Assembly: GCA_035764005.1 (NCBI GenBank)
Contig: DASTZZ010000069.1
Coordinates: 124,001 to 188,000 of the forward strand
Origin: Terriglobales bacterium
GTDB taxonomy: Bacteria; Acidobacteriota; Terriglobia; Terriglobales; Acidobacteriaceae
Reading direction: 5' to 3'
Length of the DNA stretch: 64,000 bases
A model generated the notes under the pieces. The model searched no databases and was not told the DNA's origin. It saw only the letters and a list, made by a program, of their open reading frames with translations. This document shows positions 1 through 64,000 of the stretch, in pieces. Position 1 is the first letter of the stretch. Each line of letters begins with the position of its first letter. The position numbers and the translations under genes were made by a program.

Positions 1-143
1 GTTTGGGGGTTCAGCATTAAATCGCTTTCCAGTTTTGGGACTACGTAGGACAGGACAGAGACCACACCGATCAGTACGATTGTGGATTGGTGGGAATTCA
101 GATGCACCGCCCCTGCCGATGATCGATCGGCAGTGCTGCCCAC
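1..143 (-). CDS. N-terminal fragment of a membrane protein, cut by left edge
   Basis: A minus-strand frame is open from about position 268 to the left edge, with no stop. From a GTG at 141-143 it reads 47 residues, starting polar and then entering a hydrophobic stretch (STIVLIGVVSVLSYVV) that looks like a first membrane helix, followed by PKLESDLMLNPQ. This resembles the start of membrane-anchored acidobacterial sensor proteins, but too little is present to name a family. No good ribosome binding site is visible, and the true start could be a TTG further upstream. The competing plus-strand frame at 35-235 has Arg/Ser-rich composition with no recognisable protein character. Confidence 0.4.
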   Translation of the reverse strand, partial: MGSTADRSSAGAVHLNSHQSTIVLIGVVSVLSYVVPKLESDLMLNPQ

Positions 144-441
144 GGTCTGCAAACCGGAACGCGAGGAAATCGTCAGAGCAATGTCCAGTCTATCGAGGGG
201 ACGCCTCAAGAGTTCGCCAGAGCGCGACGTCGTAACCCGAAATTTGTTGGAAAATTAAGGATACTGTACCAGAGGCTGATTCAATCGGGTCTAGCGTTAA
301 CCTGCTATTGCCCGACGGAGATAACTCTAAGGTAAAAAACTGGCTTCAGGCTCTCACCCTTTCCCATTCCGGGTCTGACATGGAATCCCATCTTGCGCAA
401 GGCGCTTGCCGTATGAGCTCGTTCCCTTCATGGAATCATTG
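144..441. other. intergenic, nothing recognised
   Basis: This stretch lies between the left-edge minus-strand gene and the 3' end of the M48 protease. I see no RNA gene, strong hairpin or copy of the recurrent dyad. Confidence 0.4.
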
Positions 442-1902
442 CTAGAACTGAACGCTCTTCAGCATGGCCTCGTACGTAGGCTGGAAGCTGCTGAATTCCG
501 CTTGTGGTGCAACAAACAGGAAAAAGAGCACTACGTTGTTCCGTTGAGGCACAGCAACCAGCCAGTCGCGCTCGAGTTGCGCACCGTTAGCAGATAGAAA
601 AGGTGAGACCGACTGCATCATCAACGAACGTCCCTGCACTCCGTTTACGGCAATGGCCTGGGCTTCGCCCAAAGGCTTGAGGCGGTGCGTTTTTTCAAGA
701 TCCCGCACCAATTGTCTGGTGACCTGATCCAGGCTAATGCCAGGACTGTTGGTATTGGCCGCGTTGATCAGGACTCCATAGCCAACACCATTGGGCGTAA
801 TTCCCGCCTTGGGGGCAATGGTCACGAATTCGTCCTGCTGCTGCGGCATGATTACAGACCAGTTGTTCGGCCGCGCCATTTTCATTTGTCCAAGATCCGT
901 AGCTACCATTTGCCGGCTGGGCAGCACCCCTTGCAGCGGCACCGGAGCAACAGCGACGCCTGGGCTTGATGCAGTGCGAGCGGATGAGTTGAATGCAGCC
1001 CCGTTTTTCTGATTCACTTGCGCCCATTGGCCGCTCTTGCCGCCTGCGGCGATCTCCTCCGCCGTGTAGGCCTTTACTCCAACCGCGTGTTGGCGGACTT
1101 TCTGAAAAGCCAGGCTGTTTTCTGCGTAATTCCTGACCTGCCAACCATTGATCTCTTTTTCGATGGCTTGCTTGCGATTTCCCGGATTGGGATGGTCGCT
1201 GAGCCACTGCGGCGGTGATCCACCCTGCGACTCCAGAGTCTTGAAGAAGTCCGCCAGGGACTGCGGATTGTAGCCCGCCTTGTATAAGATGATGGCGCCT
1301 ACGGAGTCGGCCTGCGCCTCGTCAGTACGCGAATACTTAAGCATGAGGCCCTGCGCCCCAAACTGGATGCCGTATTGCGCGAGCTGTCCCAACGTTCCTC
1401 CAGTAGTCGATCCGAGGATGCCGCTCGCAAGCCCCGCCAGACCTGACGTCCACTGCGCTTTGCTCGCCTGCTTGGCGGAATGCTGCATGTAGACGTGTGA
1501 CATTTCGTGGGCCATCACGCCTGCCAGCTCTGCCTCATTCGCAGCGGCCGTCACTGTGCCGACGTTCACGAACATAGGACCGCCGGGAAGGGCGAAGGCA
1601 TTGATCTCCTTCTGCGCAACGACGTGAAATTCGAAGGGCCATGAGTATTCAGGCGGAATGGTTGCTACCAGCTTCTGTCCGAGTTGGCGAATGTACTGGG
1701 TCTCCGGGCTGCTATCCGGCAAAACCGGCATTTGCTTATACACCTCGGCCGCAGCTTGCAAACCGAGGGCCCGCTGCTGGTCCCGCGACATGCCAGGTTT
1801 TCCCGGATTGGGAAACGCCGGACCGGACGACTGCGCCGAGACGAACGCATTAAACAACAAAAGTATCGACGTAAGAAGAGATCGCAGCAATGCATGATTC
1901 AT
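442..1902 (-). CDS. M48-family metalloprotease with C-terminal extra domain
   Basis: Secreted zinc endopeptidase of family M48 (BepA/Oma1/HtpX-like), probably acting in periplasmic protein quality control. The start at 1902 is chosen because an AAAGGAA ribosome binding site lies about 8 bases upstream and the protein then opens with a signal peptide (MNHALLRSLLTSILLLFNAFVSAQ). The zinc motif HEMSH is at about residues 132-136, and a downstream SRTDEAQAD segment supplies the third ligand. At 486 aa it is longer than a bare M48 domain. The last 170 or so residues form a separate domain without metalloprotease motifs (from ...GQMKMARPNNWSV to the end) that I cannot name. A second M48 protease lies at 24805-25785. 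A dyad operator upstream suggests shared regulation. Confidence 0.9.
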   Translation of the reverse strand: MNHALLRSLLTSILLLFNAFVSAQSSGPAFPNPGKPGMSRDQQRALGLQAAAEVYKQMPVLPDSSPETQYIRQLGQKLVATIPPEYSWPFEFHVVAQKEINAFALPGGPMFVNVGTVTAAANEAELAGVMAHEMSHVYMQHSAKQASKAQWTSGLAGLASGILGSTTGGTLGQLAQYGIQFGAQGLMLKYSRTDEAQADSVGAIILYKAGYNPQSLADFFKTLESQGGSPPQWLSDHPNPGNRKQAIEKEINGWQVRNYAENSLAFQKVRQHAVGVKAYTAEEIAAGGKSGQWAQVNQKNGAAFNSSARTASSPGVAVAPVPLQGVLPSRQMVATDLGQMKMARPNNWSVIMPQQQDEFVTIAPKAGITPNGVGYGVLINAANTNSPGISLDQVTRQLVRDLEKTHRLKPLGEAQAIAVNGVQGRSLMMQSVSPFLSANGAQLERDWLVAVPQRNNVVLFFLFVAPQAEFSSFQPTYEAMLKSVQF

Positions 1903-2018
1903 ACGGAGATTCCTTTTGACTCCAACGCCGATGCTCGCAAGCGACTGCACCGTGGCGGAGCCGTGATGTGTCTTGGGCGAAGCGGCTACTATTGTTTGAC
2001 CGGCTCACTGCGGCGGCA

Positions 2019-2035
2019 CCTGTCATGAGCTACAG
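2019..2035 (-). promoter_or_regulatory. dyad operator and promoter of the first M48 protease
   Basis: On the minus strand the site reads CTGTAG-CTCA-TGACAG. An AACAAT -10-like box (1991-1996) begins exactly 29 bases after the first T of the right half. Predicted transcription start is near 1984, giving a leader of about 80 nt. Confidence 0.5.
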
Positions 2036-2261
2036 TCGCTCTCGCCGATGGCTTCTGTAATGCTCTCAATCAGCACATCCACGGTCAGGAGAGTAGCCGC
2101 TGCTAACTCCTGTCAAGACTTTGGGCATGGCGGAAATTCGGCCTCTAAGTTGTATTGGGGACGGTGGCCTGTCTGATTCCCCAATTGCATGCGGCCGGAG
2201 GTTTATCAGAATAGTGACGGAATCTAAATGTCCGGTCTTTGCCGAGCAGGGGGGATAGTTC

Positions 2262-2993
2262 ATGATGCCTCTATCAAAGCGAGTGTTAGCCGAGTTTATG
2301 GGTACTTTTTGGTTGGTTTTTGGCGGGTGCGGCAGCGCCGTGCTAGCCGCCGCATTTCCTCAATTGGGAATCGGCCTGCTAGGAGTGGCCCTGGCGTTTG
2401 GCTTGACGGTTATGACGATGGCCTATGCCATCGGACACGTGTCCGGTTGTCATCTCAATCCTGCTGTTTCCGTCGGCTTGTGGATGGGCAAACGTTTTCC
2501 AGCTTCCGACCTTATCCCCTACATCATTGCCCAAGTGGTGGGTGCGATCGCGGGCTCGGGAGTCTTGTACGTTATCGCCTCCGGAAAGGAGGGGTTCTCA
2601 GTTGCGGGACGCTTCGCATCGAATGGCTACGGCGCTCACTCACCTGGCGGATATTCCTTGCTTGCTGGAATTGTTGCAGAACTGGTTCTGACGTTTTTCT
2701 TTCTGATGATCATCCTGGGATCTACCGATAAGCGCGCGCCTCAGGGACTTGCTCCTATCGCAATCGGACTCGGGCTAACGTTAATCCATCTGATCGGCAT
2801 TCCGGTCACGGGCGTTTCGGTGAATCCCGCGCGGAGTACTGGACCGGCGCTATTTGTGGGCGGATGGGCGTTAGCACAGCTGTGGATGTTTTGGATTGTT
2901 CCCATTCTGGGCGCAGCAATTGCCGGTGTTGCTTATGGCGCATTCGCAGGCACTGCCCAGCCTGAAATGATCCGCGCAGCCGCCGCACGCTAA
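2262..2993 (+). CDS. aqpZ: aquaporin Z-type water channel
   Basis: Inner-membrane major intrinsic protein of 243 aa, the usual length for AqpZ. Both pore motifs are present: the first NPA in [11 protein letters not shown] and the second in [14 protein letters not shown], whose NPARS form and following residues are typical of water-selective AqpZ rather than glycerol facilitators. Six hydrophobic segments are readable in the translation. Tandem ATGs at 2262 and 2265 could both start the protein; a G-rich stretch upstream is the likely binding site. It probably balances osmotic water flow, and the window also holds two MscS channels. I did not find the recurrent dyad upstream. Confidence 0.95.
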
Positions 2994-3186
2994 TCGCGCT
3001 TTTCAAACCTACCAGGGTAGGCGCTCAGTCTCCGCATCGGGTTCGATCTCTATAAAAGTATGTGGGTCGCGCGAGGCGATGACAATGACTGTGAGAAGCG
3101 AAAACCATCTGCTCTGAATGTAAAGTTGTATAGCTTGGCAAAGATTCTTGCAGCTTTCGCGGAAAGTTGCTGTACAGTGTTGCCCC

Positions 3187-5043
3187 ATGGACGAGGCATC
3201 TCAAGCCCAGGCCCCGGACACGCAGCTCTTCCGCGACGTTTTCGATTCGAGTCCGGTTGGCATTGCTGTAGAAGATTTGAACGGCCAGCCGCTTTTTGTG
3301 AATCCCGCCTTTTGCTCGATGCTTGGTTTCAGCGAGGAGGAGCTGCGGAACAAACACTGCGTTGACTTTTCTCCTGCTGAAGATGCCGAAAAGGACTGGG
3401 TCCTCTTCCAGCAATTGCGATCCGGTTCAATAAATCACTATCAACTCGATAAGCGTTATTTCCGGAAGGATGGTTCGCAGTTCTGGGGACGTCTGAGTCT
3501 CTCTCTGTTGAAAGCTAGTCCCTCTCCACTCGTGGTAGCGATTGTTGAAGACATTACTCACGAAAAGGCGGCAGAGGATAAGGTACGGGCAAGCGAAGAA
3601 CGCTTGCGACTGGCACAGCAAACGACTCGGATTGGAACCTTTGAAAGCGATGTTCGGACCGGCGTTGTCACCTGGACGCCCGAGATGGAATTGATCTACG
3701 GCTTGCCGCAGGGCGCCTTTGCGAAAACCAGAACTGCATTTCAGAACCTCATTCACCCCGAAGATCGGCGAACCGTCAACGAACTGATTGAGTTGGCATC
3801 GAAATCAGGAGAACTCACAACCGGAGAGTGGCGTGTTGTCTGGCCTGATGGCAGCGTTCATTGGATAGCGGGACGCTGGCAGGTTTTGTTGGACCAGCTG
3901 GGCGAGCCTTCGCGTGTGCTTGGCGTCAATATAGATGTAACTGACCGCAAGCGGGCAGAACTAGAGTTGCTGCAAATGAACCGCGCTTTGAAAGAACAGG
4001 CAACAGTACTGCAATCCCGGGAAGAGCTGCTGAAAATCTTCGTCAAGAACGTCCCGGCGGGGGTGGCGATGCTTGACAGAGATATGCGCTATCTCCAAGT
4101 GAGCGACCGCTGGTGTCTGGATTATTCGCTCAATAGCTCGCAGGTTATCGGCCGATCGCATTATGAGATTTTTCCTGACGTTCCCGAACGCTGGAAAGAA
4201 ATGCACCGTCGTGCTCTGCAAGGAGAAACCCTGCGAGCGAACGAAGACGCGTGGGAACGCGATGACGGCGCGACCACCTGGGTCCGCTGGGAGATTCGTC
4301 CTTGGAGAACGCCCACCGGAAGCGTAGGGGGAATTCTGATTTTCGCCGAGGATATTACGCACCGCAAGCGCATGGAAGAAGCTCTTTCGGAGATGTCCCG
4401 AAAATTGATTGAATCGCAAGAGCAAGAACGCGCGCGGATCGGGAGAGAGCTTCACGACGATATCAATCAACGGTTGGCAATGTTAGCGGTGGAACTCGAA
4501 CAACTCGAAGAGAATCCACTTGAGATTCGAAGCCGCCTGAGAGAGCTACGAAAACAAACAATTGAGATCTCGAATGACGTACAAGCTTTGTCGCATGAAT
4601 TGCATTCCTCAAAGCTGGAGTATCTGGGTGTAGTTGCGGGCATACGAAGCTGGTGCAGGGAGTTCGCCGAGCGCCAGAAAATACAAATTGACTTCAGAGA
4701 CGATGTCTCCAATGTACTGCCATTCGATATCGGGCTTGCTCTTTTTCGAGTCCTACAAGAAGCCCTGCACAATGCCATCAAGCACAGCGGAGTCAAACGA
4801 CTCGAAGTGCAGATGCTGGAGCGGTCAGAGGAAGTTCATCTCATCGTGAGTGATTCAGGCAAAGGGTTTGACCTCGAAGCAGCTAAACGACTTGGGGGGT
4901 TAGGTCTCACAAGCATGAGGGAACGTGTTCGGCTTGTGAATGGAGAGATGGAGATCCAATCAAAGCCGATAGGTGGAACTACAATATACGTTCGCATTCC
5001 CTTTGCGGTACAAGCCTTCTCTAAACAAGCCAGCGGACAATAG
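3187..5043 (+). CDS. cytoplasmic triple-PAS sensor histidine kinase (HisKA_3/NarX type)
   Basis: Signal-sensing kinase of 618 aa with no membrane segment. Three PAS domains follow each other (roughly residues 10-130, 135-260 and 275-400; each ends in a DIT/DVTxRKR-type linker). A HisKA_3 dimerisation domain follows with the phosphoacceptor His at about 423 in RELHDDINQRLAML, then an HATPase with N-box (ALHNAIKHSG) and G-boxes (DSGKGFD, GGLGLTSMRERV). This class partners NarL/FixJ regulators; two lie at 52967 and 53821 but none is adjacent. The ATG at 3187 is preferred over an upstream TTG at 3148, because the extra 13 residues do not look conserved; neither has a strong binding site. It is a close paralogue of the kinase at 22869. 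Confidence 0.9.
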   Translation: MDEASQAQAPDTQLFRDVFDSSPVGIAVEDLNGQPLFVNPAFCSMLGFSEEELRNKHCVDFSPAEDAEKDWVLFQQLRSGSINHYQLDKRYFRKDGSQFWGRLSLSLLKASPSPLVVAIVEDITHEKAAEDKVRASEERLRLAQQTTRIGTFESDVRTGVVTWTPEMELIYGLPQGAFAKTRTAFQNLIHPEDRRTVNELIELASKSGELTTGEWRVVWPDGSVHWIAGRWQVLLDQLGEPSRVLGVNIDVTDRKRAELELLQMNRALKEQATVLQSREELLKIFVKNVPAGVAMLDRDMRYLQVSDRWCLDYSLNSSQVIGRSHYEIFPDVPERWKEMHRRALQGETLRANEDAWERDDGATTWVRWEIRPWRTPTGSVGGILIFAEDITHRKRMEEALSEMSRKLIESQEQERARIGRELHDDINQRLAMLAVELEQLEENPLEIRSRLRELRKQTIEISNDVQALSHELHSSKLEYLGVVAGIRSWCREFAERQKIQIDFRDDVSNVLPFDIGLALFRVLQEALHNAIKHSGVKRLEVQMLERSEEVHLIVSDSGKGFDLEAAKRLGGLGLTSMRERVRLVNGEMEIQSKPIGGTTIYVRIPFAVQAFSKQASGQ

Positions 5044-5156
5044 AAACTTTTCCGCATGTCGCATCGCAAAGTTTGCGGGCCTTGGATGCTTGAATTTTAA
5101 TCGGATCTTGGAAACGGTTTCCTGCTATAGCTCCAGGCAGCGTCAAAGATCGATGT

Positions 5157-5969
5157 TCATGCTTCGTATACCGACGTGGCTAGTCGTTTGAATCCGTGGT
5201 CGATGGCAATAATGTCCAGATAAATTGAAGTCCATTCCGTCAGGAAAAAATCATCGCTGGTTCCGGCAAAGGTCTTGAGATAGCCACCGCAAGATTCGCA
5301 GTGATCAATCCGAAGGCCCTCCTCTCCTTCGATTGTCAAAATTCCTAGCTTTCGCTCCTCATTGTTTTCACAGAAGGGACATCCAGTACGCCGGTACAAC
5401 CAGCGAGTACTGCAGCGACCGCAGCAAAGAAAACGTTGTCGGACGAGATCGCGGCCGGCGAGCTGAGCCAGAGTGGGGGCGGAGCCGCATGTTGGGCAAT
5501 AGCTGCGAAGCCATTTCTCCTCCTCTCGCCACTTGGCGAACGCGTCGATCACGGGATGTATGTAACGAGCTACAGCATTCCAACCTATGTAACGCAACAA
5601 TCCGGGAGAGCGGATTGGGAAGCCGACATCATGCAGCAACCAGGTCAGAATGCGATGATGGGTATCCGCATCACAGCCCAATTCGGCATTCAGGGCTTTG
5701 CTCTCGTCGGCCAGCTTTCCCGGTAAGGGCATTGAGGCCAGCCTCTCAACGGTTTCCCGAACCATACGCCCCACTGCTCCAAGATCCAGGGCCAAGCTGG
5801 TACTCAAGACCAGCGGTATGCCCAAACGAAAGTCTTCTACGTAGTTCTCCCAGATTGGGACGGAGGTGCAGACACAGCCAATTTCGGCTGCGGCACTGTT
5901 AACTTGTGCATGAACCTGCGCAAGGGGTTTCAGATAAGGATGTCTCGCCAGCCAAACATCTTGAGTCAT
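5157..5969 (-). CDS. fdhE: formate dehydrogenase accessory protein FdhE
   Basis: Cytoplasmic rubredoxin-like factor (270 aa) needed for assembly or activation of respiratory formate dehydrogenases before Tat export. Four CxxC pairs are visible (YCPTCGS, CCGRCST, CPFCENN, CESCGGY), the metal-binding pattern of FdhE. The start at 5969 makes a 4-base ATGA overlap with the stop of the upstream fused subunit gene, which indicates translational coupling. The longer frame from 6074 would add 35 residues encoded inside the neighbour and is rejected. It is the last gene of the fdh operon and is convergent with the kinase ending at 5043. Confidence 0.93.
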   Translation of the reverse strand: MTQDVWLARHPYLKPLAQVHAQVNSAAAEIGCVCTSVPIWENYVEDFRLGIPLVLSTSLALDLGAVGRMVRETVERLASMPLPGKLADESKALNAELGCDADTHHRILTWLLHDVGFPIRSPGLLRYIGWNAVARYIHPVIDAFAKWREEEKWLRSYCPTCGSAPTLAQLAGRDLVRQRFLCCGRCSTRWLYRRTGCPFCENNEERKLGILTIEGEEGLRIDHCESCGGYLKTFAGTSDDFFLTEWTSIYLDIIAIDHGFKRLATSVYEA

Positions 5970-8167
5970 ACCGCGGCCCGCTGTGATTCTTGCTTGGGAA
6001 GGAGCGGCATAAATCGGGCTACAAGTGCAAACAGGAAAATGGCTGCAGCGATAAGACCGACTGAAATGCCCCATTCGAAAATGGTTGGGAAGTAGGATTC
6101 TGGCGCGTTCTGAGGCATTGAGCCTTTCAAGTTCATAGCAAAGAGAACGACGTTCACGCGATTGAAAATGACTCCCGCGGTAGTCAAAAGTGTCGCAACA
6201 AATAGCACTGGAGGGCGAATTCGGAAGGAAAGAGGGGCAAGTAAGATCAAAGGAACGATACCACCCAGCGCAATTTCGACTGTAAAGAGTGCGCCGATTT
6301 TCCCCGAAAACACCCCAGGTAACTGGCCGCGTATCGCCATGTCAGCGAGGCGAAAACCCAGGTAGACAAAGAGCGACCAAAAGGTGATCTTGCCCATTGC
6401 TTGCAGTTGCGCAATTCGGAGCCGCCGATTCCATGCCTTCGCGATCCACATTTCGATCAGGATCACGAGGGCAGTGCCAGCGGCCACTGATGAGAGGAAA
6501 AATGAAATGGGCATCGCCGGTGACCACCATTGCGGCGCAACCTTATCCGGCATCAGCAAGAACAATGAGCCGAGCGAGCTTTGGTGCATTGTGGAAAGGG
6601 TTACTGCTGCGATGGCCAGCATGATGGGCTCAGGCTTCTTCTCTTTGGCTCTGAATGCCCAGGCTAGTAAAGCGAAAATGACGGCTGTTACTGTGGCATA
6701 GATAAGACTGCGAGAAAGCAAATAGACGAACAGCGTGAGTGCGAAAGCGACATATGCTCCAGACCATCTACGCCACGCGTGCAGGGCTCTGTGCAGTCCC
6801 CATCGCTCAAAGGGAACGGGTAAAAACTCGAGAAGAAGTATCGTCACGTAGAGCCCAACACACCATGACACTTCGAACATCGCCGAATGATCGGGAGCTT
6901 GCAGAGCAAGTTGATAGGAATTCCAGGGCAGGCCAAGATCGGCGATCAAGGTGACCATTACAAATGAATAACTGAGTAGTCCCATGAGAACTGCGGAACG
7001 CGCCATGGAATAGAGATCTTTCCGCTGGAAGATATAAATAAATCCAGCAGTGGCGAATGCGCCTGCTGCAATCGCAATCCATACCAGGTCGAAAAGAATC
7101 CACAGTCCCCAGGGATAGGTATTTGAAAGGTTCGTGCTGCCGCCCAACCCGAGGGCGAACCTCGCAATCAACGAAATAACACCGAAGGCCATGAGCACTA
7201 TGAGCGTCCAATTAAATGGTGTAAGCAATTTGTGCCGCAGGACGTCGAACTCTACGTGACCACCATGATCAGAGGAATCGGTCATGAGACCTTTATCGCC
7301 TGCGACGGCGGGTATTCGACGCTTCAAGAATGCATAGATGCTGCCGAGAATAGCGCCTAAACCCATAACCGCAGGAGGAACGGCGCCTAGAGCCAACTTG
7401 GAAAATGCTGGATACGGGCGGCTGTCTAACTCAGGAAAACCGAGCTTCGCGAACGGCACCGATGATAGATAGAGGACACTTGTGCCCCCAGCTTCTTTTT
7501 CTCCATAAATGTGATCGACGTATTTCTCTGGATGAGCAGAGATTCGATTATGAGCTTCCTTGAGCATCTCTTCCCGGTCGCCGAACCGCAAAGCGTCAGC
7601 TGGACACGCTTTGACGCAGGCCGGCACGACCACCTTTTCGAGAAACTGCTTGCTTTCCTGCTCGGTTATTGCATTCCCATTTCGGCTCGAAGCCGCAGGC
7701 TGATCCGCTCGATCCGCGCAGTGAGTACATTTCTGGATCTTTGGCGCAAGTGAGTCCCATTCCGCTTGTGGTACGCCCCATGGACATGCCCAAACACAGT
7801 ACCGGCAGCCAATGCATTTGCTCGCATCATAAGTAACCGGACCGTCGGCTTGCCTCGTTAACGCAGTAGTCGGACAAGCCGAAGCACATGCCGGCTCCAG
7901 GCAATGCAGGCAGCGACGCATGCTGAAAACGTAATTCAGTCCTCCCGGGGCATTCTCGTTGGGAATTTCGTGGGAAGTGATGAGCGTAAGGGTATTTGCG
8001 CTGAGTGTGATTGGATTCTGAATACCCAAATTGGGCTGCAACTCGGTTTCTTCGCCTTCCCGATCGTTCCATTGTTTGCACGCAACTTGACAGGCGCGGC
8101 ATCCAATGCACTTAGTGACGTCAACCAAAGTAGTCTTAACAGGTAGTGTTGCTGCGGACGCGCTCAC
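5966..8167 (-). CDS. fused formate dehydrogenase FeS (beta) and NrfD-type membrane (gamma) subunit
   Basis: A 733-aa fusion of two electron-transfer subunits. Residues about 1-240 are an FdnH/HybA-like ferredoxin with four cysteine clusters (CIGCRACQVAC, CLHCLEPACASAC, CIGCRYCVWAC, and CTHC with a later CVKAC), enough for four [4Fe-4S] centres. From about residue 260 onward the protein is an NrfD/HybB-like membrane domain with eight or more hydrophobic helices. It would take electrons from the catalytic subunit and reduce quinone in the membrane. The GTG start overlaps the fdhA stop as GTGA. In E. coli the two parts are separate genes and the gamma subunit is cytochrome b; here the gamma part is NrfD-like, so no haem b is expected. 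Confidence 0.92.
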   Translation of the reverse strand: MSASAATLPVKTTLVDVTKCIGCRACQVACKQWNDREGEETELQPNLGIQNPITLSANTLTLITSHEIPNENAPGGLNYVFSMRRCLHCLEPACASACPTTALTRQADGPVTYDASKCIGCRYCVWACPWGVPQAEWDSLAPKIQKCTHCADRADQPAASSRNGNAITEQESKQFLEKVVVPACVKACPADALRFGDREEMLKEAHNRISAHPEKYVDHIYGEKEAGGTSVLYLSSVPFAKLGFPELDSRPYPAFSKLALGAVPPAVMGLGAILGSIYAFLKRRIPAVAGDKGLMTDSSDHGGHVEFDVLRHKLLTPFNWTLIVLMAFGVISLIARFALGLGGSTNLSNTYPWGLWILFDLVWIAIAAGAFATAGFIYIFQRKDLYSMARSAVLMGLLSYSFVMVTLIADLGLPWNSYQLALQAPDHSAMFEVSWCVGLYVTILLLEFLPVPFERWGLHRALHAWRRWSGAYVAFALTLFVYLLSRSLIYATVTAVIFALLAWAFRAKEKKPEPIMLAIAAVTLSTMHQSSLGSLFLLMPDKVAPQWWSPAMPISFFLSSVAAGTALVILIEMWIAKAWNRRLRIAQLQAMGKITFWSLFVYLGFRLADMAIRGQLPGVFSGKIGALFTVEIALGGIVPLILLAPLSFRIRPPVLFVATLLTTAGVIFNRVNVVLFAMNLKGSMPQNAPESYFPTIFEWGISVGLIAAAIFLFALVARFMPLLPKQESQRAAV

Positions 8168-11100
8168 GACTTTCTCCCTCTCGGTGCGAATGCCGCCGGT
8201 ACCGGATCATGCAGCTTCACCACGTTTACCAGACACGCCTTCGTTTCTTGCGTCCCAGCGCCAGGGTCCACGGCATCAATCGTGAGGTGGTTGACGCTTG
8301 GTCCGCTGGACAAGCCTGCGTATCCCCAGTTGTACGGCATCCAAACGATCGTCACCTCACGCCCATCTACATGCAGCGTTTTCATTCTGGGTGTGACGAC
8401 GGCTTTTACGGTAAGTTCGCCCCGCGCCGAAGATACTCTTACTAAGCTCCCCGTCTTCACCTCTAACTTTCGAGCAAGGCTCTCTGGCATTTCCAGCACG
8501 GGTTCCGGGATGAGCTCGTTCAGCCATGGAATATTGCGCGTCGAAGAACCTCCGCACCAGTGTTCCGCGACAGTTGAAGTCATCAGTACATAAGGAAACT
8601 CTTCTACTCTTCCTATTGGCTGATGTGACTCTACTCGCGGATATTTGAGCAGCGGGTTGTGCTTCACCTGTGGATGCAAGACGTTTTCCACGGGGCTCTC
8701 GACCGGCTCGTACATTTCCGGCAGTGGACCGTCTTTGGGAACGTAGGCCACATCCCGCGGAAGCTGCGGATTTTTCGGATCGGGATCCTGATAGACGGCA
8801 GCAAAGAGCCGGCCGACGCCTTCGGCATTCTGGTGGAACGCTCGACGGCCGTTCGGCGTGTTTGGTCCGTCGGTCACACTTGGGACGTCTGGGATATCGT
8901 GTCCTGTCCAGCGCTTTTCTTTCTCATCCCACCAAACAATAGGCTGGGAACCCGGATACGGCTTCCCGTTTCGGTCACATGACGCACGGTTGTACAGAAT
9001 GCGCATGTTGTTCGGCCAGGTCCATCCGAAATTTGGGTAGAGGCCAAGACCTCCGGGATCCGTTTCAGAGTCCCGGCGTCTGGAGAGATTTACGCCGCCG
9101 GCAAACACTCCCGCGTAGATCCAGGCGCCGGAAGCTGTCGAGCCATCGGGTTGCAAGTCGGCGACTTTGGTAACGAGATCACCACTCTTAACATTTCCAC
9201 TCGGAAGATCGTGCAGAGCGTGTCCGTTGATTTCGCGCAGCACATCTTCGGCCGTGGTGTAGCTCCAGGAAGCCTTTTGAATGATCTCGTCTTTCGGGTC
9301 TGGTGAGTCCTTAACCAATTCGCGTACTCGCCGGAAAATCAAATCGACGATCTCGCCATCTGGTTTTGCTTCGCCAGGAGGCTTCACAGCCGCGTGCCTC
9401 CACTGCACCATGCCTCCCGAATTGGTAATGGTTCCGTTTTTCTCCATGAAGAAGGCAGCCGGCAGCAACATCACTTCGGTCGCGATCGACTTCGGGTCCA
9501 CACCCGGACGGCGCCAGAACGTAGCCGTTTCCGTTTCCCAGATCTCTTGGACCACAAGCATTTCGAGCTTCGACATTGCCGCGAACGTCAAATTCAAATT
9601 GGGCATGGTCACCGCGGGATTCTGTCCGACGATCCACAGCAGCTTCATATTCCCAGCGAGAGCACTCTCGAAGATCGACATCGTTCCATAGTCTTTTGCA
9701 GCGCTTCGCTTGGGAAGCCAGGCATAGGCGAAATCGTTCTCAGGAGTGGCGGCATCTCCATAGAAGGCTTTCAGTGTATTGACCAGGAACTTGCGGTCTC
9801 CTGTCCCGTTTCTCTTCGTGTACTCCGTAAGTGTAGGTTCGGTATGTGCCGGGTAATTCAGATAGCCTGGCATGTAGTTGTTCAGCACTCCCATGTCGCA
9901 TGCGCCCTGTACGTTCGGCTCGCCGCGCAAAGCATTCACACCGCCTCCAGGCTTGCCGACATTGCCAAGCAGGAGCTGCAATATCGTGAATCCGCGGATT
10001 CCCTGTACCCCAGTTGTGTGCTGAGTCATTCCAAGTGCGTACAGGATCGACCCGGGCCGGTTCCTGGCCATCATTTCCGCGATCTGCTGGATCTGCTCCG
10101 CCGGAATCCCAGTGATGCGCTCTCCCATTTCGGGCGTGTATCGCGAGACAAACTTCTTCAGGTGTGTGAAGACGCAGCGCGGATCATCCAGCGTAGTGGC
10201 GACGCGCGGCTTGCCGCTTGAGTCCAGTTGATAGCCCCATGTCTCTGTCGCGTACTTATGCTTTTCATGGTCGAATCCGCTGAACAGTCCGTCTTTGAAG
10301 TCAAAGCCCGCGTGTCCGAGGAACAGAGCATTCGTGTGGGTTTTAACGTAATCCTCGTCGTACAGTTTCTGAACGAGAACGTGGTTGATCATGGTGTTAA
10401 GAAACGCGGCATCTGTACCTGGGCGGATATGTGCGTAAATATCGGCCGTTGCCGATGTACGGGTGAATCGAGGATCAACGTGGATAATCTTTGCCCCATT
10501 TTCCTGAGCCTTCCGAATCCACTTGAAGGCCATAGGATGGTTCTCCGCGACATTGCTTCCTTCCACCAGAATGGTTTTGCAATGCTGGAGATCAATCCAG
10601 TGGTTGGTCATTGCCCCTCGTCCGAACGCAGCTCCCAGACCGGGAACGGTAGGACTGTGTCAAAGTCGCGCCTGATGCTCAACGAATGCGGTCCCCAGAA
10701 GACGCGCCGCTTTCTGAAAGAGGTAGCACTCCTCGTTGGTGTTCTGAGCGCCTCCCATAAACGCAATCGCATCTGTCCGATTGACTGGAACTTCAGCGTC
10801 GCCCAGCTTCTCAGTGGCAATCCATGTGGCATCCCGAGTCGTGCGGATTTTCCGGGCGACCTTCTCCACGGCATCTTCCCAACTGATCTCCACCCAATGA
10901 TCGCTTCCGGGCGCACGGTAGCGCGGCTTTGCCAGTCGCTTCGGCGAGCTGTGTGTCGCGAACATCGAAACACCCTTCACGCATAGTGACCCACGGTTCA
11001 CGATGTGGTCGTAATCACCTTCCATGGCAATCAGCTTCCCATCGCGCACCGCGGCGATCATGCCGCAGCCACAGGAACAAAAGTTGCAGGATGTCGTGAA

Positions 11101-11304
11101 TTCGTTTACGTTCGCGAGCTTTAGCTTCTTGGTGGCGGCCCTTACGGAAGGTACGTCGATAATGCTATCGAGCGCGAGGCCGACACTACTACCGATCGCT
11201 AACTTCAGCAGGTCCCTGCGGTTGAATCTTCTCGGACTCTGAGCGCACGATTGCTCCAGGTCTTTCGGATTGCTTTCCCTCGATACTTTATTCGGCGAAT
11301 CCAT
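8164..11304 (-). CDS. fdhA: periplasmic formate dehydrogenase catalytic subunit, selenoprotein (in-frame UGA = Sec215)
   Basis: Molybdenum or tungsten bis-MGD formate dehydrogenase (FdnG-like), oxidising formate to CO2. A Tat signal (NRRDLLK, residues 28-34) predicts folded export. The [4Fe-4S] cysteines are C73, C76 and C80, with a fourth in GSLCVKG. The frame is interrupted by one TGA (10660-10662) in the context VEHQARL-TGA-HSPTV, exactly where FdnG carries selenocysteine before HGPTV. The protein resumes in frame to give about 1046 aa, close to FdnG (1016). A SECIS-type hairpin follows the TGA. The start at 11304 is chosen over 11355 because the predicted promoter -10 box lies at 11342-11347. 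It must not be annotated as two genes or a pseudogene. Confidence 0.95.
10632..10662 (-). promoter_or_regulatory. UGA selenocysteine codon and bacterial SECIS hairpin of fdhA
   Basis: On the minus strand the TGA (10660-10662) is followed 13 bases later by TTCCC-GGTCT-GGGAG (10632-10646): a five-base-pair stem closing the loop GGTCT. The E. coli fdhF SECIS, read by SelB, has the same GGUCU loop at the same distance from its UGA. The site lies within coding sequence. No selA, selB, selC or selD is present in this window. Confidence 0.88.
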
Positions 11305-11370
11305 GAGCGTTTGTATGCTTCCAGCGAGATTAGCCACAGCAAAAGTAGTGCACATTTTCCGCGAATAAGC

Positions 11371-11387
11371 CTGTCATTCATGCCAGT
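11371..11387. promoter_or_regulatory. symmetric dyad operator between the divergent fdh and cytochrome operons
   Basis: CTGTCA-TTCA-TGCCAGT, a full match to the recurrent dyad. Rightward, TAAACT (11410-11415) begins 29 bases after the first T of TGCCAGT. Leftward, TACTTT (11342-11347 on the minus strand) begins 29 bases after the first T of TGACAG. One bound dimer could therefore activate both promoters. Predicted leaders are about 115 nt for the cytochrome operon and about 31 nt for fdhA. Confidence 0.65.
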
Positions 11388-11535
11388 GTCAGGTCGCAAT
11401 TTAGCTTCCTAAACTCTTCATCAATTTCCGCGCAAAGCTATTTATACGTTTGCGTGCAAAGAGTACACGCCATTGCGGTGGCGGCCAGAGTGAGGAGTGA
11501 GACGAACCATTACAAAGCGCAATTGGAGAATCCTA

Positions 11536-11829
11536 ATGAAATTCAAAAGTGCGGTTGTCTGTGCATTGCTTCTAGGCGTATCTGCGGTCTCATGGGGAGC
11601 AAATGATGGAGCGACACTCTACAAGAAAAAATGTGCCTCGTGCCATGGTGCGAGTGGAGAAGGCAAATCTGGGCCCGCGCTGAAGGGAACGCAATTAGAT
11701 CAGGACCAGATCGTGCAACAGATAACCAAGGGTAAGCCGGACAGCAAACCTCCTCACAAAAAGGGATTATCGGGAATCAGCGAGGAACACGCCAAAGCCA
11801 TTGCCGAGTACATAAAGGCTTTGCAGTAG
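11536..11829 (+). CDS. small periplasmic mono-haem cytochrome c
   Basis: A 97-aa class I cytochrome c with a cleavable signal (MKFKSAVVCALLLGVSAVSWG). One CxxCH haem site (CASCHG) lies about 15 residues into the mature protein. The C-terminal helix (EEHAKAIAEYIKAL) is typical, but the usual Met ligand is not obvious in KGLSGIS, so the sixth ligand is uncertain. The ATG at 11536 has GGAG 8 bases upstream; a longer frame from 11497 has no binding site and lacks a clean signal start. First gene of the cytochrome-porin operon, it probably shuttles electrons in the periplasm. Confidence 0.9.
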   Translation: MKFKSAVVCALLLGVSAVSWGANDGATLYKKKCASCHGASGEGKSGPALKGTQLDQDQIVQQITKGKPDSKPPHKKGLSGISEEHAKAIAEYIKALQ

Positions 11830-11871
11830 AGTCACAAGCGCCCGCGCGTTTACAGAAGAAGGATTGATGCG

Positions 11872-12789
11872 GTGAAGGTGAGTAGATGGGCCATAGGTTT
11901 GCCAGACTTACTTCTGGCCGTAATCTGTTTGCTTCTTGCCGGACCGGTTTCCGGAGCCAGTCCGCAAGAGCAGACCAGCGAGCCCACCGGAAAACAGGTT
12001 GCTGAGTATCGAGGCTCAGAAACCTGCAAGACGTGTCACGAAGATCTATACAAGCAAAACTTCGAAAATACTCCACATTTCAAAACGACTCTTGCCGGTG
12101 GACACGGTTGCGAATCTTGTCACGGTCCCGGATCCGAACACATCGATGCGGGCGGCGATGTCACGAAAATCGTCAACTTTAAGACGCTCTCGCGAAAAGA
12201 GGTAAATGCCCGCTGCTTAAGCTGTCATGCCGACAGCCACGAGCAACGACATTTCTCCGCTTCGGCGCATGCTAACAACGATGTCGGTTGCTTAGATTGT
12301 CATTCGCCTCACCACGCTAAACAGGCCGAAAATCTGTTGGTCGAAAAGCAGCCTCAACTTTGCTACGGATGCCATACCGCTGCCAAAGCCGATTTTCTCA
12401 AGCCCTTTCATCATCGTGTAAATGAAGGTCTGGTTCGCTGCGCCGATTGTCATAACGTCCATGGAACCACAACTCTTCGGCAAGTGAAGGTGATGGCCAA
12501 CGGAGACGCAGCCTGCGTCAGATGCCACGCAGATAAACGAGGTCCGTTCGTCTACGAGCACGTGCCCGTAAAAACAGAAGGATGTAGCAGTTGCCACATG
12601 CCGCATGGATCTACGAATGCACGTTTGTTGCGAGTGAGCCAAGTCAACCTCCAGTGCCTGCAGTGTCATACATTTCCTGCGCTGGGACCGGGGGGACCTG
12701 CGCATAACCAGGCAGCTAAATATCAGGCATGCACGATGTGTCACTCGGCAATTCACGGATCGAATGCCAGCAGTGTGTTCTTCAGGTGA
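11872..12789 (+). CDS. MtrA/DmsE-like periplasmic decaheme cytochrome c
   Basis: A 305-aa exported multihaem cytochrome with exactly ten CxxCH motifs (CKTCH, CESCH, CLSCH, CLDCH, CYGCH, CADCH, CVRCH, CSSCH, CLQCH, CTMCH) spaced evenly over residues 52 to about 295. Ten haems in about 300 residues is the signature of MtrA, PioA and DmsE, which form a wire inserted in an outer-membrane barrel. Translation starts at a GTG (11872) with AAGGA 8 bases upstream; the signal peptide ends near VSGAS. The gene after it encodes the matching barrel. Function as an outer-membrane electron conduit is inferred from haem count, length and neighbour. Confidence 0.94.
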   Translation: MKVSRWAIGLPDLLLAVICLLLAGPVSGASPQEQTSEPTGKQVAEYRGSETCKTCHEDLYKQNFENTPHFKTTLAGGHGCESCHGPGSEHIDAGGDVTKIVNFKTLSRKEVNARCLSCHADSHEQRHFSASAHANNDVGCLDCHSPHHAKQAENLLVEKQPQLCYGCHTAAKADFLKPFHHRVNEGLVRCADCHNVHGTTTLRQVKVMANGDAACVRCHADKRGPFVYEHVPVKTEGCSSCHMPHGSTNARLLRVSQVNLQCLQCHTFPALGPGGPAHNQAAKYQACTMCHSAIHGSNASSVFFR

Positions 12790-12825
12790 GAACTTGAGAA
12801 CACCGGGCCGCAAGAGAGTTAGGAC

Positions 12826-15078
12826 ATGACCTCGAATTCAAATCGGCTGGCGTTATTTCTGGCGATCGGCCTGCTCTTTCAGGTCACAGCCTTTGGACAG
12901 TCTGCAGAAAAACAGGTTGATCAAGGCGAGACGCAGCAGCAGCCAAGTGAGGGAGGGACTTATCTGGTCCATCAGGCAATCGAGTTCGGCTACCGAGGCT
13001 CTGACGTGACCGGCAGCGAGGCGATGTACAAATCCCTCGTCAACCTGCCCAGCGGCCCACGACTGCTTGACCAGACACTCTCCATGCAATCGCGCGTGCA
13101 CGATGGCGTGTTGTTCGACAATCTTTTTCTTAGCAGCCTCGGATGGGGCGGTGATCCAAACAACACACTGAGTGCCCGAGTTGATAAGGGCAACTGGTAC
13201 GACTTTCGCGGGGTTTTCCGTCGCGACCACAACGACTTTGACTATAACCTGCTCGCGAACCCATTGAATCCGTTTACCTCGAGTCCAAGCATTCCCGTTG
13301 CTTCATCCCCTCATACATTCGGGACACGCCGACGTATGACCGATCTTGACCTCACGCTCTTACCACAGTCTGTCGTGAGTTTCCATGTGGGTTACTCGCA
13401 CAATAACATGACGGGCTTTTCATTCAGCAGTGTTCACGAGGGCACTGACGCTCTGCTTGATCAACCGTGGAACACGACCGTGAACTCCTATCGCTTCGGA
13501 GCGGACCTAAAGGTTTTACCCCACACTGTGATCAGCTACGACCAGGTCTTTGATTATTACAAGGGTGACACGACGTGGAACCTTGCACAGTTCGCCTCCG
13601 CGTTCGTCCCTGCACCGCCTTCTGGAATTCCATCCACCGTGGAGCTTGGCCTTCCGATAGATACTCTCAACAAGAATCCGTGCGCTGTCGTGGGACCAGC
13701 AACGACACTCATCGATCCCACAGGTACTCTTACAAATACTCAGTGCAACGCATATTACGCGTACAATCGCTCGAATCGCACTCGCACGTCTACTCCCACT
13801 GAGCAGGTTAGCTTGCACGGCTCGTACTTCCATCGATTGGAGCTGAGCTCGTCATACTCCTACAGCTCAACCGACATGACTGCTCCCTTGAACGAATTCT
13901 TCAATGGGCTGATGCAGCGCTCGGATATTCGCCAGGAAACCGTCACCGGCCCGGCACAGGCGAATGCTATTTCTAACGTAGCCGACTTCAGCGCAACTCT
14001 GCAGCTATGGCAACATTTCCGACTAGTTGATACTTTTCGTTTCTGGGCCTACCGGATTCCGGAAGCCTTCACAGATACAACGTCTGATTGGACGTGCAAC
14101 AACCTGAATACCTGCTCGTTGGTCACTCCTATGAGTGACACCACGCCTACGAGTACGATCACGACAAATCAACTTTCGTTTAACCAGAGCTTGAAGAGAA
14201 ATCAAACTGACTTGGTCTGGGATGGATCCAAGCATTTCGGCAGCCGTATCGGCTTCCGTTATAGCGACAAAGTCTTTCATCACATCCTGGACTTCACAAC
14301 CGGTGATCAGGACCGCATCATCGTTCATGAATACACGCCCTTGTTTGGATTTTGGTTCAAACCAATGACGACGCTCCGATTCAATTTTGATTGGGAGCAT
14401 TCCAACTACGACGACGTCATCGTGAACATCGGTCCGCGCAAGGAAAATCGAGAGCGAATCCAAGCGAACTACACGATAAGGCCGTGGGCAATCGTCGGAG
14501 GCTCAATTAATCTGTGGAACGCCTCCAACGCCGACTCGCTGACGGATTATCGCGGGCACAGTCACAATTATGGATTCACTGCTTCACTGGCGCCGAAAGA
14601 AAGATTTGGGCTCGATCTCGTCTACAACTACAGCGATTATCTGCAGAGCTCCTTCGTATGTTTCAACGATGCTGACAAGTCGCTGCCCGTGGTTGCCAAT
14701 GCCGGCAGCTGCACTGCCAACGGGTTCGACGATAGCAGTAATCCCCTTCTTACTACGGGCAAGTACACAAACAACAGTCACTACGGCATGGCGTTAGTGA
14801 TGGTGAAACCAGTCCCCCGTGTAACGACGCAGTTCGGCTATGGCATTACGAGCATTGGTGGACAAGTTCCGCAGTTCAACAGTCTGCAACCATTTGGATC
14901 TTTGCAGTCTAACTATCATGAGCCTGTAATCAATGTTGCAGTCGATATCGGACATGACCTGACGGCCAAAGCAGGATGGAATTATTACCAATACGGCGAG
15001 AAATCTTTCGTGGGTCCTACGGATCCGCGCTATTTCCATGCAAATAACGCAACGCTGTCATTGCGCTGGGCGTTTTAG
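12826..15078 (+). CDS. MtrB/PioB-like outer-membrane beta-barrel partner of the decaheme cytochrome
   Basis: A 750-aa exported barrel (signal MTSNSNRLALFLAIGLLFQVTAFGQ) made of alternating aromatic/polar strands (for example RFGADLKVLPHTVISYDQVFDYY) and ending in a strand with terminal Phe (ATLSLRWAF), the sorting signal for BAM. Length, the N-terminal G-Y-R-G-S-D-V region and position right after a decaheme cytochrome fit MtrB/PioB porins, which sheath MtrA through the outer membrane. The N-terminal CxxC known from Shewanella MtrB is absent. The family call rests on context and overall pattern; sequence similarity to Shewanella MtrB is not obvious by eye. Confidence 0.82.
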   Translation: MTSNSNRLALFLAIGLLFQVTAFGQSAEKQVDQGETQQQPSEGGTYLVHQAIEFGYRGSDVTGSEAMYKSLVNLPSGPRLLDQTLSMQSRVHDGVLFDNLFLSSLGWGGDPNNTLSARVDKGNWYDFRGVFRRDHNDFDYNLLANPLNPFTSSPSIPVASSPHTFGTRRRMTDLDLTLLPQSVVSFHVGYSHNNMTGFSFSSVHEGTDALLDQPWNTTVNSYRFGADLKVLPHTVISYDQVFDYYKGDTTWNLAQFASAFVPAPPSGIPSTVELGLPIDTLNKNPCAVVGPATTLIDPTGTLTNTQCNAYYAYNRSNRTRTSTPTEQVSLHGSYFHRLELSSSYSYSSTDMTAPLNEFFNGLMQRSDIRQETVTGPAQANAISNVADFSATLQLWQHFRLVDTFRFWAYRIPEAFTDTTSDWTCNNLNTCSLVTPMSDTTPTSTITTNQLSFNQSLKRNQTDLVWDGSKHFGSRIGFRYSDKVFHHILDFTTGDQDRIIVHEYTPLFGFWFKPMTTLRFNFDWEHSNYDDVIVNIGPRKENRERIQANYTIRPWAIVGGSINLWNASNADSLTDYRGHSHNYGFTASLAPKERFGLDLVYNYSDYLQSSFVCFNDADKSLPVVANAGSCTANGFDDSSNPLLTTGKYTNNSHYGMALVMVKPVPRVTTQFGYGITSIGGQVPQFNSLQPFGSLQSNYHEPVINVAVDIGHDLTAKAGWNYYQYGEKSFVGPTDPRYFHANNATLSLRWAF

Positions 15079-15190
15079 CGGAAGATCGAGGAAGTTCAGC
15101 ATCATGTAATTCATACAGGCGATCAGGTAACTGGCCGATGCAAGTCGCGCAGGATAAATAAGCATGAAGTAGCTGCGATGGGAGGGTAGG

Positions 15191-15808
15191 GTGCCGGTTG
15201 GGTGGATCTATGCGCTACTGATTACCAGTGTTGTAGCCATTGCTCTCGTGGCGACGGCTCCTGCGATTACGCTGAGTCGTGGCGGAAAGGTTCTCGCTTT
15301 TCTTGCACTTTTCGTTCTGCCTCTGCTTTCTGCCGGACTTGGTTACAAGAACCATATGGATAGATCCAAGCAGACATCGTTCTGCCTTTCCTGCCATCTC
15401 ATGGAGCCCTACGGGCGCAGTCTCCACGTCGATGACCCTACGTGGCTGCCTGCTTCCCACTACCAGAATAATCGTGTACCCCGCGATCTGGCCTGCTATA
15501 CGTGCCATAGTGATTACGTGATGTACGGCTCTATCAAAGCAAAATGGCGGGGACTGCATCACATTTACGCTCAATATTTCGGCAATCCCCAGCCGCCGCT
15601 GCACCTCTACCATCCCTATAACAATCGCGAGTGCCTGCACTGCCATTTGGGGGCTCGCACCTTCGAAGAGGGAGTTACCCACAACGCCGACCCGCAGATC
15701 ATGGCTGATATCAAGAGCAACAAATTGTCTTGCCTATCGTCTGGGTGCCATGATCAGGTACATAACACCGAGACTTTAGGCCAGGCAAAGTATTGGAAAG
15801 GAGAATGA
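15191..15808 (+). CDS. NapC/NirT-like membrane-anchored multihaem quinol dehydrogenase
   Basis: A 205-aa protein with two N-terminal hydrophobic segments (about residues 5-27 and 32-50) and a periplasmic haem domain. Three standard motifs are visible (CLSCH, CYTCH, CLHCH) plus a fourth of the CX4CH type (CLSSGCH). The first haem region (SFCLSCHLMEPYGRSLHVDD) resembles the quinol site of NapC, NrfH and CymA. It would take electrons from menaquinol and pass them to the small and decaheme cytochromes. Two membrane segments instead of one is unusual for NapC. The GTG start has GGGAGGG just upstream. It is fourth in the cytochrome operon after a 112-base gap. Confidence 0.85.
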   Translation: MPVGWIYALLITSVVAIALVATAPAITLSRGGKVLAFLALFVLPLLSAGLGYKNHMDRSKQTSFCLSCHLMEPYGRSLHVDDPTWLPASHYQNNRVPRDLACYTCHSDYVMYGSIKAKWRGLHHIYAQYFGNPQPPLHLYHPYNNRECLHCHLGARTFEEGVTHNADPQIMADIKSNKLSCLSSGCHDQVHNTETLGQAKYWKGE

Positions 15809-15809
15809 T

Positions 15810-16061
15810 GTGGGAAATAAGGAAATCAGTATGGCTCAGCGCTTGCGAATCGCTGGCACCCTCATCGCTCTTGGACTCATTGCGGAGTTGCTGACACTTG
15901 CCTGGAACAATCCAATCAGCTTTATCGTTTTTCTCGCGATTGGCGGCTTGCTGATGTTTGCAGGAATCGTTCTTTATCTTTGGTCGGTACTATCGGACGG
16001 CCAAAGAACGCCGCATGTTTCCCATAATCAACTGGGCGCAAGAGCGACTCACTCTAACTGA
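15810..16061 (+). CDS. small two-helix membrane protein in the cytochrome operon
   Basis: An 83-aa protein with two hydrophobic helices (about residues 12-30 and 36-60) and a polar His/Arg-rich tail. It begins one base after the NapC-like stop, at a GTG behind AAGGAG; an internal ATG at 15831 behind AAGGAA is an alternative. I recognise no family. Position suggests an accessory or stabilising subunit of the quinol dehydrogenase, but this is inference only. Confidence 0.65.
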   Translation: MGNKEISMAQRLRIAGTLIALGLIAELLTLAWNNPISFIVFLAIGGLLMFAGIVLYLWSVLSDGQRTPHVSHNQLGARATHSN

Positions 16062-16472
16062 GACCTGGCCTTGGATTGCTGCATTGAGGCAAACCATTGC
16101 AGACAGCCATAGACTCGCGGATTCATGAACGAGTACTAATCACCCTACTTCGGCGATTCTTAAGATTTCGTCGGCGGTCGTGGGAATCAAAAGCCTGCGT
16201 GGGGCGAGTCCAAATGCCTTCATGAACCGAATCTATGTTTTTGTCGTGCGTTCCTCGTTGGCGCCGGCCTTCTTGATTTCGAAAGACCGCCTAACAAAGC
16301 CGAAATCTATAAAATCCGATCCCTGATTCTCGGCAGCATACTAAAATCGATTTTTCGTAATTCCAGAAGCAATGCCCCGGCCCTTCGAGCCGGAGGAACC
16401 GGCCTTGGGGTGGCTGAGGCAAAACTGAGCTGGAAGACTGGTACAATCTCTACTTTCAAAAGAGGAGCACAT
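16062..16472. other. intergenic, promoter of the repeat protein only
   Basis: About 410 bases without a convincing gene. Near the right end a TACAAT box (16442-16447) lies about 25 bases before the next start and is probably its -10 element. I see no hairpin terminator with a T-run after the cytochrome operon. Confidence 0.4.
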
Positions 16473-16805
16473 ATGAATGTTCGCGAAATTGTGAATTCGC
16501 TTGTAGTCGAGCGAAACCGAATTACCGCCGCGATTTCTGCATTACAAACTCAAAACGGAAGTGCGAGCCGCTCTGGTAGACGAGGCCCCCGTCATCTATC
16601 GGCGGAAGCACGAGCACGGATAGCGGCCGCTCAACGCCGTAGATGGGCGGCCCGAAAACACGAGGCCAGTTCTGTTTCCGGCTCCTCTTCATCTCAGGCC
16701 GGCAAGCGCGGGCCTCGCCGACTGAGCGCTGAGGCCCGGCAGAAAATCGCGGCAGCCCAAAGAGCACGATGGGCCAAACGACGCGAACAAGGCAAAAAGA
16801 AATAG
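16473..16805 (+). CDS. small basic duplicated-repeat protein, probably nucleic-acid binding
   Basis: A 110-aa Arg/Ala-rich protein. Residues 1-25 (MNVREIVNSLVVERNRITAAIS...) look like a short coiled coil. Two copies of a 27-residue unit follow, sharing G-R/K-R-G-P-R-x-LSAEARxxIAAAQRxRWAxR, the second ending in a KKK tail. The RGPR turn recalls AT-hook cores and the charge suggests DNA or RNA binding. The start at 16473 has AGAGGAG 7 bases upstream; the longer frame from 16410 lacks one. Similar small repeat proteins occur in acidobacterial genomes, but I know of no assigned function. Confidence 0.75.
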   Translation: MNVREIVNSLVVERNRITAAISALQTQNGSASRSGRRGPRHLSAEARARIAAAQRRRWAARKHEASSVSGSSSSQAGKRGPRRLSAEARQKIAAAQRARWAKRREQGKKK

Positions 16806-16989
16806 CCTCTGCAATACCATCATGTTGGCTGTTGGGCTGAGCTTCCAGCTTTTCGATGATTCCAACGCGGGGCAATTGCTAATTTTGTTTGGCACCGAGC
16901 AAGAGTTCCGCGTCTTCTCCTCCAAAACCGCTATTTGAGTCGGTTGCAAATTATCGCCAGACGAAAGCGCACGCCTCTTGGTGGCTTCA

Positions 16990-17006
16990 CTAGTAGTTTT
17001 GACAAC
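16990..17006 (+). promoter_or_regulatory. weak dyad-like site before the DUF892 gene
   Basis: CTAGTA-GTTT-TGACAAC matches the recurrent dyad only partly. A TTAACC/TAACCT box starts 30-31 bases after the right half. Listed as a possible degenerate copy. Confidence 0.25.
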
Positions 17007-17108
17007 TTCCCACCTCTGAATCCTCTGCCTTAACCTTAAAGCCGTCTCAACGCAACGTACTCCGCTTCCGTCAGATCAACTCGAATCAAGAACAAAAGGA
17101 GAATGACG

Positions 17109-17624
17109 ATGGCAATTAAGAATCCCAGAGAGTTGTTTGTGTATATGTTGAGTAATCTTCAACAAGGCACTGAACGGGCAACGAACCTCGTACAGGAATT
17201 CACGACGCATGTGCAGGATCCAGATGTACGCGAAGCGTTGGAAGCGCGACTCTTCATCTCGCGGAAAATTCTCGACACGCTTGATCAATGCTTCAAGGTC
17301 ATCGAAGAAAAACCAGTAAAAACCAGCAGCCGGCTATATGACGCCTTCCTGGAAGATTTCCGCAGCGAAATAGCGGAAATCCAAAGCCCGACGGTTCGAA
17401 ACCTGTTCGTGCTGGCAAAAGCGAACCAGGTGACGCACCTTCGCATTGCGGAGTACAGATCATTGATTGCCGCAGCCGACATCTCCGGTCATTACGCGGT
17501 GGGAGTCCTGCTTGAAAGCTGCCTTGCCGACAAGTTGGCGTTTGTGGAACGTAGCCGACGTCTGGTCCAGAGCCTGGCCGCGACGAAAGTCGCCGAGAAA
17601 ATGGCAGCAAGATCGGCGGCATAA
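17109..17624 (+). CDS. ferritin-like DUF892 (YciE/YciF-type) protein
   Basis: A 171-aa all-helical protein beginning MAIKNPRELFVYML, typical of DUF892 ferritin-like stress proteins. Acidic and His residues recur along the four expected helices (for example NQVTHLRIAEYRSL), though full di-iron ligands cannot be confirmed by eye. Start 17109 is preferred over the ATG six bases earlier because AAAGGAG is then at normal spacing. In enterobacteria these proteins belong to the general stress response; here it sits among other stress genes as a single transcription unit. Confidence 0.75.
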   Translation: MAIKNPRELFVYMLSNLQQGTERATNLVQEFTTHVQDPDVREALEARLFISRKILDTLDQCFKVIEEKPVKTSSRLYDAFLEDFRSEIAEIQSPTVRNLFVLAKANQVTHLRIAEYRSLIAAADISGHYAVGVLLESCLADKLAFVERSRRLVQSLAATKVAEKMAARSAA

Positions 17625-17740
17625 ACCGTGGCAAGGTTCACGAACATTGAATTTAGTTCGAACCTTTAGGATGCGACGGATCGCGAGTCACGCGATCCGG
17701 CGCATCGTTTTGAGTTCCTGGTCGATTAGATGGCGGATGG

Positions 17741-18934
17741 TTAAAAAGCCTCGCTTATTCCCATGCTTACAGTATGTTCATTCTTTCCAGCAGCTATATC
17801 AGCCCGAAGGTTCACGTGATAGGACTTACTTAGGAGGAACCGTATCCCTCCTCCGCCAGCAGGAAGAAACGAGCTGCTGTAAAAAAACTTCCGCGCACCA
17901 GGTGCGACACCGCCGATACCGCCAAAGCCTACCACGCCAAAGCGCTTGGGCAGGGACACTCGATATTCCAACTGAGTTGCTACCATGAAGCGGTCGATGT
18001 ATCGCCCAGCTTCGTAGCCGCGCAGTTCGTTATGGGTGCCATAGATGCAGTTTCCATAGAACGGCGGATCGCCGCCAGTCGCACAAAAATGTGCGTTGTA
18101 TGCGAGAACCTGCTTATTTGTTAAGCCCCAGTATTTATTAAAAGTAGTGCGAAAGGACTGAAACGAGTACTTGCTCCCAAGCGCAGTGTCGAAGAAGTCT
18201 GAAGTGAACTCGAACATCGTACCGGCTCGTGGAAAGAAGCGATTATCGCGTGTATCGCGATTAATAACGAAGCCGAGTGACGTTAATTTCGTATCCAAAC
18301 CAATATCCGGCGGAACGGAGGCGCCAAGGTCTCCATTTGATCGAGTTACAACTGATGAGTGTCCAGCAATTATCCGCGGGCCAACAAAGAACTGCCATTT
18401 GATCCGGCGCAGGATCTCTCCGAGGAATACAGACCCTTCTTGTGTCAGGGGCAGCTTTACTCCCGCATTCCCCGCTCCGACACCAATTCCGTACAGGTTG
18501 TAATTCAGATTGCCTTGAAGAAAAGCAGAGGTGACGCGGTAGGTATCTCGCTTCAAGTACAACTGTCCGGCAAGGGCAAAGGCGCGGCTGCCATTATCGG
18601 TAATCAAACCTGCCGCTCCGAGAACCGATGGAGGCGAGACTTGATCCTCCTTATCGACACGAAAAATGTATCCCACAACTGGAATGATTCCGGTGCCTAA
18701 CGCAGGGCTCGATACGGGAATGGGAGCGATCACGAACTCGCCACGGCGTTTTTTGGTCGTGCCGGAGTTCTGTGACGAGGATGTGCCAACGGATGGCGAT
18801 TGGGTGGAGGAGGGCTTATCTACTGTTTGTCCGATTGACAAGCCGCACAACAGACACATTCCCATCAGATGTGCGACAGCTATTCGCGTAAACCAGAAAT
18901 CATGAAACCCACGTGCTGTAAAAGAAAAACACAA
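17741..18934 (-). CDS. Omp85-family (surface antigen D15) outer-membrane beta-barrel
   Basis: A 397-aa exported protein: hydrophobic N-terminus to about residue 36, a Ser/Thr-rich linker, then a barrel-only Omp85 domain. Diagnostic stretches are NRDTRDNRFFPRAGTMFEF and LRGYEAGRYIDRFMVATQLEYR, the D15 motifs, and it ends with Phe. No POTRA repeats are present, so it is a short member rather than BamA. Role unknown; short D15 proteins are often lipid- or enzyme-associated barrels. The annotated start is a TTG with no clear binding site; an ATG at 18865 is possible but gives a very short signal peptide. It stands alone on the minus strand. Confidence 0.8.
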   Translation of the reverse strand: MCFSFTARGFHDFWFTRIAVAHLMGMCLLCGLSIGQTVDKPSSTQSPSVGTSSSQNSGTTKKRRGEFVIAPIPVSSPALGTGIIPVVGYIFRVDKEDQVSPPSVLGAAGLITDNGSRAFALAGQLYLKRDTYRVTSAFLQGNLNYNLYGIGVGAGNAGVKLPLTQEGSVFLGEILRRIKWQFFVGPRIIAGHSSVVTRSNGDLGASVPPDIGLDTKLTSLGFVINRDTRDNRFFPRAGTMFEFTSDFFDTALGSKYSFQSFRTTFNKYWGLTNKQVLAYNAHFCATGGDPPFYGNCIYGTHNELRGYEAGRYIDRFMVATQLEYRVSLPKRFGVVGFGGIGGVAPGARKFFYSSSFLPAGGGGIRFLLSKSYHVNLRADIAAGKNEHTVSMGISEAF

Positions 18935-19090
18935 GGCTGCTCTTCTGCAATCAGAATTGTTCGAAAGCCCGATTTTCGAGCCCGCACCACTCGAGAATGA
19001 GTCTCTCGATCACTTTCAACCATGCACGAGTTCACGCCACCCGTCAGAATTAACAGCCCGAACAATCTTGCTAATAGTCCGTCGCGCTAA

Positions 19091-19107
19091 CTATCAGTTC
19101 TGCCAGT
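19091..19107 (+). promoter_or_regulatory. dyad operator and promoter of the 19184 gene
   Basis: CTATCA-GTTC-TGCCAGT with TATCGT (19130-19135) starting 29 bases after the right-half T. The predicted leader is about 42 nt and ends in AGGAGG. Confidence 0.6.
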
Positions 19108-19183
19108 CGCTCAGGAGTTGCTGCGCGACTATCGTAAAACGGAATTGGTGAATTGTCCTTAAGGGTAGATCCAGGAGGTGTTC

Positions 19184-19552
19184 GTGTACGTCCGCGGCAT
19201 ATCTGCACTGCTTTTATTCTGCTTCGTTGCCGTTGTTGTTTCGTCGGTCTTCGGTCAAGAACATCAATCCAAATGGCAGGTTGGGACCATCATGGCGGTA
19301 GCGAAACATCCTGGGGAGGATGACCAACATCCGCGCGATCGAAAATATGATGTTTCCGTCAAAGTGGGCCAAACAATGTATGTGGTTGTTTACACTCCGC
19401 CGGACGGCCTCGATACGGTCACTCATCGCGCCGGCTTGGACTTCCTGGTGTCGGTTGGGCCCAAGACAATTGCCTTTAACAATTTACTGGGACGCAAGAT
19501 CGAAGTGCCCATCATTAGCCAGAAGCCGCTGATACTTACAGCTCAGCAATAG
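19184..19552 (+). CDS. secreted hypothetical protein
   Basis: A 122-aa protein with signal peptide (ISALLLFCFVAVVVSSVFGQ) and a small beta-rich domain (WQVGTIMAVAKHPGEDD... YDVSVKVGQTMYVVVYTPP... DFLVSVGPKTIAFNNLLGRKIEVPII). Similar short exported proteins are common in acidobacteria, but no function is known to me. Start is the GTG at 19184, five bases after a perfect AGGAGG; the GTG at 19178 overlaps that site and is rejected. Preceded by a strong dyad operator. Confidence 0.7.
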   Translation: MYVRGISALLLFCFVAVVVSSVFGQEHQSKWQVGTIMAVAKHPGEDDQHPRDRKYDVSVKVGQTMYVVVYTPPDGLDTVTHRAGLDFLVSVGPKTIAFNNLLGRKIEVPIISQKPLILTAQQ

Positions 19553-19571
19553 CCCGAATTGTAGATGAGCC

Positions 19572-19814
19572 ATGCATCGCACTGGTCAAGCGTTCACTTC
19601 AAAGGAACCAACACTCTTAAATCATGCGCTGATTTGGATGGAAATCAGTTATTTGGATTCAGCAAATGATTTTCGAGAATGCTTACCGAACGTTAGCGAA
19701 ATACCGCGGCCGCGATCTCGAGCGAAAAGAAGGAAGCTCACGGAATTTGTGAGCGTTGCAATCATCCTCCTGATTGGAATTGTTGCTGGGCTCGCAGTAT
19801 GGTTCCTTGCGTAG
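19572..19814 (+). CDS. possible small C-tail-anchored membrane protein
   Basis: An 80-residue frame ending in a basic stretch (RPRSRAKRRKL) and one strong membrane helix (VAIILLIGIVAGLAVWFLA). It follows the 19184 gene by 19 bases. No good binding site is visible, and an ATG at 19638 is an alternative start. Its last 130 bases overlap the 3' end of the minus-strand response regulator, so one of the two reading frames may be partly spurious there. Confidence 0.4.
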   Translation: MHRTGQAFTSKEPTLLNHALIWMEISYLDSANDFRECLPNVSEIPRPRSRAKRRKLTEFVSVAIILLIGIVAGLAVWFLA

Positions 19815-20273
19815 AGCATCGTTCGAATCACCATTTTGACCATGCAGCGAACGGGCGAGACATGACTCGAATGGACGATGAGCTGAATAACTGTTTATGT
19901 ACAAAGCTCCGTTGCTGACTGACTTCAGCGCCTGAAGCAGCTCGCGACCGACATCAGCCTTCCTGATATATGCCCAGGCACCGGAGCGGAATGTCTCGGC
20001 AATGATTTCAGGCGAGTCCTGTTGCGAGAGAAACAGAATGCGTGCATGAGGCGCAACATGCGCAATCCTTCGGGCAGCTTCAATTCCCCCGAGCAATGGA
20101 AGATCAATGTCGAGCAGAATAATGTCCGGCTGCAGCTCTCCGGCTTTCAGTACTCCAGCGATTCCATCGTGTGCCTCGGCGGCAATCTGAAATGAGCTGT
20201 GGGTCTTTAGGAACTGCCGAATGTAGTCGCGGAACAGGCCAAAATCTTCGATATGCAAAATCTTTGTGGTCAA
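19683..20273 (-). CDS. single-domain response regulator without DNA-binding domain
   Basis: A 196-aa protein whose first 120 residues are a receiver domain: acidic pair IEDF, phosphoacceptor Asp in DIILLDIDLPLLGG, switch Ser in ILFLSQQD, and Lys in AYIRKADVG. The NarL-type HTH expected next is absent; the tail of about 60 residues is low-complexity, charged and antisense to the small membrane protein. The TTG start at 20273 is chosen because AAGGAG lies 9 bases upstream. It may act by protein contact, or it may have lost its output domain by truncation. Confidence 0.75.
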   Translation of the reverse strand: MTTKILHIEDFGLFRDYIRQFLKTHSSFQIAAEAHDGIAGVLKAGELQPDIILLDIDLPLLGGIEAARRIAHVAPHARILFLSQQDSPEIIAETFRSGAWAYIRKADVGRELLQALKSVSNGALYINSYSAHRPFESCLARSLHGQNGDSNDALRKEPYCEPSNNSNQEDDCNAHKFRELPSFRSRSRPRYFANVR

Positions 20274-20374
20274 CGAGGGCAGCTCCTTTTGCGTTGCCTT
20301 CAAATCGAAAAGGGCCAAGCGTCGTTTGACCAGTGAAGATCATGTCATTCGAAGAAGGCAGCAACGCAAGAATC

Positions 20375-20391
20375 ACTGCCGATATTAATGG
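20375..20391 (-). promoter_or_regulatory. dyad-like operator of the short response regulator
   Basis: Minus strand CCATTA-ATAT-CGGCAGT, a degenerate match, but TCGAAT (20347-20352) begins exactly 29 bases after the right half starts. Confidence 0.4.
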
Positions 20392-20499
20392 GAGGTTGCT
20401 GGGGAGTCGTTGCCCAGGTGCAACGTTAACACCGACGGTGGTGTGAAATGCCGCAGATGCGCGGAAATGAAAGCCGTTGTTGGGTGAGTGTTGCTCGTT

Positions 20500-21939
20500 T
20501 CACTCAACTTCTGCTACGACGTACAGAAGTTGCTTCTTGCGCTCCACCTTCAATACGACAGGAGAACCAGAGGGTAGTTTCGCCAGCATCGCTCTGAGTT
20601 CAGCGACACTGTGTACCGCACTGCCATTCACGGCATGAATCAGGTCTCCCACATTGAGTGAAATTTGCATGTCGTCTCGTCTCGAGCATCTTCCTGTCAC
20701 TAGAACGCCGGACCGCATGCGTATTCCTGGAACCGTAGCTGCCACGGTATTGTCCACGTCCAGGCCTATGATGTTTAACGCGCTTATTAAATCTTTGTCT
20801 ACATCTACGGCTTGGCTGCCAGGATCCAATTCGGGAGATTTCTCAGCAACCTTTACCGTCACATTAAGCGATTTAGTTCTGCGCAGCAGCCGAAGTGACA
20901 TGAAGTCACCTGGTCTTTTTCGATACATCAGAGTGATAAATTCCAGAGCGCTCTGGACTACTTGACCGTCCGCGGCCGTAATGATGTCGTCCGATTGAAT
21001 TCCCACGCTTTCTGCAGGAAAACCGGGACGTACATCGGCGACAATGACGCCAGTTGCACGTGGCAGTCTGAGCCCCTCCGCCATGCTCGGAGTGATGGTT
21101 TGGACATTCATGCCCAGATCCCCCTCGACCACACGTCCGGACTGTCGAATTTGCTCATAAACAAACTTTACGGTGTCGCTGGGGATCGCAAGTCCGGCAC
21201 GTTCCGCCTTCAACATAGCGGTGTTAATTCCTACAAGATTGCCGGTGGTATCCACTAGCGCTCCCCCACTGTTTCCTGGATTGATTGCTGCGTCGGTCTG
21301 AATAAATACCACTGGAGTGCCAGGATCGATCTGGCGCCCGACGGAACTGACAATTCCAATGGTCGCAGTGTTTCGCAAGCCAAGCGGGCTACCGAAGGCA
21401 ATTACCATCTGACCCTGTCGCAGATTTTCGTAGTTCGCAAACTGTAGTGTCGGCAAACGAGAACCATGGATCCTCAAGACAGCCAAATCTGTTTCTTCGT
21501 GCACGCCAACGATCTCAGCTTCGAAAGTTTTTCCCGGCGATTCGGTGTAGGTCCGAGCCGACACATCGGATGACTGAAAATCATCAACAATAACCTGAAC
21601 ACGTTTCGCTCCATCCACCAAGTGCGCATTTGTAACAATGTAGCCATTCGAATCGAGAATGACTCCTGCACCCACGACATGCTGCTTAACGATAAGGCGG
21701 CCGTTGTCGTCGTCGCTGTCGTCTGAGTCGTCATCTGCGCCGTACCCAAATACCTTAATTTCGACAACTGCCGGCGACACCTTTTCCGCGAGATGCTTAA
21801 GAGAGTTGTTGAGCTGATCGAGTAAGTTGTCCTGCTGACGGGCGCTTTCAGCATGGGCCGATTGAAGTGATGCTGCAGCGATCAGAATAAGTGCTAAGGT
21901 CACCATGCCGCGGAGCCCCGGGATATTTGCTAGTTTCAT
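20500..21939 (-). CDS. HtrA/DegP-like periplasmic serine protease with two PDZ domains
   Basis: A 479-aa exported protease-chaperone for envelope quality control. Catalytic triad: His about 106 (VTNAHLV), Asp about 151 (ETDLAVLRI), Ser about 224 (NPGNSGGAL). PDZ1 follows (LGMNVQTITPSMAEGLRLP...) and a more divergent PDZ2 ends the protein. An Asp-rich insertion (11 acidic residues in 12, about residues 68-79) sits in the N-terminal LA-loop region and could bind cations. Start is the ATG at 21939 behind AAGGAGG. It lies 23 bases after the Ig-like lipoprotein gene and is probably co-transcribed with it. Confidence 0.92.
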   Translation of the reverse strand: MKLANIPGLRGMVTLALILIAAASLQSAHAESARQQDNLLDQLNNSLKHLAEKVSPAVVEIKVFGYGADDDSDDSDDDNGRLIVKQHVVGAGVILDSNGYIVTNAHLVDGAKRVQVIVDDFQSSDVSARTYTESPGKTFEAEIVGVHEETDLAVLRIHGSRLPTLQFANYENLRQGQMVIAFGSPLGLRNTATIGIVSSVGRQIDPGTPVVFIQTDAAINPGNSGGALVDTTGNLVGINTAMLKAERAGLAIPSDTVKFVYEQIRQSGRVVEGDLGMNVQTITPSMAEGLRLPRATGVIVADVRPGFPAESVGIQSDDIITAADGQVVQSALEFITLMYRKRPGDFMSLRLLRRTKSLNVTVKVAEKSPELDPGSQAVDVDKDLISALNIIGLDVDNTVAATVPGIRMRSGVLVTGRCSRRDDMQISLNVGDLIHAVNGSAVHSVAELRAMLAKLPSGSPVVLKVERKKQLLYVVAEVE

Positions 21940-21962
21940 GATCAACCTCCTTCACTGCTGCT

Positions 21963-22565
21963 TCACCGAACTACAGTCAAAGTAGTCGAAGCTACGACAG
22001 TACCGGATGTGGCTTGGATCGTAGTGGTTCCTGCTTTTCCGACTGCAGAAGCCAAGCCGGTCTTGCTTATTGTTGCGATCGATAGATCCGATGATGACCA
22101 GGAAACCCCATTCGTAATGTCCGTTACGGTGCCATCACTGAAGAGACCTGTGGCCGAGAACTGTTGGGATCCCTGGCTAACAGTAATTGAAGGATTGGCG
22201 GGATTAATTTCAATAGAAACCAGAGGAGAGCTTGTGATTGTGACTGTCGTCGATCCCGTGATACCTCTTTCACTTGCGGAAATCGTCGCGGAACCAGGAG
22301 CGATGGTGGTTGCAACCCCGCTATCGTTAATAAACAGCACGTTAACGTTCGAAGTTGTCCAGACCGGGGACTTCAGCACACCGGTGCTGCCGTCTACATA
22401 TGTAGCAGACGCCGTAAATTGCTGTTTGAAGCCAGTGAGTAACGAAGGCGCGGGAGGGGTAACTGTTATTGACGCTATCGGAATGTCCCAAAAGCCCTCG
22501 CAAGACAAACACCAGAACGAGAGTGAGAGCAGGAGAGCCCAATGCAATACGCTTTTGGCAACCAT
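21963..22565 (-). CDS. lipoprotein with two bacterial Ig-like (Big_2) domains
   Basis: A 200-aa lipoprotein: lipobox near LSFWCLSC, then two Ig-like folds (IASITVTPPAPSLLTGFKQQF... and SIEINPANPSITVSQGSQQF...), each with the W-S-S/T-S-D/N motif of Big_2. Such domains serve adhesion or structural roles on the cell surface. The ATG at 22565 is chosen because the predicted -10 box (22600-22605) rules out the longer frame at 22595. It is upstream of htrA in the same operon. Confidence 0.8.
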   Translation of the reverse strand: MVAKSVLHWALLLSLSFWCLSCEGFWDIPIASITVTPPAPSLLTGFKQQFTASATYVDGSTGVLKSPVWTTSNVNVLFINDSGVATTIAPGSATISASERGITGSTTVTITSSPLVSIEINPANPSITVSQGSQQFSATGLFSDGTVTDITNGVSWSSSDLSIATISKTGLASAVGKAGTTTIQATSGTVVASTTLTVVR

Positions 22566-22627
22566 AGCGACCGTCGAATTATTGGGGTGTACCACGCAAA
22601 TGCTAGAAAGCTCAGTACGAGGCTGCT

Positions 22628-22644
22628 ACTGTCAAAAGTGCAGA
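22628..22644 (-). promoter_or_regulatory. dyad-like operator of the Ig-like lipoprotein/htrA operon
   Basis: Minus strand TCTGCA-CTTT-TGACAGT: the right half is intact and the left half is shifted by one base. TAGCAT (22600-22605) starts exactly 29 bases after the right half. Confidence 0.5.
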
Positions 22645-22746
22645 AGCACGAGAGAACGCGACGTGGGCGATGGACAATTTTTCCCGAAGGCACAACGAGG
22701 GTCAATGTGAGCAAATGCGTGTCTGTCAGAAATGCGAGGTCCTGGT

Positions 22747-22763
22747 CTGTAATAAGTGGCAGT
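22747..22763 (+). promoter_or_regulatory. dyad operator and promoter of the second histidine kinase
   Basis: CTGTAA-TAAG-TGGCAGT with TAGATA (22786-22791) starting 29 bases after the right-half T. Predicted leader about 70 nt. Confidence 0.6.
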
Positions 22764-22868
22764 AACGCTGCCATTTCAATCGAATTAGATATGTACTTAA
22801 GATGATTTAGCCTATCCCTATCTAATCACGGTTATCTTAAGATTCCGACGCGGGTTGCGATACGTAGC

Positions 22869-24782
22869 ATGCCGTCTTTGTTCACAGGCACGAATAGTTG
22901 TTGCAGCGTTGTTCGCGCCGAGCAACTCGCGATGGAAGGTTCGGACTTTCTCCGATGTTTATATGAGCGCGCGCACTTCGGCATCGTTCAGATTGCATCC
23001 GACGGCAACGTGAGGTGGGCGAACATTGCGCTGTGTCGCATGTTGGGATACACCCAGGAGGAACTTTGCGGTAAGGCGCTCGAAGAAATCGTTCTTCCCC
23101 ACACCTGCTCGCATCACATTTCGCTTTTAAGAAAGCTTCTGAGTGATGGATTTGGGCACTTCGAGATCGAAGAGCGTTTTCTTCACCACAAAGGCTTTGC
23201 GGTGAGCGCGATCGTCAAGTCATTAGTCGTCAATCGCAATGGGCCAGAATCCTACTGCACCAACATCGTCCGTGACATCAACGAAACGGGGGCTATGAAT
23301 CACGAATGGATGCTCGCTTCCACCACAGATATGACCGAACGCAATCGTGCACTGCAGAGCCTGCAAGAGAGCGAAGAGCGGTTTCGTACCATTTTCAACG
23401 ACGCTCCAACTGGTATGGCACTAACCTCCACATCCGGACGTTTTATCTTTGTTAACAAAGCATTGTGCGACTTCCTCGGGTACGGGAGGAACGAACTCTC
23501 TGCAAAAGACCTGCTTGCGATAACTCACAGCGAAGATAGAGAACCGACTCTAAGTGAACTGCAGCGAATGGAATCGGGCGATGATCGTAACAGCACTGTC
23601 GAGACTCGGTACGTTCACAAGAATGGACAGGTCCTCTGGGGTGATGTACGGAGATCTCTTATTCGCGATTCCGGAACCAAGAAACCGCGATATATCGTGT
23701 CACAGATCGTCGACATTACAGAACGCAAGCGCATGGAACAGAGCTTGCGCGAGACCGAGGTACGCTTCCAGATCATCGCAGATTCCGCTCCTGTGCTGAT
23801 ATGGATGGCCGATCCCGATAAGAAGCGCACGTATTTCAATCGGCGATGGTTAGAATTCACCGGCCGGAGTTTGGAAGAGGAGCGCGGAGACAGCTGGATG
23901 GAAGGCGTTCACCCGCAGGATCTCAGCAACGTGCGGGAGATCTATTCAAACAGCTTCGATCGGCGCGTCCCGTTCAACCTTTCTTATCGTATTAAGCGAG
24001 CTGATGGCGAATATCGATGGCTTCTTGATACGGGAGCGCCTAGGTTTGATCCTGACGGCTTATTTGCCGGTTACATTGGCTCCTGCATTGATGACACTGA
24101 TCGGCGAATGGCGGAAGATGTGCTACGAAACATCAGCAGAAGGTTGATCGAAGCTCAAGAAAATGAACGGAAGCGAATTGCGCGCGAGCTTCATGATGAT
24201 ATCAATCAACGCTTGGCGATGTTGGCAATCGAGCTTCAACAACTCGATTCCGCGCCTGTGTTTCACACAAAACGCCACGAACGAATCGAGCGATTACTGA
24301 AGCGAACGATGGAGATAAGTTCTGATTTGCAGGCATTGTCGCACGAACTTCACTCGGTAACATTGGAGCATCTGGGCGTCGCTGCGGCGATGAGAGGATT
24401 TTGTAATGACCTTGCACGCCACCAGAAAGTGAAAATTGAATTCACTGAAAGGGGTCTGCCCGGCACAGTCCCACCAGACATTGCCCTGGCTTTGCTCCGT
24501 GTGCTGCAAGAAGGTGTACACAATGCTGTGAAACATAGCGGAGTCCGCAAATTACAAGCAGAGCTAATTGGAAGACCCGGCCAGATTCAACTGGCGATTC
24601 GCGATCTAGGTGTAGGATTCGATCCCGAGCAGGCTGCCAAGAGTGTGGGCCTTGGATTACTCAGCATTCGGGAGCGCATTCTTCCTTTCGGTGGCACGCT
24701 GGCGATTACTTCTAAGCCTAAACAAGGAACAGAGCTACTGGTGTGCGTTCCCGTTCAGTCCTCGCTGGAGGAGCGAGCTTAG
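22869..24782 (+). CDS. cytoplasmic triple-PAS sensor histidine kinase, paralogue of the 3187 kinase
   Basis: A 637-aa soluble kinase: three PAS domains (about residues 25-135, 165-285 and 290-415, with linkers such as DITERKRME and DDTDRRMAE), HisKA_3 with phosphoacceptor His about 442 (RELHDDINQRLAMLAIELQQL), and HATPase with VHNAVKHSG, DLGVGFD and GLGLLSIRERI. The kinase core is nearly the same as in 3187-5043, so the two may feed the same NarL-type regulators. Unlike that paralogue it carries the recurrent operator, suggesting a feedback loop. No clear binding site precedes 22869; an ATG at 22932 is an alternative. Confidence 0.9.
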   Translation: MPSLFTGTNSCCSVVRAEQLAMEGSDFLRCLYERAHFGIVQIASDGNVRWANIALCRMLGYTQEELCGKALEEIVLPHTCSHHISLLRKLLSDGFGHFEIEERFLHHKGFAVSAIVKSLVVNRNGPESYCTNIVRDINETGAMNHEWMLASTTDMTERNRALQSLQESEERFRTIFNDAPTGMALTSTSGRFIFVNKALCDFLGYGRNELSAKDLLAITHSEDREPTLSELQRMESGDDRNSTVETRYVHKNGQVLWGDVRRSLIRDSGTKKPRYIVSQIVDITERKRMEQSLRETEVRFQIIADSAPVLIWMADPDKKRTYFNRRWLEFTGRSLEEERGDSWMEGVHPQDLSNVREIYSNSFDRRVPFNLSYRIKRADGEYRWLLDTGAPRFDPDGLFAGYIGSCIDDTDRRMAEDVLRNISRRLIEAQENERKRIARELHDDINQRLAMLAIELQQLDSAPVFHTKRHERIERLLKRTMEISSDLQALSHELHSVTLEHLGVAAAMRGFCNDLARHQKVKIEFTERGLPGTVPPDIALALLRVLQEGVHNAVKHSGVRKLQAELIGRPGQIQLAIRDLGVGFDPEQAAKSVGLGLLSIRERILPFGGTLAITSKPKQGTELLVCVPVQSSLEERA

Positions 24783-24804
24783 AACCAGCACGCTCACCAC
24801 GCGT

Positions 24805-25785
24805 TCAATTGGAAGTTGAACCAGGGAGTCTTCGTCTCAATCCGGGTTCATGCGATTTTCGTTCGGATTCTGCTTTGTGTGGGCCTGCAAGAGCAAGCAG
24901 GTAAGCTTTGATTTCATCAAATCGGGACGTGTTTACAACATATAAATCGCGCCCAGGAAAGATCCTTGCGATCTCTGCCTGGCTTTTCTTGATCCGTGTT
25001 CTGGTTAATGGATGTGTCGAAAACAGTCCATCCCATTTCCCCGTGCGCTTTTCTTCAGCACTAGATCGTTCGAGGAAGGCGACAAATGCCTGCGGATCGT
25101 AACCGGCTGCATATAGGTATTCCAATCCCAGATAATCAGCCTCTGATTCGAAGCCGCGGGAAAACTTGAGCATTTCCATTGGTTTTACAAAACCAACAGC
25201 TAGCTGTATCGCTTGTCCAATCATTCCGCCGCCGGCAACGTTTAATGGAAGCGATGCGAGGCTTAGAAGATTGGCCCTTGTCATCTGTCGCGTGGCATGC
25301 CGAGCAGCCACGTGTGCAACTTCGTGAGCCATGACTCCGGCGAGTTCCGCTTCGTTTTCAGAACGGATAATGACGCCGTAATTCACGTATAAAAACCCAC
25401 CCGGCAAACTGAACGCATTAAGGTCATCGGAATCCACCACTCTAATCGTAAATGGAATTTTTGCATCGGAATGCCGGACCAGGGCTTGCCCAATGCCATT
25501 TACGTACTCTGTAACGGCACGATCCTCAAAGAGCTTTATATTACCTTCGACTATGCCGGAGCATTCTTTTCCCAGCGCGATTTCGCTTTCGATAGAGTAC
25601 CAATTGCCGAAGCCCCGGTGGCCGACGTTACGATGTCCGATGCGCGTAATGTCATCCTTTGCAGACAGGTGCTTGGAGATTTGTGGAGCATTGGAGGCAG
25701 AACTCGAAATGGGCACCGATTGGGCTGAGGCGAGGCTTAGTAACATCGAACAAAACGTTAGCGGAACTAGAAATTTCGTTTTCAT
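24805..25785 (-). CDS. second M48-family metalloprotease
   Basis: A 326-aa exported zinc protease: signal peptide (MKTKFLVPLTFCSMLLSLASAQ), then HEVAH at about residues 154-158, and the downstream FESEADYLG segment carrying the third zinc ligand. It lacks the C-terminal domain of the M48 protein at 442-1902 and also has no TPR repeats, unlike BepA. Likely role is turnover of misfolded envelope proteins. Convergent with the kinase at 22869, ending 22 bases after it. A dyad operator lies 80 bases upstream. Confidence 0.9.
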   Translation of the reverse strand: MKTKFLVPLTFCSMLLSLASAQSVPISSSASNAPQISKHLSAKDDITRIGHRNVGHRGFGNWYSIESEIALGKECSGIVEGNIKLFEDRAVTEYVNGIGQALVRHSDAKIPFTIRVVDSDDLNAFSLPGGFLYVNYGVIIRSENEAELAGVMAHEVAHVAARHATRQMTRANLLSLASLPLNVAGGGMIGQAIQLAVGFVKPMEMLKFSRGFESEADYLGLEYLYAAGYDPQAFVAFLERSSAEEKRTGKWDGLFSTHPLTRTRIKKSQAEIARIFPGRDLYVVNTSRFDEIKAYLLALAGPHKAESERKSHEPGLRRRLPGSTSN

Positions 25786-25864
25786 GGCCGAACAGGGGCG
25801 ACGCCGCCATCGATGAAGTGTCCGCGACTACGGTCAATGCTCTCCCGACACACATATCCAATGA

Positions 25865-25881
25865 ACTGATAAGGTTGCCAG
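25865..25881 (-). promoter_or_regulatory. dyad operator of the second M48 protease
   Basis: Minus strand CTGGCA-ACCT-TATCAGT. The -10-like box GAGCAT (25837-25842) begins 29 bases after the right half; it is a weak -10, so confidence rests mainly on the dyad. Confidence 0.5.
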
Positions 25882-25919
25882 AACGTTAGCTGCGTACATG
25901 ACATGCCGACCCTAGCCGG

Positions 25920-26609
25920 CTAGCGACAGGAACCATCATCCGAATATTTTCCTGCCGCCAGCATTGCGCTGAGAAATCCTGAGCAGGCTGAAAGCTCCTG
26001 GTAGTCGGCATCCTTGTCCAGGCCGTCTCCACTTAGCGAATAATTCGCAGTGTTCATGGCTTTGCGGGCATCCACGACTTTGTGTTTCCAGTTATCAACC
26101 TGATTGAAGTGATTGGTTAATAAGCGCAATGCATCACGATCGGGCTGAGTTGAAGCCTCAACACTTGCAAGATGTAGGCCCTCAGCAGCGCGATCGTGAA
26201 ACACCCCCAGACGACTCCCATCGCCTGGTATCGCGCGTTGAAGAGCATGCGCAATAGTCGTGTGCCATTCTTTAATCAGTCCTAAATCTTTCAACGCTGC
26301 TGCCATGAATTGTCTTGTCATTGCTTCGGGAACCTGTGTGGGCTCAGATGGAGTGGAAACCGCTGGTAGCGTAAGAATGAGCTGATTGTCTGTAATTTGC
26401 GTTGAGCCGTTTCCGATTCGTGCAAGCGCATCGATATCAACAAATGTTTGCCCACTAATTCGATAGACTATGATTGTTCCGCTGTGACCATTGACGATCA
26501 GCGTAACTTCACGAACATCTGACTGCGATAACGCAATCAGAGACACACTCATTATTAGGGCCACAACCATGACTATTTGTGAGCTGCGACGTGTGACGGC
26601 GCCCAACAT
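25920..26609 (-). CDS. secreted protein of unknown function
   Basis: A 229-aa exported protein. After the signal peptide (to about residue 29) comes a short beta region (EVTLIVNGHSGTIIVYRISGQTFVDIDALARIGNGS) that resembles the N-terminal domain of copper amine oxidase-like proteins, then a helical, Ala/His-containing domain with three late cysteines (LSACSGFL and the C-terminal SCR). The ATG at 26609 has GGGAG six bases upstream; the longer frame from 26696 adds an unlikely Cys-rich leader. I do not recognise a function. Confidence 0.7.
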   Translation of the reverse strand: MLGAVTRRSSQIVMVVALIMSVSLIALSQSDVREVTLIVNGHSGTIIVYRISGQTFVDIDALARIGNGSTQITDNQLILTLPAVSTPSEPTQVPEAMTRQFMAAALKDLGLIKEWHTTIAHALQRAIPGDGSRLGVFHDRAAEGLHLASVEASTQPDRDALRLLTNHFNQVDNWKHKVVDARKAMNTANYSLSGDGLDKDADYQELSACSGFLSAMLAAGKYSDDGSCR

Positions 26610-26688
26610 TCTTAAGCTCCCGCACCAACTTCCTGCAACGCTCTGAACTGATAAACACAGGAATACATGGCATAGCGTTTCTTGCGTT

Positions 26689-26705
26689 ACTGTCAAAACA
26701 TACGG
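26689..26705 (-). promoter_or_regulatory. half-conserved dyad before the 25920-26609 gene
   Basis: Minus strand CCGTAT-GTTT-TGACAGT: good right half, poor left half. TATTCC (26660-26665) follows at offset 30. Confidence 0.35.
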
Positions 26706-26729
26706 GACACTCCTTGATTCTTGGTGCTG

Positions 26730-26746
26730 CTGCTAGTCCTGCCAGT
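26730..26746 (+). promoter_or_regulatory. dyad operator and promoter of the first MscS channel
   Basis: CTGCTA-GTCC-TGCCAGT with CACAAT (26769-26774) beginning 29 bases after the right-half T. It places transcription start near 26781 and so excludes the upstream TTG start at 26774. Confidence 0.5.
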
Positions 26747-26806
26747 CTCGGTTCTTCTTAAGCGCAACCACAATTGCCAATGTTAAAGTTCTGCTGTGCG
26801 TATTCT

Positions 26807-28468
26807 ATGGAACGTGCATTCCACCGCTGCTGGACTGTCACATGCCTCATTTTGATGTCGTGCCTGACGGCGCCCGGATGGGGGCAATTAGGAGTTCCAT
26901 CTACTCCGGCGCCTACGCCGCCGGCACAAAAAGATCCTCTCGGACGCAGTACCCCCCGCGGTACAGTCCTCGGATTCTTAATTGCAGCCGGCAAAGGCGA
27001 CAATCAAATCGCCGCGCAATATCTCAATGCGCGAGATGGAGCGAAGACGACCGCGAATCTTGCAGCGGAACTTTTTGTCGTTCTGAACAGACGCTTGCCG
27101 GCGCGTCTTAATGAAATCAGCGATCGCCCCGAAGGCACTGCGACCAGTCTGCTCAGGCCTGATTTGTATTTGGTCGGAACTGTAAACGGCACCAGCCTTG
27201 ACGTAACGCTTGAACGCATCGATAAGAAGGATACAGGACCAATTTGGCTCTTTTCTCGTACGACGCTGGAAGCAATTCCAGAAATCTACGAGGAAACCCA
27301 CCAAGTTTCTATTGAAGACGTTTTTCCTGCAGCACTTGTCAATAACTATTTATTGGGGGTTCCGGCATACGAATGGCTGTTTGTGTTTGTCGGTCTACCA
27401 CTCGTTTATTTTGCCACTGGGCTGCTCAACCGCCTGCTGGTGCCGATAGTTGGCTGGGCTTTTCGACGCTTTCTTAGACAGGTTTCGCAAACTCCCAAAC
27501 AGGTGCTGCCTCACCCCATCCGTCTATTGATTGTGGCGGGATGCATTAGATGGTTGCTCTCGGCCGTAGGTCTATCGCTCATAGCGCGGCAGTTCTGGTC
27601 GACGCTGGCAACCTTGATCAGCATTTGCGCTTCCGTTTGGCTTTTGATCTTCGTGAATCGCAGAAGCGAGCGGTATGTTCGTTTTCGGAGCCATAATAGA
27701 AATTCCTCGGGAGCAGCATCGGTGCAACGCCTGCTGCGCCGATCCATTGATTTGATACTCGTGTTTGCGGGATTCCTGGTCGTGCTCCGGCACTTTGGAA
27801 TTAGTCCAACAGCCGCACTGGCTGGCCTCGGTGTTGGAGGTATTGCGATCGCCCTGGCAGCCCAGAAGACGCTTGAGAATGTGGTCGGAGGGATTTCGCT
27901 TATCTTGGACGAGGCGGTGCGTGTCGGAGATGTTCTGAAAGTTGGCGAAATCACTGGGACCGTAGACGATATCGGCTTGCGATCGATCAGGATTCGCACC
28001 TTGGATCGCACTATGCTCGTTATTCCCAACGGCCAACTCGCGAATATGAATCTCGAGATCATTTCGTGTCGTGATAAGTTTTGGTTCCATCCAATCATCG
28101 CTGTTCGATATGAGACGACGCCTGCACAGATAAGTTTAATGACGGAGAGTGTGCGGAATTTATTGATAACGAGTCCCTACATAGACCGGGATACTGTGAG
28201 AGTGCGATTCTTACAAATGGCCAGCTTCTCGCTGAATATCGAAGTATTTGCCTATGTGTTTGCGATCGATTGGAATCAATTTTTACGGATGCAAGAGGAG
28301 CTGTTGCACGGGATTATGGCTATCGCACAGCAAGCTGGAGTTCAGTTTGCTTTTCCCTCTCAAACAACCTACCTCGTTACCGATCCAGGCCATAAAAGCT
28401 CTTCTGACGCGATACTGTCGGACCAAGCTCTCAGTAGCACAGCGCGAATGGCCGCAACAGCTCGGTAA
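26807..28468 (+). CDS. MscS-family mechanosensitive channel with periplasmic N-terminal domain
   Basis: A 553-aa inner-membrane channel that would release solutes on hypo-osmotic shock. Order: signal peptide (ending ...APGWGQ), a periplasmic domain of about 150 residues, several membrane helices, the pore helix TM3 (ALAGLGVGGIAIALAAQKTLENVVGG), and the cytoplasmic beta domain (VGDVLKVGEITGTVDDIGLRSIRIRTLDRTMLVIPNGQ...). The ATG at 26807 is chosen from the signal peptide and from the predicted promoter; no strong binding site is seen. A second MscS protein is at 30606. Confidence 0.88.
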   Translation: MERAFHRCWTVTCLILMSCLTAPGWGQLGVPSTPAPTPPAQKDPLGRSTPRGTVLGFLIAAGKGDNQIAAQYLNARDGAKTTANLAAELFVVLNRRLPARLNEISDRPEGTATSLLRPDLYLVGTVNGTSLDVTLERIDKKDTGPIWLFSRTTLEAIPEIYEETHQVSIEDVFPAALVNNYLLGVPAYEWLFVFVGLPLVYFATGLLNRLLVPIVGWAFRRFLRQVSQTPKQVLPHPIRLLIVAGCIRWLLSAVGLSLIARQFWSTLATLISICASVWLLIFVNRRSERYVRFRSHNRNSSGAASVQRLLRRSIDLILVFAGFLVVLRHFGISPTAALAGLGVGGIAIALAAQKTLENVVGGISLILDEAVRVGDVLKVGEITGTVDDIGLRSIRIRTLDRTMLVIPNGQLANMNLEIISCRDKFWFHPIIAVRYETTPAQISLMTESVRNLLITSPYIDRDTVRVRFLQMASFSLNIEVFAYVFAIDWNQFLRMQEELLHGIMAIAQQAGVQFAFPSQTTYLVTDPGHKSSSDAILSDQALSSTARMAATAR

Positions 28469-28505
28469 CTGCTAACTCCACTCTGCTTATACATCTACTG
28501 TCAGC

Positions 28506-28522
28506 CTGTAACTCTTGCCAGT
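28506..28522 (+). promoter_or_regulatory. dyad operator and promoter of the small OmpA-type barrel gene
   Basis: CTGTAA-CTCT-TGCCAGT, followed by TACAGT (28546-28551) at offset 30. Predicted leader about 80 nt. A separate palindromic stretch TTGATATCAATG...TTGATATCGAT at 28556-28583 lies within this leader. Confidence 0.65.
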
Positions 28523-28640
28523 CGCTCCTTCTGGTCGGCGTCATCTACAGTGCTGATTGATATCAATGTCTTATTGATATCGATAAGTTGGAAGGTGACT
28601 CGGCTTGCCTTTCGGACTCACTGAGAAAACGGAGAACAAA

Positions 28641-29297
28641 ATGACCTTGAAAAACCTGTTTGTTTTTGCAACGGTTCTGTTGCTTGGAGTGGCGGCAATG
28701 GCGCAGGAGTATCCAAAGGCAGAGCTCTCTCTAGACTACTCCTACATGCACTTTGCCCCAAGTCAGGCATTCACGCAAAACAAGAGCCTTAACGGCGGTG
28801 GCGGAGCATTCGTCTATAACTTCACTTCCCATCTTGGTGTGAAGATGGACCTTCAGGGATACGGCAGCTTCACCGATAGCTTTACTATTCCTGCCAGCCC
28901 ATCTCTTCCCTCGGGGGCGCACGGAAGCGTGTCAGGCAACCTGTTTACCTATCTTTTTGGTCCGCAGCTCAAGTTCCGCGGCCAGCATATGGAACTGCTT
29001 ACGCATGCTTTGGCCGGTGCTGCACACAGCAACGTCTACGGCAGTGCGTTCAAAACAATCTGCCAGCCTACCGCTACAGGCTGCCCTGGCGTGCAGAATT
29101 CACCGTCGAACAATGGCTGGGCAATGATGCTCGGTGGCGGACTTGATTTTCCAATCAACCATGTTGTCTCAATCAGGCCCGCTGAGTTTGACTACGTGCT
29201 CACACGTTTTGGCAATTTCTTTACCGAAGAAAATGCTAATCAGAACAGCTTTCGGTATTCGGCTGGCGTGGTCTTCAATTTTGGTCACGGTCAGTAA
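28641..29297 (+). CDS. small outer-membrane beta-barrel (OmpA-type N-terminal domain)
   Basis: A 218-aa exported eight-strand-type barrel: signal peptide ending AAMAQ, mature start EYPKAELSLDYSYMHF, and final strand RYSAGVVFNFGHGQ. It is a clear paralogue of the N-terminal barrel of the 58533-60260 protein (EYPKAEL-LDYSY--F, VKMDLQGY-SFT, NSFRY-G--FNFG) but has no C-terminal OmpA domain. Start 28641 has GGAG 7 bases upstream. Probable structural porin; function not known. Confidence 0.8.
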   Translation: MTLKNLFVFATVLLLGVAAMAQEYPKAELSLDYSYMHFAPSQAFTQNKSLNGGGGAFVYNFTSHLGVKMDLQGYGSFTDSFTIPASPSLPSGAHGSVSGNLFTYLFGPQLKFRGQHMELLTHALAGAAHSNVYGSAFKTICQPTATGCPGVQNSPSNNGWAMMLGGGLDFPINHVVSIRPAEFDYVLTRFGNFFTEENANQNSFRYSAGVVFNFGHGQ

Positions 29298-29841
29298 ACT
29301 GAACGGAGACTCCGCTAAGCGAAGGCTCTGCCTGCTCCATAGCGCGTGTTACGATCCTGCGCGCTGGATGTCGACAGAGCCTTTGTTGTCGGCGGCAAAA
29401 TGGTTCCCGAGCCCTCCGAACATCAATGCGCACGCCGGATAAAGCGATCGAATCCCAAGCTAATTGCGATTCCATTTCCCAGGATAAGTATTATCTAAGC
29501 GCTTTTCAGGCGACATTTCGCTTCGCTCCGATTTGAGTTCAGTGTTTTAGCAGCGGCCGATCTCTCCGCGATGCGTACGTCTTCTTGGCAGGAGGCGTTG
29601 CGGAAGGGTGCAAGAAGCACTTAGTGAGCGATTATCGGACTGCGTAAACGTGAAATGCTCCAAGAGTAGAATCCAAGTTCATCCAGCGTCTGGAGCGGCA
29701 GAGGAGCAGCGCCACCGCCGACGAAAGGATCAGGGCAAAAATCACGCGCAGTGTCGCTGCTTCCGGGAGTACGTCAATGAAAGGCTCGAATTGCAGGCTT
29801 TAGCACGAGGGAGCCAACTGTTAAGAAAGCACTAGGTCCCC
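29298..29841. other. intergenic, nothing recognised
   Basis: About 540 bases between convergent genes. The short frames here (for example 29608-29835) have no binding site, signal or family resemblance. No strong hairpin with a T-run was seen. Confidence 0.4.
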
Positions 29842-30405
29842 CTATTTCTTGGCGCCTGGAGGATAATTCTTGAACAGCTTCGCAACAGCTTTGTTCAGAT
29901 TTTTTTCCTGTTTATCGGGCTTGGCCTTCTGATCCAAGGTCTTACTGGCAACACCTCTCCACACTAGACTGTGGTTGGCAGAGTCGTACATGTCAACGGC
30001 TAGCTGGCCGGTATAGATAGTCGATGTCTGTCCGGTAGTCATCGAGGATCCACCGGCGCCCCCATACCATCCACCACGATACCAACCGCCTCCATATCCC
30101 CAATCGGTGCTATACGACGTAAATTGCTTATCTTGGCCGATCGCAGTCTGGTAGCCGACGAACAAATCCGCCTGATCCGAATCAACTTTGCTGAGCCCTT
30201 TTGCTGCTAATTGCGCGTCGATCGCCGCTCTCACCTGCCGTTCGACGAGTTCGTTAGGTGTTTGAGCTCCCTTGATTGGCACCCATTTGTAGGTCTTAAA
30301 TTTGCTGAAGTCCGCGCTCTTGTCGAAGTTATAGCGAACATCCTGTGCAAATAAGGATGTTACCGCCAGCAAAAGCACGGCAGATAAGCAAGTGATTCTC
30401 GACAT
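29842..30405 (-). CDS. DUF4136 lipoprotein-like exported protein
   Basis: A 187-aa exported protein with the DUF4136 pattern: DVRYNFDKSADFSKFKTYKW at the mature start, then ...QVRAAIDAQLAAKGL..., a Gly/Tyr/Trp-rich loop (WGYGGGWYRGGWYGGAGG), and YTGQLAVDMYDSANHSLVWRGVASKTL. The signal peptide ends SLFAQ with no lipobox Cys, so it is periplasmic rather than lipidated. Members are usually envelope proteins of unknown role. A strong dyad operator lies about 140 bases upstream. Confidence 0.85.
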   Translation of the reverse strand: MSRITCLSAVLLLAVTSLFAQDVRYNFDKSADFSKFKTYKWVPIKGAQTPNELVERQVRAAIDAQLAAKGLSKVDSDQADLFVGYQTAIGQDKQFTSYSTDWGYGGGWYRGGWYGGAGGSSMTTGQTSTIYTGQLAVDMYDSANHSLVWRGVASKTLDQKAKPDKQEKNLNKAVAKLFKNYPPGAKK

Positions 30406-30540
30406 AGACTTCTCCAGTTCTAGATTTCAATAAAACTGCCAATTCCAGAGCCTGGGTCGATGGTGTTTCACACGAGTCACACAGGCATCTTGATTCAGGC
30501 TGTTCGTCAGGATGGTAGACGGCCAAAGCTGTCGAGGGCC

Positions 30541-30557
30541 ACTGACAAAGGTTACAG
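30541..30557 (-). promoter_or_regulatory. dyad operator and promoter of the DUF4136 gene
   Basis: Minus strand CTGTAA-CCTT-TGTCAGT, with TACCAT (30512-30517) at offset 30. Predicted leader about 100 nt. Confidence 0.6.
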
Positions 30558-30605
30558 CTTACAGAGGTAGAGATTCGGTGAGTACGGGCAAACGTACCAC
30601 GATAT

Positions 30606-32297
30606 TTAGCTTGCGACTCCTGCATTCATCGTGGTATCGGGAACAGCGGTCTCGCTGACGTTAGCCGGCGGATCGAACCAATGGGCCTTCGGTACGACTT
30701 GGGGTTCAATAGGATCTCGTCGATAATGCGGGGTCATGATCTGCACTCCATATTCATTAAATACATCCTGAATCCGCCGGTGCAGCAAAGCCAGCATTGG
30801 CACTTTCTCCTCGGCGCGGTCGAGATATGCGTTTAATTGATATTGAACCGCATAGTCGCCGAGGGCTGTCTGCAAGACAAATGGAGCTGGAGACCGTCGA
30901 ATTCCTTCCGTGTGCTCTGCGGCGAGAAGCAACATCGCTTCCACTTGACGCCAAGGGGCACTGTAGCCAATCGTGACTTCTGTGTGAACAATCACGCCTG
31001 TGGTCTTCTGTAGCTTCGAATAATTCTTAGTCTGGGTTGTCACGACAAGCGAATTCGGAATATTTACTACTTCATTTTTTATAGTACGGATCTTGGTCGA
31101 TAACGCGCCTACCTCGATGACGACACCCTCGGTCGCGTCGATGCTGACGTAGTCGCCGGCCTTAAAAGCGCGTGAATACATAAGCAATATCCCACAAAGC
31201 GCCTGTCCAAAAACACCTGAAGATCCAAGAGTCACGAGTAGTCCCAGTAGAACGGATATACCTTTAAAAGCGTCGGTTTGACTCCCAGGCAGGTTCGGAT
31301 AAGCCAACACCAGGCCGAATATCCAGATGCCTGCCGCCACCAATCGACGCGTGGGTGCCGCGACCTCAGGATGAATGAGTTGCAGCGTAATCTCTCCGGA
31401 CTTTATGGAATAGAAGAGCTTGTTGATCGCTCTTGTTGAGACATAACAGGCCGCCATGATGATCGCCACCATTGTTAAGCCGGGAAGCGCACGTGCAATG
31501 GCACTCCCAACCTGAAGCAGAAGCAATAGAGCCTTTCTGCTGAAGGTTTCTCCCCACGGACGGGTATATGGAAATCGCTGAAGGATAAATGTGAGCCACA
31601 GATTGGCAACGCCTAGTTCAAGTCCAATGACTGACAGCAGAATGAACGTGCGATACGCGCCGCGGCTGATTCGGGCCAGGGCTGTAAGACGTTCTCCGGC
31701 CTCCACCGCGAAGCGGCGATGATGGTCTACAAACCGTTGGAACGCGATCCGCATCTTGTGCATGATCAGCAAGAACACGAGAAAACCAACGGTTGCTCCG
31801 GAAGCAAAGATGATGCTTTCAACGAGACCGGTCATGCTGCGAGCTTCAAAAGATTCTTTTATTGCAACGTTCAGCCGTCGTTGCGCTTCTTCAGACACTT
31901 GCTGAATGGTTTGCCCCGACGTCGGGTCTAAATCTTCATAGACGATGGCGAATGCGAGGTTGCCTCCCATGTAGAAGGCTACGCCTTGGGAAATCGGCTT
32001 CATCGCCACCAAAGGCGGAGTCGCACTCCCTTTTAGGATTTCATTCACTCTCGCCCCAATGTCTTTTGCCCGCATGGCAGGGATAAATCCGCCCACGGTG
32101 GCACGCAGCATAACTATGTCACGGTTGTGAATTCGCAACATCGTTTCCAACTCCGGCGTGCCTTTAATTTCGATGCTCGAGTGTTCGGGCGAGAGTTTAG
32201 ATACGTCTTGCGCAACCACGATTCGTATTAGCAGCAGGAGCAACGCTGCGCACCATCGCAGCTTTGACAGCTGACACAAGCGCGGCGTTTGATTCAT
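30606..32297 (-). CDS. second MscS-family mechanosensitive channel
   Basis: A 563-aa inner-membrane channel: signal peptide, periplasmic domain of about 120 residues (including the QxxxxxQxxLNVAIKES region), four or five membrane helices, a pore helix region (GLLVTLGSSGVFGQALCGILLMYSRAFKAGDYVSI), and the beta domain (EGVVIEVGALSTKIRTIKNEVVNIPNSLV). The pore helix is less Gly/Ala-regular than in the first MscS protein at 26807, so gating may differ. Divergent from the DcaP-like porin; each side has its own dyad operator. Confidence 0.88.
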   Translation of the reverse strand: MNQTPRLCQLSKLRWCAALLLLLIRIVVAQDVSKLSPEHSSIEIKGTPELETMLRIHNRDIVMLRATVGGFIPAMRAKDIGARVNEILKGSATPPLVAMKPISQGVAFYMGGNLAFAIVYEDLDPTSGQTIQQVSEEAQRRLNVAIKESFEARSMTGLVESIIFASGATVGFLVFLLIMHKMRIAFQRFVDHHRRFAVEAGERLTALARISRGAYRTFILLSVIGLELGVANLWLTFILQRFPYTRPWGETFSRKALLLLLQVGSAIARALPGLTMVAIIMAACYVSTRAINKLFYSIKSGEITLQLIHPEVAAPTRRLVAAGIWIFGLVLAYPNLPGSQTDAFKGISVLLGLLVTLGSSGVFGQALCGILLMYSRAFKAGDYVSIDATEGVVIEVGALSTKIRTIKNEVVNIPNSLVVTTQTKNYSKLQKTTGVIVHTEVTIGYSAPWRQVEAMLLLAAEHTEGIRRSPAPFVLQTALGDYAVQYQLNAYLDRAEEKVPMLALLHRRIQDVFNEYGVQIMTPHYRRDPIEPQVVPKAHWFDPPANVSETAVPDTTMNAGVAS

Positions 32298-32379
32298 GAG
32301 ATCGATCCGACTTCCTGCATAATTCGTTCAGCTTAGACAGTGTGCTTCCACAGAGTAGGCTGCGCTGCTATGACCTTCT

Positions 32380-32396
32380 ATTGGCACTTGTAACAG
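32380..32396 (-). promoter_or_regulatory. dyad operator and promoter of the second MscS channel
   Basis: Minus strand CTGTTA-CAAG-TGCCAAT, with TACTCT (32352-32357) exactly 29 bases after the right half begins. Predicted leader about 48 nt. Confidence 0.55.
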
Positions 32397-32451
32397 TAAT
32401 GTACCTACATATGGATCGAGTATTGCTCTCGAGTGCCTGGCTAAGTACCGG

Positions 32452-32468
32452 CTGCAACTTTTGACAGT
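32452..32468 (+). promoter_or_regulatory. dyad operator and promoter of the DcaP-like porin operon
   Basis: CTGCAA-CTTT-TGACAGT, with TACTTA (32493-32498) at offset 31. It places transcription start near 32505, downstream of the GTG at 32478. Confidence 0.55.
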
Positions 32469-32528
32469 TTGTAACAAGTGCCGTCAACGAAATACTTAAC
32501 CACACTTCTACCGTTACGGAGTGCACCT

Positions 32529-34007
32529 GTGATCTTTACTCGCAAATATCTTTCTCGCATCTCCATATGCCTTGCATTGTATGCAACCGTATCTTATGCG
32601 CAAAGCTCAGATCCCGGCCCCACTGGCGTCGAGGATTTGCAAAAACAACTTGAGAATCTGAGGAATCAAATGGCAGACGTGCAGAACCAGCTCAATCGAC
32701 TTTCCGCACGACCTGCCGAATCGCAGAGTGCGGGCGCGGCCAATGCGCAGCAGTCGTCTGACCAGCAACAGAAAGAAGAAGTCATTGAAGAGCTGAGCAA
32801 GCAGACAAAGCACGCCACAGGAGAAGCGGTGGCCGGCTACGAAACATATTCTCAAGATTCTCAGGCTGCCCCGCGTCTGGACAATTCTCCTCTCGATCCG
32901 AATTTTCCAGGATATTTCCGACTTCCAGGTACAAAGACGCTTCTGAAAATCGGGGGCTACTTCAAAACCGACTTTATTCGCGACCTCAGGCCCGCGGGTG
33001 ATACCGAACGCTTTATTCCATCGGGTATTCCGGTGCCGGCAAGTGGAGGCGGAACCAACTCGACAGTGTCTGTCCGGCCCACCCGGTTGAATATGGATTT
33101 CCTCATTCCCCTGGAAGACCTCGGGAGCGTCAGGTTCTTTGTTGAGGGCGATCTTTTCGGGTCCAGTTCGACTACACCGCGCATGCGCCATGCATATGCA
33201 CAGATGAAGAACTTTTTGATTGGGCAAACGTTTTCAAATTTCCAGGATCCCGATTCAGGGCCGGATCAACTCGATTTTCAAGGACCCAACGCGCAGGTCT
33301 CGTTACGCAATCCACAGTTCCGTTACTCGATTCCCCTTGCCGAAAAGACCAGCTTCAGACTTTCTCTCGAAAAGGCGTCGTCGGACATCGCGTTCAAAAC
33401 TCCAGAGTTCAATGCATTACCAAGTAACCAGGCGCCTGACGGAACGGCCACCTTTCGGCACGATATGGACAAAGGCCACGTTCAAGTCTCCGCATTACTT
33501 CGAAGTGTTGGAGCCTTCTTACCAAACGGAGTCAGTGACTCGGTATTTGCGTGGGGATTTAATTTCACTGGATCTCAGAAAACGTTCGACAAAGATACCT
33601 TTGTCTATCAGGGAGTTTACGGAAATGGCATTGAGCGGTATCTCAACGATACGTCTGGGCTGGGTATCGATGCCGCAGTGAAGAGCACCCAGGATCCACA
33701 TCTCAAAGCAGTGCCCGTAGTGGCTGCATATGGAAGCTATCAACATTTCTGGGTTGACAAAGTCCGATCATCGGTCATGTACGGCTTCGTACAGGTCGAT
33801 AACACTGATTTCCAGCCCGGCACGACGTTCCATCAAAGCAATTACACAGCAACAAACATTATTTGGAACGTTGTTGGATCTCTGAACGTAGGTACAGAGT
33901 TTCTGTATGGATGGGTAGTAAAGAAAGACGGCTCTACAGGCACGGCGCCTCGCCTAATGCTGAGTGCCAAATATAACTTCGTCAAAGCTGGGAGCTCTGG
34001 AAAGTAG
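32529..34007 (+). CDS. DcaP-like outer-membrane porin
   Basis: A 492-aa trimeric-porin type protein. The signal peptide ends VSYAQ; a coiled coil follows (DLQKQLENLRNQMADVQNQLNRL), then the conserved opening of DcaP porins (GYFRLPGTKTLLKIGGYFKTDFIRD) and a barrel running to KYNFVKAGSSGK. DcaP porins take up small, often negatively charged molecules such as dicarboxylates. The GTG at 32529 has GGAG 8 bases upstream and lies after the predicted transcription start, so it is preferred to the GTG at 32478. It precedes the amino-acid decarboxylase by 54 bases and may admit its substrate. Confidence 0.85.
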   Translation: MIFTRKYLSRISICLALYATVSYAQSSDPGPTGVEDLQKQLENLRNQMADVQNQLNRLSARPAESQSAGAANAQQSSDQQQKEEVIEELSKQTKHATGEAVAGYETYSQDSQAAPRLDNSPLDPNFPGYFRLPGTKTLLKIGGYFKTDFIRDLRPAGDTERFIPSGIPVPASGGGTNSTVSVRPTRLNMDFLIPLEDLGSVRFFVEGDLFGSSSTTPRMRHAYAQMKNFLIGQTFSNFQDPDSGPDQLDFQGPNAQVSLRNPQFRYSIPLAEKTSFRLSLEKASSDIAFKTPEFNALPSNQAPDGTATFRHDMDKGHVQVSALLRSVGAFLPNGVSDSVFAWGFNFTGSQKTFDKDTFVYQGVYGNGIERYLNDTSGLGIDAAVKSTQDPHLKAVPVVAAYGSYQHFWVDKVRSSVMYGFVQVDNTDFQPGTTFHQSNYTATNIIWNVVGSLNVGTEFLYGWVVKKDGSTGTAPRLMLSAKYNFVKAGSSGK

Positions 34008-34061
34008 CTTAGAGTCCGGCCGGAAAACAACAAACAGCCAGACACGTTACGGAGGAGTGTG

Positions 34062-36845
34062 ATGAGTACTGCAGCAAGTGCATCGGGCGTTCGTGTTGAT
34101 CAGTTCTTTACCGCAGCAGAGGCTCGATTCGATCGCTGGAGGAAGTTGCTCGATGCAGCTCGTGCCTGGGAAGGCGGGACAGAGAGAGATTCCAGTTCGG
34201 CGGCGACAGCCTTCCAAGAACTAAAGCAGTGGGAGGACTACTTCGCCTATCCCGGCCCAGTTTTGATGCGCGATCTGGGCGCAGCCATAGCATCGAATGA
34301 CTCGAGGCGGACAAGTCGTTTAGCACAGCTGATCAACATGGCTCTGCTGACGAATTCTTATCGAAGCAACGCAGCTGACTGGGAAGGAGAAGAGCAGCCC
34401 GTCAGACTTGGAGACCGAATTCCTGGAGCAGATGAATCGGCTGTTCATCGCCCCTATTTTGAAGTCCTTGTTGTGACACCGGTGAGGCAAGAGGCCTGGC
34501 CTGAGATGGCACAGGAATACAAAAAGCTCCGCCGACCTCACGATAAGTTCATCTACGAGCTTGTTTTCGTTGGCAGTATTGAAGACGCTATCCTCGCGTC
34601 TATTTTGAACGGAAATCTGGAGGCGGTAATCGCCTCGGATGGCGTTGCATTCCCCTCGTCGCACAACGCGCCAGTCCTGCGAGAGTTCCTGGCAGGAAAC
34701 TTGCCTGCAAACTCGTTCAGCGGACGTTCCGGTGCCCAGACTGTAGAACTAGCCAAAGCACTAAAGCAGATTCGTCCCGAACTCGACATATTTCTTCTCA
34801 GTGGAAGCGAAGTAGAAAAAGTTGCGGGAGATCTCGCGGCAGCCGCATGCATTCGGAGAATTTTTTATCAGGTCGAGGAGCCCGTCGAATTGCACTTGAG
34901 CATTCTTGATGCAATCGCTGATCGATATGACACGCCTTACTTCGACAATCTTCAAAAATATGCGCAAAGGCCAATCGGCACGTTTCATGCTCTGCCCGTA
35001 GCACGCGGAAAATCCATCTTCAAGTCGAACTGGATTCGCGATATGGGCAGGTTCTATGGGATGAATCTGTTTCTGGCCGAATCATCGGCGACTACCGGCG
35101 GCCTCGATAGCCTGCTGGAGCCCACCGGGAATATCAAGATCGCACAGGACAAAGCAGCTCGCGCATTTGGAGCAGATCATGTGTTCTTCGTGACCAATGG
35201 CACTTCTACTTCCAACAAAATGGTCGAGCAGGCTTTGCTGGCTCCGGGCGACATCATGCTGGTCGATCGAAACTGTCACAAGTCACATCACTATGGCGCG
35301 GTACTTTCCGGAGCGCTTCCCCTCTACCTTGAAGCTTATCCTTTGACAAAGTTTTCAATGTACGGTGCGGTACCGCTCAGCTCCATCAAGAAATCCCTTC
35401 TCGAACTCAAAGCAGAGGGAAAGCTCGATCGAGCTCGGCTTCTCGTCCTTACGAACTGCACGTTCGATGGTCATATCTACAATGTTGAGCGGGTGATGGA
35501 GGAGTGCCTTGCCATCAAGCCCGACCTGATCTTTTTGTGGGACGAGGCGTGGTTTGGATTCGCGAGATGGAGCCCATTCTATCGACGACGAACCGCCATG
35601 GGTGCTGCAGCTATTCTCGAGCGTAAGTTCGCAGAGCCCGCGTATCGCCTTGCCTACGAAGCACAAAAAAAGAAACTGGGAGACCTGGATCTATCCAACC
35701 CAGAGGTACTGAAGACTCGTCTTCTGGCCGACCCCGACAAGGTGCGCTTGCGGGTATACCAGACGAACTCTACCCACAAGTCGATGTCGTGCCTGCGCCA
35801 GGGATCGATGGTATTGGTGAAAGATCAGGACTACCACACTGTGGAAGAGCAGTTCCATGAGGCGGTATTTACTCACGCTTCTACTTCGCCCAACTTGCAG
35901 ATCATCGCGTCGCTTGATGTAGCGCGCCGGCAAATGGAGCTTGAAGGATACGAGCTTGTAAATCGCGCGATTCAATTAGCTCTCGACGTGCGCCGCGAAG
36001 TCAATTCGCACCCGCTCGTTTCAAAGTATTTTCATGTGGCCGGAGCAGACGAAATGATCCCCGAGGAGTTTCGGCTTTCGGGCTTCGTCGATTACCGGGT
36101 ACCGGGAACGAACTGGGCAACGGCGGTGAAATCTCTGCGAGAGGATGAAGTAGCGCTCGATGTCACGCGGCTTACACTCGTGTGTGGCAGCGCAGGATTC
36201 GATGGCACGCAATTCAAGAATTTGCTCGCCGCGGACTATGACATTCAATTGAACAAGACATCGCGCAACAGCGTTCTACTGCAAACCAACATCAATAACA
36301 CTCGCAGCGACATCGCTCATCTCCTCAAAGTTCTGGTAGAGATTTCACAGAAAATTGAAGGCAAACTTCAGCGTGGTGGTAAAGAGGCTCAGCAAGCATT
36401 CGCCACACGAGTAAAGGCACTAATGGAAGATGTGCCGGATCTCCCGAACTTTACTTCTTTCCACAATAGTTTCCGAAAAAGCCCCGCCAGCGCGACCAGC
36501 GAGGGCGATGTACGCTCTGCGTTCTTCGGAGCATACCGAGAAGAGCAGTGTGAACATGTGAAGCTATCGAGCTCGGACATTGACAAGCGGCTCAAGGACG
36601 GTCCCGATCTGGTATCCGCGAATTTCGTGATTCCTTATCCTCCCGGATTTCCGATCATGGTTCCAGGGCAGGTGATCAATCGTGAAACGATCGATTTCAT
36701 GCGCAAACTCGACGTAAAAGAAATTCACGGATTCACTGCGTCGCTTGGCTTGAAGTTGCTCAAGCCCGCATATCTCGAAGCTGCAGGTGGACATGGGCGG
36801 GCGGTTGAGGAACCAAAGCGAGCTACACGCACTACTGCTGCTTGA
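34062..36845 (+). CDS. large Orn/Lys/Arg-type PLP decarboxylase
   Basis: A 927-aa fold-type I PLP enzyme of the LdcI/AdiA group. An N-terminal wing (about residues 125-230, receiver-like) precedes the PLP core: nucleotide-binding NGTSTSNK, DRNCHKSHH, the PLP aspartate in LWDEAWFGF, and the Schiff-base lysine in NSTHKSMSCLRQGSM. E. coli members have 710-760 aa; this one has extra length before the wing and toward the C-terminus. Substrate is not certain: acid-stress lysine or arginine decarboxylases fit, but the neighbours are aspartate/alanine exchangers rather than basic amino-acid antiporters. Start is the ATG at 34062 behind GGAGGA. Probably in one operon with the porin before it and the exchanger after it. 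Confidence 0.85.
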   Translation: MSTAASASGVRVDQFFTAAEARFDRWRKLLDAARAWEGGTERDSSSAATAFQELKQWEDYFAYPGPVLMRDLGAAIASNDSRRTSRLAQLINMALLTNSYRSNAADWEGEEQPVRLGDRIPGADESAVHRPYFEVLVVTPVRQEAWPEMAQEYKKLRRPHDKFIYELVFVGSIEDAILASILNGNLEAVIASDGVAFPSSHNAPVLREFLAGNLPANSFSGRSGAQTVELAKALKQIRPELDIFLLSGSEVEKVAGDLAAAACIRRIFYQVEEPVELHLSILDAIADRYDTPYFDNLQKYAQRPIGTFHALPVARGKSIFKSNWIRDMGRFYGMNLFLAESSATTGGLDSLLEPTGNIKIAQDKAARAFGADHVFFVTNGTSTSNKMVEQALLAPGDIMLVDRNCHKSHHYGAVLSGALPLYLEAYPLTKFSMYGAVPLSSIKKSLLELKAEGKLDRARLLVLTNCTFDGHIYNVERVMEECLAIKPDLIFLWDEAWFGFARWSPFYRRRTAMGAAAILERKFAEPAYRLAYEAQKKKLGDLDLSNPEVLKTRLLADPDKVRLRVYQTNSTHKSMSCLRQGSMVLVKDQDYHTVEEQFHEAVFTHASTSPNLQIIASLDVARRQMELEGYELVNRAIQLALDVRREVNSHPLVSKYFHVAGADEMIPEEFRLSGFVDYRVPGTNWATAVKSLREDEVALDVTRLTLVCGSAGFDGTQFKNLLAADYDIQLNKTSRNSVLLQTNINNTRSDIAHLLKVLVEISQKIEGKLQRGGKEAQQAFATRVKALMEDVPDLPNFTSFHNSFRKSPASATSEGDVRSAFFGAYREEQCEHVKLSSSDIDKRLKDGPDLVSANFVIPYPPGFPIMVPGQVINRETIDFMRKLDVKEIHGFTASLGLKLLKPAYLEAAGGHGRAVEEPKRATRTTAA

Positions 36846-36895
36846 CCCACGAAAGTTGACGTTGTCGAGCAAACTATTGATCTGAGTGCGATGGA

Positions 36896-38587
36896 ATGGA
36901 ATGGCTGGCAAAGTTGTTCACGAAATATCCCGAAATGGGCGTCTACTTTGCCATTGGCCTCGGGTACGTGATCGCGCGTCTTAAGTTTCGGGGCGTCGGA
37001 CTGGGTACGGTCACGTCCTCCCTATTGGCGGGAATTTTCCTCGGCAACTTTTTCCACGTACCCGTATCCGATCAGGCAAAAGCCATTTTGTTTCTGCTGT
37101 TCCTTTTTGGGATCGGATACTCCGTCGGTCCGAGCTTTTTCCGAAATCTTAAAGGTGAGGGATGGCGGTGGGCCACGCTTGCTGTCTTTGTTCCGGTGAT
37201 CGGCCTGGCAACCGCATATGTGGTTGCACGTTTCCTCAAGCTTGATCCTGGGTTCTCAGCAGGCTTATTGTCAGGCTCATTGACGGAATCGCCGGTGATC
37301 GGCACTGCGAGCGAAGCAATCCGCGGCTTATCTCTTGCGGAGGAACAAAAGCAAATATTAATCGGCCACATAGCGGTTGCAGACGCAATCTGCTACTTGT
37401 TCGGCACCATTGGTGTGATCTGGTGCTGCAGCAGTCTCGGACCCAAACTCTTGGGCATCGACTTACGAAGCGAGTCGAGAAAATTGGAAGCTAGCCTGGG
37501 GATTAAACGGTCGAAGTTTGGCGTCTCTTCAGGATGGCAGCCTATTGGAATTCGGGCATACACAATTGCCCAAGATGCACCTGTCATAGGACAAACAATA
37601 GCGGCCGCAGAGAGGTCTGTTCCCGGTGCGCGTCTCTTCGTGGAACGCATTCGACGTAATAATGAAATATTCACTCCAACCGGAACAGCGGTTTTCGAGG
37701 CTGGTGACACCGTAGCGGTGCTCGGTCGAACCGAAGTGCTGGTGAAGGTGCTTGGTCCGAAATCAAGCGAAGTTCCTGATCCAGAATTGTTGGAGATCCC
37801 CGTAGCTTCTTTTGATCTCTACGTTAGCAATAAAGCGGTCGCAGGCAAGACACTGCGAGAATTGGTTGAAACTTTCGACGAAACACGAGGTGTTCTTCTA
37901 CGAGGAATCATGCGGGGCGGAAAATCGATGCCGGTGGGCACTAATGTTCGTCTAGAGCGCGGCGATGTTCTTCAAGTCACGGGCGTGGAGCAGGCGGTCG
38001 AGAAGCTGGCACCTATTGTCGGAATGAAACTGGAACCGGTAGAAGAAGCGGACTTTTCGATTTTGGGCATTGCAGTTTTCATAGGCATTTTGTTCGGAGC
38101 GTCCTTGACCATTCCTGTAGGGCACTTGAGGATTACTCTTGGCACTAGTGTCGGTACATTACTGGCCGGCTTGATTGTCGGATGGATGCATTCGGTGCGC
38201 CCCTGGTTCGGACGGATGCCGCATGAAGCAATCCTGTTCATGAAGTCTCTCGGGCTCGCCGCCTTCGTAGCCATGATCGGCCTTAAAGCTGGACCTATTT
38301 TCGTTCACACTCTCAAAGAATCGGGTTACTTGTTGTTCTTAGGCGGCATCATCGTTACTCTCACCCCTCTCATCACGGGCCTTTACTTTGGACGCTACAT
38401 TCTGAAACTGAACCCAGTACTTCTGCTGGGAGGACTGGCAGGAGCTCAAACGATGATCGCGGGCGTTGCTGCAGTGCAGGACAAATCGGACAGCTCGGTA
38501 TCGACACTGGGCTATTCATATACTGCAGCGATCGGACACATCCTGCTGACTACCTGGGGAACAGTAATCGTGTATTTAATGAGCTAG
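36896..38587 (+). CDS. AspT/YidE-family amino-acid exchanger (first copy)
   Basis: A 563-aa inner-membrane antiporter of the aspartate:alanine exchanger family. Two sets of about five membrane helices flank a cytoplasmic region with two TrkA_C-like domains (about residues 215-380, containing IGIRAYTIAQDAPVIG... and GVLLRGIMRGGKSMPVGTNV). Each membrane half holds the AspT duplication motif (RGVGLGTVTSSLLAGIFLG and RITLGTSVGTLLAGLIVGW). It follows the large decarboxylase by 50 bases, so it probably exchanges that enzyme's substrate and product. Start is one of two overlapping ATGG repeats; 36896 is in frame. Confidence 0.88.
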   Translation: MEWLAKLFTKYPEMGVYFAIGLGYVIARLKFRGVGLGTVTSSLLAGIFLGNFFHVPVSDQAKAILFLLFLFGIGYSVGPSFFRNLKGEGWRWATLAVFVPVIGLATAYVVARFLKLDPGFSAGLLSGSLTESPVIGTASEAIRGLSLAEEQKQILIGHIAVADAICYLFGTIGVIWCCSSLGPKLLGIDLRSESRKLEASLGIKRSKFGVSSGWQPIGIRAYTIAQDAPVIGQTIAAAERSVPGARLFVERIRRNNEIFTPTGTAVFEAGDTVAVLGRTEVLVKVLGPKSSEVPDPELLEIPVASFDLYVSNKAVAGKTLRELVETFDETRGVLLRGIMRGGKSMPVGTNVRLERGDVLQVTGVEQAVEKLAPIVGMKLEPVEEADFSILGIAVFIGILFGASLTIPVGHLRITLGTSVGTLLAGLIVGWMHSVRPWFGRMPHEAILFMKSLGLAAFVAMIGLKAGPIFVHTLKESGYLLFLGGIIVTLTPLITGLYFGRYILKLNPVLLLGGLAGAQTMIAGVAAVQDKSDSSVSTLGYSYTAAIGHILLTTWGTVIVYLMS

Positions 38588-38833
38588 CTCCTGGAGCCGC
38601 GCCGCGAATCTCAGCCCTGCTTCATTTTCCAACCTGCGAAGTTTGCCAGTTGTTGAACCTGCCATTCATTCCGAAGATGGGGATCGCAAGCCGCTCCTGA
38701 GCTGATCGGCGCGCCGTACTTCTTGCGCGCTCAATTTCTCAAGGACAAGCCTGCTCAAAAGAGCTCCGTCATGAGGCTCTCGCTTCCCTGCTCTTGATAT
38801 GCGCGGAGCGAGCCAGAACAGAGGTGACTAGCG
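38588..38833. other. intergenic with promoter of the second exchanger
   Basis: About 245 bases. A dyad operator is at 38634-38650. No terminator with a T-run was recognised after the first exchanger. Confidence 0.4.
38634..38650 (+). promoter_or_regulatory. dyad operator upstream of the second exchanger and asdA
   Basis: CTGCGA-AGTT-TGCCAGT with a weak -10-like GAAGAT (38673-38678) at offset 29. Predicted leader about 148 nt. Confidence 0.4.
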
Positions 38834-40600
38834 ATGTTTAGTTGGTTCGCAGCTACGCTCCGGCAATATCCGGAGATCGCCATTTTTCTGACACTTGCAT
38901 TTGGCTACTATTTTGGGAAATTCACGTTCCGCGGCATTGGGCTCGGATCGGTTACCGCTACGCTCTTGTCCGGAGTCCTTATTGGCCAAATCGGGATCAC
39001 CATTTCGCAACCTCTGAAAGCCACTGTTTTCCTGATGTTCTTGTTTGCAGTCGGTTACGGCGTCGGGCCGCAATTCGTTCGCGGAGTAGCCAAAGACGGA
39101 GTACCTCAAGCGATCTTTTCGGTTGTCCAATGCGTACTCTGCCTGGCAGTGCCCGTTGTAATCACGAAGTTGGCAGGCTATGACCTGGGATATGCAGCCG
39201 GACTCTACTCCGGCTCGCAAACTATTTCCGCAGCGATGGGTCTTTCAACTGACGCGATCAACCGATTGGGAATGGCTGCCGACCAGGCAAAAGCTCTGCT
39301 CGATTCCATGCCTATTGCCTATGCCGTGACTTACATGTTCGGAACGGTGGGTTCGGCAATTGTCATTGCGTTATTTGGGCCGGCGCTGCTTCGGTTTGAC
39401 CTTGAAAAAGCCTGCAAAGATTACGAGGAGAAGCAGGGTGGAACTAAAGAGGTTGGAGGAGCAGGCACAGCCTGGCACCGATGGGAAGTGCGTGCTTTTC
39501 GTATATTGCCGAACAGTAGAGTAAATGGCCTGCGTGCCGCCGACGCGGAAGCCCTGATTCCTAACGCACGTGTCTTTGTTCTGCGAGTGCGACGAAACGG
39601 CGTGATTGAAGAGGCAACAGCAGACACGGTTCTACGCGAAGGCGATGTTGTGGCCATAGTCGGCGCCCGTGAAGTGCTAGTAAACCTCATCGGAGAGCGT
39701 GCAAAGCTGGCTGCCGTCTCAGGCGGGCGTGAGAGCGCTCTCACTGGCAGCGTTCAGCCGCCGGTCGAAGTTGATGATCCGGAACTACTGGGTGTTCCAG
39801 TTGAAGGTGTAGACGTTTGTGTCACTAAGAAAGAGGTGGATGGAAAAACGCTCGCCGAAATCGCTCAACAAGGCGGAGCGCGCGGCGTTTTCCTGCGCAA
39901 GATCACACGCGGCGCAGTTGCTACTTCGATTCCGGTGCTACCGAATACGAAGATCTTTCGCGGCGACATTCTGAGCATCGTGGGCCGCACTCAAGATACG
40001 AATGCGGCGATCAAAATGCTCGGCGTACCTGATCGGGCTACCGACGTGGCCGACGTAGCTTTTATTGGCGCCGGTGTTGCGATCGGTGCGCTGGTAGGTG
40101 CGGTGGTTTGGAAAGTAGCGGGAATTCCACTGACGCTTTCAACCGCCGGCGGCGCCCTTATATCGGGACTTGTCTGCGGCTGGCTGCGCTCCGTTCGGCC
40201 GACGTTTGGGCGCATTCCGTCTTCGACCGTCTGGTTCATGAACTCGGTCGGTCTGAACATTTTCATTGCTATCGTCGGGATCTCGGCTGGCCCGGGATTC
40301 GTGAATGGACTGCGGACACAAGGCATCAGCCTGTTCCTCTGGGGCGCGGTCGCGACTACTGTGCCGCTCGTTTTGGGCATGTACATCGGGAAATACATAT
40401 TTCGTTTTCACGATGCGATCTTGCTGGGCATTGTCTCCGGAGCCCGCACTACGACAGCTTCGCTGGGCCTGGTTTGTGACCGAGGAAAGAGTCAGGTTCC
40501 TGCCTTGGGCTACACAGTCACTTATGCCGTAGGTAACACCTTCCTAACTATCTGGGGCATGGTTCTAATCGTGCTCTTAACCTTCGGAGCTTCGAAGTAA
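38834..40600 (+). CDS. aspT: AspT-family aspartate:alanine exchanger (second copy)
   Basis: A 588-aa paralogue of the exchanger at 36896 with the same plan: helices, two TrkA_C-like domains (about residues 215-390), helices, and duplicated motifs ([19 protein letters not shown] and [18 protein letters not shown]). It is 16 bases upstream of the aspartate 4-decarboxylase, the gene partner of AspT in Tetragenococcus, where import of aspartate(-) against alanine plus intracellular decarboxylation builds a proton motive force. Of the two copies this one best earns the name AspT. Confidence 0.88.
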
Positions 40601-40616
40601 TCATGAGGAGAAAATC

Positions 40617-42248
40617 ATGGACGATATGGAGTTGCGCAAGTTCGAGAGCTTAAGTCCGTTCGAGATCAAGGACGAACTCATAAAACTGGCTAAGAAAACG
40701 TCACGCACTACACAATCTGCATTTCTGAACGCCGGCCGCGGCAACCCCAACTGGATCGCGACCACGCCACGAGAGGGTTATTTTCTACTCGGCCAGTTCG
40801 CTATCACCGAGAGCAAGCGGGTGATGGAGCATCCTGCAGGTCTTGGCGGAATGCCACAGGCACAAGGCATCGCAGGGCGTCTAGAAACCTGGGTTACAAA
40901 ACATTCCGAAATGCCAGGCGCCAACTTCCTATCATCAATGGTGAGGTTTGCCGTTAAGAAGTTTGGCTTCGAGCCCGATGCATTTGTGCACGAGCTGGTG
41001 GACTCGATCATCGGCGATAACTATCCGGTTCCTGATCGAATGCTTGTCCACAACGAGCGCATCGTGCACGAGTACCTGATGTGGGCCGTCTGCGGCGATC
41101 CTGTACCGACGGGCAAGTTTGATCTCTTCTCGGTCGAGGGTGGGACGGCTGCGATGTGTTACATCTTCAAATCCTTGAAGAACAACCGCCTGCTTCGTTC
41201 GGGCGACACTATCGCGTTGGGTACGCCCATCTTCACGCCTTACCTGGAGTTGCCGCATCTTGAGGATTACGGGTTGCATTTCATAAATATCGCGGCCCCG
41301 CAGGAAAATCGTTTTCAATTTACAGATGCGGAGATCAAGAAGCTCGAGGATCCCAAGATCAAAGCTTTCTTCGTCGTCAATCCAGGAAATCCCACCGGCA
41401 TGGCGCTGAGCAGGGAGGTAATTGGCAAGATCGCGAACTTAGTCAAGACGAAGCGACCTGATCTGCTCATATTGACAGACGATGTATACGGTACGTTTGT
41501 TGAGAACTTCCGCTCTCTGCTCGGCGAGCTCCCACACAACACCATCGGTGTGTACTCCTATTCGAAATACGTCGGCTGCACGGGATGGCGACTCGGGGTA
41601 ATTGCGATACATGAAGACAACATCTTCGACAAGCGAATTGCAAGCCTTCCAGAAGCCGAGTTGAAGGCGCTCGATAAGCGCTACGGCGCGCTTACTCTCG
41701 AGCCGCGCAAAATTAAGTTCATTGATCGCATTGTGGCTGACAGCCGCGATGTTGCTTTGAACCACACTGCTGGACTCGCTTTACCTCAGCAAGTGATGAT
41801 GACTATGTTCTCGCTCGCTGAGCTGATGGATGTTAATAAGCAATATCAGAAAGCTTGTATGGAGATCCTGCATCGGCGGGCTTGGGCGTTGATCGACGGC
41901 TTAGGACTTGAGGACATCACGCCCAATCCTCTATATGACGCCTATTACGGTCTGATCGATTTCGAGTTCTTTGCGCGCAAGAACCTGGGAGAGGAAGCGG
42001 TCGAGTACCTCAAAAAGAACGTGCACCCGCTCGATCTCGCTTTCCGCCTCGCTGCGGATCGCGGCATTGTCCTCCTGAACGGCGGAGGCTTCGAAGCTCC
42101 CGACTGGTCATTACGGGTGTCGCTGGCAAATCTCGATGATGAGGTTTACGAGGAGATCGGGCGCGGCGTTCGGTCGATCGCGCGAGGCTATCGAGATGCA
42201 TTCGAGGCTGCCAAACGGGCCGAGAAAACTAAAAGAGCAGCCGCTTAA
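40617..42248 (+). CDS. asdA: bifunctional aspartate aminotransferase / L-aspartate 4-decarboxylase
   Basis: A 543-aa fold-type I PLP enzyme converting L-aspartate to L-alanine and CO2 (also transaminating). Motifs: FFVVNPGNPTGMAL, PLP aspartate in LILTDDVYGTF, and Schiff-base lysine in YSYSKYVGCTGWRLG. The length matches AsdA (about 530) and exceeds ordinary aspartate aminotransferases (about 400). ATG 40617 has GAGGAGAA upstream. Together with the preceding exchanger it makes a complete aspartate decarboxylation cycle. A T-run terminator follows at 42261-42302. Confidence 0.92.
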   Translation: MDDMELRKFESLSPFEIKDELIKLAKKTSRTTQSAFLNAGRGNPNWIATTPREGYFLLGQFAITESKRVMEHPAGLGGMPQAQGIAGRLETWVTKHSEMPGANFLSSMVRFAVKKFGFEPDAFVHELVDSIIGDNYPVPDRMLVHNERIVHEYLMWAVCGDPVPTGKFDLFSVEGGTAAMCYIFKSLKNNRLLRSGDTIALGTPIFTPYLELPHLEDYGLHFINIAAPQENRFQFTDAEIKKLEDPKIKAFFVVNPGNPTGMALSREVIGKIANLVKTKRPDLLILTDDVYGTFVENFRSLLGELPHNTIGVYSYSKYVGCTGWRLGVIAIHEDNIFDKRIASLPEAELKALDKRYGALTLEPRKIKFIDRIVADSRDVALNHTAGLALPQQVMMTMFSLAELMDVNKQYQKACMEILHRRAWALIDGLGLEDITPNPLYDAYYGLIDFEFFARKNLGEEAVEYLKKNVHPLDLAFRLAADRGIVLLNGGGFEAPDWSLRVSLANLDDEVYEEIGRGVRSIARGYRDAFEAAKRAEKTKRAAA

Positions 42249-42260
42249 CCGAAGAGCATT

Positions 42261-42302
42261 GGGACGCAGGGCTTCGATTTCTTCACTCTGCGCCCCGTTT
42301 TT
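42261..42302 (+). terminator. rho-independent terminator after asdA
   Basis: Stem GGGACGCAG (42261-42269) with CTGCGCCCC (42288-42296), one A-C mismatch, followed by GTTTTT. Confidence 0.75.
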
Positions 42303-42332
42303 ATTCAGTTCATCCGTCCTTTACTCAGGCTT

Positions 42333-43268
42333 TTACTTAGGCTTTCCTATCCAAGAGTACTGCCAGCCAATAGAGACGTTCTGGAAATTTCCACCAAACC
42401 TGACGTAAGCACCCCTGCTGTAGCTGAATTTCAGTGATTGGTGAGTGGTGAGCGGTACTGAGGTCGTGGCTCCAAGTCGGGAGTTTGACTGCAGGCTCGC
42501 CGGATTTTCAATTCCATTGATACTCGCTTTTCCTCCGCGCCAGAAATTAGCGTCCAAGGATGCCCACAGACGGGGTCGAACATCGTAGCTGAGGTGTCCC
42601 TCAAAGGTACCGACAGGCGCTTGCGACTGAATGTTTGTGCCGGCAGAAAATTGGTTTTGAGAAAAGAAGTTGTGGTTGTCGGTGAAGAAGACGACTCCGG
42701 AATACGCATCCACAATCCAGTGCCCCCATCGGCGCGACAGGCCGAGTTCCGGTTTGAAAACCCAACGATTGCCTCCAGGATTGATCAACTTGGTTGGGTC
42801 ATATTGTCCGGTGGGAGCAACGACCTTAAGACTCGCTCCAATAAGGGTTTTCTGTTTCCATGATCGGAATTTTGGAGCGGAAAGCGCGGGTCCACCCAGC
42901 AGGTTCACTGAGAATCGAAAAATGGTGTCCACAAGGCCGGAACGATATGCGTTGTGCTCCGCGCCAATTACTTTGCCGCGGAAGTTTCCTATGGCATACG
43001 GAAGAGAGGCAGTGGCATTCGCAGATCGTCCGAAAAAGCTTAGGGAGTGATAGAGACTCAGGGTCGAAACGGAGACTCTGCCTGTCGAGTCTGTAATCGG
43101 GACCGAGCCATCAAACAGAATGTCGCCGTCGAAAAAGGAGGTTGAAAGTACGATGGCGTTCGAGCTAGTGGGAGTTATTACGTAAGCTCTCGGTGTCAGG
43201 TCTTGCGCGAAGCAGGCGGTGGACAGAATCAGCGTTGCGAGAAATGAACGCGCACCTCGAATCTTCAC
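42333..43268 (-). CDS. outer-membrane channel protein of the phenol-degradation MetA-pathway (SphA-like) type
   Basis: A 311-aa exported beta-barrel: signal peptide ending STACFAQ, mature start DLTPRAYVITPTSSNAIVLS, and conserved segments LIGASLKVVAPTGQYDPTKLINPGGNRWVFKPELGLSRRWGHWIVDAYSGVVFFTDN typical of this transporter family; the last strand is VSIGWQYSW. It is the last gene of the efflux operon, 9 bases after the small membrane protein. The family is often linked to hydrophobic-compound transport; here a role next to RND efflux is an inference. Confidence 0.78.
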   Translation of the reverse strand: MKIRGARSFLATLILSTACFAQDLTPRAYVITPTSSNAIVLSTSFFDGDILFDGSVPITDSTGRVSVSTLSLYHSLSFFGRSANATASLPYAIGNFRGKVIGAEHNAYRSGLVDTIFRFSVNLLGGPALSAPKFRSWKQKTLIGASLKVVAPTGQYDPTKLINPGGNRWVFKPELGLSRRWGHWIVDAYSGVVFFTDNHNFFSQNQFSAGTNIQSQAPVGTFEGHLSYDVRPRLWASLDANFWRGGKASINGIENPASLQSNSRLGATTSVPLTTHQSLKFSYSRGAYVRFGGNFQNVSIGWQYSWIGKPK

Positions 43269-43277
43269 CGTAGGGCC

Positions 43278-43784
43278 TCAAACCGATCCTGCAGCAGTTG
43301 CACGAGGGCGCCGCCCACGGAATATGCGATTGGCAAGCTCCCGGGCGAGGCTATAAGGGATTGCGATCAGGACTGGGCCAAGTATGAGCGCGGCGCCGGG
43401 ATGGATGTTATGAAAAATGAGCGCTTGCGAAATGATGTCCAGCAGAATCGCTATTGCGACGAGATCGCGAACATCCGCGATCGCGGTAGCGAATGCATGC
43501 CGTCTATGTGAAGCATGGAAAGTAAGCATCGACAGAAAGGGGCGCAGATTCGCACGCGAATCTTTGATTCCGTGTCGAGCACCAAGAATGATTGCGACGG
43601 TCGGTTGAATAATGAATCTGAGCTTTCCGGGTCCGGTAAGGCGCGCCAGCATGTCGTGAAAAAAATGCTTTGTAAATAAGTAAGGATCGCCCGTCTGGAC
43701 GATTCTCCGAATGCTGCCCGGCACGGCGCTCAACAGCACTATGGCCACAATCACAAAGAGAATCGAGGTGCGAGTGACTTTCAT
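43278..43784 (-). CDS. four-helix membrane protein in the efflux operon
   Basis: A 168-aa protein with four hydrophobic stretches (near residues 7-25, 55-70, 105-125 and 128-145) and a basic C-terminus (FRGRRPRATAAGS). I recognise no family. It sits between the TolC-like and MetA-pathway channel genes with gaps of 24 and 9 bases, so it is co-transcribed with the pump. Confidence 0.7.
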   Translation of the reverse strand: MKVTRTSILFVIVAIVLLSAVPGSIRRIVQTGDPYLFTKHFFHDMLARLTGPGKLRFIIQPTVAIILGARHGIKDSRANLRPFLSMLTFHASHRRHAFATAIADVRDLVAIAILLDIISQALIFHNIHPGAALILGPVLIAIPYSLARELANRIFRGRRPRATAAGSV

Positions 43785-43808
43785 GACAGTTCACGATGAG
43801 CCGGCTTC

Positions 43809-45200
43809 CTACTGTTGCCATCCTCCGCCTAACGCTCCGTACAGCTGCACCAGCGACAACCGCTCATTAAGCTGCGTCTGGGCCAAGGTCAGCTGTGCAG
43901 CGAAGTAACGAGAGTCACTGTCGAGGACCTCGAGATAGCTGGTCACGCCTCCTGAGTAACGGGACTGGGAAAGAGCGGTCGCATCTTTCGCGGACAGAGT
44001 AAGTAATTCCTGCTGTGCCCGAAACTCCTGATCTTTTTTGTAGCCGACGAGTGCGTCAGATACTTCCCGGAATGCCTCTTGGATTGCCTGCTGATAAATA
44101 AGGAGGAGTTCTTCTTTTTGTGCTTCAGCCAGTCTCACTCCGGATCGGAGTCTGCCGCCTTCGAAGATCGGTTGCAGTAGCTGTCCCCCAAAACTCCATG
44201 TTCCTGCGGGACCGGAAAAAAGACTCGTCAGGGATGAACTTTGATATCCAGCCGTTGCCGTCAAAGTGATCTGCGGGAAGTACGCTGCCTTTGCTACTCC
44301 AATACGCGCATTGGCCGCGACCAACGATTGCTCTGCCGCCTGGATATCTGCTCGTCGTTCGAGCAGCGAGGAAGGAAGCCCGGCCGGAACGGTTGGGGGA
44401 AAAGTGTTTTCAAGTAGCGTCTTGCCACGGGGTATAGCCTGCGGGTTCTTGCCGATCAGGATGCTGATGAAATTCTCCTGCTGCTCGATTCGTCGCTCCA
44501 AATCAGGAATCGTGCCGGCAGCTTCATAAACCAGCTGCTCCGATTGCCGGACGTCGAGCATGGATGTGACTCCACCCGATGCGCGAATCTTTACCAGGCG
44601 AAGAGAATCCTGGCGGGACGCGAGCGCGTGCTGCGAGATCTCCATCTCGAGGTCCAGTTCACGCAATTGGAAATACGCAGAGGCCACGTTGCGCACGAGA
44701 CTGGTGATGATTGCTCGCTTCCCCCAGTCCGTAGCCAGCAGTTGGGCCCGCGCCGCTTCGGTCGCCCTGCGGTACTTTCCCCAAAAATCCAACTCCCAAA
44801 TCATCGAGAGATTCACGCTGTTAGCGTTGGTTTCGAACGGCGGAAAAGTTTTGGTTCTTGGGAATCGATCATTCGTAGCTGCGGCCCCACCCGTGATCGT
44901 TGGAAACTGGTCGGCGCGCGTTATGCCCAGTACAGCCTGCGCCTGAAGTACGCGGGCGGCAGCGATGCGAACGTCATAATTGTCATTGATCGCTGTGCGA
45001 ATCAGATTTTGCAATTGCTCGTCCTGAAACAGCGTCCACCACTTCTCGTCGGCAAGGGATGCAGTGCTGGTCTTGTCCGCATCGGCCGCGAGACCCCGGT
45101 AGGCATCTGGAACCGCAACCTGCGGTCGCTTGTAATTGGGCCCTACCGCGCAGCCAACAAGGAAGACCGTAAGCAGGAGCCAACTCGTCCTGACCGTCAT
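43809..45200 (-). CDS. NodT-family outer-membrane efflux lipoprotein (TolC-like)
   Basis: A 463-aa lipoprotein (lipobox LVGCAVGPNYKRP, the standard NodT opening) with two outer-membrane efflux protein repeats. Characteristic pieces are WWTLFQDEQLQNLI, RADIQAAEQSLVAANARIGVAKAAYFPQI, and SYLEVLDSDSRYFAAQLTLAQTQLNERLSLVQLYGALGGGW. It forms the exit duct of the tripartite RND pump. Start 45200 has GAGGAGG 5 bases upstream. It is third in the operon, 17 bases after the RND gene. Confidence 0.94.
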   Translation of the reverse strand: MTVRTSWLLLTVFLVGCAVGPNYKRPQVAVPDAYRGLAADADKTSTASLADEKWWTLFQDEQLQNLIRTAINDNYDVRIAAARVLQAQAVLGITRADQFPTITGGAAATNDRFPRTKTFPPFETNANSVNLSMIWELDFWGKYRRATEAARAQLLATDWGKRAIITSLVRNVASAYFQLRELDLEMEISQHALASRQDSLRLVKIRASGGVTSMLDVRQSEQLVYEAAGTIPDLERRIEQQENFISILIGKNPQAIPRGKTLLENTFPPTVPAGLPSSLLERRADIQAAEQSLVAANARIGVAKAAYFPQITLTATAGYQSSSLTSLFSGPAGTWSFGGQLLQPIFEGGRLRSGVRLAEAQKEELLLIYQQAIQEAFREVSDALVGYKKDQEFRAQQELLTLSAKDATALSQSRYSGGVTSYLEVLDSDSRYFAAQLTLAQTQLNERLSLVQLYGALGGGWQQ

Positions 45201-45217
45201 TGAGCACCTCCTCATTT

Positions 45218-48200
45218 CTAGGCCGCCGCTGCTTTCACTTCAGGTGAAGGTGTGGGCTCTTTCTTCTTGCGATGAGCGAGTCGCTCGACGAAGTCGAAGC
45301 TGACAGGAATCAGAAAAATTCCCAGTATTGATGCCGCGAGCATGCCCCCGATCACGCAAGTGCCCAGAACTTGTCGGGAAATTGCTCCTGCTCCAGCGGC
45401 TTTCCATAACGGCACGCAGCCAAGAATGAAAGCAAAAGATGTCATCAGAATTGGCCTCAGGCGCAGCTTCGCTCCGATGAGTGCTGCCTCTTCAGGCGAC
45501 TTTCCTTTGTCGAATTCGATTTTGGCGAACTCCACAATGAGAATCGCATTCTTCGCCGCCAGCCCAATCAGCATGACCAGCCCGATCTGCGCGTACACGT
45601 TGTTTTCGAGCGTGCGTCCCCAGAGTGTGATAAAGGCTCCAAACACCGCGATAGGCGTTCCCAAAAGGACACTAAACGGCAAGGACCAGCTCTCGTACTG
45701 CGCGGCCATGATCAGAAACACAACGAAGAACGCCATTCCGAAAATCGCAGAAGCCGATACTCCCTCCGCGGCCTTCTTCTCCTGATAGGACATGCCCATG
45801 TAATCGAAGCCCATCTCGCTTGGCATCGACTTGTGGAATACATCTTCCAGCGCTGCCATAGCCTGCCCTGAGCTGTACCCTGACGCTGCTGCCGCGTTGA
45901 TCTGTACGCAATTGAACAGGTTGTAGCGCATCATGAACTCAGGACCGCTGCGCTGGTAAGTGCTGGTCAACGTGCTTAATGGAACCATCCCACCTGTTGC
46001 ATTTCTCACATAAAACTTGCCGACATTTTCGGCCCGGGAGCGGAAATCACCATCGGCCTGGACATAGACTTGCCACTGCAAGCCAAAACGGTTGAAGTAG
46101 TTGATAAGCGCGCCACCCATAAAAGTCTGAATGGTTTCGTAGAGACTGCTCAGTTGAACCTGCTCGGTCATAGCCTTCGCGTTGTCGACCTTTACTCCAA
46201 CCTGAGGAACACCAAACAACGCTGTGGTCATGACTCCCGCCAACTCGGGACGCTTGCGCGCTTCCGCGACGAAGAGCTTCGCATTCCTGGCAAGGAAATC
46301 CGGACCACTGCCCGACCGGTCTTCCAGGATGAAAGTTGCCCCGCCCGAAGTTCCTACGCCGGGAATTGCAGGTGGCGGAAACGAGAAGGCAACTCCTGAT
46401 GAAACTTTGGAGAGAGCCTGTTGCAAATGGGCTTTAATGCCGGTGTAACTCGTTTCCGGAGTCTTGCGTTCTTCCCAGGGCTTCAGAGAGACAAAGAAAA
46501 AGGAACTGTATGTAGCGTTCACTCCGCTCAGCATGCTGTATCCCATAACGGAACTTACATACTGCACGCCGCGCGTCTCCATCAGAGCTTTCTCGACTTC
46601 CTTCGCAGCCTCAGACGAGCGCTGGAGCGAAGACGCATCCGGCAGTTGTAGACCAGCGTAGATGTATCCCTGATCTTCATCAGGCAAGAAACCGTGCGGC
46701 AGACGCTTACCGAAGAAACCGGTAGCAACCGTGATTATGGCCAGGAGCAAGAAGGCGAATCCGGCCTTACGGATCAGGTGCCCGCACCAACTCACATATC
46801 CATCAGTAGTGCGTCCGAAGATGCGATTGAACCAGCGGAAGAATGCGCCTATGGGGCCCCACGCTTCCTTTCGTGGACGAAGCAGCATCGCAGACAAAGC
46901 AGGGCTGAGCGTTAGCGCATTGAACGCCGAGAAGCATACAGAAACCGCAATTGTTACTGCGAACTGCTTGTAGAGCTGGCCGGTGATGCCAGGGACAAAA
47001 GCTGTGGGAATAAAGACGGCGGAGAGAATCAAGGCGATGGCGATCACCGGTCCGGAGACTTCCTCCATCGCTTTCACGGTAGCGTCGCGTGGCGACATCC
47101 CATGCTCAATGTTGTGTTCAACGGCTTCCACAACAACAATCGCATCATCGACAACCAGTCCAATCGCCAGAACCAATCCGAATAGAGATAGAGTGTTGAT
47201 CGAGAATCCCAGCAATGGAAAGACTGCGAAGGTTCCAATCAGGGAAACAGGAACCGCAAGCAGAGGAATGAGTGTGGCCCTGAGGCCTTGGAGGAAGATG
47301 TAAACAACGATAATGACGAGCACTAAGGCTTCTATTAAGGTCTTGTAGATCTCATGGATTCCCTCGCTCACCGCGAGTGTCGTATCGAGGGCGACGATGT
47401 AATCCAGTCCTTGTGGGAACCTGCTCTTCGATTCGTCCATCATCTTGAGGACGGCAGCTCGGGTCTGCAGCGCATTACTTCCTGGAGTCAGGTAAAGCGC
47501 TATGAGCGCCGCGGGCTGAGCCGGCTTACGCTCATCTGCAACTCCTAGCCGCGCTTGATAAGAGTAGTATTGGGATCCCAATTCGGTCCGTGCCACATCC
47601 TTCAACCGCAGGAGTGAGCCGTCAGGTTGCGCGCGCACGACAATCTCGCCAAACTCTTCCACCGTGGGAAGACGGCCGGGAGCCCGCACGTTGTAGGTGA
47701 ATTGCTGACCGGAGGGAACGGGTTCTCCGCCTATCTGCCCCGCCGGATTGACTTTGTTTTGCGCCTTCACAGCATTGGTGATATCGGAAACGGTAACCCC
47801 AAGTCTTGCCAGCCGGTCGGGATTCACCCAAATGCGCATTGCGTAGGGCCCGGCGCCGAAAATCTGAACCTGCGAAACACCTGGAATGCGCGTTAGCGCA
47901 TACTGCAGGTTGATCGTCGCGTAGTTTGCGAGAAAAATGTTGTCGTACACACCACCGGGCGAGTAGAGGTCGAGCAGCATGAAAGGCGCCGTGGTACCGG
48001 GCTGTACGATCACTCCCTGCTGGACGACCTCACTGGGAAGTTGAGAGTTGGCCTGGCCAGTCCGCATCTGCGCGAGAATTTGATCAGTGTTGACGTCGGT
48101 TCCCAGTTTGAAATCGATGTATAAGCTGCTCCCACCTCCCGAACTGGCACTAAGTGAATACATGTAGTTCATGCCACTTACGCCCGACATCTGTTGTTCA

Positions 48201-48394
48201 ATGGGCGTCGCGACGGACTCCGCAATCGTTTGCGCGTCAGCGCCCGGGTAGGTCGCTTTCACCTGGATCATTGGATCGGCGATGTTAGGAAACTGTGCCG
48301 TCGGCAAGCCGAGCATTGCGATGAGGCCCATGAGGGTCATCAGGATGGCGATAACGATGGCAACGATAGGACGCCTGATGAAGAACTTAGCCAT
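45218..48394 (-). CDS. RND-family (HAE1/AcrB-type) efflux transporter
   Basis: A 1058-aa inner-membrane proton-driven exporter of the hydrophobe/amphiphile class. The start MAKFFIRRPIVAIVIAILM, twelve helices, two large periplasmic loops, and the proton-relay pair in GLVVDDAIVVVEAVEHNIEHG are all present, as is LAAKNAILIVEFAK in TM10. Length is normal for AcrB/MexB. It starts 2 bases after the fusion protein gene. No TetR/MarR regulator lies beside the operon. Confidence 0.96.
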   Translation of the reverse strand: MAKFFIRRPIVAIVIAILMTLMGLIAMLGLPTAQFPNIADPMIQVKATYPGADAQTIAESVATPIEQQMSGVSGMNYMYSLSASSGGGSSLYIDFKLGTDVNTDQILAQMRTGQANSQLPSEVVQQGVIVQPGTTAPFMLLDLYSPGGVYDNIFLANYATINLQYALTRIPGVSQVQIFGAGPYAMRIWVNPDRLARLGVTVSDITNAVKAQNKVNPAGQIGGEPVPSGQQFTYNVRAPGRLPTVEEFGEIVVRAQPDGSLLRLKDVARTELGSQYYSYQARLGVADERKPAQPAALIALYLTPGSNALQTRAAVLKMMDESKSRFPQGLDYIVALDTTLAVSEGIHEIYKTLIEALVLVIIVVYIFLQGLRATLIPLLAVPVSLIGTFAVFPLLGFSINTLSLFGLVLAIGLVVDDAIVVVEAVEHNIEHGMSPRDATVKAMEEVSGPVIAIALILSAVFIPTAFVPGITGQLYKQFAVTIAVSVCFSAFNALTLSPALSAMLLRPRKEAWGPIGAFFRWFNRIFGRTTDGYVSWCGHLIRKAGFAFLLLAIITVATGFFGKRLPHGFLPDEDQGYIYAGLQLPDASSLQRSSEAAKEVEKALMETRGVQYVSSVMGYSMLSGVNATYSSFFFVSLKPWEERKTPETSYTGIKAHLQQALSKVSSGVAFSFPPPAIPGVGTSGGATFILEDRSGSGPDFLARNAKLFVAEARKRPELAGVMTTALFGVPQVGVKVDNAKAMTEQVQLSSLYETIQTFMGGALINYFNRFGLQWQVYVQADGDFRSRAENVGKFYVRNATGGMVPLSTLTSTYQRSGPEFMMRYNLFNCVQINAAAASGYSSGQAMAALEDVFHKSMPSEMGFDYMGMSYQEKKAAEGVSASAIFGMAFFVVFLIMAAQYESWSLPFSVLLGTPIAVFGAFITLWGRTLENNVYAQIGLVMLIGLAAKNAILIVEFAKIEFDKGKSPEEAALIGAKLRLRPILMTSFAFILGCVPLWKAAGAGAISRQVLGTCVIGGMLAASILGIFLIPVSFDFVERLAHRKKKEPTPSPEVKAAAA

Positions 48395-48396
48395 GG

Positions 48397-49602
48397 TCAG
48401 TTGCCTTGGGCCGAGGGGGCCGCATATTGCTTCGGATTGACAGGAACGCCATCCTTTACCTGCTCACGCGGCGCTTGCGCTGCGAGCGTCTGGATCTTCT
48501 GAATTCCTTCCACCACGACCCGTTCGCCGGCCTGCAATCCTTGCGTCACAATCCAGCTTGTCTCGACGCGGTCGCCCATTTTCACTGGCCGGATCGTCGC
48601 TTTATTGTCGGTGCCGACGACGATTACCTGATACTGCGATTGAACTTCGATGACAGCAGCTTGCGGAATTAACAGGGCGTCCCTGGCCGTGCTGGTTTGC
48701 ACGCGAACCCTTCCAAACCCGCCCGGCCGGAGGATAGCGTCCTTATTTGGGAATGCCGCAGCCAACTGGATGGTGCCTGTTCCGCCTGTAATCTCGCGGT
48801 TTACGAAAATAACCTTTCCTTTGAACGGATAAGGAACATCGTTGGCCTGTAGAAATTCGACAGAAACCGGAGTTTGAACCTTTCCCTTGGTGAGAACTCT
48901 TGAGATTTGCGGCGCAAAATCGAGATACAGGCTTTCACTGATGTTGAAGTAAGCCCAGATCGGATCAATCTGGGAAACCGTGACCATCTTCGTCGACGTG
49001 CCTACCAGGTCGCCAACCTGCGAGTTCGCTATTCCGGCTATGCCGTCGACTGGCGAGTAAACCTTCGTCCATCCCAGATTTAACTCAGCCTGCTCTTGTA
49101 AGGCCTTAACCGCGGCGAGTTGTGCCTTGGCAGAATTCACATTCGCGATGTCGTCATCCAGCTGTTTTTGCGGAATCGCAGATTGTGCTGCAAGCGGCGT
49201 ATCGCGCTGCACATCGTTATTCGCCCTCGACAGCGCAGATGCGGCTCTCTCTACGTCCGCCTTGGCCTGATCCAGAGCCGCCTGGAACGGGCGTGGATCA
49301 ACCTGGAACAGCAACTGTCCTTTCCTGACTATGGAGCCGTTCACATAATCCTGGCTGAGAAGATAGCCTTGCACTTTCGGTGTGATGTCGGAATTTACAG
49401 GACCGTTCAGTTGGGCTACCCACTCGCCATAGACGGGTACATCCCGCTGTTCCACCGGCGCTACTTCAACATCTGGCGGGGGCGGCGGACCTGCGGCCTG
49501 CTTTTCACCGCAGCCTGCAAGCAAGGTCACCAGAACAACCAAGGCGACCCTGGGATTTACTCGAGACTGCGTGATGGACAAGAATCTCGGGACAAACGGC
49601 AT
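48397..49602 (-). CDS. periplasmic membrane-fusion protein of the RND pump (AcrA-like)
   Basis: A 401-aa lipoprotein (lipobox LLAGCGEK) with the MFP plan: lipoyl half-motif, alpha-hairpin (QAALDQAKADVERAASALSRANNDVQRDTPL...), second lipoyl half (GWTKVYSPVDGIAGIANSQVGDLV), beta-barrel and membrane-proximal domain (MGDRVETSWIVTQGLQAGERVVVEG). First gene of the five-gene operon acrA-acrB-tolC-membrane protein-channel. The upstream 150 bases show no copy of the recurrent dyad, so this operon is probably outside that regulon. Confidence 0.94.
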   Translation of the reverse strand: MPFVPRFLSITQSRVNPRVALVVLVTLLAGCGEKQAAGPPPPPDVEVAPVEQRDVPVYGEWVAQLNGPVNSDITPKVQGYLLSQDYVNGSIVRKGQLLFQVDPRPFQAALDQAKADVERAASALSRANNDVQRDTPLAAQSAIPQKQLDDDIANVNSAKAQLAAVKALQEQAELNLGWTKVYSPVDGIAGIANSQVGDLVGTSTKMVTVSQIDPIWAYFNISESLYLDFAPQISRVLTKGKVQTPVSVEFLQANDVPYPFKGKVIFVNREITGGTGTIQLAAAFPNKDAILRPGGFGRVRVQTSTARDALLIPQAAVIEVQSQYQVIVVGTDNKATIRPVKMGDRVETSWIVTQGLQAGERVVVEGIQKIQTLAAQAPREQVKDGVPVNPKQYAAPSAQGN

Positions 49603-49818
49603 CAGAGTCTCCTCTGTTTTTTCTTAGTTCAAGAAAAGATTCTCTAGAGCAAGCAGGTGGAAAGTAACTAGTAAATGTTTCAGTTTTCCCAAATCGACAG
49701 GTCGAAATGCGGTAACTCCCGCCAACGCCTGTTGAAGTCCGAGCGCCCTAGCTGAGCCACTCGACATTTATGACTGGAATCGAGGGAGGGCTGAGAAGTT
49801 TTGGGCTAGAAGAAAAAG

Positions 49819-49856
49819 GGGTTCGGCATGTGTATTCGAGGCAGATTGCCGAACCC
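49819..49856 (-). terminator. rho-independent terminator after the LPXTG gene
   Basis: Perfect 10-bp stem GGGTTCGGCA (49819-49828) / TGCCGAACCC (49847-49856). Read on the minus strand it is followed by CTTTTTCTTC, so it ends the sortase-substrate operon. Confidence 0.85.
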
Positions 49857-49883
49857 AAGTTAGAGGAGAGGAGAGGTCAATCG

Positions 49884-50657
49884 TTAATGTCGTGTGAATC
49901 GCACGAGCAGCGATGCTCCCGAGAACAACAATCCGAGCAAGCCGATCAGGGATACTGGACTGCCGGTCTTGGGAAGTTCAGTGGGAGTTTCGGCCGGGCT
50001 CGGCGCTGCCGCCGGCGCCGGTACAGGCGTAGCGCGAGCAATCAGCACTGGCATATCAGATGGGAGCGGTGGCAGAGGCGGCGGCGAAGATCCCGTGATT
50101 TGCCGCTCGTGTTCCACAACAGTCTCCGGAGCTTCAACAACTTTCGTTGCTGAAACAGTCATTCCTTTTTTAAGATGCCAGACGTCTGTCTCTTGCCCGT
50201 CAATCTTGAACTTCTGACCATCTGGAACTGTGAAAGACTGATTTTGTCCGTTTTCAAGAGTCAGGATCACGGTCTTTGGCGGAGCCACGTGCCAAACCTT
50301 GCCGGTTACAGTTTGCACGGTAGTCACCGTCCGCGGTGTGGTAGTGGTGGTGATTGTGCGTTCGAGTTTCATTCCGGGCTTCAAGTCGTGCACACCGATT
50401 TCCTGGCCGTCGACCGTCGCTCTGGCGCTATCTGGAACATGAGCGTGGCGAACACTGCCGTCTTCCATCTTCACCCAGATATCATTGCCAGAGACGCGCT
50501 CGACGATCCCACGATCCACCTTGACTTCCTTGGTCGGTGTCGCGTCAGTGGTATTTGTTGTTGTTTTCACTTGTGCCGTCGCGGCGGTCGTCAGCGCCAC
50601 AAAAGCAGCGGCTGCTACGGCCGGGCGGCTCAGCAATAATCTCCAAAGCAATTTCAT
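49884..50657 (-). CDS. exported protein with LPXTG-type sorting signal
   Basis: A 257-aa protein with an N-terminal signal peptide (ending TTAATAQ) and a C-terminal cell-wall sorting signal: LPKTG about 30 residues from the end, a hydrophobic helix (VSLIGLLGLLFSGASLLV), and a basic tail (RFTRH). The mature part has two similar beta units of about 55 residues (GIVERVSGNDIWVKMEDG... and GKVWHVAPPKTVILTLENG...), then a Pro-rich spacer. It is the evident substrate of the sortase gene 10 bases upstream. In a Gram-negative cell the anchor target is unknown. Confidence 0.88.
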   Translation of the reverse strand: MKLLWRLLLSRPAVAAAAFVALTTAATAQVKTTTNTTDATPTKEVKVDRGIVERVSGNDIWVKMEDGSVRHAHVPDSARATVDGQEIGVHDLKPGMKLERTITTTTTPRTVTTVQTVTGKVWHVAPPKTVILTLENGQNQSFTVPDGQKFKIDGQETDVWHLKKGMTVSATKVVEAPETVVEHERQITGSSPPPLPPLPSDMPVLIARATPVPAPAAAPSPAETPTELPKTGSPVSLIGLLGLLFSGASLLVRFTRH

Positions 50658-50667
50658 TGTTTATCTC

Positions 50668-51345
50668 CTAATTGTTCTCATCCTTAGCGGTGGTGTGATC
50701 AGCTACAACCCGAGCAGTGGCGGCCGGCGCAGTTTGGGTGAGTGCTGCGTGCACGATGAATCGATTTGGCGCGCTCCCAACGAAATAAAATGGATAGCAA
50801 GTGACCAGGGTTATGGCGGGTTTGGCTCGCGGGCGAAGAACGGCTGCATCTTTAGGTTCAACGATTTCAATCTCATCGACTGAGTAGCTCGCGTAGCTTC
50901 CAGCACTTTCCAGTTCAAGGACATCACCCACCGAGATATCTTTGAGTCCTCGAAAGAATCCGTCGCGATGTCCCGCGATACCGATGTTTCCAGACTCAAG
51001 AGGCCGCGCCGTTCCGGGAATCCAACCAACTCCGCGGTTCAGGGTCACGTCATCTGTCCCCTCAAGCACTGGAACCTCCAATCCAATCTTGGGAATTCGC
51101 AAAACAGCTAATGGTCGTCGGGAATCCACGAGCAGGGCCTGTTGGTATTCCTCGATTCGCTTTGGCGACCACAGGCTGAAATCGACTCTGGCGTTTCCGG
51201 CTTTGCCTTCCTGCTTTTGTTGTTGAAAAGCTCGCAGTTCGGCTCGCGAGTGGATAAGGCTATCGACACGAATCCCTACGTAGGCCGCTATGAAGACGAC
51301 GCCCACAATCAGCAGAACGCGGTCCAGCCAGAAGAGCGATTTCAT
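50668..51345 (-). CDS. class D-like sortase
   Basis: A 225-aa membrane-anchored transpeptidase (N-terminal helix FWLDRVLLIVGVVFIAAYVGI). Catalytic residues are clear: His about 126 (GIAGHRDGFF), Cys about 183 (ITLVTCYPF) and Arg about 195 (APNRFIVHA). The YP after Cys and the short length fit class D. ATG 51345 is chosen over a longer frame from 51402 because the predicted -10 box (51355-51360) lies between; transcription would start within a few bases of the ATG, and no binding site is visible, so the mRNA may be leaderless. Confidence 0.9.
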   Translation of the reverse strand: MKSLFWLDRVLLIVGVVFIAAYVGIRVDSLIHSRAELRAFQQQKQEGKAGNARVDFSLWSPKRIEEYQQALLVDSRRPLAVLRIPKIGLEVPVLEGTDDVTLNRGVGWIPGTARPLESGNIGIAGHRDGFFRGLKDISVGDVLELESAGSYASYSVDEIEIVEPKDAAVLRPRAKPAITLVTCYPFYFVGSAPNRFIVHAALTQTAPAATARVVADHTTAKDENN

Positions 51346-51382
51346 CCCAAACGCAATGTAGAAAAATAGGAATGAGAGTTGA

Positions 51383-51399
51383 ACTGTTAAAGGTGACAG
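51383..51399 (-). promoter_or_regulatory. dyad operator and promoter of the sortase/LPXTG operon
   Basis: Minus strand CTGTCA-CCTT-TAACAGT, with TACATT (51355-51360) exactly 29 bases after the right half begins. Confidence 0.6.
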
Positions 51400-51641
51400 C
51401 AACAGCGCGGTTTCTGAGTGTCCTCAGTTAAAAGCGGAACGAACCAGATGGCTCACCGCAATTTCCAGATTGGAATCAAGGCCGACAATGGCGCGTCGCA
51501 GGTGGGATATCCACCTGTCAATTTCGATCATCCAAACCTGAGCAGTCGAAATTGTCACGCTGCCAGAAGACGCGGTTTGTGTTGCTACTGAAACTCTGGT
51601 AACGTATAGACGCCGCTGAGATTATCGACGCTGGAGCGCCT

Positions 51642-52685
51642 ATGATCGAAGCTGGCCCCTGCCTTTGGAGAATTCTCAAGACTTGGCTGTATGTTTTGTC
51701 AGCCTTCCTCACTGTGCTGATCCTCGGCTGTGTTGCTTACGGACAGATGGAAGACCCGGTCCACATCGTGCCAAGAGCCGATACCCATCCTCACGCCGCA
51801 GCCGACGCGACCGGACCACTGGACGTCGGCCTTCGCCCCGAACACCGATCAGGCCGCCTTCGTGTGGATGTTGATCTTGTCCTGGTTCCTGTAATTGTCA
51901 CTGACACCTTCAACCGGCCAGTCACCGGTCTGAGCAAGGACAGCTTCGAGCTCCTTGACGATGGCCAAAAACAGAATATTCACTTCTTCTCATTGGAAGA
52001 TGGTCCTGTGTCTGTCGCCCTGGTCTTGGACATCAGCAACAGCATGGTCAACAGGGTGGCCGTTGAGCGAGAAGCGCTGGCGAAATTCTTCCAAAACGCG
52101 AATCCCGACGATGAATATTTCGCTATTGGCGTCTCCACTAGTCCGGTACTGCTCGCCGACTCCACACAGTCGATTGGAGATATCCAAGCTCAGCTCACGC
52201 TACTGCAGCCTTCCGGGTATACGGCTTTGCTCGATTCCATTTATTTCGCTTTGAACAAACTGCACTCCGCTCGCTATCCGCGAAAGGTCATTTTGATCAT
52301 CTCCGACGGCGGCGAAAACGACAGCCGCTTCAAATTTCGGGAAATCAAGAGTCTGGCCGAAGAATCTGACGTCACCGTCTATGCCATTCGGCCGGTGGAC
52401 GCCATACCAATGTTCCGCACTATCGAAGAAAAATGGGGAAATCGACTCCTGTCAGGAATCACCGACGCCACGGGCGGACGCACTGTATCGCTGTCGTACA
52501 ACGACAACATTCCCGGCGCTGCCGCGGCGATCAGCGCTGAGCTCCGGAATCAATACGTGCTCGGATACCATCCAACTGAAAAGTCCAACGCTGGTAGGCC
52601 TCATAAAATCAAGGTCCGAATGACGAAGGAGCACGATTCCTCGGCCCTTCATCTGCAATACAGAAAACAATATTCGACGCGTTGA
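51642..52685 (+). CDS. VWFA-related acidobacterial exported protein
   Basis: A 347-aa protein with an N-terminal hydrophobic segment and then the acidobacterial VWFA-related domain: opening RVDVDLVLVPVIVTDTFNRPVTGLSKDSFELLDDGQKQNIHFF, MIDAS motif DISNSM (DxSxS), KVILIISDGGEND, and the end RNQYVLGYHPTEKSNAGRPHKIKVR. It probably binds divalent metal and a protein partner in the periplasm or at the surface. Such genes are numerous in Acidobacteria. The upstream region holds only a 3-base-spacer variant of the dyad. Confidence 0.88.
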   Translation: MIEAGPCLWRILKTWLYVLSAFLTVLILGCVAYGQMEDPVHIVPRADTHPHAAADATGPLDVGLRPEHRSGRLRVDVDLVLVPVIVTDTFNRPVTGLSKDSFELLDDGQKQNIHFFSLEDGPVSVALVLDISNSMVNRVAVEREALAKFFQNANPDDEYFAIGVSTSPVLLADSTQSIGDIQAQLTLLQPSGYTALLDSIYFALNKLHSARYPRKVILIISDGGENDSRFKFREIKSLAEESDVTVYAIRPVDAIPMFRTIEEKWGNRLLSGITDATGGRTVSLSYNDNIPGAAAAISAELRNQYVLGYHPTEKSNAGRPHKIKVRMTKEHDSSALHLQYRKQYSTR

Positions 52686-52822
52686 CTCTTCCGGCAGCTT
52701 CATATCACTGCTGTGAATGTCCCGATATGGAATCAGCCTGCTAAGGGAAAAGCCTTATCAGCAAAAGAGCGCGTCTTTAGTTTCGCCGTGTACCGAGCCA
52801 AACGATCCTTCTTTCTTTTCTT

Positions 52823-52839
52823 CTGTCATAAATGCCAGT
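52823..52839 (+). promoter_or_regulatory. dyad operator and promoter of the first NarL-type regulator
   Basis: CTGTCA-TAAA-TGCCAGT, a full match to the consensus, with TAGAAT (52863-52868) at offset 30. Predicted leader about 90 nt. Suggests autoregulation. Confidence 0.65.
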
Positions 52840-52966
52840 GCAGGTTTTTGCAGCGCCACTGTTAGAATCGCCCTGCCTTAATTAACAGACAATTCTTCGC
52901 TGTGACAGGCTGTTTCGTGTTACGCTTCCCAGCCTCCGGCCCGAATGCCTCTCGGAGATACATACG

Positions 52967-53680
52967 ATGAATAAGCCGACTGTATTGCTTGCTGACGACC
53001 ACACGATGATCGCCGAAGCATTTCGACATCTGCTCGAGCCCCATTATCAAATTGTAGCTACCGTAACTGATGGTCGCGCACTACTTGACACCGCGTTCGA
53101 GCTTAGACCCGATGTAGTAGTAGTAGACATCGGTATGCCGCTGTTAAACGGCTTATCAGCCGGACAACAACTCAAACAAAGGATGCGGAAGACAAAACTC
53201 GTCTACGTAACCATGAATGAAGATCCTGATGTTGCCGCCGAAGCTCTTCGGACGGGCGCTTCGGCGTACCTCCTGAAGAGTTCAGCCGCTTCAGAACTTT
53301 TGAAGAGTATTCACGAGGTCTTAAGAGGCGGCAGCTACATTACTCCCAGAATTAAGACGTCCATCGAAGACTCCTTTATTCGTTCCAATAAGCCAAAAAC
53401 TGCCGAGAAGAAGTTGACGCCACGCCAGATCGAAGTTTTGCAGCTTTTGGCTGAGGGTAAGACGATGAAAGAGGTGGGCGCCTTATTGTCTCTTACGGCG
53501 CGTACTGTCGCCTTCCACAAATATAGAATCATGGACGTTCTGAATTTCAAGAGCAATGCTCAGTTAGTACAGTTTGCTCTCAGAAATAACATTGTGGCGC
53601 AGGATCCATTTTCAGTGAGCAAGCTTGCTCCGCGATCTGCAACATCTGAGCGCAATGACCCGGAACGACGAAGCGCATAG
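52967..53680 (+). CDS. NarL/FixJ-family response regulator
   Basis: A 237-aa regulator: receiver domain (acidic pair LADDH, phosphoacceptor in DVVVVDIGMPLLNG, switch Thr in VYVTMNED, Lys in YLLKSSA) and a LuxR-type HTH (LTPRQIEVLQLLAEGKTMKEVGALLSLTARTVAFHKYRIMDVL). No kinase is adjacent; the HisKA_3 kinases at 3187 and 22869 are natural partners. The HTH is nearly the same as in the regulator at 53821, so both may bind the recurrent dyad found before their own genes. Confidence 0.93.
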   Translation: MNKPTVLLADDHTMIAEAFRHLLEPHYQIVATVTDGRALLDTAFELRPDVVVVDIGMPLLNGLSAGQQLKQRMRKTKLVYVTMNEDPDVAAEALRTGASAYLLKSSAASELLKSIHEVLRGGSYITPRIKTSIEDSFIRSNKPKTAEKKLTPRQIEVLQLLAEGKTMKEVGALLSLTARTVAFHKYRIMDVLNFKSNAQLVQFALRNNIVAQDPFSVSKLAPRSATSERNDPERRSA

Positions 53681-53723
53681 AACTTTCCCGCTGTACCTTC
53701 ACGCCTGGTCCGCGGCCACACGG

Positions 53724-53740
53724 CTGTAACGATTGCCAGT
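53724..53740 (+). promoter_or_regulatory. dyad operator and promoter of the second NarL-type regulator
   Basis: CTGTAA-CGAT-TGCCAGT, with TAGGTT (53763-53768) exactly 29 bases after the right-half T. Predicted leader about 45-50 nt. Confidence 0.65.
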
Positions 53741-53820
53741 GTCGCTAACCTTGTACTCCGCATAGGTTCATCTAGGATTGTCACTCAGCCTATGTCACGC
53801 AGAGAACGCTGAGATTCGCA

Positions 53821-54594
53821 ATGCTTAAACGCATTGCGCACCGCGCCAAAGTGAAGCCTCAACTTGCAAAAACGTCCGTCCCGGGGCAGTACGTGCTCCA
53901 GGCTGAACCATATGAGTTCGCTCCAACGGGCGGAGGAGCCAGACCCGCGCTGGCCCCGAAACGTCCTCGCGTGCTTTTGGCCGATGACCACACGTTAGTG
54001 GCCGAAGCCTGCAAAAACTTGCTGGAGGCCGAGTTCGAAGTGGTGGGAATTGTCGCGGACGGACGAGCCCTGCTCCGCGCAAATGCGGTATTGAAGCCGG
54101 ACGTAATTGTGAGCGATATCGCGATGCAATCCCTCAACGGTCTCGATGCGGGAGAGCAGATCAAGCTCGGAAATCCTGATGTAAAGCTTGTGTATGTGAC
54201 GATGATTCCCGATCCGGAGCTTGCGGCCGAAGCTTTTCGCCGCGGAGCCTCAGCATACTTGCTTAAGACCTCCGCAATTCCCGAATTGATTACCGCCGTG
54301 AAAGAAGCGCTCAATGGTCGAGTCTACATTTCACCTCAAGTCACGAAGGACGCCTTAGCGGAGTTTTTAAGAACTCATAAGCGCGACCACGGCGCTAGAT
54401 CTCTAACTCCGCGCCAGCGAGAAGTGTTGCAGCTCCTCGCAGAAGGCCGATCGATGAAAGAGGCTGCTAGCGTGCTCAATCTCACAACGCGCACTGTGGC
54501 ATTTCATAAATATCGAATCATGGCAGCTCTCGGACTCACTACGAATTCAGAGCTTGTACAGTATGCGATTCGAAATTTCATTATTCCTGGGTGA
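53821..54594 (+). CDS. NarL/FixJ-family response regulator, paralogue of the previous gene
   Basis: A 257-aa regulator with about 35 extra N-terminal residues (Ala/Pro/Lys-rich, may belong to an upstream start choice) before the receiver (LADDH, DVIVSDIAMQSLNG, VYVTMIPD, YLLKTSA) and a LuxR-type HTH (LTPRQREVLQLLAEGRSMKEAASVLNLTTRTVAFHKYRIMAAL). The receiver has SDI at the phosphoacceptor, so Asp is kept. It arose by tandem duplication with the gene at 52967. I see no strong binding site before 53821. Confidence 0.93.
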   Translation: MLKRIAHRAKVKPQLAKTSVPGQYVLQAEPYEFAPTGGGARPALAPKRPRVLLADDHTLVAEACKNLLEAEFEVVGIVADGRALLRANAVLKPDVIVSDIAMQSLNGLDAGEQIKLGNPDVKLVYVTMIPDPELAAEAFRRGASAYLLKTSAIPELITAVKEALNGRVYISPQVTKDALAEFLRTHKRDHGARSLTPRQREVLQLLAEGRSMKEAASVLNLTTRTVAFHKYRIMAALGLTTNSELVQYAIRNFIIPG

Positions 54595-54637
54595 GTACTG
54601 CAGCAATGTTCTCGGTCGAGCCCGCCTTCTGACGAAT

Positions 54638-54654
54638 CTGACAGTTTTGCCAGT
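54638..54654 (+). promoter_or_regulatory. dyad operator and promoter of the BON-DUF3300-DUF2950 operon
   Basis: CTGACA-GTTT-TGCCAGT, with TATCTG (54677-54682) exactly 29 bases after the right-half T. Predicted leader about 58 nt ending in AGGAG. Confidence 0.62.
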
Positions 54655-54746
54655 TAGAACATGGCGAAAGATCATCTATCTGTAAGTCGTCCGTGATCAG
54701 GTATTAGCTGTTGCATTGCGACTCGGCTGATTCCAGGAGTACGTTC

Positions 54747-55643
54747 ATGCTGGCGCGAAGAACATTGCTATGGTCAATGATTGCAAGTGCTGCACTTCTG
54801 GCTTGCTCTCACAAGCCAAATGACGCAAAAATTACGGAAGACATTCAGTCGAAAGCCGCTGCCGACCCGGTTGTCAGTGGTTCAGATGTACACGTCACTT
54901 CAGACAAGGGAAAAGTTACTCTAACTGGAACAACGGCAAGCCAGGCCGCACGCGATCAACTTGAAAGCATAGTCAGGCAAGAGCCTGGCATCGTCGACAT
55001 GGAGGACGACACCTCTGTCGCGTCGGCGACTGATTTTGCATCGACGTCGGGACCGGCGATGGCATCCTATCGTGAAGCTACTCCACCTGCGGCTCTACGC
55101 GTTTCTCCAGCTCCTCCGCCTCCACCCAAACCAATTGTAGTTCCGGCAGGAACGACGCTGACGATTCGAACTAATCAGGCGCTCGGGAGTAAGGCCAGTC
55201 AAACCGGACACGTTTTCAACGGCACAATCTTGACTCCGGTCACAATCGACGGAGTGTTGGTTATCCCCACTGGATCAGAAGTTATGGGGATCGTCAAAGA
55301 AGCAAAGAAGGCTGGACGTTTCAAAGGAGGAGCGGTGTTGAGACTGTCGTTAGAGTCTGTAACCGTGAATGGTCACACCTATAACCTTCAGGCCGAGGAA
55401 GTCAGCCAAACCTCCACCGGGAAGGGCAAACGCACAGCAGGCGTGATAGCCGGAGGAACAGGCTTGGGCGCGGCAATCGGTGGAATAGCTGGAGGTGGGA
55501 CTGGCGCGGCCATCGGAGCACTCACTGGAGCTGCGGCAGGCACGATCGGAGCGGGAACGACAGGAAAGCGAGACATCGATTTGCCTGCAGAGGCCGCTTT
55601 GAGCTTCAAACTGACTCAGCCTCTCAAACTGAAACCCGCCTAA
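54747..55643 (+). CDS. BON-domain lipoprotein with glycine-zipper C-terminus
   Basis: A 298-aa lipoprotein (lipobox ALLACSHK). A BON domain (about residues 24-85: AKITEDIQSKAAADPVVSGSDVHVTSDKGKVTLTGTTAS...) typically binds phospholipid; a Pro-rich linker and a beta domain follow, then a glycine zipper (GGTGLGAAIGGIAGGGTGAAIGALTGAAAG) that could insert in membrane. Start 54747 has AGGAG 7 bases upstream, preferred over the frame from 54711. First gene of a three-gene operon. Confidence 0.85.
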   Translation: MLARRTLLWSMIASAALLACSHKPNDAKITEDIQSKAAADPVVSGSDVHVTSDKGKVTLTGTTASQAARDQLESIVRQEPGIVDMEDDTSVASATDFASTSGPAMASYREATPPAALRVSPAPPPPPKPIVVPAGTTLTIRTNQALGSKASQTGHVFNGTILTPVTIDGVLVIPTGSEVMGIVKEAKKAGRFKGGAVLRLSLESVTVNGHTYNLQAEEVSQTSTGKGKRTAGVIAGGTGLGAAIGGIAGGGTGAAIGALTGAAAGTIGAGTTGKRDIDLPAEAALSFKLTQPLKLKPA

Positions 55644-55694
55644 TGTATTCAAAAAGGCCGCCGAATTGTAAAGACGTGACACAGGAGACTAAAG

Positions 55695-57008
55695 ATGAAG
55701 ATAGCCCACGAACTCATTCGCAAAATGCTGACTTTGGTTTGCATCGCGTTGATAGTCCCTGGGGAAACAGTTATGACGTGGGCGCAGGATGCAGGACAAC
55801 AACAGGCCAAAATCCCCCCAGATCAGCTTGACTCGCTGGTTGCTCCTATCGCTCTCTACTCAGACCCCTTACTCGCGCAAACGCTCGCCGCTTCTACATA
55901 TCCGTTGGAAATTATCCAGCTTCAGCAATGGCTGGAAAAGAATAAGTCTCTTAAAGATAAACAATTGGCAGATGCCGTTAAAAAGCAGGATTGGGACGCT
56001 AGTGTTCAGGCCATGGCCGCTTTTCCCGATCTGGTCAAACAACTTTCTGACAATATCAAATGGACAACGGATTTAGGCAATGCATTTCTGGCACAGCAGA
56101 GCGATGTAATGGACGCGGTTCAGCGCATGCGTGTTAAAGCAAAAGACAATGGAAACTTGAAATCCAGTGATCAACAAAAAGTTGAGACCAAGGTTATCGA
56201 GAACAAGAGCGTCGTGGTGATTGAACCTTCCAGTCCGGAAGTCATTTATGTCCCCAGTTACAATCCAACCGTCGTTTATGGAGCCCCGGCTTATCCTTAT
56301 CCACCGATTGCTTATCCGCCACCTGGTTATTACGCCGCCGGCATGGCGCTTTCGTTCGGAGTCGGCGTTGCGATGGGAGCAGCCTGGGGAGGGTGCTGTG
56401 GCTGGAATGCTGGATGGGGTGGAAATAACAACGTCTACATCAATAACAATAACAATTTCGTAAATAACTCAAATCGAAACTACAACCGACAAAACGTCAA
56501 TAACAGGCAAACCGTGAATCGTGGCAATGGCAACACATGGCAACACAATCCACAACATCGCGGCGGAGCACCGTACTCCAATAGCCAGCTTGCAAATAAG
56601 TACGGCGGCACTGCGAGGGGTTCCTCGACAGCAGCGCGCCAGGCCAGCGCTCGCCAGAATATTCAGCGTTCAGGTGGTCGCCCGCAAACGGGCACGGCAG
56701 ACCGAGGCGGGTTCGGAGCGCAGAACAGTTTCCGAGATGGCGGCGGAAGTGGGAGAGCATCTGCAGGCACCACGGGTCGAGCGAACGGGGGAGCAAATTT
56801 GAGCGGTGGCGATCGAGTCGGGAATAGAAGTGTCTCATCATCTGGAAGTTCGCGGGGCTCTGGAGCATTCGGCGGCTCCAGCGGTATGAGCGGCAACTCA
56901 GCGCGGGCAAGCAGTCAGCGCGGCGCTTCGAGCCTCAGCGGTGGCAGATCTGGAGGCAGCAGCTTTGGCGGCAGTCGAGGTAGCAGAGGCGGCGGTCGAC
57001 GTCGGTAA
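55695..57008 (+). CDS. DUF3300 exported protein with low-complexity tail
   Basis: A 437-aa protein: signal peptide ending VMTWAQ, the DUF3300 domain (about residues 40-195, with SLVAPIALYSDPLLAQTLAASTYPLEI and SSPEVIYVPSYNPTVVYG), a Tyr/Pro- and Asn-rich hinge, then about 170 residues rich in Gly, Ser, Arg and Gln. Function unknown; DUF3300 and DUF2950 genes are commonly neighbours, as here (gap of 27 bases). Confidence 0.88.
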   Translation: MKIAHELIRKMLTLVCIALIVPGETVMTWAQDAGQQQAKIPPDQLDSLVAPIALYSDPLLAQTLAASTYPLEIIQLQQWLEKNKSLKDKQLADAVKKQDWDASVQAMAAFPDLVKQLSDNIKWTTDLGNAFLAQQSDVMDAVQRMRVKAKDNGNLKSSDQQKVETKVIENKSVVVIEPSSPEVIYVPSYNPTVVYGAPAYPYPPIAYPPPGYYAAGMALSFGVGVAMGAAWGGCCGWNAGWGGNNNVYINNNNNFVNNSNRNYNRQNVNNRQTVNRGNGNTWQHNPQHRGGAPYSNSQLANKYGGTARGSSTAARQASARQNIQRSGGRPQTGTADRGGFGAQNSFRDGGGSGRASAGTTGRANGGANLSGGDRVGNRSVSSSGSSRGSGAFGGSSGMSGNSARASSQRGASSLSGGRSGGSSFGGSRGSRGGGRRR

Positions 57009-57035
57009 ACAAGCTCTATTATCGAGGTATTTGCA

Positions 57036-58013
57036 ATGAAGATTACATTCTCAAAGCTTGTCCTGTGGATGGGCGTTTTGGTTGCATCCACCTGTTTAGC
57101 GTTAGCCCCCGCTGCTGGGCAGAGCCAGGCAGACACCGCAGTTCCACAAAAGGCATTTGCTACACCTCAGAGCGCTGTCGATGCCTTAGTTCGGGCCGCG
57201 GAATCCTACGATGTACCCGAGCTGTTATCGATCCTCGGACCTGATGGTAAAGACCTTGTCTCCTCCGCAGATCCAGTTCGTGACAAGAATGCAGCGAGTG
57301 CCTTTGCCGCTAAGGCAAAGAAAAAAAACGTGATCACTGTGGATAAGAAGAATCGAAATCGGGCAACTGTGTCCGTTGGCAGCGATAATTGGCCTCTACC
57401 GATACCGCTGGTGAAGAGGAATTCGCTATGGTACTTCGATTCCAAGGAAGGCCATGATGAAGTTCTTCGGAGACGTATCGGCGCAAACGAATTGGACGCG
57501 ATTCAAGTTTGCCGAGGTTACGTTGAAGCCCAGCGTGACTACTCGGCTCAGGCCCACGACGGAATCAATCAGTATGCTCAAAAGATAATCAGCACTCCGG
57601 GTAAACAGGATGGATTGTATTGGCGAAATGAGGACGGAACTTCCGGTGGGCCGATCGGCGAAGCAGTAGCTCGCGCCATACAAGAAGGATACACGTCCAA
57701 AGGCCCATATCATGGCTACTATTTCAAAATTCTGAAAGGTCAGGGGCCGTCAGCGCCGCTCGGACGAATTGACTATGTAATTCAAAACGTAATGATCGGG
57801 GGCTTTGCGCTGGTAGCTGTACCCGCTGAGTATAGGGTTACAGGTGTGCAGACATTTATTGTCAATCAGGATGGGACCGTGTATCAAAAGGATCTCGGAC
57901 CAGATTCTCTTAATATCGCGAAACAAATGGAGCTATACGATCCCGACAAGTCATGGCGATCGACCAATGATCAATGGCCGGAAGTTGCCCAGAACACAGC
58001 AGGCCCTCGTTAA
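57036..58013 (+). CDS. DUF2950 exported protein
   Basis: A 325-aa protein with signal peptide ending APAAGQ and the DUF2950 pattern: FATPQSAVDALVRAAESYDVPELLSILGPDGKDLVSSADPV near the start and GRIDYVIQNVMIGGFALVAVPAEYRVTGVQTFIVNQDGTVYQKDLGPDS near the end. It is nearly always found next to DUF3300. The biochemical role is not known. Confidence 0.9.
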   Translation: MKITFSKLVLWMGVLVASTCLALAPAAGQSQADTAVPQKAFATPQSAVDALVRAAESYDVPELLSILGPDGKDLVSSADPVRDKNAASAFAAKAKKKNVITVDKKNRNRATVSVGSDNWPLPIPLVKRNSLWYFDSKEGHDEVLRRRIGANELDAIQVCRGYVEAQRDYSAQAHDGINQYAQKIISTPGKQDGLYWRNEDGTSGGPIGEAVARAIQEGYTSKGPYHGYYFKILKGQGPSAPLGRIDYVIQNVMIGGFALVAVPAEYRVTGVQTFIVNQDGTVYQKDLGPDSLNIAKQMELYDPDKSWRSTNDQWPEVAQNTAGPR

Positions 58014-58084
58014 CACCCTCCAGCATAAACGTCCTGCGTCTCAGCCTGCCGCTTATTTCCTTTCATTGTCACTCCATAAAAGGC

Positions 58085-58110
58085 CAGCGGAGCGCCGTGG
58101 CGCCCCGCTG
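58085..58110 (+). terminator. stem-loop, possible terminator without T-run
   Basis: Twelve-base arms with a single mismatch and a two-base gap between them, about 70 bases after the DUF2950 stop. Lacks a plus-strand T-run, so it is only a candidate. Confidence 0.4.
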
Positions 58111-58424
58111 TGGCTGAACAACATGCCGCTGAGCACTATTGTTACAGCCCTTCGGGTACTCTAGAAAACACCTCAAGAGATAGCGACTAGAACAAATTAC
58201 AGCGTAATGCCTGATCCAGTATTGGCTTCGGACAGTTCCCCCTCTGGTTTTGCGACACCGACTTTTGAGCTGCAGCTCTATATCTGTCAACACTAGCACG
58301 GTGTCATAATTACGAGTGACCTCTCAGGTAACCGCCATCGCGGCTCATAAATTATCGCATCTACCATTATTATCAGCAGTCTCTCCCGCCTGCGGTAACG
58401 TAATTTCAAAACGACAGTTAATCC

Positions 58425-58441
58425 CTGTCACTGTTGGCAGT
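58425..58441 (+). promoter_or_regulatory. dyad operator of the multidomain OmpA-like gene
   Basis: CTGTCA-CTGT-TGGCAGT; the -10-like box GAGACT (58464-58469) at offset 29 is weak. Predicted leader about 58 nt ending in TAGGAGA. Confidence 0.55.
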
Positions 58442-58532
58442 ACTCATATCACTGACTCTGCTTGAGACTCCTAGTTGCACAAACAAGCTGACGTCATTAA
58501 TAGCCCCGATGCCAGCTCTAGGAGAGTGTTCC

Positions 58533-60260
58533 ATGTTAAGAATCACTACATCTACTATGAAGAAGATCTCCCTTGCATTCGGTGTGATGCTTCTTAGCAT
58601 CTGCGGAATAGCGCAGGAGTATCCAAAAGCAGAGCTTACCCTCGACTACTCCTATCTCCATTTCGCGCCGGCACAAGCCTATACAAATAATCACAGTGTG
58701 AATGGCGGCGGTGGAGCATTCGTCTACAACTTCGCTAATCATTTTGGCGTGAAGATGGACTTGCAGGGATACAACAGCTTCACGAATACATTCACGATCC
58801 CTGCCAATCCATCGCTTCCGTCAGGAGCAAATGGCAGCGTGTCAGGCAATATGTTCACCTACCTCTTTGGACCGCAGCTCAAATTCCGTGGCGAGCACGT
58901 TCAGCTGCTGCTGGACGCATTAGGGGGCGCCGCTCACAGCAATGTTTATGGAAATGCTTTCAAGACGCTTTGCCAACCAATCGCCGGGGGTTGCTCGGGA
59001 GTTTCGGCGTCTCCTTCCAATAACGGGGCGGCGATGATGTTCGGAGGCGGAATTGACTTCCCGATTAATCATCGCGTGTCTGTGCGAGCAGCTGAATTCG
59101 ACTACCTTTTGACCCGATTCGGGAACTTCTTTACGCAATCAAACGCGAATCAAAATAGTTTTCGATATTTGGGAGGCCTCACTTTTAATTTTGGTCTTCC
59201 CTCACCTGGAATTCCAACGGCGGCTTGCGTCGGCCATGACCTCGAAGCGCTGCCTGATGATCCGCCGCTTCCGGTGTCAGTAGAGACGACGCAATTTAAC
59301 CCCAAGCATCCGCTCAGCTATCAATGGGAGAGCACAGGCGGAAAGGTTATCGGCGATGGAGCTTCAGCAAAGATCGATGTTACGGGGGCGGAACCTGGAA
59401 CGTATCAGGTGACGTCAAGGGTTACGGATCCGAAGCAGAAGCAGAATAACGTTGCTTCTTGCAATCTGGCATTCACAGTTAAGCAGCCTCAGCCCCCAGT
59501 AGTCAGCTGTTCCGCGTCACCAGCCAGCATCGTAGCCGGCACGGCAACACCCGTGACGATCAACGTTCAAGGCAGTACGCCCGATGGTCGTCCGATCCAG
59601 TCACGCAAGTTCTCTGCGACTGCTGGTTCTGTCCAGGAAGGCCAGACTAGTGCAGGAGCGGCCGCAGGTGAGTGGGCTTCAATCGCAACATTGGACACAT
59701 CTGGAGTTCAACCCGGGAAACTGGATGTCAACGTTGGAGTAACCGACACGCGTGGCCTGAGTTCGAGCTGCCTGGCTTCGGTGGATGTGCAATCGCCTCC
59801 TCCGCCGCCAGCACCTCCTGTAGTCGCGGAAACGCAAGTGGGAAAATGCGATTTCACGAATGGGAAAAAGCCTTCGCGTGTAGACAATGCGTGCAAGGCC
59901 GCACTTGATGACTCTGCGCTGAAGCTGAAGAACGAGCCCGATGGCAAGTTGGTGATCGTCGGATTTGCCGATGCTACAGAAGAGGCGAAATCTCCTGAGC
60001 TTGCTGCGGTACGCGCTTTTAACGCGAAATCGTATCTTGTGGGCGGCGAAGGAGGGCAAGGGATCGATGCTTCTCGAGTCGAGATTCGCAAGGGTGCAGG
60101 TGAAGGCCAGAATGCAATTCTGTATTGGGTTCCGGCTGGTGGCAATTTCACCTCTGGGAACACAACCCAAATTGACGAATCCCAGATAAAGGCTGAGGCA
60201 TCTGCGATCGCTAAGAAACCAAGGAAGCAATCAACAACGGCCGCGGTAAGTCCTCGCTAA
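58533..60260 (+). CDS. multidomain outer-membrane protein: OmpA-type barrel, Ig-like domains, diverged OmpA C-terminus
   Basis: A 575-aa exported protein. Residues about 25-225 form a barrel paralogous to the whole 28641-29297 protein. Two Ig/PKD-like domains follow (TTQFNPKHPLSYQWESTGG... and CSASPASIVAGTATPVTINV...), then a Pro-rich linker (SPPPPPAPP) and a C-terminal domain that resembles a diverged peptidoglycan-binding OmpA domain (GKLVIVGFADATEEAKSPELAAVRAFNAKSYL..., where the usual TD-x10-LSxxRA pattern is only partly kept). It probably bridges outer membrane and peptidoglycan. The ATG at 58533 has TAGGAGA upstream. Confidence 0.82.
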   Translation: MLRITTSTMKKISLAFGVMLLSICGIAQEYPKAELTLDYSYLHFAPAQAYTNNHSVNGGGGAFVYNFANHFGVKMDLQGYNSFTNTFTIPANPSLPSGANGSVSGNMFTYLFGPQLKFRGEHVQLLLDALGGAAHSNVYGNAFKTLCQPIAGGCSGVSASPSNNGAAMMFGGGIDFPINHRVSVRAAEFDYLLTRFGNFFTQSNANQNSFRYLGGLTFNFGLPSPGIPTAACVGHDLEALPDDPPLPVSVETTQFNPKHPLSYQWESTGGKVIGDGASAKIDVTGAEPGTYQVTSRVTDPKQKQNNVASCNLAFTVKQPQPPVVSCSASPASIVAGTATPVTINVQGSTPDGRPIQSRKFSATAGSVQEGQTSAGAAAGEWASIATLDTSGVQPGKLDVNVGVTDTRGLSSSCLASVDVQSPPPPPAPPVVAETQVGKCDFTNGKKPSRVDNACKAALDDSALKLKNEPDGKLVIVGFADATEEAKSPELAAVRAFNAKSYLVGGEGGQGIDASRVEIRKGAGEGQNAILYWVPAGGNFTSGNTTQIDESQIKAEASAIAKKPRKQSTTAAVSPR

Positions 60261-60316
60261 TCATGCAACCAGCAGTTTACTTGCGCCTGTCAACCAACAG
60301 CCTGCGCAAGCCCAAA

Positions 60317-60344
60317 GCCCCCGCTGTAACGTTGCAGCGGGGGC
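60317..60344 (+). terminator. strong stem-loop after the OmpA-like gene
   Basis: Perfect 10-bp stem GCCCCCGCTG (60317-60326) / CAGCGGGGGC (60335-60344), 57 bases after the stop. No T-run follows, so termination is probable but not certain. Confidence 0.55.
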
Positions 60345-60408
60345 AACCGCGGGAAGAATCTCTGTACGTTATCCGACCATTCTGAATACCGATGTAACTG
60401 CCAAATAA

Positions 60409-60425
60409 CTGCGAAAACTGCCAGT
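60409..60425 (+). promoter_or_regulatory. dyad operator and promoter of ppk2
   Basis: CTGCGA-AAAC-TGCCAGT, with TTAATA (60448-60453) at offset 29. Transcription start is predicted at or within a few bases of the ATG (60459), so the message may be leaderless. A second AACTGCCA lies 17 bases upstream. Confidence 0.5.
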
Positions 60426-60458
60426 TCTTTATGGGCACAATAACACTTTAATAATCCC

Positions 60459-61313
60459 ATGAATCTAGAGCTCTCAGACGCCTCTGTTCTCATACCGCTC
60501 TCAGATCGAAAGAACGGAAACAAAAGAAGCCAGCAAACGCCAACGATAAAACGCAAGCAGTACGAACGCGAGCTTTGTAAGCTCCAGGCTAAGTTGGTCG
60601 AATTGCAGGAATGGGTGAAGGCAACAGGGGCTAAAATCGTTGTCATCTTTGAAGGCCGTGATGCAGCCGGCAAGGGCGGGGTCATTCACCGGATCATGGA
60701 GCGGGTGAGCCCTCGTGTGTTTCGACACGTAGCGCTGCCCGCCCCAACCGAACGGGAGAAGTCACAGCTCTATGCCCAACGTTATATGAAGGAACTACCG
60801 GCTGCAGGAGAGGTTGTTTTGTTCGACCGCAGCTGGTATAACCGCGCCCTCGTGGAGCATGTGATGGGCTTTTGCACAGCCAAGCAATATGAGGACTTCC
60901 TCAAAATGTGCCCATCATTCGAGGCCCTTCTCAAGAACAATGGCATCATCCTCGTAAAGTACTGGTTTGAGGTTAGTGAGGAAGAGCAGCACAAAAGATT
61001 TTTGAAACGCATTGAGGATCCGATGAGGCGCTGGAAGCTCAGCCCAATGGATCTCGAGTCTCATCGCCGCTGGTACGACTATTCGCGCGCTCGCGATGCT
61101 ATGTTCGCTGCCAGCGACACACCTGAATCACCCTGGTACGTTGTCCACGCCGACCATAAACGACGTGCTCGATTGAATTGCATTAACCACCTTCTTTCGG
61201 TCGTCCCCTGGAGACAAATCCCGGCAACTAAAGTCACTCTTCCAAAGCGGCAAAAAGCAAACGGGTACAAGTCACTCGAATGGACTTACCGTTTTATTCC
61301 GGAAAGATATTGA
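60459..61313 (+). CDS. ppk2: polyphosphate kinase 2
   Basis: A 284-aa single-domain PPK2, transferring phosphate between polyphosphate and nucleotides (commonly recharging ADP or GDP). Walker A GRDAAGKGG at about residues 67-75, Walker B-type VVLFDRSWYNRALVEHVMGF, and the lid/substrate segment DPMRRWKLSPMDLESHRRWYDYSRARDAMF are present. An N-terminal basic extension (about residues 15-35) is not part of the core. No ribosome binding site precedes the ATG, in agreement with a leaderless start. Confidence 0.94.
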   Translation: MNLELSDASVLIPLSDRKNGNKRSQQTPTIKRKQYERELCKLQAKLVELQEWVKATGAKIVVIFEGRDAAGKGGVIHRIMERVSPRVFRHVALPAPTEREKSQLYAQRYMKELPAAGEVVLFDRSWYNRALVEHVMGFCTAKQYEDFLKMCPSFEALLKNNGIILVKYWFEVSEEEQHKRFLKRIEDPMRRWKLSPMDLESHRRWYDYSRARDAMFAASDTPESPWYVVHADHKRRARLNCINHLLSVVPWRQIPATKVTLPKRQKANGYKSLEWTYRFIPERY

Positions 61314-61460
61314 TCGCACGAAGGACCGCGACAGGCGCGGCGCTCGGTATCGCAATAGTCCTCCTCATCGTAGCTCCGCGCTGCGCATTGTGCTATGGCC
61401 ACTCTGGCTAGGAGGATACTAACTTCAATGTCATTACAAGCCAAGTCAAAGGCAAAGTGT

Positions 61461-64000
61461 TTAGCCGGCAACCTGTTCACGCGTTAGCCGCGCACTGAGC
61501 TCAGATCTGGAGGCGCCCAGCCAATCGGCCGATGTGAGTCGGGCAAACAAATCGAGCGTTCGAGCGATCGTTCCTGTCCACCCTGTCTGATGACTAGCAC
61601 CGAGGCCAGCGCCGTCGTCTCCATGAAAGTATTCGTAGAAGAGAATGTAGTCTCTCCAGTGTGGGTCATCCTGGAACTTCTTTGTTCCTCCGTAAACTGG
61701 ACGCTTTCCACTGGCATCACGCAGGAAAATACTTGAAAGTCTGCGTCCGATTTCCCTCGCTACTTCGTATAAGGTCATATATTGTCCAGACCCGGTCGGG
61801 CATTCGACCTTATAATGATCGCCATAAAACTGATACAGATTCAGCAGCGCTCGGATTAGCAAGGCATTCACTGGCATCCAGACCGGACCTCGCCAATTAG
61901 AGTTACCACCGAACATTCCCGTGTTTGATTCGGCAGGAAGATAGCCTACTTTGAACTCACTCCCATTCAAGTGGAACACGAAAGGATGTTTCTCGTGATA
62001 TCGCGACAGCGAGCGAATGCCGAAGGGGCCCAGAAATTCCTTTTCATCCAGGAGATACGACAACACCTTCTCCATCTTCTCTTTGTTGCAAACTGCTAAG
62101 AGGCGGCGATCGGCATAGCCAGTGAACTTATCATCCGCAGGAGCAACATGCGTTAACAGTTCGGGATGTCGTTTCTTAAACAAGTCAATCAGCTCCAATA
62201 GCCGAGGGTGACGGGCCAAAACTCCGGTCGGCTCAAGTACCGTGCAGGCGCAGAGCGGGAGGAGCCCAACCATCGATCGTACTTTAAGCCGCATGGATTC
62301 CCCATTAGGTAAATGGAGCAGGTCGTAGAAGAAGCCATCTTCCGTATCCCACATTCCATCGTGGCTCGCACCAATTCGATCCATGGCATACGTAATCCAG
62401 AGAAAGTGCTCCAGGAACCGGAATGCGACGTCTTCATACATCGTGTCGTAATCCATAAGGATGAGCGCTATCTCAAGCATGGATTGACAATAGAAGGCCA
62501 TCCAAGCAGTGCCATCGGCCTGATCAAGATACCCGCCTGTCGGCAACTGAGCGCTGCGATCGAAGACTCCGATGTTGTCTAAGCCCAGAAATCCGCCTGC
62601 AAAGACGTTTTTGCCGTCTGGGTCTTTGCGGTTAATCCACCAGTTGAAGTTCAGCATCAGTCCTTGGAAGGAACGCTCGAGGAAGCGGATATCCGATCTA
62701 CCTAACTCCTTTTCGATATTGAAGAGGAAGAGAGTTGCCCAAGCGTGTACTGGAGGATTCACATCGCTGAAATTCCACTCATATGCTGGGAGTTGGCCGT
62801 TTGGATGCGCGTACAGCGTTCTCAACATCAGTAGAAGCTGCTCTTTAGCGAAATCAAAATCCACCATTGAGAGCGCGAGCGTGTGAAATGCAAGGTCCCA
62901 GGCCGCGTACCATGGGTACTCCCATTTGTCGGGCATGGAAATAATGTCGCTATTCAGCATATGAAACCATTCGCGGTTGCGAACCTGGCGATGGTTGGCC
63001 CCAACCAGGGGATGAGCCTCGTGCTCAGAGAGCCATCTATCCAGATCGAAATGGTAGTACTGCTTAGTCCACAGCATTCCGGCTAGCGCCTGTCGATGCA
63101 CACGGCGTTCATCCTCATTCAAAGAGCGAGGAGTAATTCGGGCATAGAATTCGTCTGCGTCGGAAATCCGGGCAGCAAAGACTTGATCGAATCGGGAGAA
63201 AGCATCGAGCCCAACTTTGGCGGTCAGCCTCAGACGTATTACTTCGCTGCTCCCTTTGGGAATCCGTAGCGCGTACACGGCAGCGGCCTTTGTGCCAATC
63301 TTGGCCGGATTCACAGCTTCTCGTTTACCCGCGACAAGGTACTGATGAAAAGCGTCCTTCACATAGGGAGAAGTGTTTTTACCTCCCCATAACCGTTCAG
63401 CATTGGACTCGTTTTCCGTGAACAGTAATTCTGGCTCGCCTTCAAAGTGCAGAGTTCGATCGCCGAGCTTGGGATGCGACGCCAGAACTCTGCCTCCACC
63501 ATTCAATTGTCGTAGCGTGGGCTTGCTCGAACCGGATTCCCAGGACCAGGTATTGCGAAACCAGAGCGTAGGCAGGATGTAGATTTGCGCGTCTTCTGGG
63601 CCTCGGTTGTGCACCGAAATGCGGATTGCCAGGTCTTCGGGATTTTCTTTCGCGTATTCGACAAAGACATCGAAGTAGCGGTCGTCATCAAAGATGCCGG
63701 TATCGAGCAGCTCGTACTCAAGTTCTTCACGAGATCGGCGACGATTGGTCTCCACCAGGTCGGTATAAGGAAACTCCTTTTGTGGATACTTGTAGAGATA
63801 TTTCATGTAGGAGTGCGTTGGCGTGCTATCCAGATAAAAGTAATACTCCTTTGCATCCTCTCCGTGATTGCCTTCACTGTTTGTCAGGCCAAACAGGCGC
63901 TCTTTCAAAATCGGATCACGCCCGTTCCACAAAGCCACAGCGAAACACAAGAGCTGCTGATCATCGGAAACGCCTGCAATTCCATCCTCTCCCCAACGGT
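61461..64000 (-). CDS. MGH1/GH63-like glycoside hydrolase, 5' end beyond the window
   Basis: An (alpha/alpha)6-barrel glucosidase of the MGH1/GH63 clan, at least 845 residues here. The frame stays open through the right edge: upstream of the TTG at 63950 it reads RWGEDGIAGVSDDQQL, continuing the conserved region before LCFAVALWNGRDP, so the true start lies outside. Further hallmarks are LTNSEGNHGEDAKEYYFYLDSTPTHSYMKYLYKYPQ, the aromatic core WEYPWYAAWDLAFHTLALSMVDFDFAKEQL, and NSNWRGPVWMPVNALLI near the C-terminus. It probably hydrolyses an intracellular glucoside (glucosylglycerate, trehalose-like or glycan-derived); the substrate cannot be read from sequence. Confidence 0.9.
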   Translation of the reverse strand, partial: RWGEDGIAGVSDDQQLLCFAVALWNGRDPILKERLFGLTNSEGNHGEDAKEYYFYLDSTPTHSYMKYLYKYPQKEFPYTDLVETNRRRSREELEYELLDTGIFDDDRYFDVFVEYAKENPEDLAIRISVHNRGPEDAQIYILPTLWFRNTWSWESGSSKPTLRQLNGGGRVLASHPKLGDRTLHFEGEPELLFTENESNAERLWGGKNTSPYVKDAFHQYLVAGKREAVNPAKIGTKAAAVYALRIPKGSSEVIRLRLTAKVGLDAFSRFDQVFAARISDADEFYARITPRSLNEDERRVHRQALAGMLWTKQYYHFDLDRWLSEHEAHPLVGANHRQVRNREWFHMLNSDIISMPDKWEYPWYAAWDLAFHTLALSMVDFDFAKEQLLLMLRTLYAHPNGQLPAYEWNFSDVNPPVHAWATLFLFNIEKELGRSDIRFLERSFQGLMLNFNWWINRKDPDGKNVFAGGFLGLDNIGVFDRSAQLPTGGYLDQADGTAWMAFYCQSMLEIALILMDYDTMYEDVAFRFLEHFLWITYAMDRIGASHDGMWDTEDGFFYDLLHLPNGESMRLKVRSMVGLLPLCACTVLEPTGVLARHPRLLELIDLFKKRHPELLTHVAPADDKFTGYADRRLLAVCNKEKMEKVLSYLLDEKEFLGPFGIRSLSRYHEKHPFVFHLNGSEFKVGYLPAESNTGMFGGNSNWRGPVWMPVNALLIRALLNLYQFYGDHYKVECPTGSGQYMTLYEVAREIGRRLSSIFLRDASGKRPVYGGTKKFQDDPHWRDYILFYEYFHGDDGAGLGASHQTGWTGTIARTLDLFARLTSADWLGASRSELSARLTREQVAG

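Follow-up and report, generated by a model that had tools for sequence, protein, structure and literature searches.

A selenocysteine formate dehydrogenase operon facing a divergent MtrAB-type conduit in an acidobacterial genome

The closest described counterparts of the electron conduit analysed here are mtoABD-cymA of Sideroxydans lithotrophicus and pioAB. Judged by composition, as given in PMC10654088, they too consist of a decahaem cytochrome, a barrel, a monohaem cytochrome c and a tetrahaem protein of the NapC/CymA type, and have no outer-surface cytochrome. A gene set of the mtoABD-cymA type lies together at our locus, a likeness judged on composition. The locus differs from mto in three ways: the barrel falls outside Pfam family PF11854, two hydrophobic segments and a final CX4CH haem motif distinguish the tetrahaem protein, and the conduit faces a formate dehydrogenase operon.

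With MtrCAB of Shewanella (PDB 6r2q), the locus shares an MtrA homologue and a 26-strand barrel, for which MtrB is the best fold match. MtrB carries a CXXC motif, which the barrel described here lacks. In Geobacter sulfurreducens, GSU2203 (OmcK) and GSU2204 are both described as upregulated with hematite and magnetite (PMC4070692). Our decahaem cytochrome scored 219 bits against the GSU2203 family (cut-off 325), and our barrel 23 bits against the GSU2204 barrel family (cut-off 350), its only NCBIfam match. FDH-N and the Desulfovibrio selenocysteine formate dehydrogenases (1kqf, 1h0h) likewise combine a selenocysteine-containing FdhA with an FeS subunit. In contrast to FDH-N, the membrane subunit here is of the FeS-fused NrfD/HybB type rather than a cytochrome b, and a Pfam and NCBIfam scan of the operon found no cytochrome b gamma subunit.

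The formate dehydrogenase operon

The window, a stretch of 64,000 nucleotides from the genome of a soil acidobacterium, had been annotated from its letters alone as holding FdhA, an FeS–NrfD fusion and FdhE facing five conduit genes. All eight genes were found, at or very near the coordinates assigned in that initial annotation. The selenocysteine-FdhA, FeS–NrfD and FdhE genes form a coupled operon opposite that of the cytochrome c, MtrA, barrel, NapC-type and small membrane proteins, and the sequence between fdhA and the conduit operon is a divergent intergenic region of 141 bp (11356–11496).

FdhA, the selenoprotein alpha subunit (8164–11355, minus strand), passes the test for an FDH-N alpha subunit, TIGR01553, at 1047 bits (cut-off 814), selenocysteine included. 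It matches PDB 1h0h_A at E 2.5e-235, and a twin-arginine-like signal, RRDLLK, can be read from its sequence. An in-frame TGA (10660–10662, minus strand) is read as selenocysteine; relatives have the same TGA, and the genome encodes both tRNA-Sec (one match above cut-off, 65 bits against 47) and SelB (one match above cut-off, 381 bits against 242). Weaker tRNA-Sec and SelB matches, which also occurred in 14 of 14 control genomes, were left out of these counts. Just 3′ of the UGA, we infer a bSECIS-like hairpin, UCCC-GGUCU-GGGA, with a GGUCU loop (10633–10645, minus strand); its stability was not above that of shuffled sequence (z 0.7).

Next in the operon is a fusion of a HybA/FdnH-type FeS subunit with a membrane subunit of the NrfD/HybB type (5966–8167, minus strand), whose GTG start overlaps the fdhA stop. 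Its Fer4 and NrfD Pfam domains score above cut-off and it matches 1kqf_B at E 3.4e-33; its HybB/HmcC-like NCBIfam matches all fall below their cut-offs. The FdhE-type maturation protein (5157–5969, minus strand) matches PF24859 at 30.8 bits (cut-off 27). In Pfam its central domain lies above cut-off and its C-terminal domain below, and its TIGR01562 score of 49.5 bits is far below the cut-off of 187.65. Its start is probably the ATG at 5969, in an ATGA overlap with the preceding stop, rather than the listed open reading frame start at 6074. A literature search on formate dehydrogenases with an NrfD/HybB fusion found no papers, and among titles and abstract openings from our literature searches, a scope that left most subscription papers aside, none described this cluster.

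An MtrA-type cytochrome and its divergent barrel

The conduit operon, all on the plus strand, begins with a class I monohaem cytochrome c (11497–11829; PF13442, 55 bits), the compositional counterpart of MtoD; its relatives (54–58%) lie upstream of MtrA in L076, L097 and L038. It is followed by an MtrA/DmsE/MtoA-type cytochrome with ten CXXCH motifs (11872–12789), which scores 267.2 bits against TIGR03508 (cut-off 192.2) and matches 6r2q_A at E 5e-39; its single-chain structure model was poor (pLDDT 66.7). Downstream of the barrel gene lies a tetrahaem NapC/NrfH-type quinol dehydrogenase (15191–15808), with PF03264 above cut-off and two hydrophobic segments read at its N-terminus. Its haem motifs are three CXXCH, the first of the form CXXCHxM, and the final CX4CH. 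A phmmer search with it gave no match at E 0.01. The last gene encodes a small membrane protein (15810–16061) that travels with the tetrahaem protein, its relatives adjoining NapC in L054, L118 and L122.

The barrel itself (12826–15078, 750 aa) had been labelled MtrB/PioB-like, a profile search being the proposed check. On that check the label failed: the protein had no match to Pfam MtrB_PioB (PF11854) at E 0.1, and the family has no match in the whole genome, against 55 of 199 sampled phylum genomes that do match. A profile built from 18 window-type barrels likewise did not find MtrB, or anything else relevant, among PDB sequences. The structure model (pLDDT 86.4), however, gives a barrel of 26 strands, counted from DSSP with the split strand 309–335 treated as a single strand and short strands in loops excluded. 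The loop joining strands 1 and 2 contains a short helix, a feature also described for MtrB in PMC7198977. In a fold search, MtrB (6r2q_B) was clearly the best solved match among the barrels listed (Z 23.8, 580 aligned residues, rmsd 3.6; next Z 17.6), with about 11% identity over the structural alignment. Comparison by hhalign of 67 window-type with 11 PF11854-type sequences gave 95% at E 3.5e-8 over 482 columns, with 10% identity. Because predicted structure, fold search and profile–profile comparison agree, the MtrB-like identity is supported despite the Pfam result, and the modelled barrel is best described as a divergent MtrB-like branch, too divergent for standard sequence profiles.

The initial annotation had also noted the lack of an MtrC/OmcA-like protein. 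This was borne out: unlike Shewanella with its MtrCAB, the genome (97.5% complete) gave 0 matches to TIGR03507. It had further proposed a genome search for extracellular multihaem cytochromes. Searches with PF09699, PF14537, PF03264 and TIGR03508, family profiles that an unusual cytochrome can escape, found a multihaem TPR-type protein (C21) and two ActA-like proteins, neither of which looks like an outer-surface partner. The annotation was right to name no external partner, yet a conduit without MtrC is not unusual, being already known for Mto and Pio (PMC4245776).

Conservation of the conduit and rarity of the formate link

Barrels of this type are present in 101 of 200 sampled genomes of the acidobacterial family, and the pairing is kept: MtrA is the barrel's neighbour in 75 of the 79 named loci. 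Granulicella and Edaphobacter are among the carriers of the pair. With the fold and hhalign results and the neighbouring quinol dehydrogenase, this upholds the earlier reading of an MtrAB-type conduit. Across the same 79 loci, NapC-type proteins with 6–7 haems accompany the conduit in 25 and monohaem cytochromes in 24. Proteins with 9–19 haems, mostly with predicted membrane segments, lie nearby in 12, and multihaem-cytochrome b561 proteins also occur. As outer-surface cytochromes, most of the multihaem neighbours were rejected. Their hydrophobic segments and cytochrome b561 domains, together with the near absence of lipoboxes (2 candidates in the 134 rows listed, many of which are MtrA), point to anchoring in the inner membrane for most.

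The profile scan covered part of these neighbour cytochromes. Within it, the 19-haem protein of L051 (the same record as L098) matched the MtrC/MtrF domain PF22113 at 53.7 bits (cut-off 30), which raises the possibility of an MtrC-like partner in some relatives; a crude test found no membrane segment in this protein, and its C-terminal part looks hydrophobic by eye. The 19-haem protein of L047, outside the scan, resembles it. No C-terminal anchor was seen in the multihaem neighbours of L116 and L138, and a 6-haem pair near the conduit in L127 is an exception to the inner-membrane reading.

The formate link, by contrast, is rare, with FdhA near the conduit in 1 of the 79 named loci and none of 20 extended loci. 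It is not unique to this genome, an idea dropped when tblastn found a truncated FdhA in L076, the nearest relative, where this broken remnant faces a hexahaem–cytochrome c–MtrA–barrel array. The same hexahaem quinol dehydrogenase faces the formate dehydrogenase in L173 and L177, where the conduit is not beside it. One further candidate, AA133 (G107/G203), would have joined a contig ending in formate dehydrogenase and hexahaem protein to an MtrA–barrel contig; the two were not linked, because the latter has no upstream cytochrome c match and a more divergent pair. Only a small group shares the link.

The formate-to-conduit coupling is the weaker part of what was proposed initially: in relatives the conduit nearly always lacks the dehydrogenase, and window-type dehydrogenase also occurs away from it. 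The two operons might instead have no functional tie, their proximity being a product of horizontal transfer and rearrangement, with formate feeding the general menaquinone pool. Besides the near absence of the adjacency among relatives, G032, a single-contig genome, has both units far apart, and 20-kb stretches of G046, G132 and G152 hold window-type formate dehydrogenases with no multihaem neighbours. The locus also looks mosaic, FdhA resembling another genus and the NapC-type protein its own (81% to L054). A possible point against independence is that window-type formate dehydrogenase, hexahaem protein and cytochrome c–MtrA–barrel recur in overlapping combinations in L076, L097, L173 and L177, although these genomes are related or linked by transfer. 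We regard independence as the less probable explanation, at perhaps half the weight of a coupled route.

Direction of electron flow and implications

With a selenium-containing formate enzyme encoded next to an outer-membrane haem wire, formate oxidation could power the exchange of electrons with the surroundings. In the reading we prefer, at a probability of roughly 0.5, the periplasmic selenocysteine enzyme would oxidise formate and reduce menaquinone by way of the FeS–NrfD membrane subunit. From menaquinol, electrons would travel through the tetrahaem NapC-type protein, the monohaem cytochrome c or both to the decahaem cytochrome, which would sit inside the 26-strand barrel. From there they would go directly, with no cytochrome of the MtrC kind in between, to an extracellular acceptor, whether soluble, chelated or humic; iron may likewise be the end point. 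Outward movement is possible with MtrAB alone, according to PMC4245776 and PMC7198977.

Electrons might also flow inward, as in mtoABD-cymA and pio, given that the gene make-up is that of a cluster for Fe(II) oxidation (mto). MtrAB would then oxidise Fe(II) or a different reductant outside the cell, and the cytochrome c and tetrahaem protein would relay the electrons to either quinone or an oxidase, with the formate dehydrogenase supplying that quinone pool separately. The composition matches the Sideroxydans cluster and PioA/MtoA relatives are reported from Acidobacteriia (both PMC10654088), and MtrC is missing as in Mto and Pio (PMC4245776). An adjoining formate dehydrogenase, however, gives rather than takes electrons in its usual direction. 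Multihaem-cytochrome b561 and NapC-type proteins, which accompany the pair in relatives, are usually taken as quinol oxidising, although they can run either way. We consider inward flow about half as probable as the outward route.

More tentatively still than the outward route, the locus may represent a horizontally mobile formate-respiration unit of soil Acidobacteriota, joining selenocysteine formate dehydrogenase to an MtrC-free conduit. Its barrels, members of a large branch invisible to profiles, would lead electrons straight outward from the decahaem cytochrome; their outer face would be stabilised by cysteines, and the recipients would be humic substances, chelated iron or another cell.

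The haem wire is of a known kind; its barrel is divergent and its formate link rare. Where present, that link provides a testable electron donor. About half of the sampled family genomes carry a barrel of this branch. Because the barrel in the window is unmatched by PF11854, and only 3 of the 55 matching genomes in the phylum sample belong to this family, extracellular electron transfer surveys built on PF11854 will largely miss the branch in soil and peat bacteria.

Gene layout and the formate dehydrogenase

The cluster, on a 241-kb contig from a 5.1-Mb genome (97.5% complete), consists of two facing operons separated by 141 bp. On the minus strand, FdhA (8164..11355), an FeS-NrfD fusion and FdhE form a coupled operon, the left arm (5157-11355), in which the GTG of the fusion overlaps the stop of FdhA. 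On the plus strand, the right arm (11497-16061) encodes the conduit: a cytochrome c, a decahaem MtrA, a barrel (12826..15078), a tetrahaem NapC-type protein and a small membrane protein. This make-up is the same as that of mtoABD-cymA, as outlined in PMC10654088, and the first haem motif of the tetrahaem protein, CXXCHxM, is that of the NrfH/CymA type described there. At 16410-16805, the window also encodes a basic 131-aa protein in which a [RK]RGPRxLSAEARxxIAAAQRxRWA unit recurs.

FdhA contains a single in-frame TGA, exceeds the TIGR01553 cut-off in a profile search and has formate dehydrogenase 1h0h as its closest solved relative (E 2.5e-235). tRNA-Sec and SelB each have a single match above cut-off in the genome. 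A UCCC-GGUCU-GGGA hairpin lies 3' of the UGA, and the relatives compared carry a similar stretch after the UGA, with GGTCT, AGTCT or AGTTT as the loop; compared with shuffled sequences, the window hairpin showed no extra stability (z 0.7). A second selenoprotein FdhA, about 37-39% identical to the first, is encoded on another contig of the genome (C24; L172, 8396-11593).

A divergent MtrB-like barrel and its spread

The barrel did not match PF11854 at E 0.1, and its sole NCBIfam match, a weak one, was GSU2204, a family classed as MtrB/PioB-type in a 2026 review (PMC13188914). A confident model, predicted from a 67-sequence alignment (pLDDT 86.4, pTM 0.77), has 26 barrel strands by our count of DSSP strands; the turns on one side are mostly tight, the loops on the opposite side are longer, and a helix lies within the loop joining strands 1 and 2. 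The description of MtrB in 6r2q gives the same strand number and likewise places a helix in that loop (PMC7198977). This chain was the top Foldseek match of the model (6r2q_B, E 6e-16; runner-up 1.6e-11), and VIA-align superposed the two over 580 residues at 3.6 Å (Z 23.8; next entry 17.6). The barrel alignment also matched 11 acidobacterial PF11854-type barrels (probability 95%, E 3.5e-8). We therefore class the window barrel as MtrB-like but divergent, and as lying outside the Pfam family in its present definition. Its cysteine 612 is invariant in the alignment, and 286, 307 and 629 nearly so; strand order places all four within two outer loops or at their margins, which would allow outer disulfides in the predicted structure.

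Of 200 genomes sampled from the family, 101 carry the barrel, and these span 46 of 79 genera. Most of the 79 named records found with it are Terriglobia-type Acidobacteriota MAGs, among them Angelo 'gp1' and Candidatus Sulfotelmatobacter records; one carries the title Bacillota (L121) and another simply 'bacterium' (L119). An MtrA match above 100 bits is present at 75 of these 79 loci, and in L088, L121, L150 and L151 the barrel frame begins at most 2 bases from the contig edge. Within about 9 kb of the conduit lie NapC-type proteins with 6-7 haems (25/79), monohaem cytochromes (24/79), Crp/Fnr-type regulator genes, named from sequence reading (17/79), and proteins with 9-19 haems, most with predicted membrane segments (12/79). 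None of the window cluster's eight genes encodes a Crp/Fnr-type regulator. Canonical PF11854 barrels were found in 55 of 199 sampled genomes of the phylum, and 52 of these genomes belong to families other than the window's; the phylum therefore holds two barrel branches.

The initial annotation described a selenocysteine formate dehydrogenase beside an MtrAB-type conduit without an outer-surface cytochrome. TIGR03507 detected no MtrC/OmcA in the genome, and MtrC-less conduits are already known (PMC4245776). A strict absence of MtrC from this branch is countered by one relative (L051, same record as L098), where a 19-haem neighbour of the MtrA-barrel pair (10968-13460) matches the MtrC/MtrF domain PF22113 (53.7 bits, cut-off 30) and is a possible outer-surface partner. 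In L127, two adjoining six-haem c7/c3-type proteins (1059-3178) lie about 8-9 kb before the MtrA-barrel pair; with a possible lipobox in one of them, the two could be outer-surface candidates.

Other multihaem proteins of the genome include two ActA-like (alternative complex III) proteins at or near contig ends (C8, L170; C78, L169), nearly identical over the stretch present in both. On C21 (L002, 580-2298), a multihaem cytochrome whose C-terminal part is TPR-like adjoins the gene of an Oar-like outer-membrane protein, both named from sequence reading.

The formate link and a mosaic origin

FdhA is present at one of the 79 named loci, L076, whose barrel is the closest among the named relatives (70%), and at none of the 20 extended loci (L038-L057). 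The sequence upstream of MtrA reached at least 3 kb at 52 of the 79 loci and 5 kb at 45; downstream of the barrel, 5 kb was available at 57. In L076, FdhA (76%, residues 44-193) faces a series of hexahaem quinol dehydrogenase, cytochrome c, MtrA and barrel. It is a remnant (1-945): its FeS cysteine motif contains an additional in-frame TGA, and the gene breaks off around residue 196. In L076 the conduit is therefore intact and the formate dehydrogenase is not. The L097 contig starts inside the end of a hexahaem protein, followed by cytochrome c, MtrA and barrel. Window-type formate dehydrogenases in AA133 (G107) and the single-contig genome G032 face the same type of hexahaem protein (77% and 64% to that of L076), with the conduit on another contig or far away. 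The AA133 FdhA is in shifted pieces, 81-85% identical over residues 146-1063 and 51% over residues 39-180. For window-type formate dehydrogenases (64%) in G046, G132 and G152, no multihaem neighbours were found in the stretches read, and bog_207 (G219), which also has the enzyme, gave no conduit match on the stretches read of two contigs. The formate-conduit link is thus shared by few genomes and loosely maintained.

The tetrahaem protein shares 81% identity with its counterpart in a same-genus genome (G054), which stands after a very different MtrA and barrel (54% and 36% to the window's); the small membrane protein accompanies the tetrahaem protein in L054, L118 and L122. The other five same-genus genomes hold no FdhA close to the window's (best 44%), and four of the five lack a barrel match. 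The second FdhA, on C24, is 84-86% identical to those of three genus mates and 68% to that of AA133, whereas the window FdhA, over most of its length, matches that of AA133 at 81-85% identity. Calibrated against this one gene, the comparison suggests horizontal acquisition of the formate dehydrogenase. The cytochrome c-MtrA-barrel block is nearest to other genera (MtrA 70-80%, barrel 66-70%; L076, L097, L102), and the MtrA tree groups the window with L038, L102, L076 and L097 (support 97/73, short of the strict threshold). Since these identities do not clearly exceed the 68% calibrator, the case for transfer of the conduit rests on the conduit's absence from the genus mates sampled.

Proposed electron path

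The identity of the cluster's parts is well supported; its formate-conduit coupling and the direction of flow we infer. Formate would be oxidised in the periplasm, with NrfD passing electrons to menaquinone; the tetrahaem protein would oxidise menaquinol, and electrons would then move to cytochrome c and to MtrA through the barrel. Earlier reports describe PioA/MtoA relatives in Acidobacteriia (PMC10654088) and, from Arctic peat, decahaem cytochromes of acidobacteria (PMC3669403). This kind of system is already known, and what is new is the divergent barrel and its uncommon formate neighbour, a finding that is real and useful.
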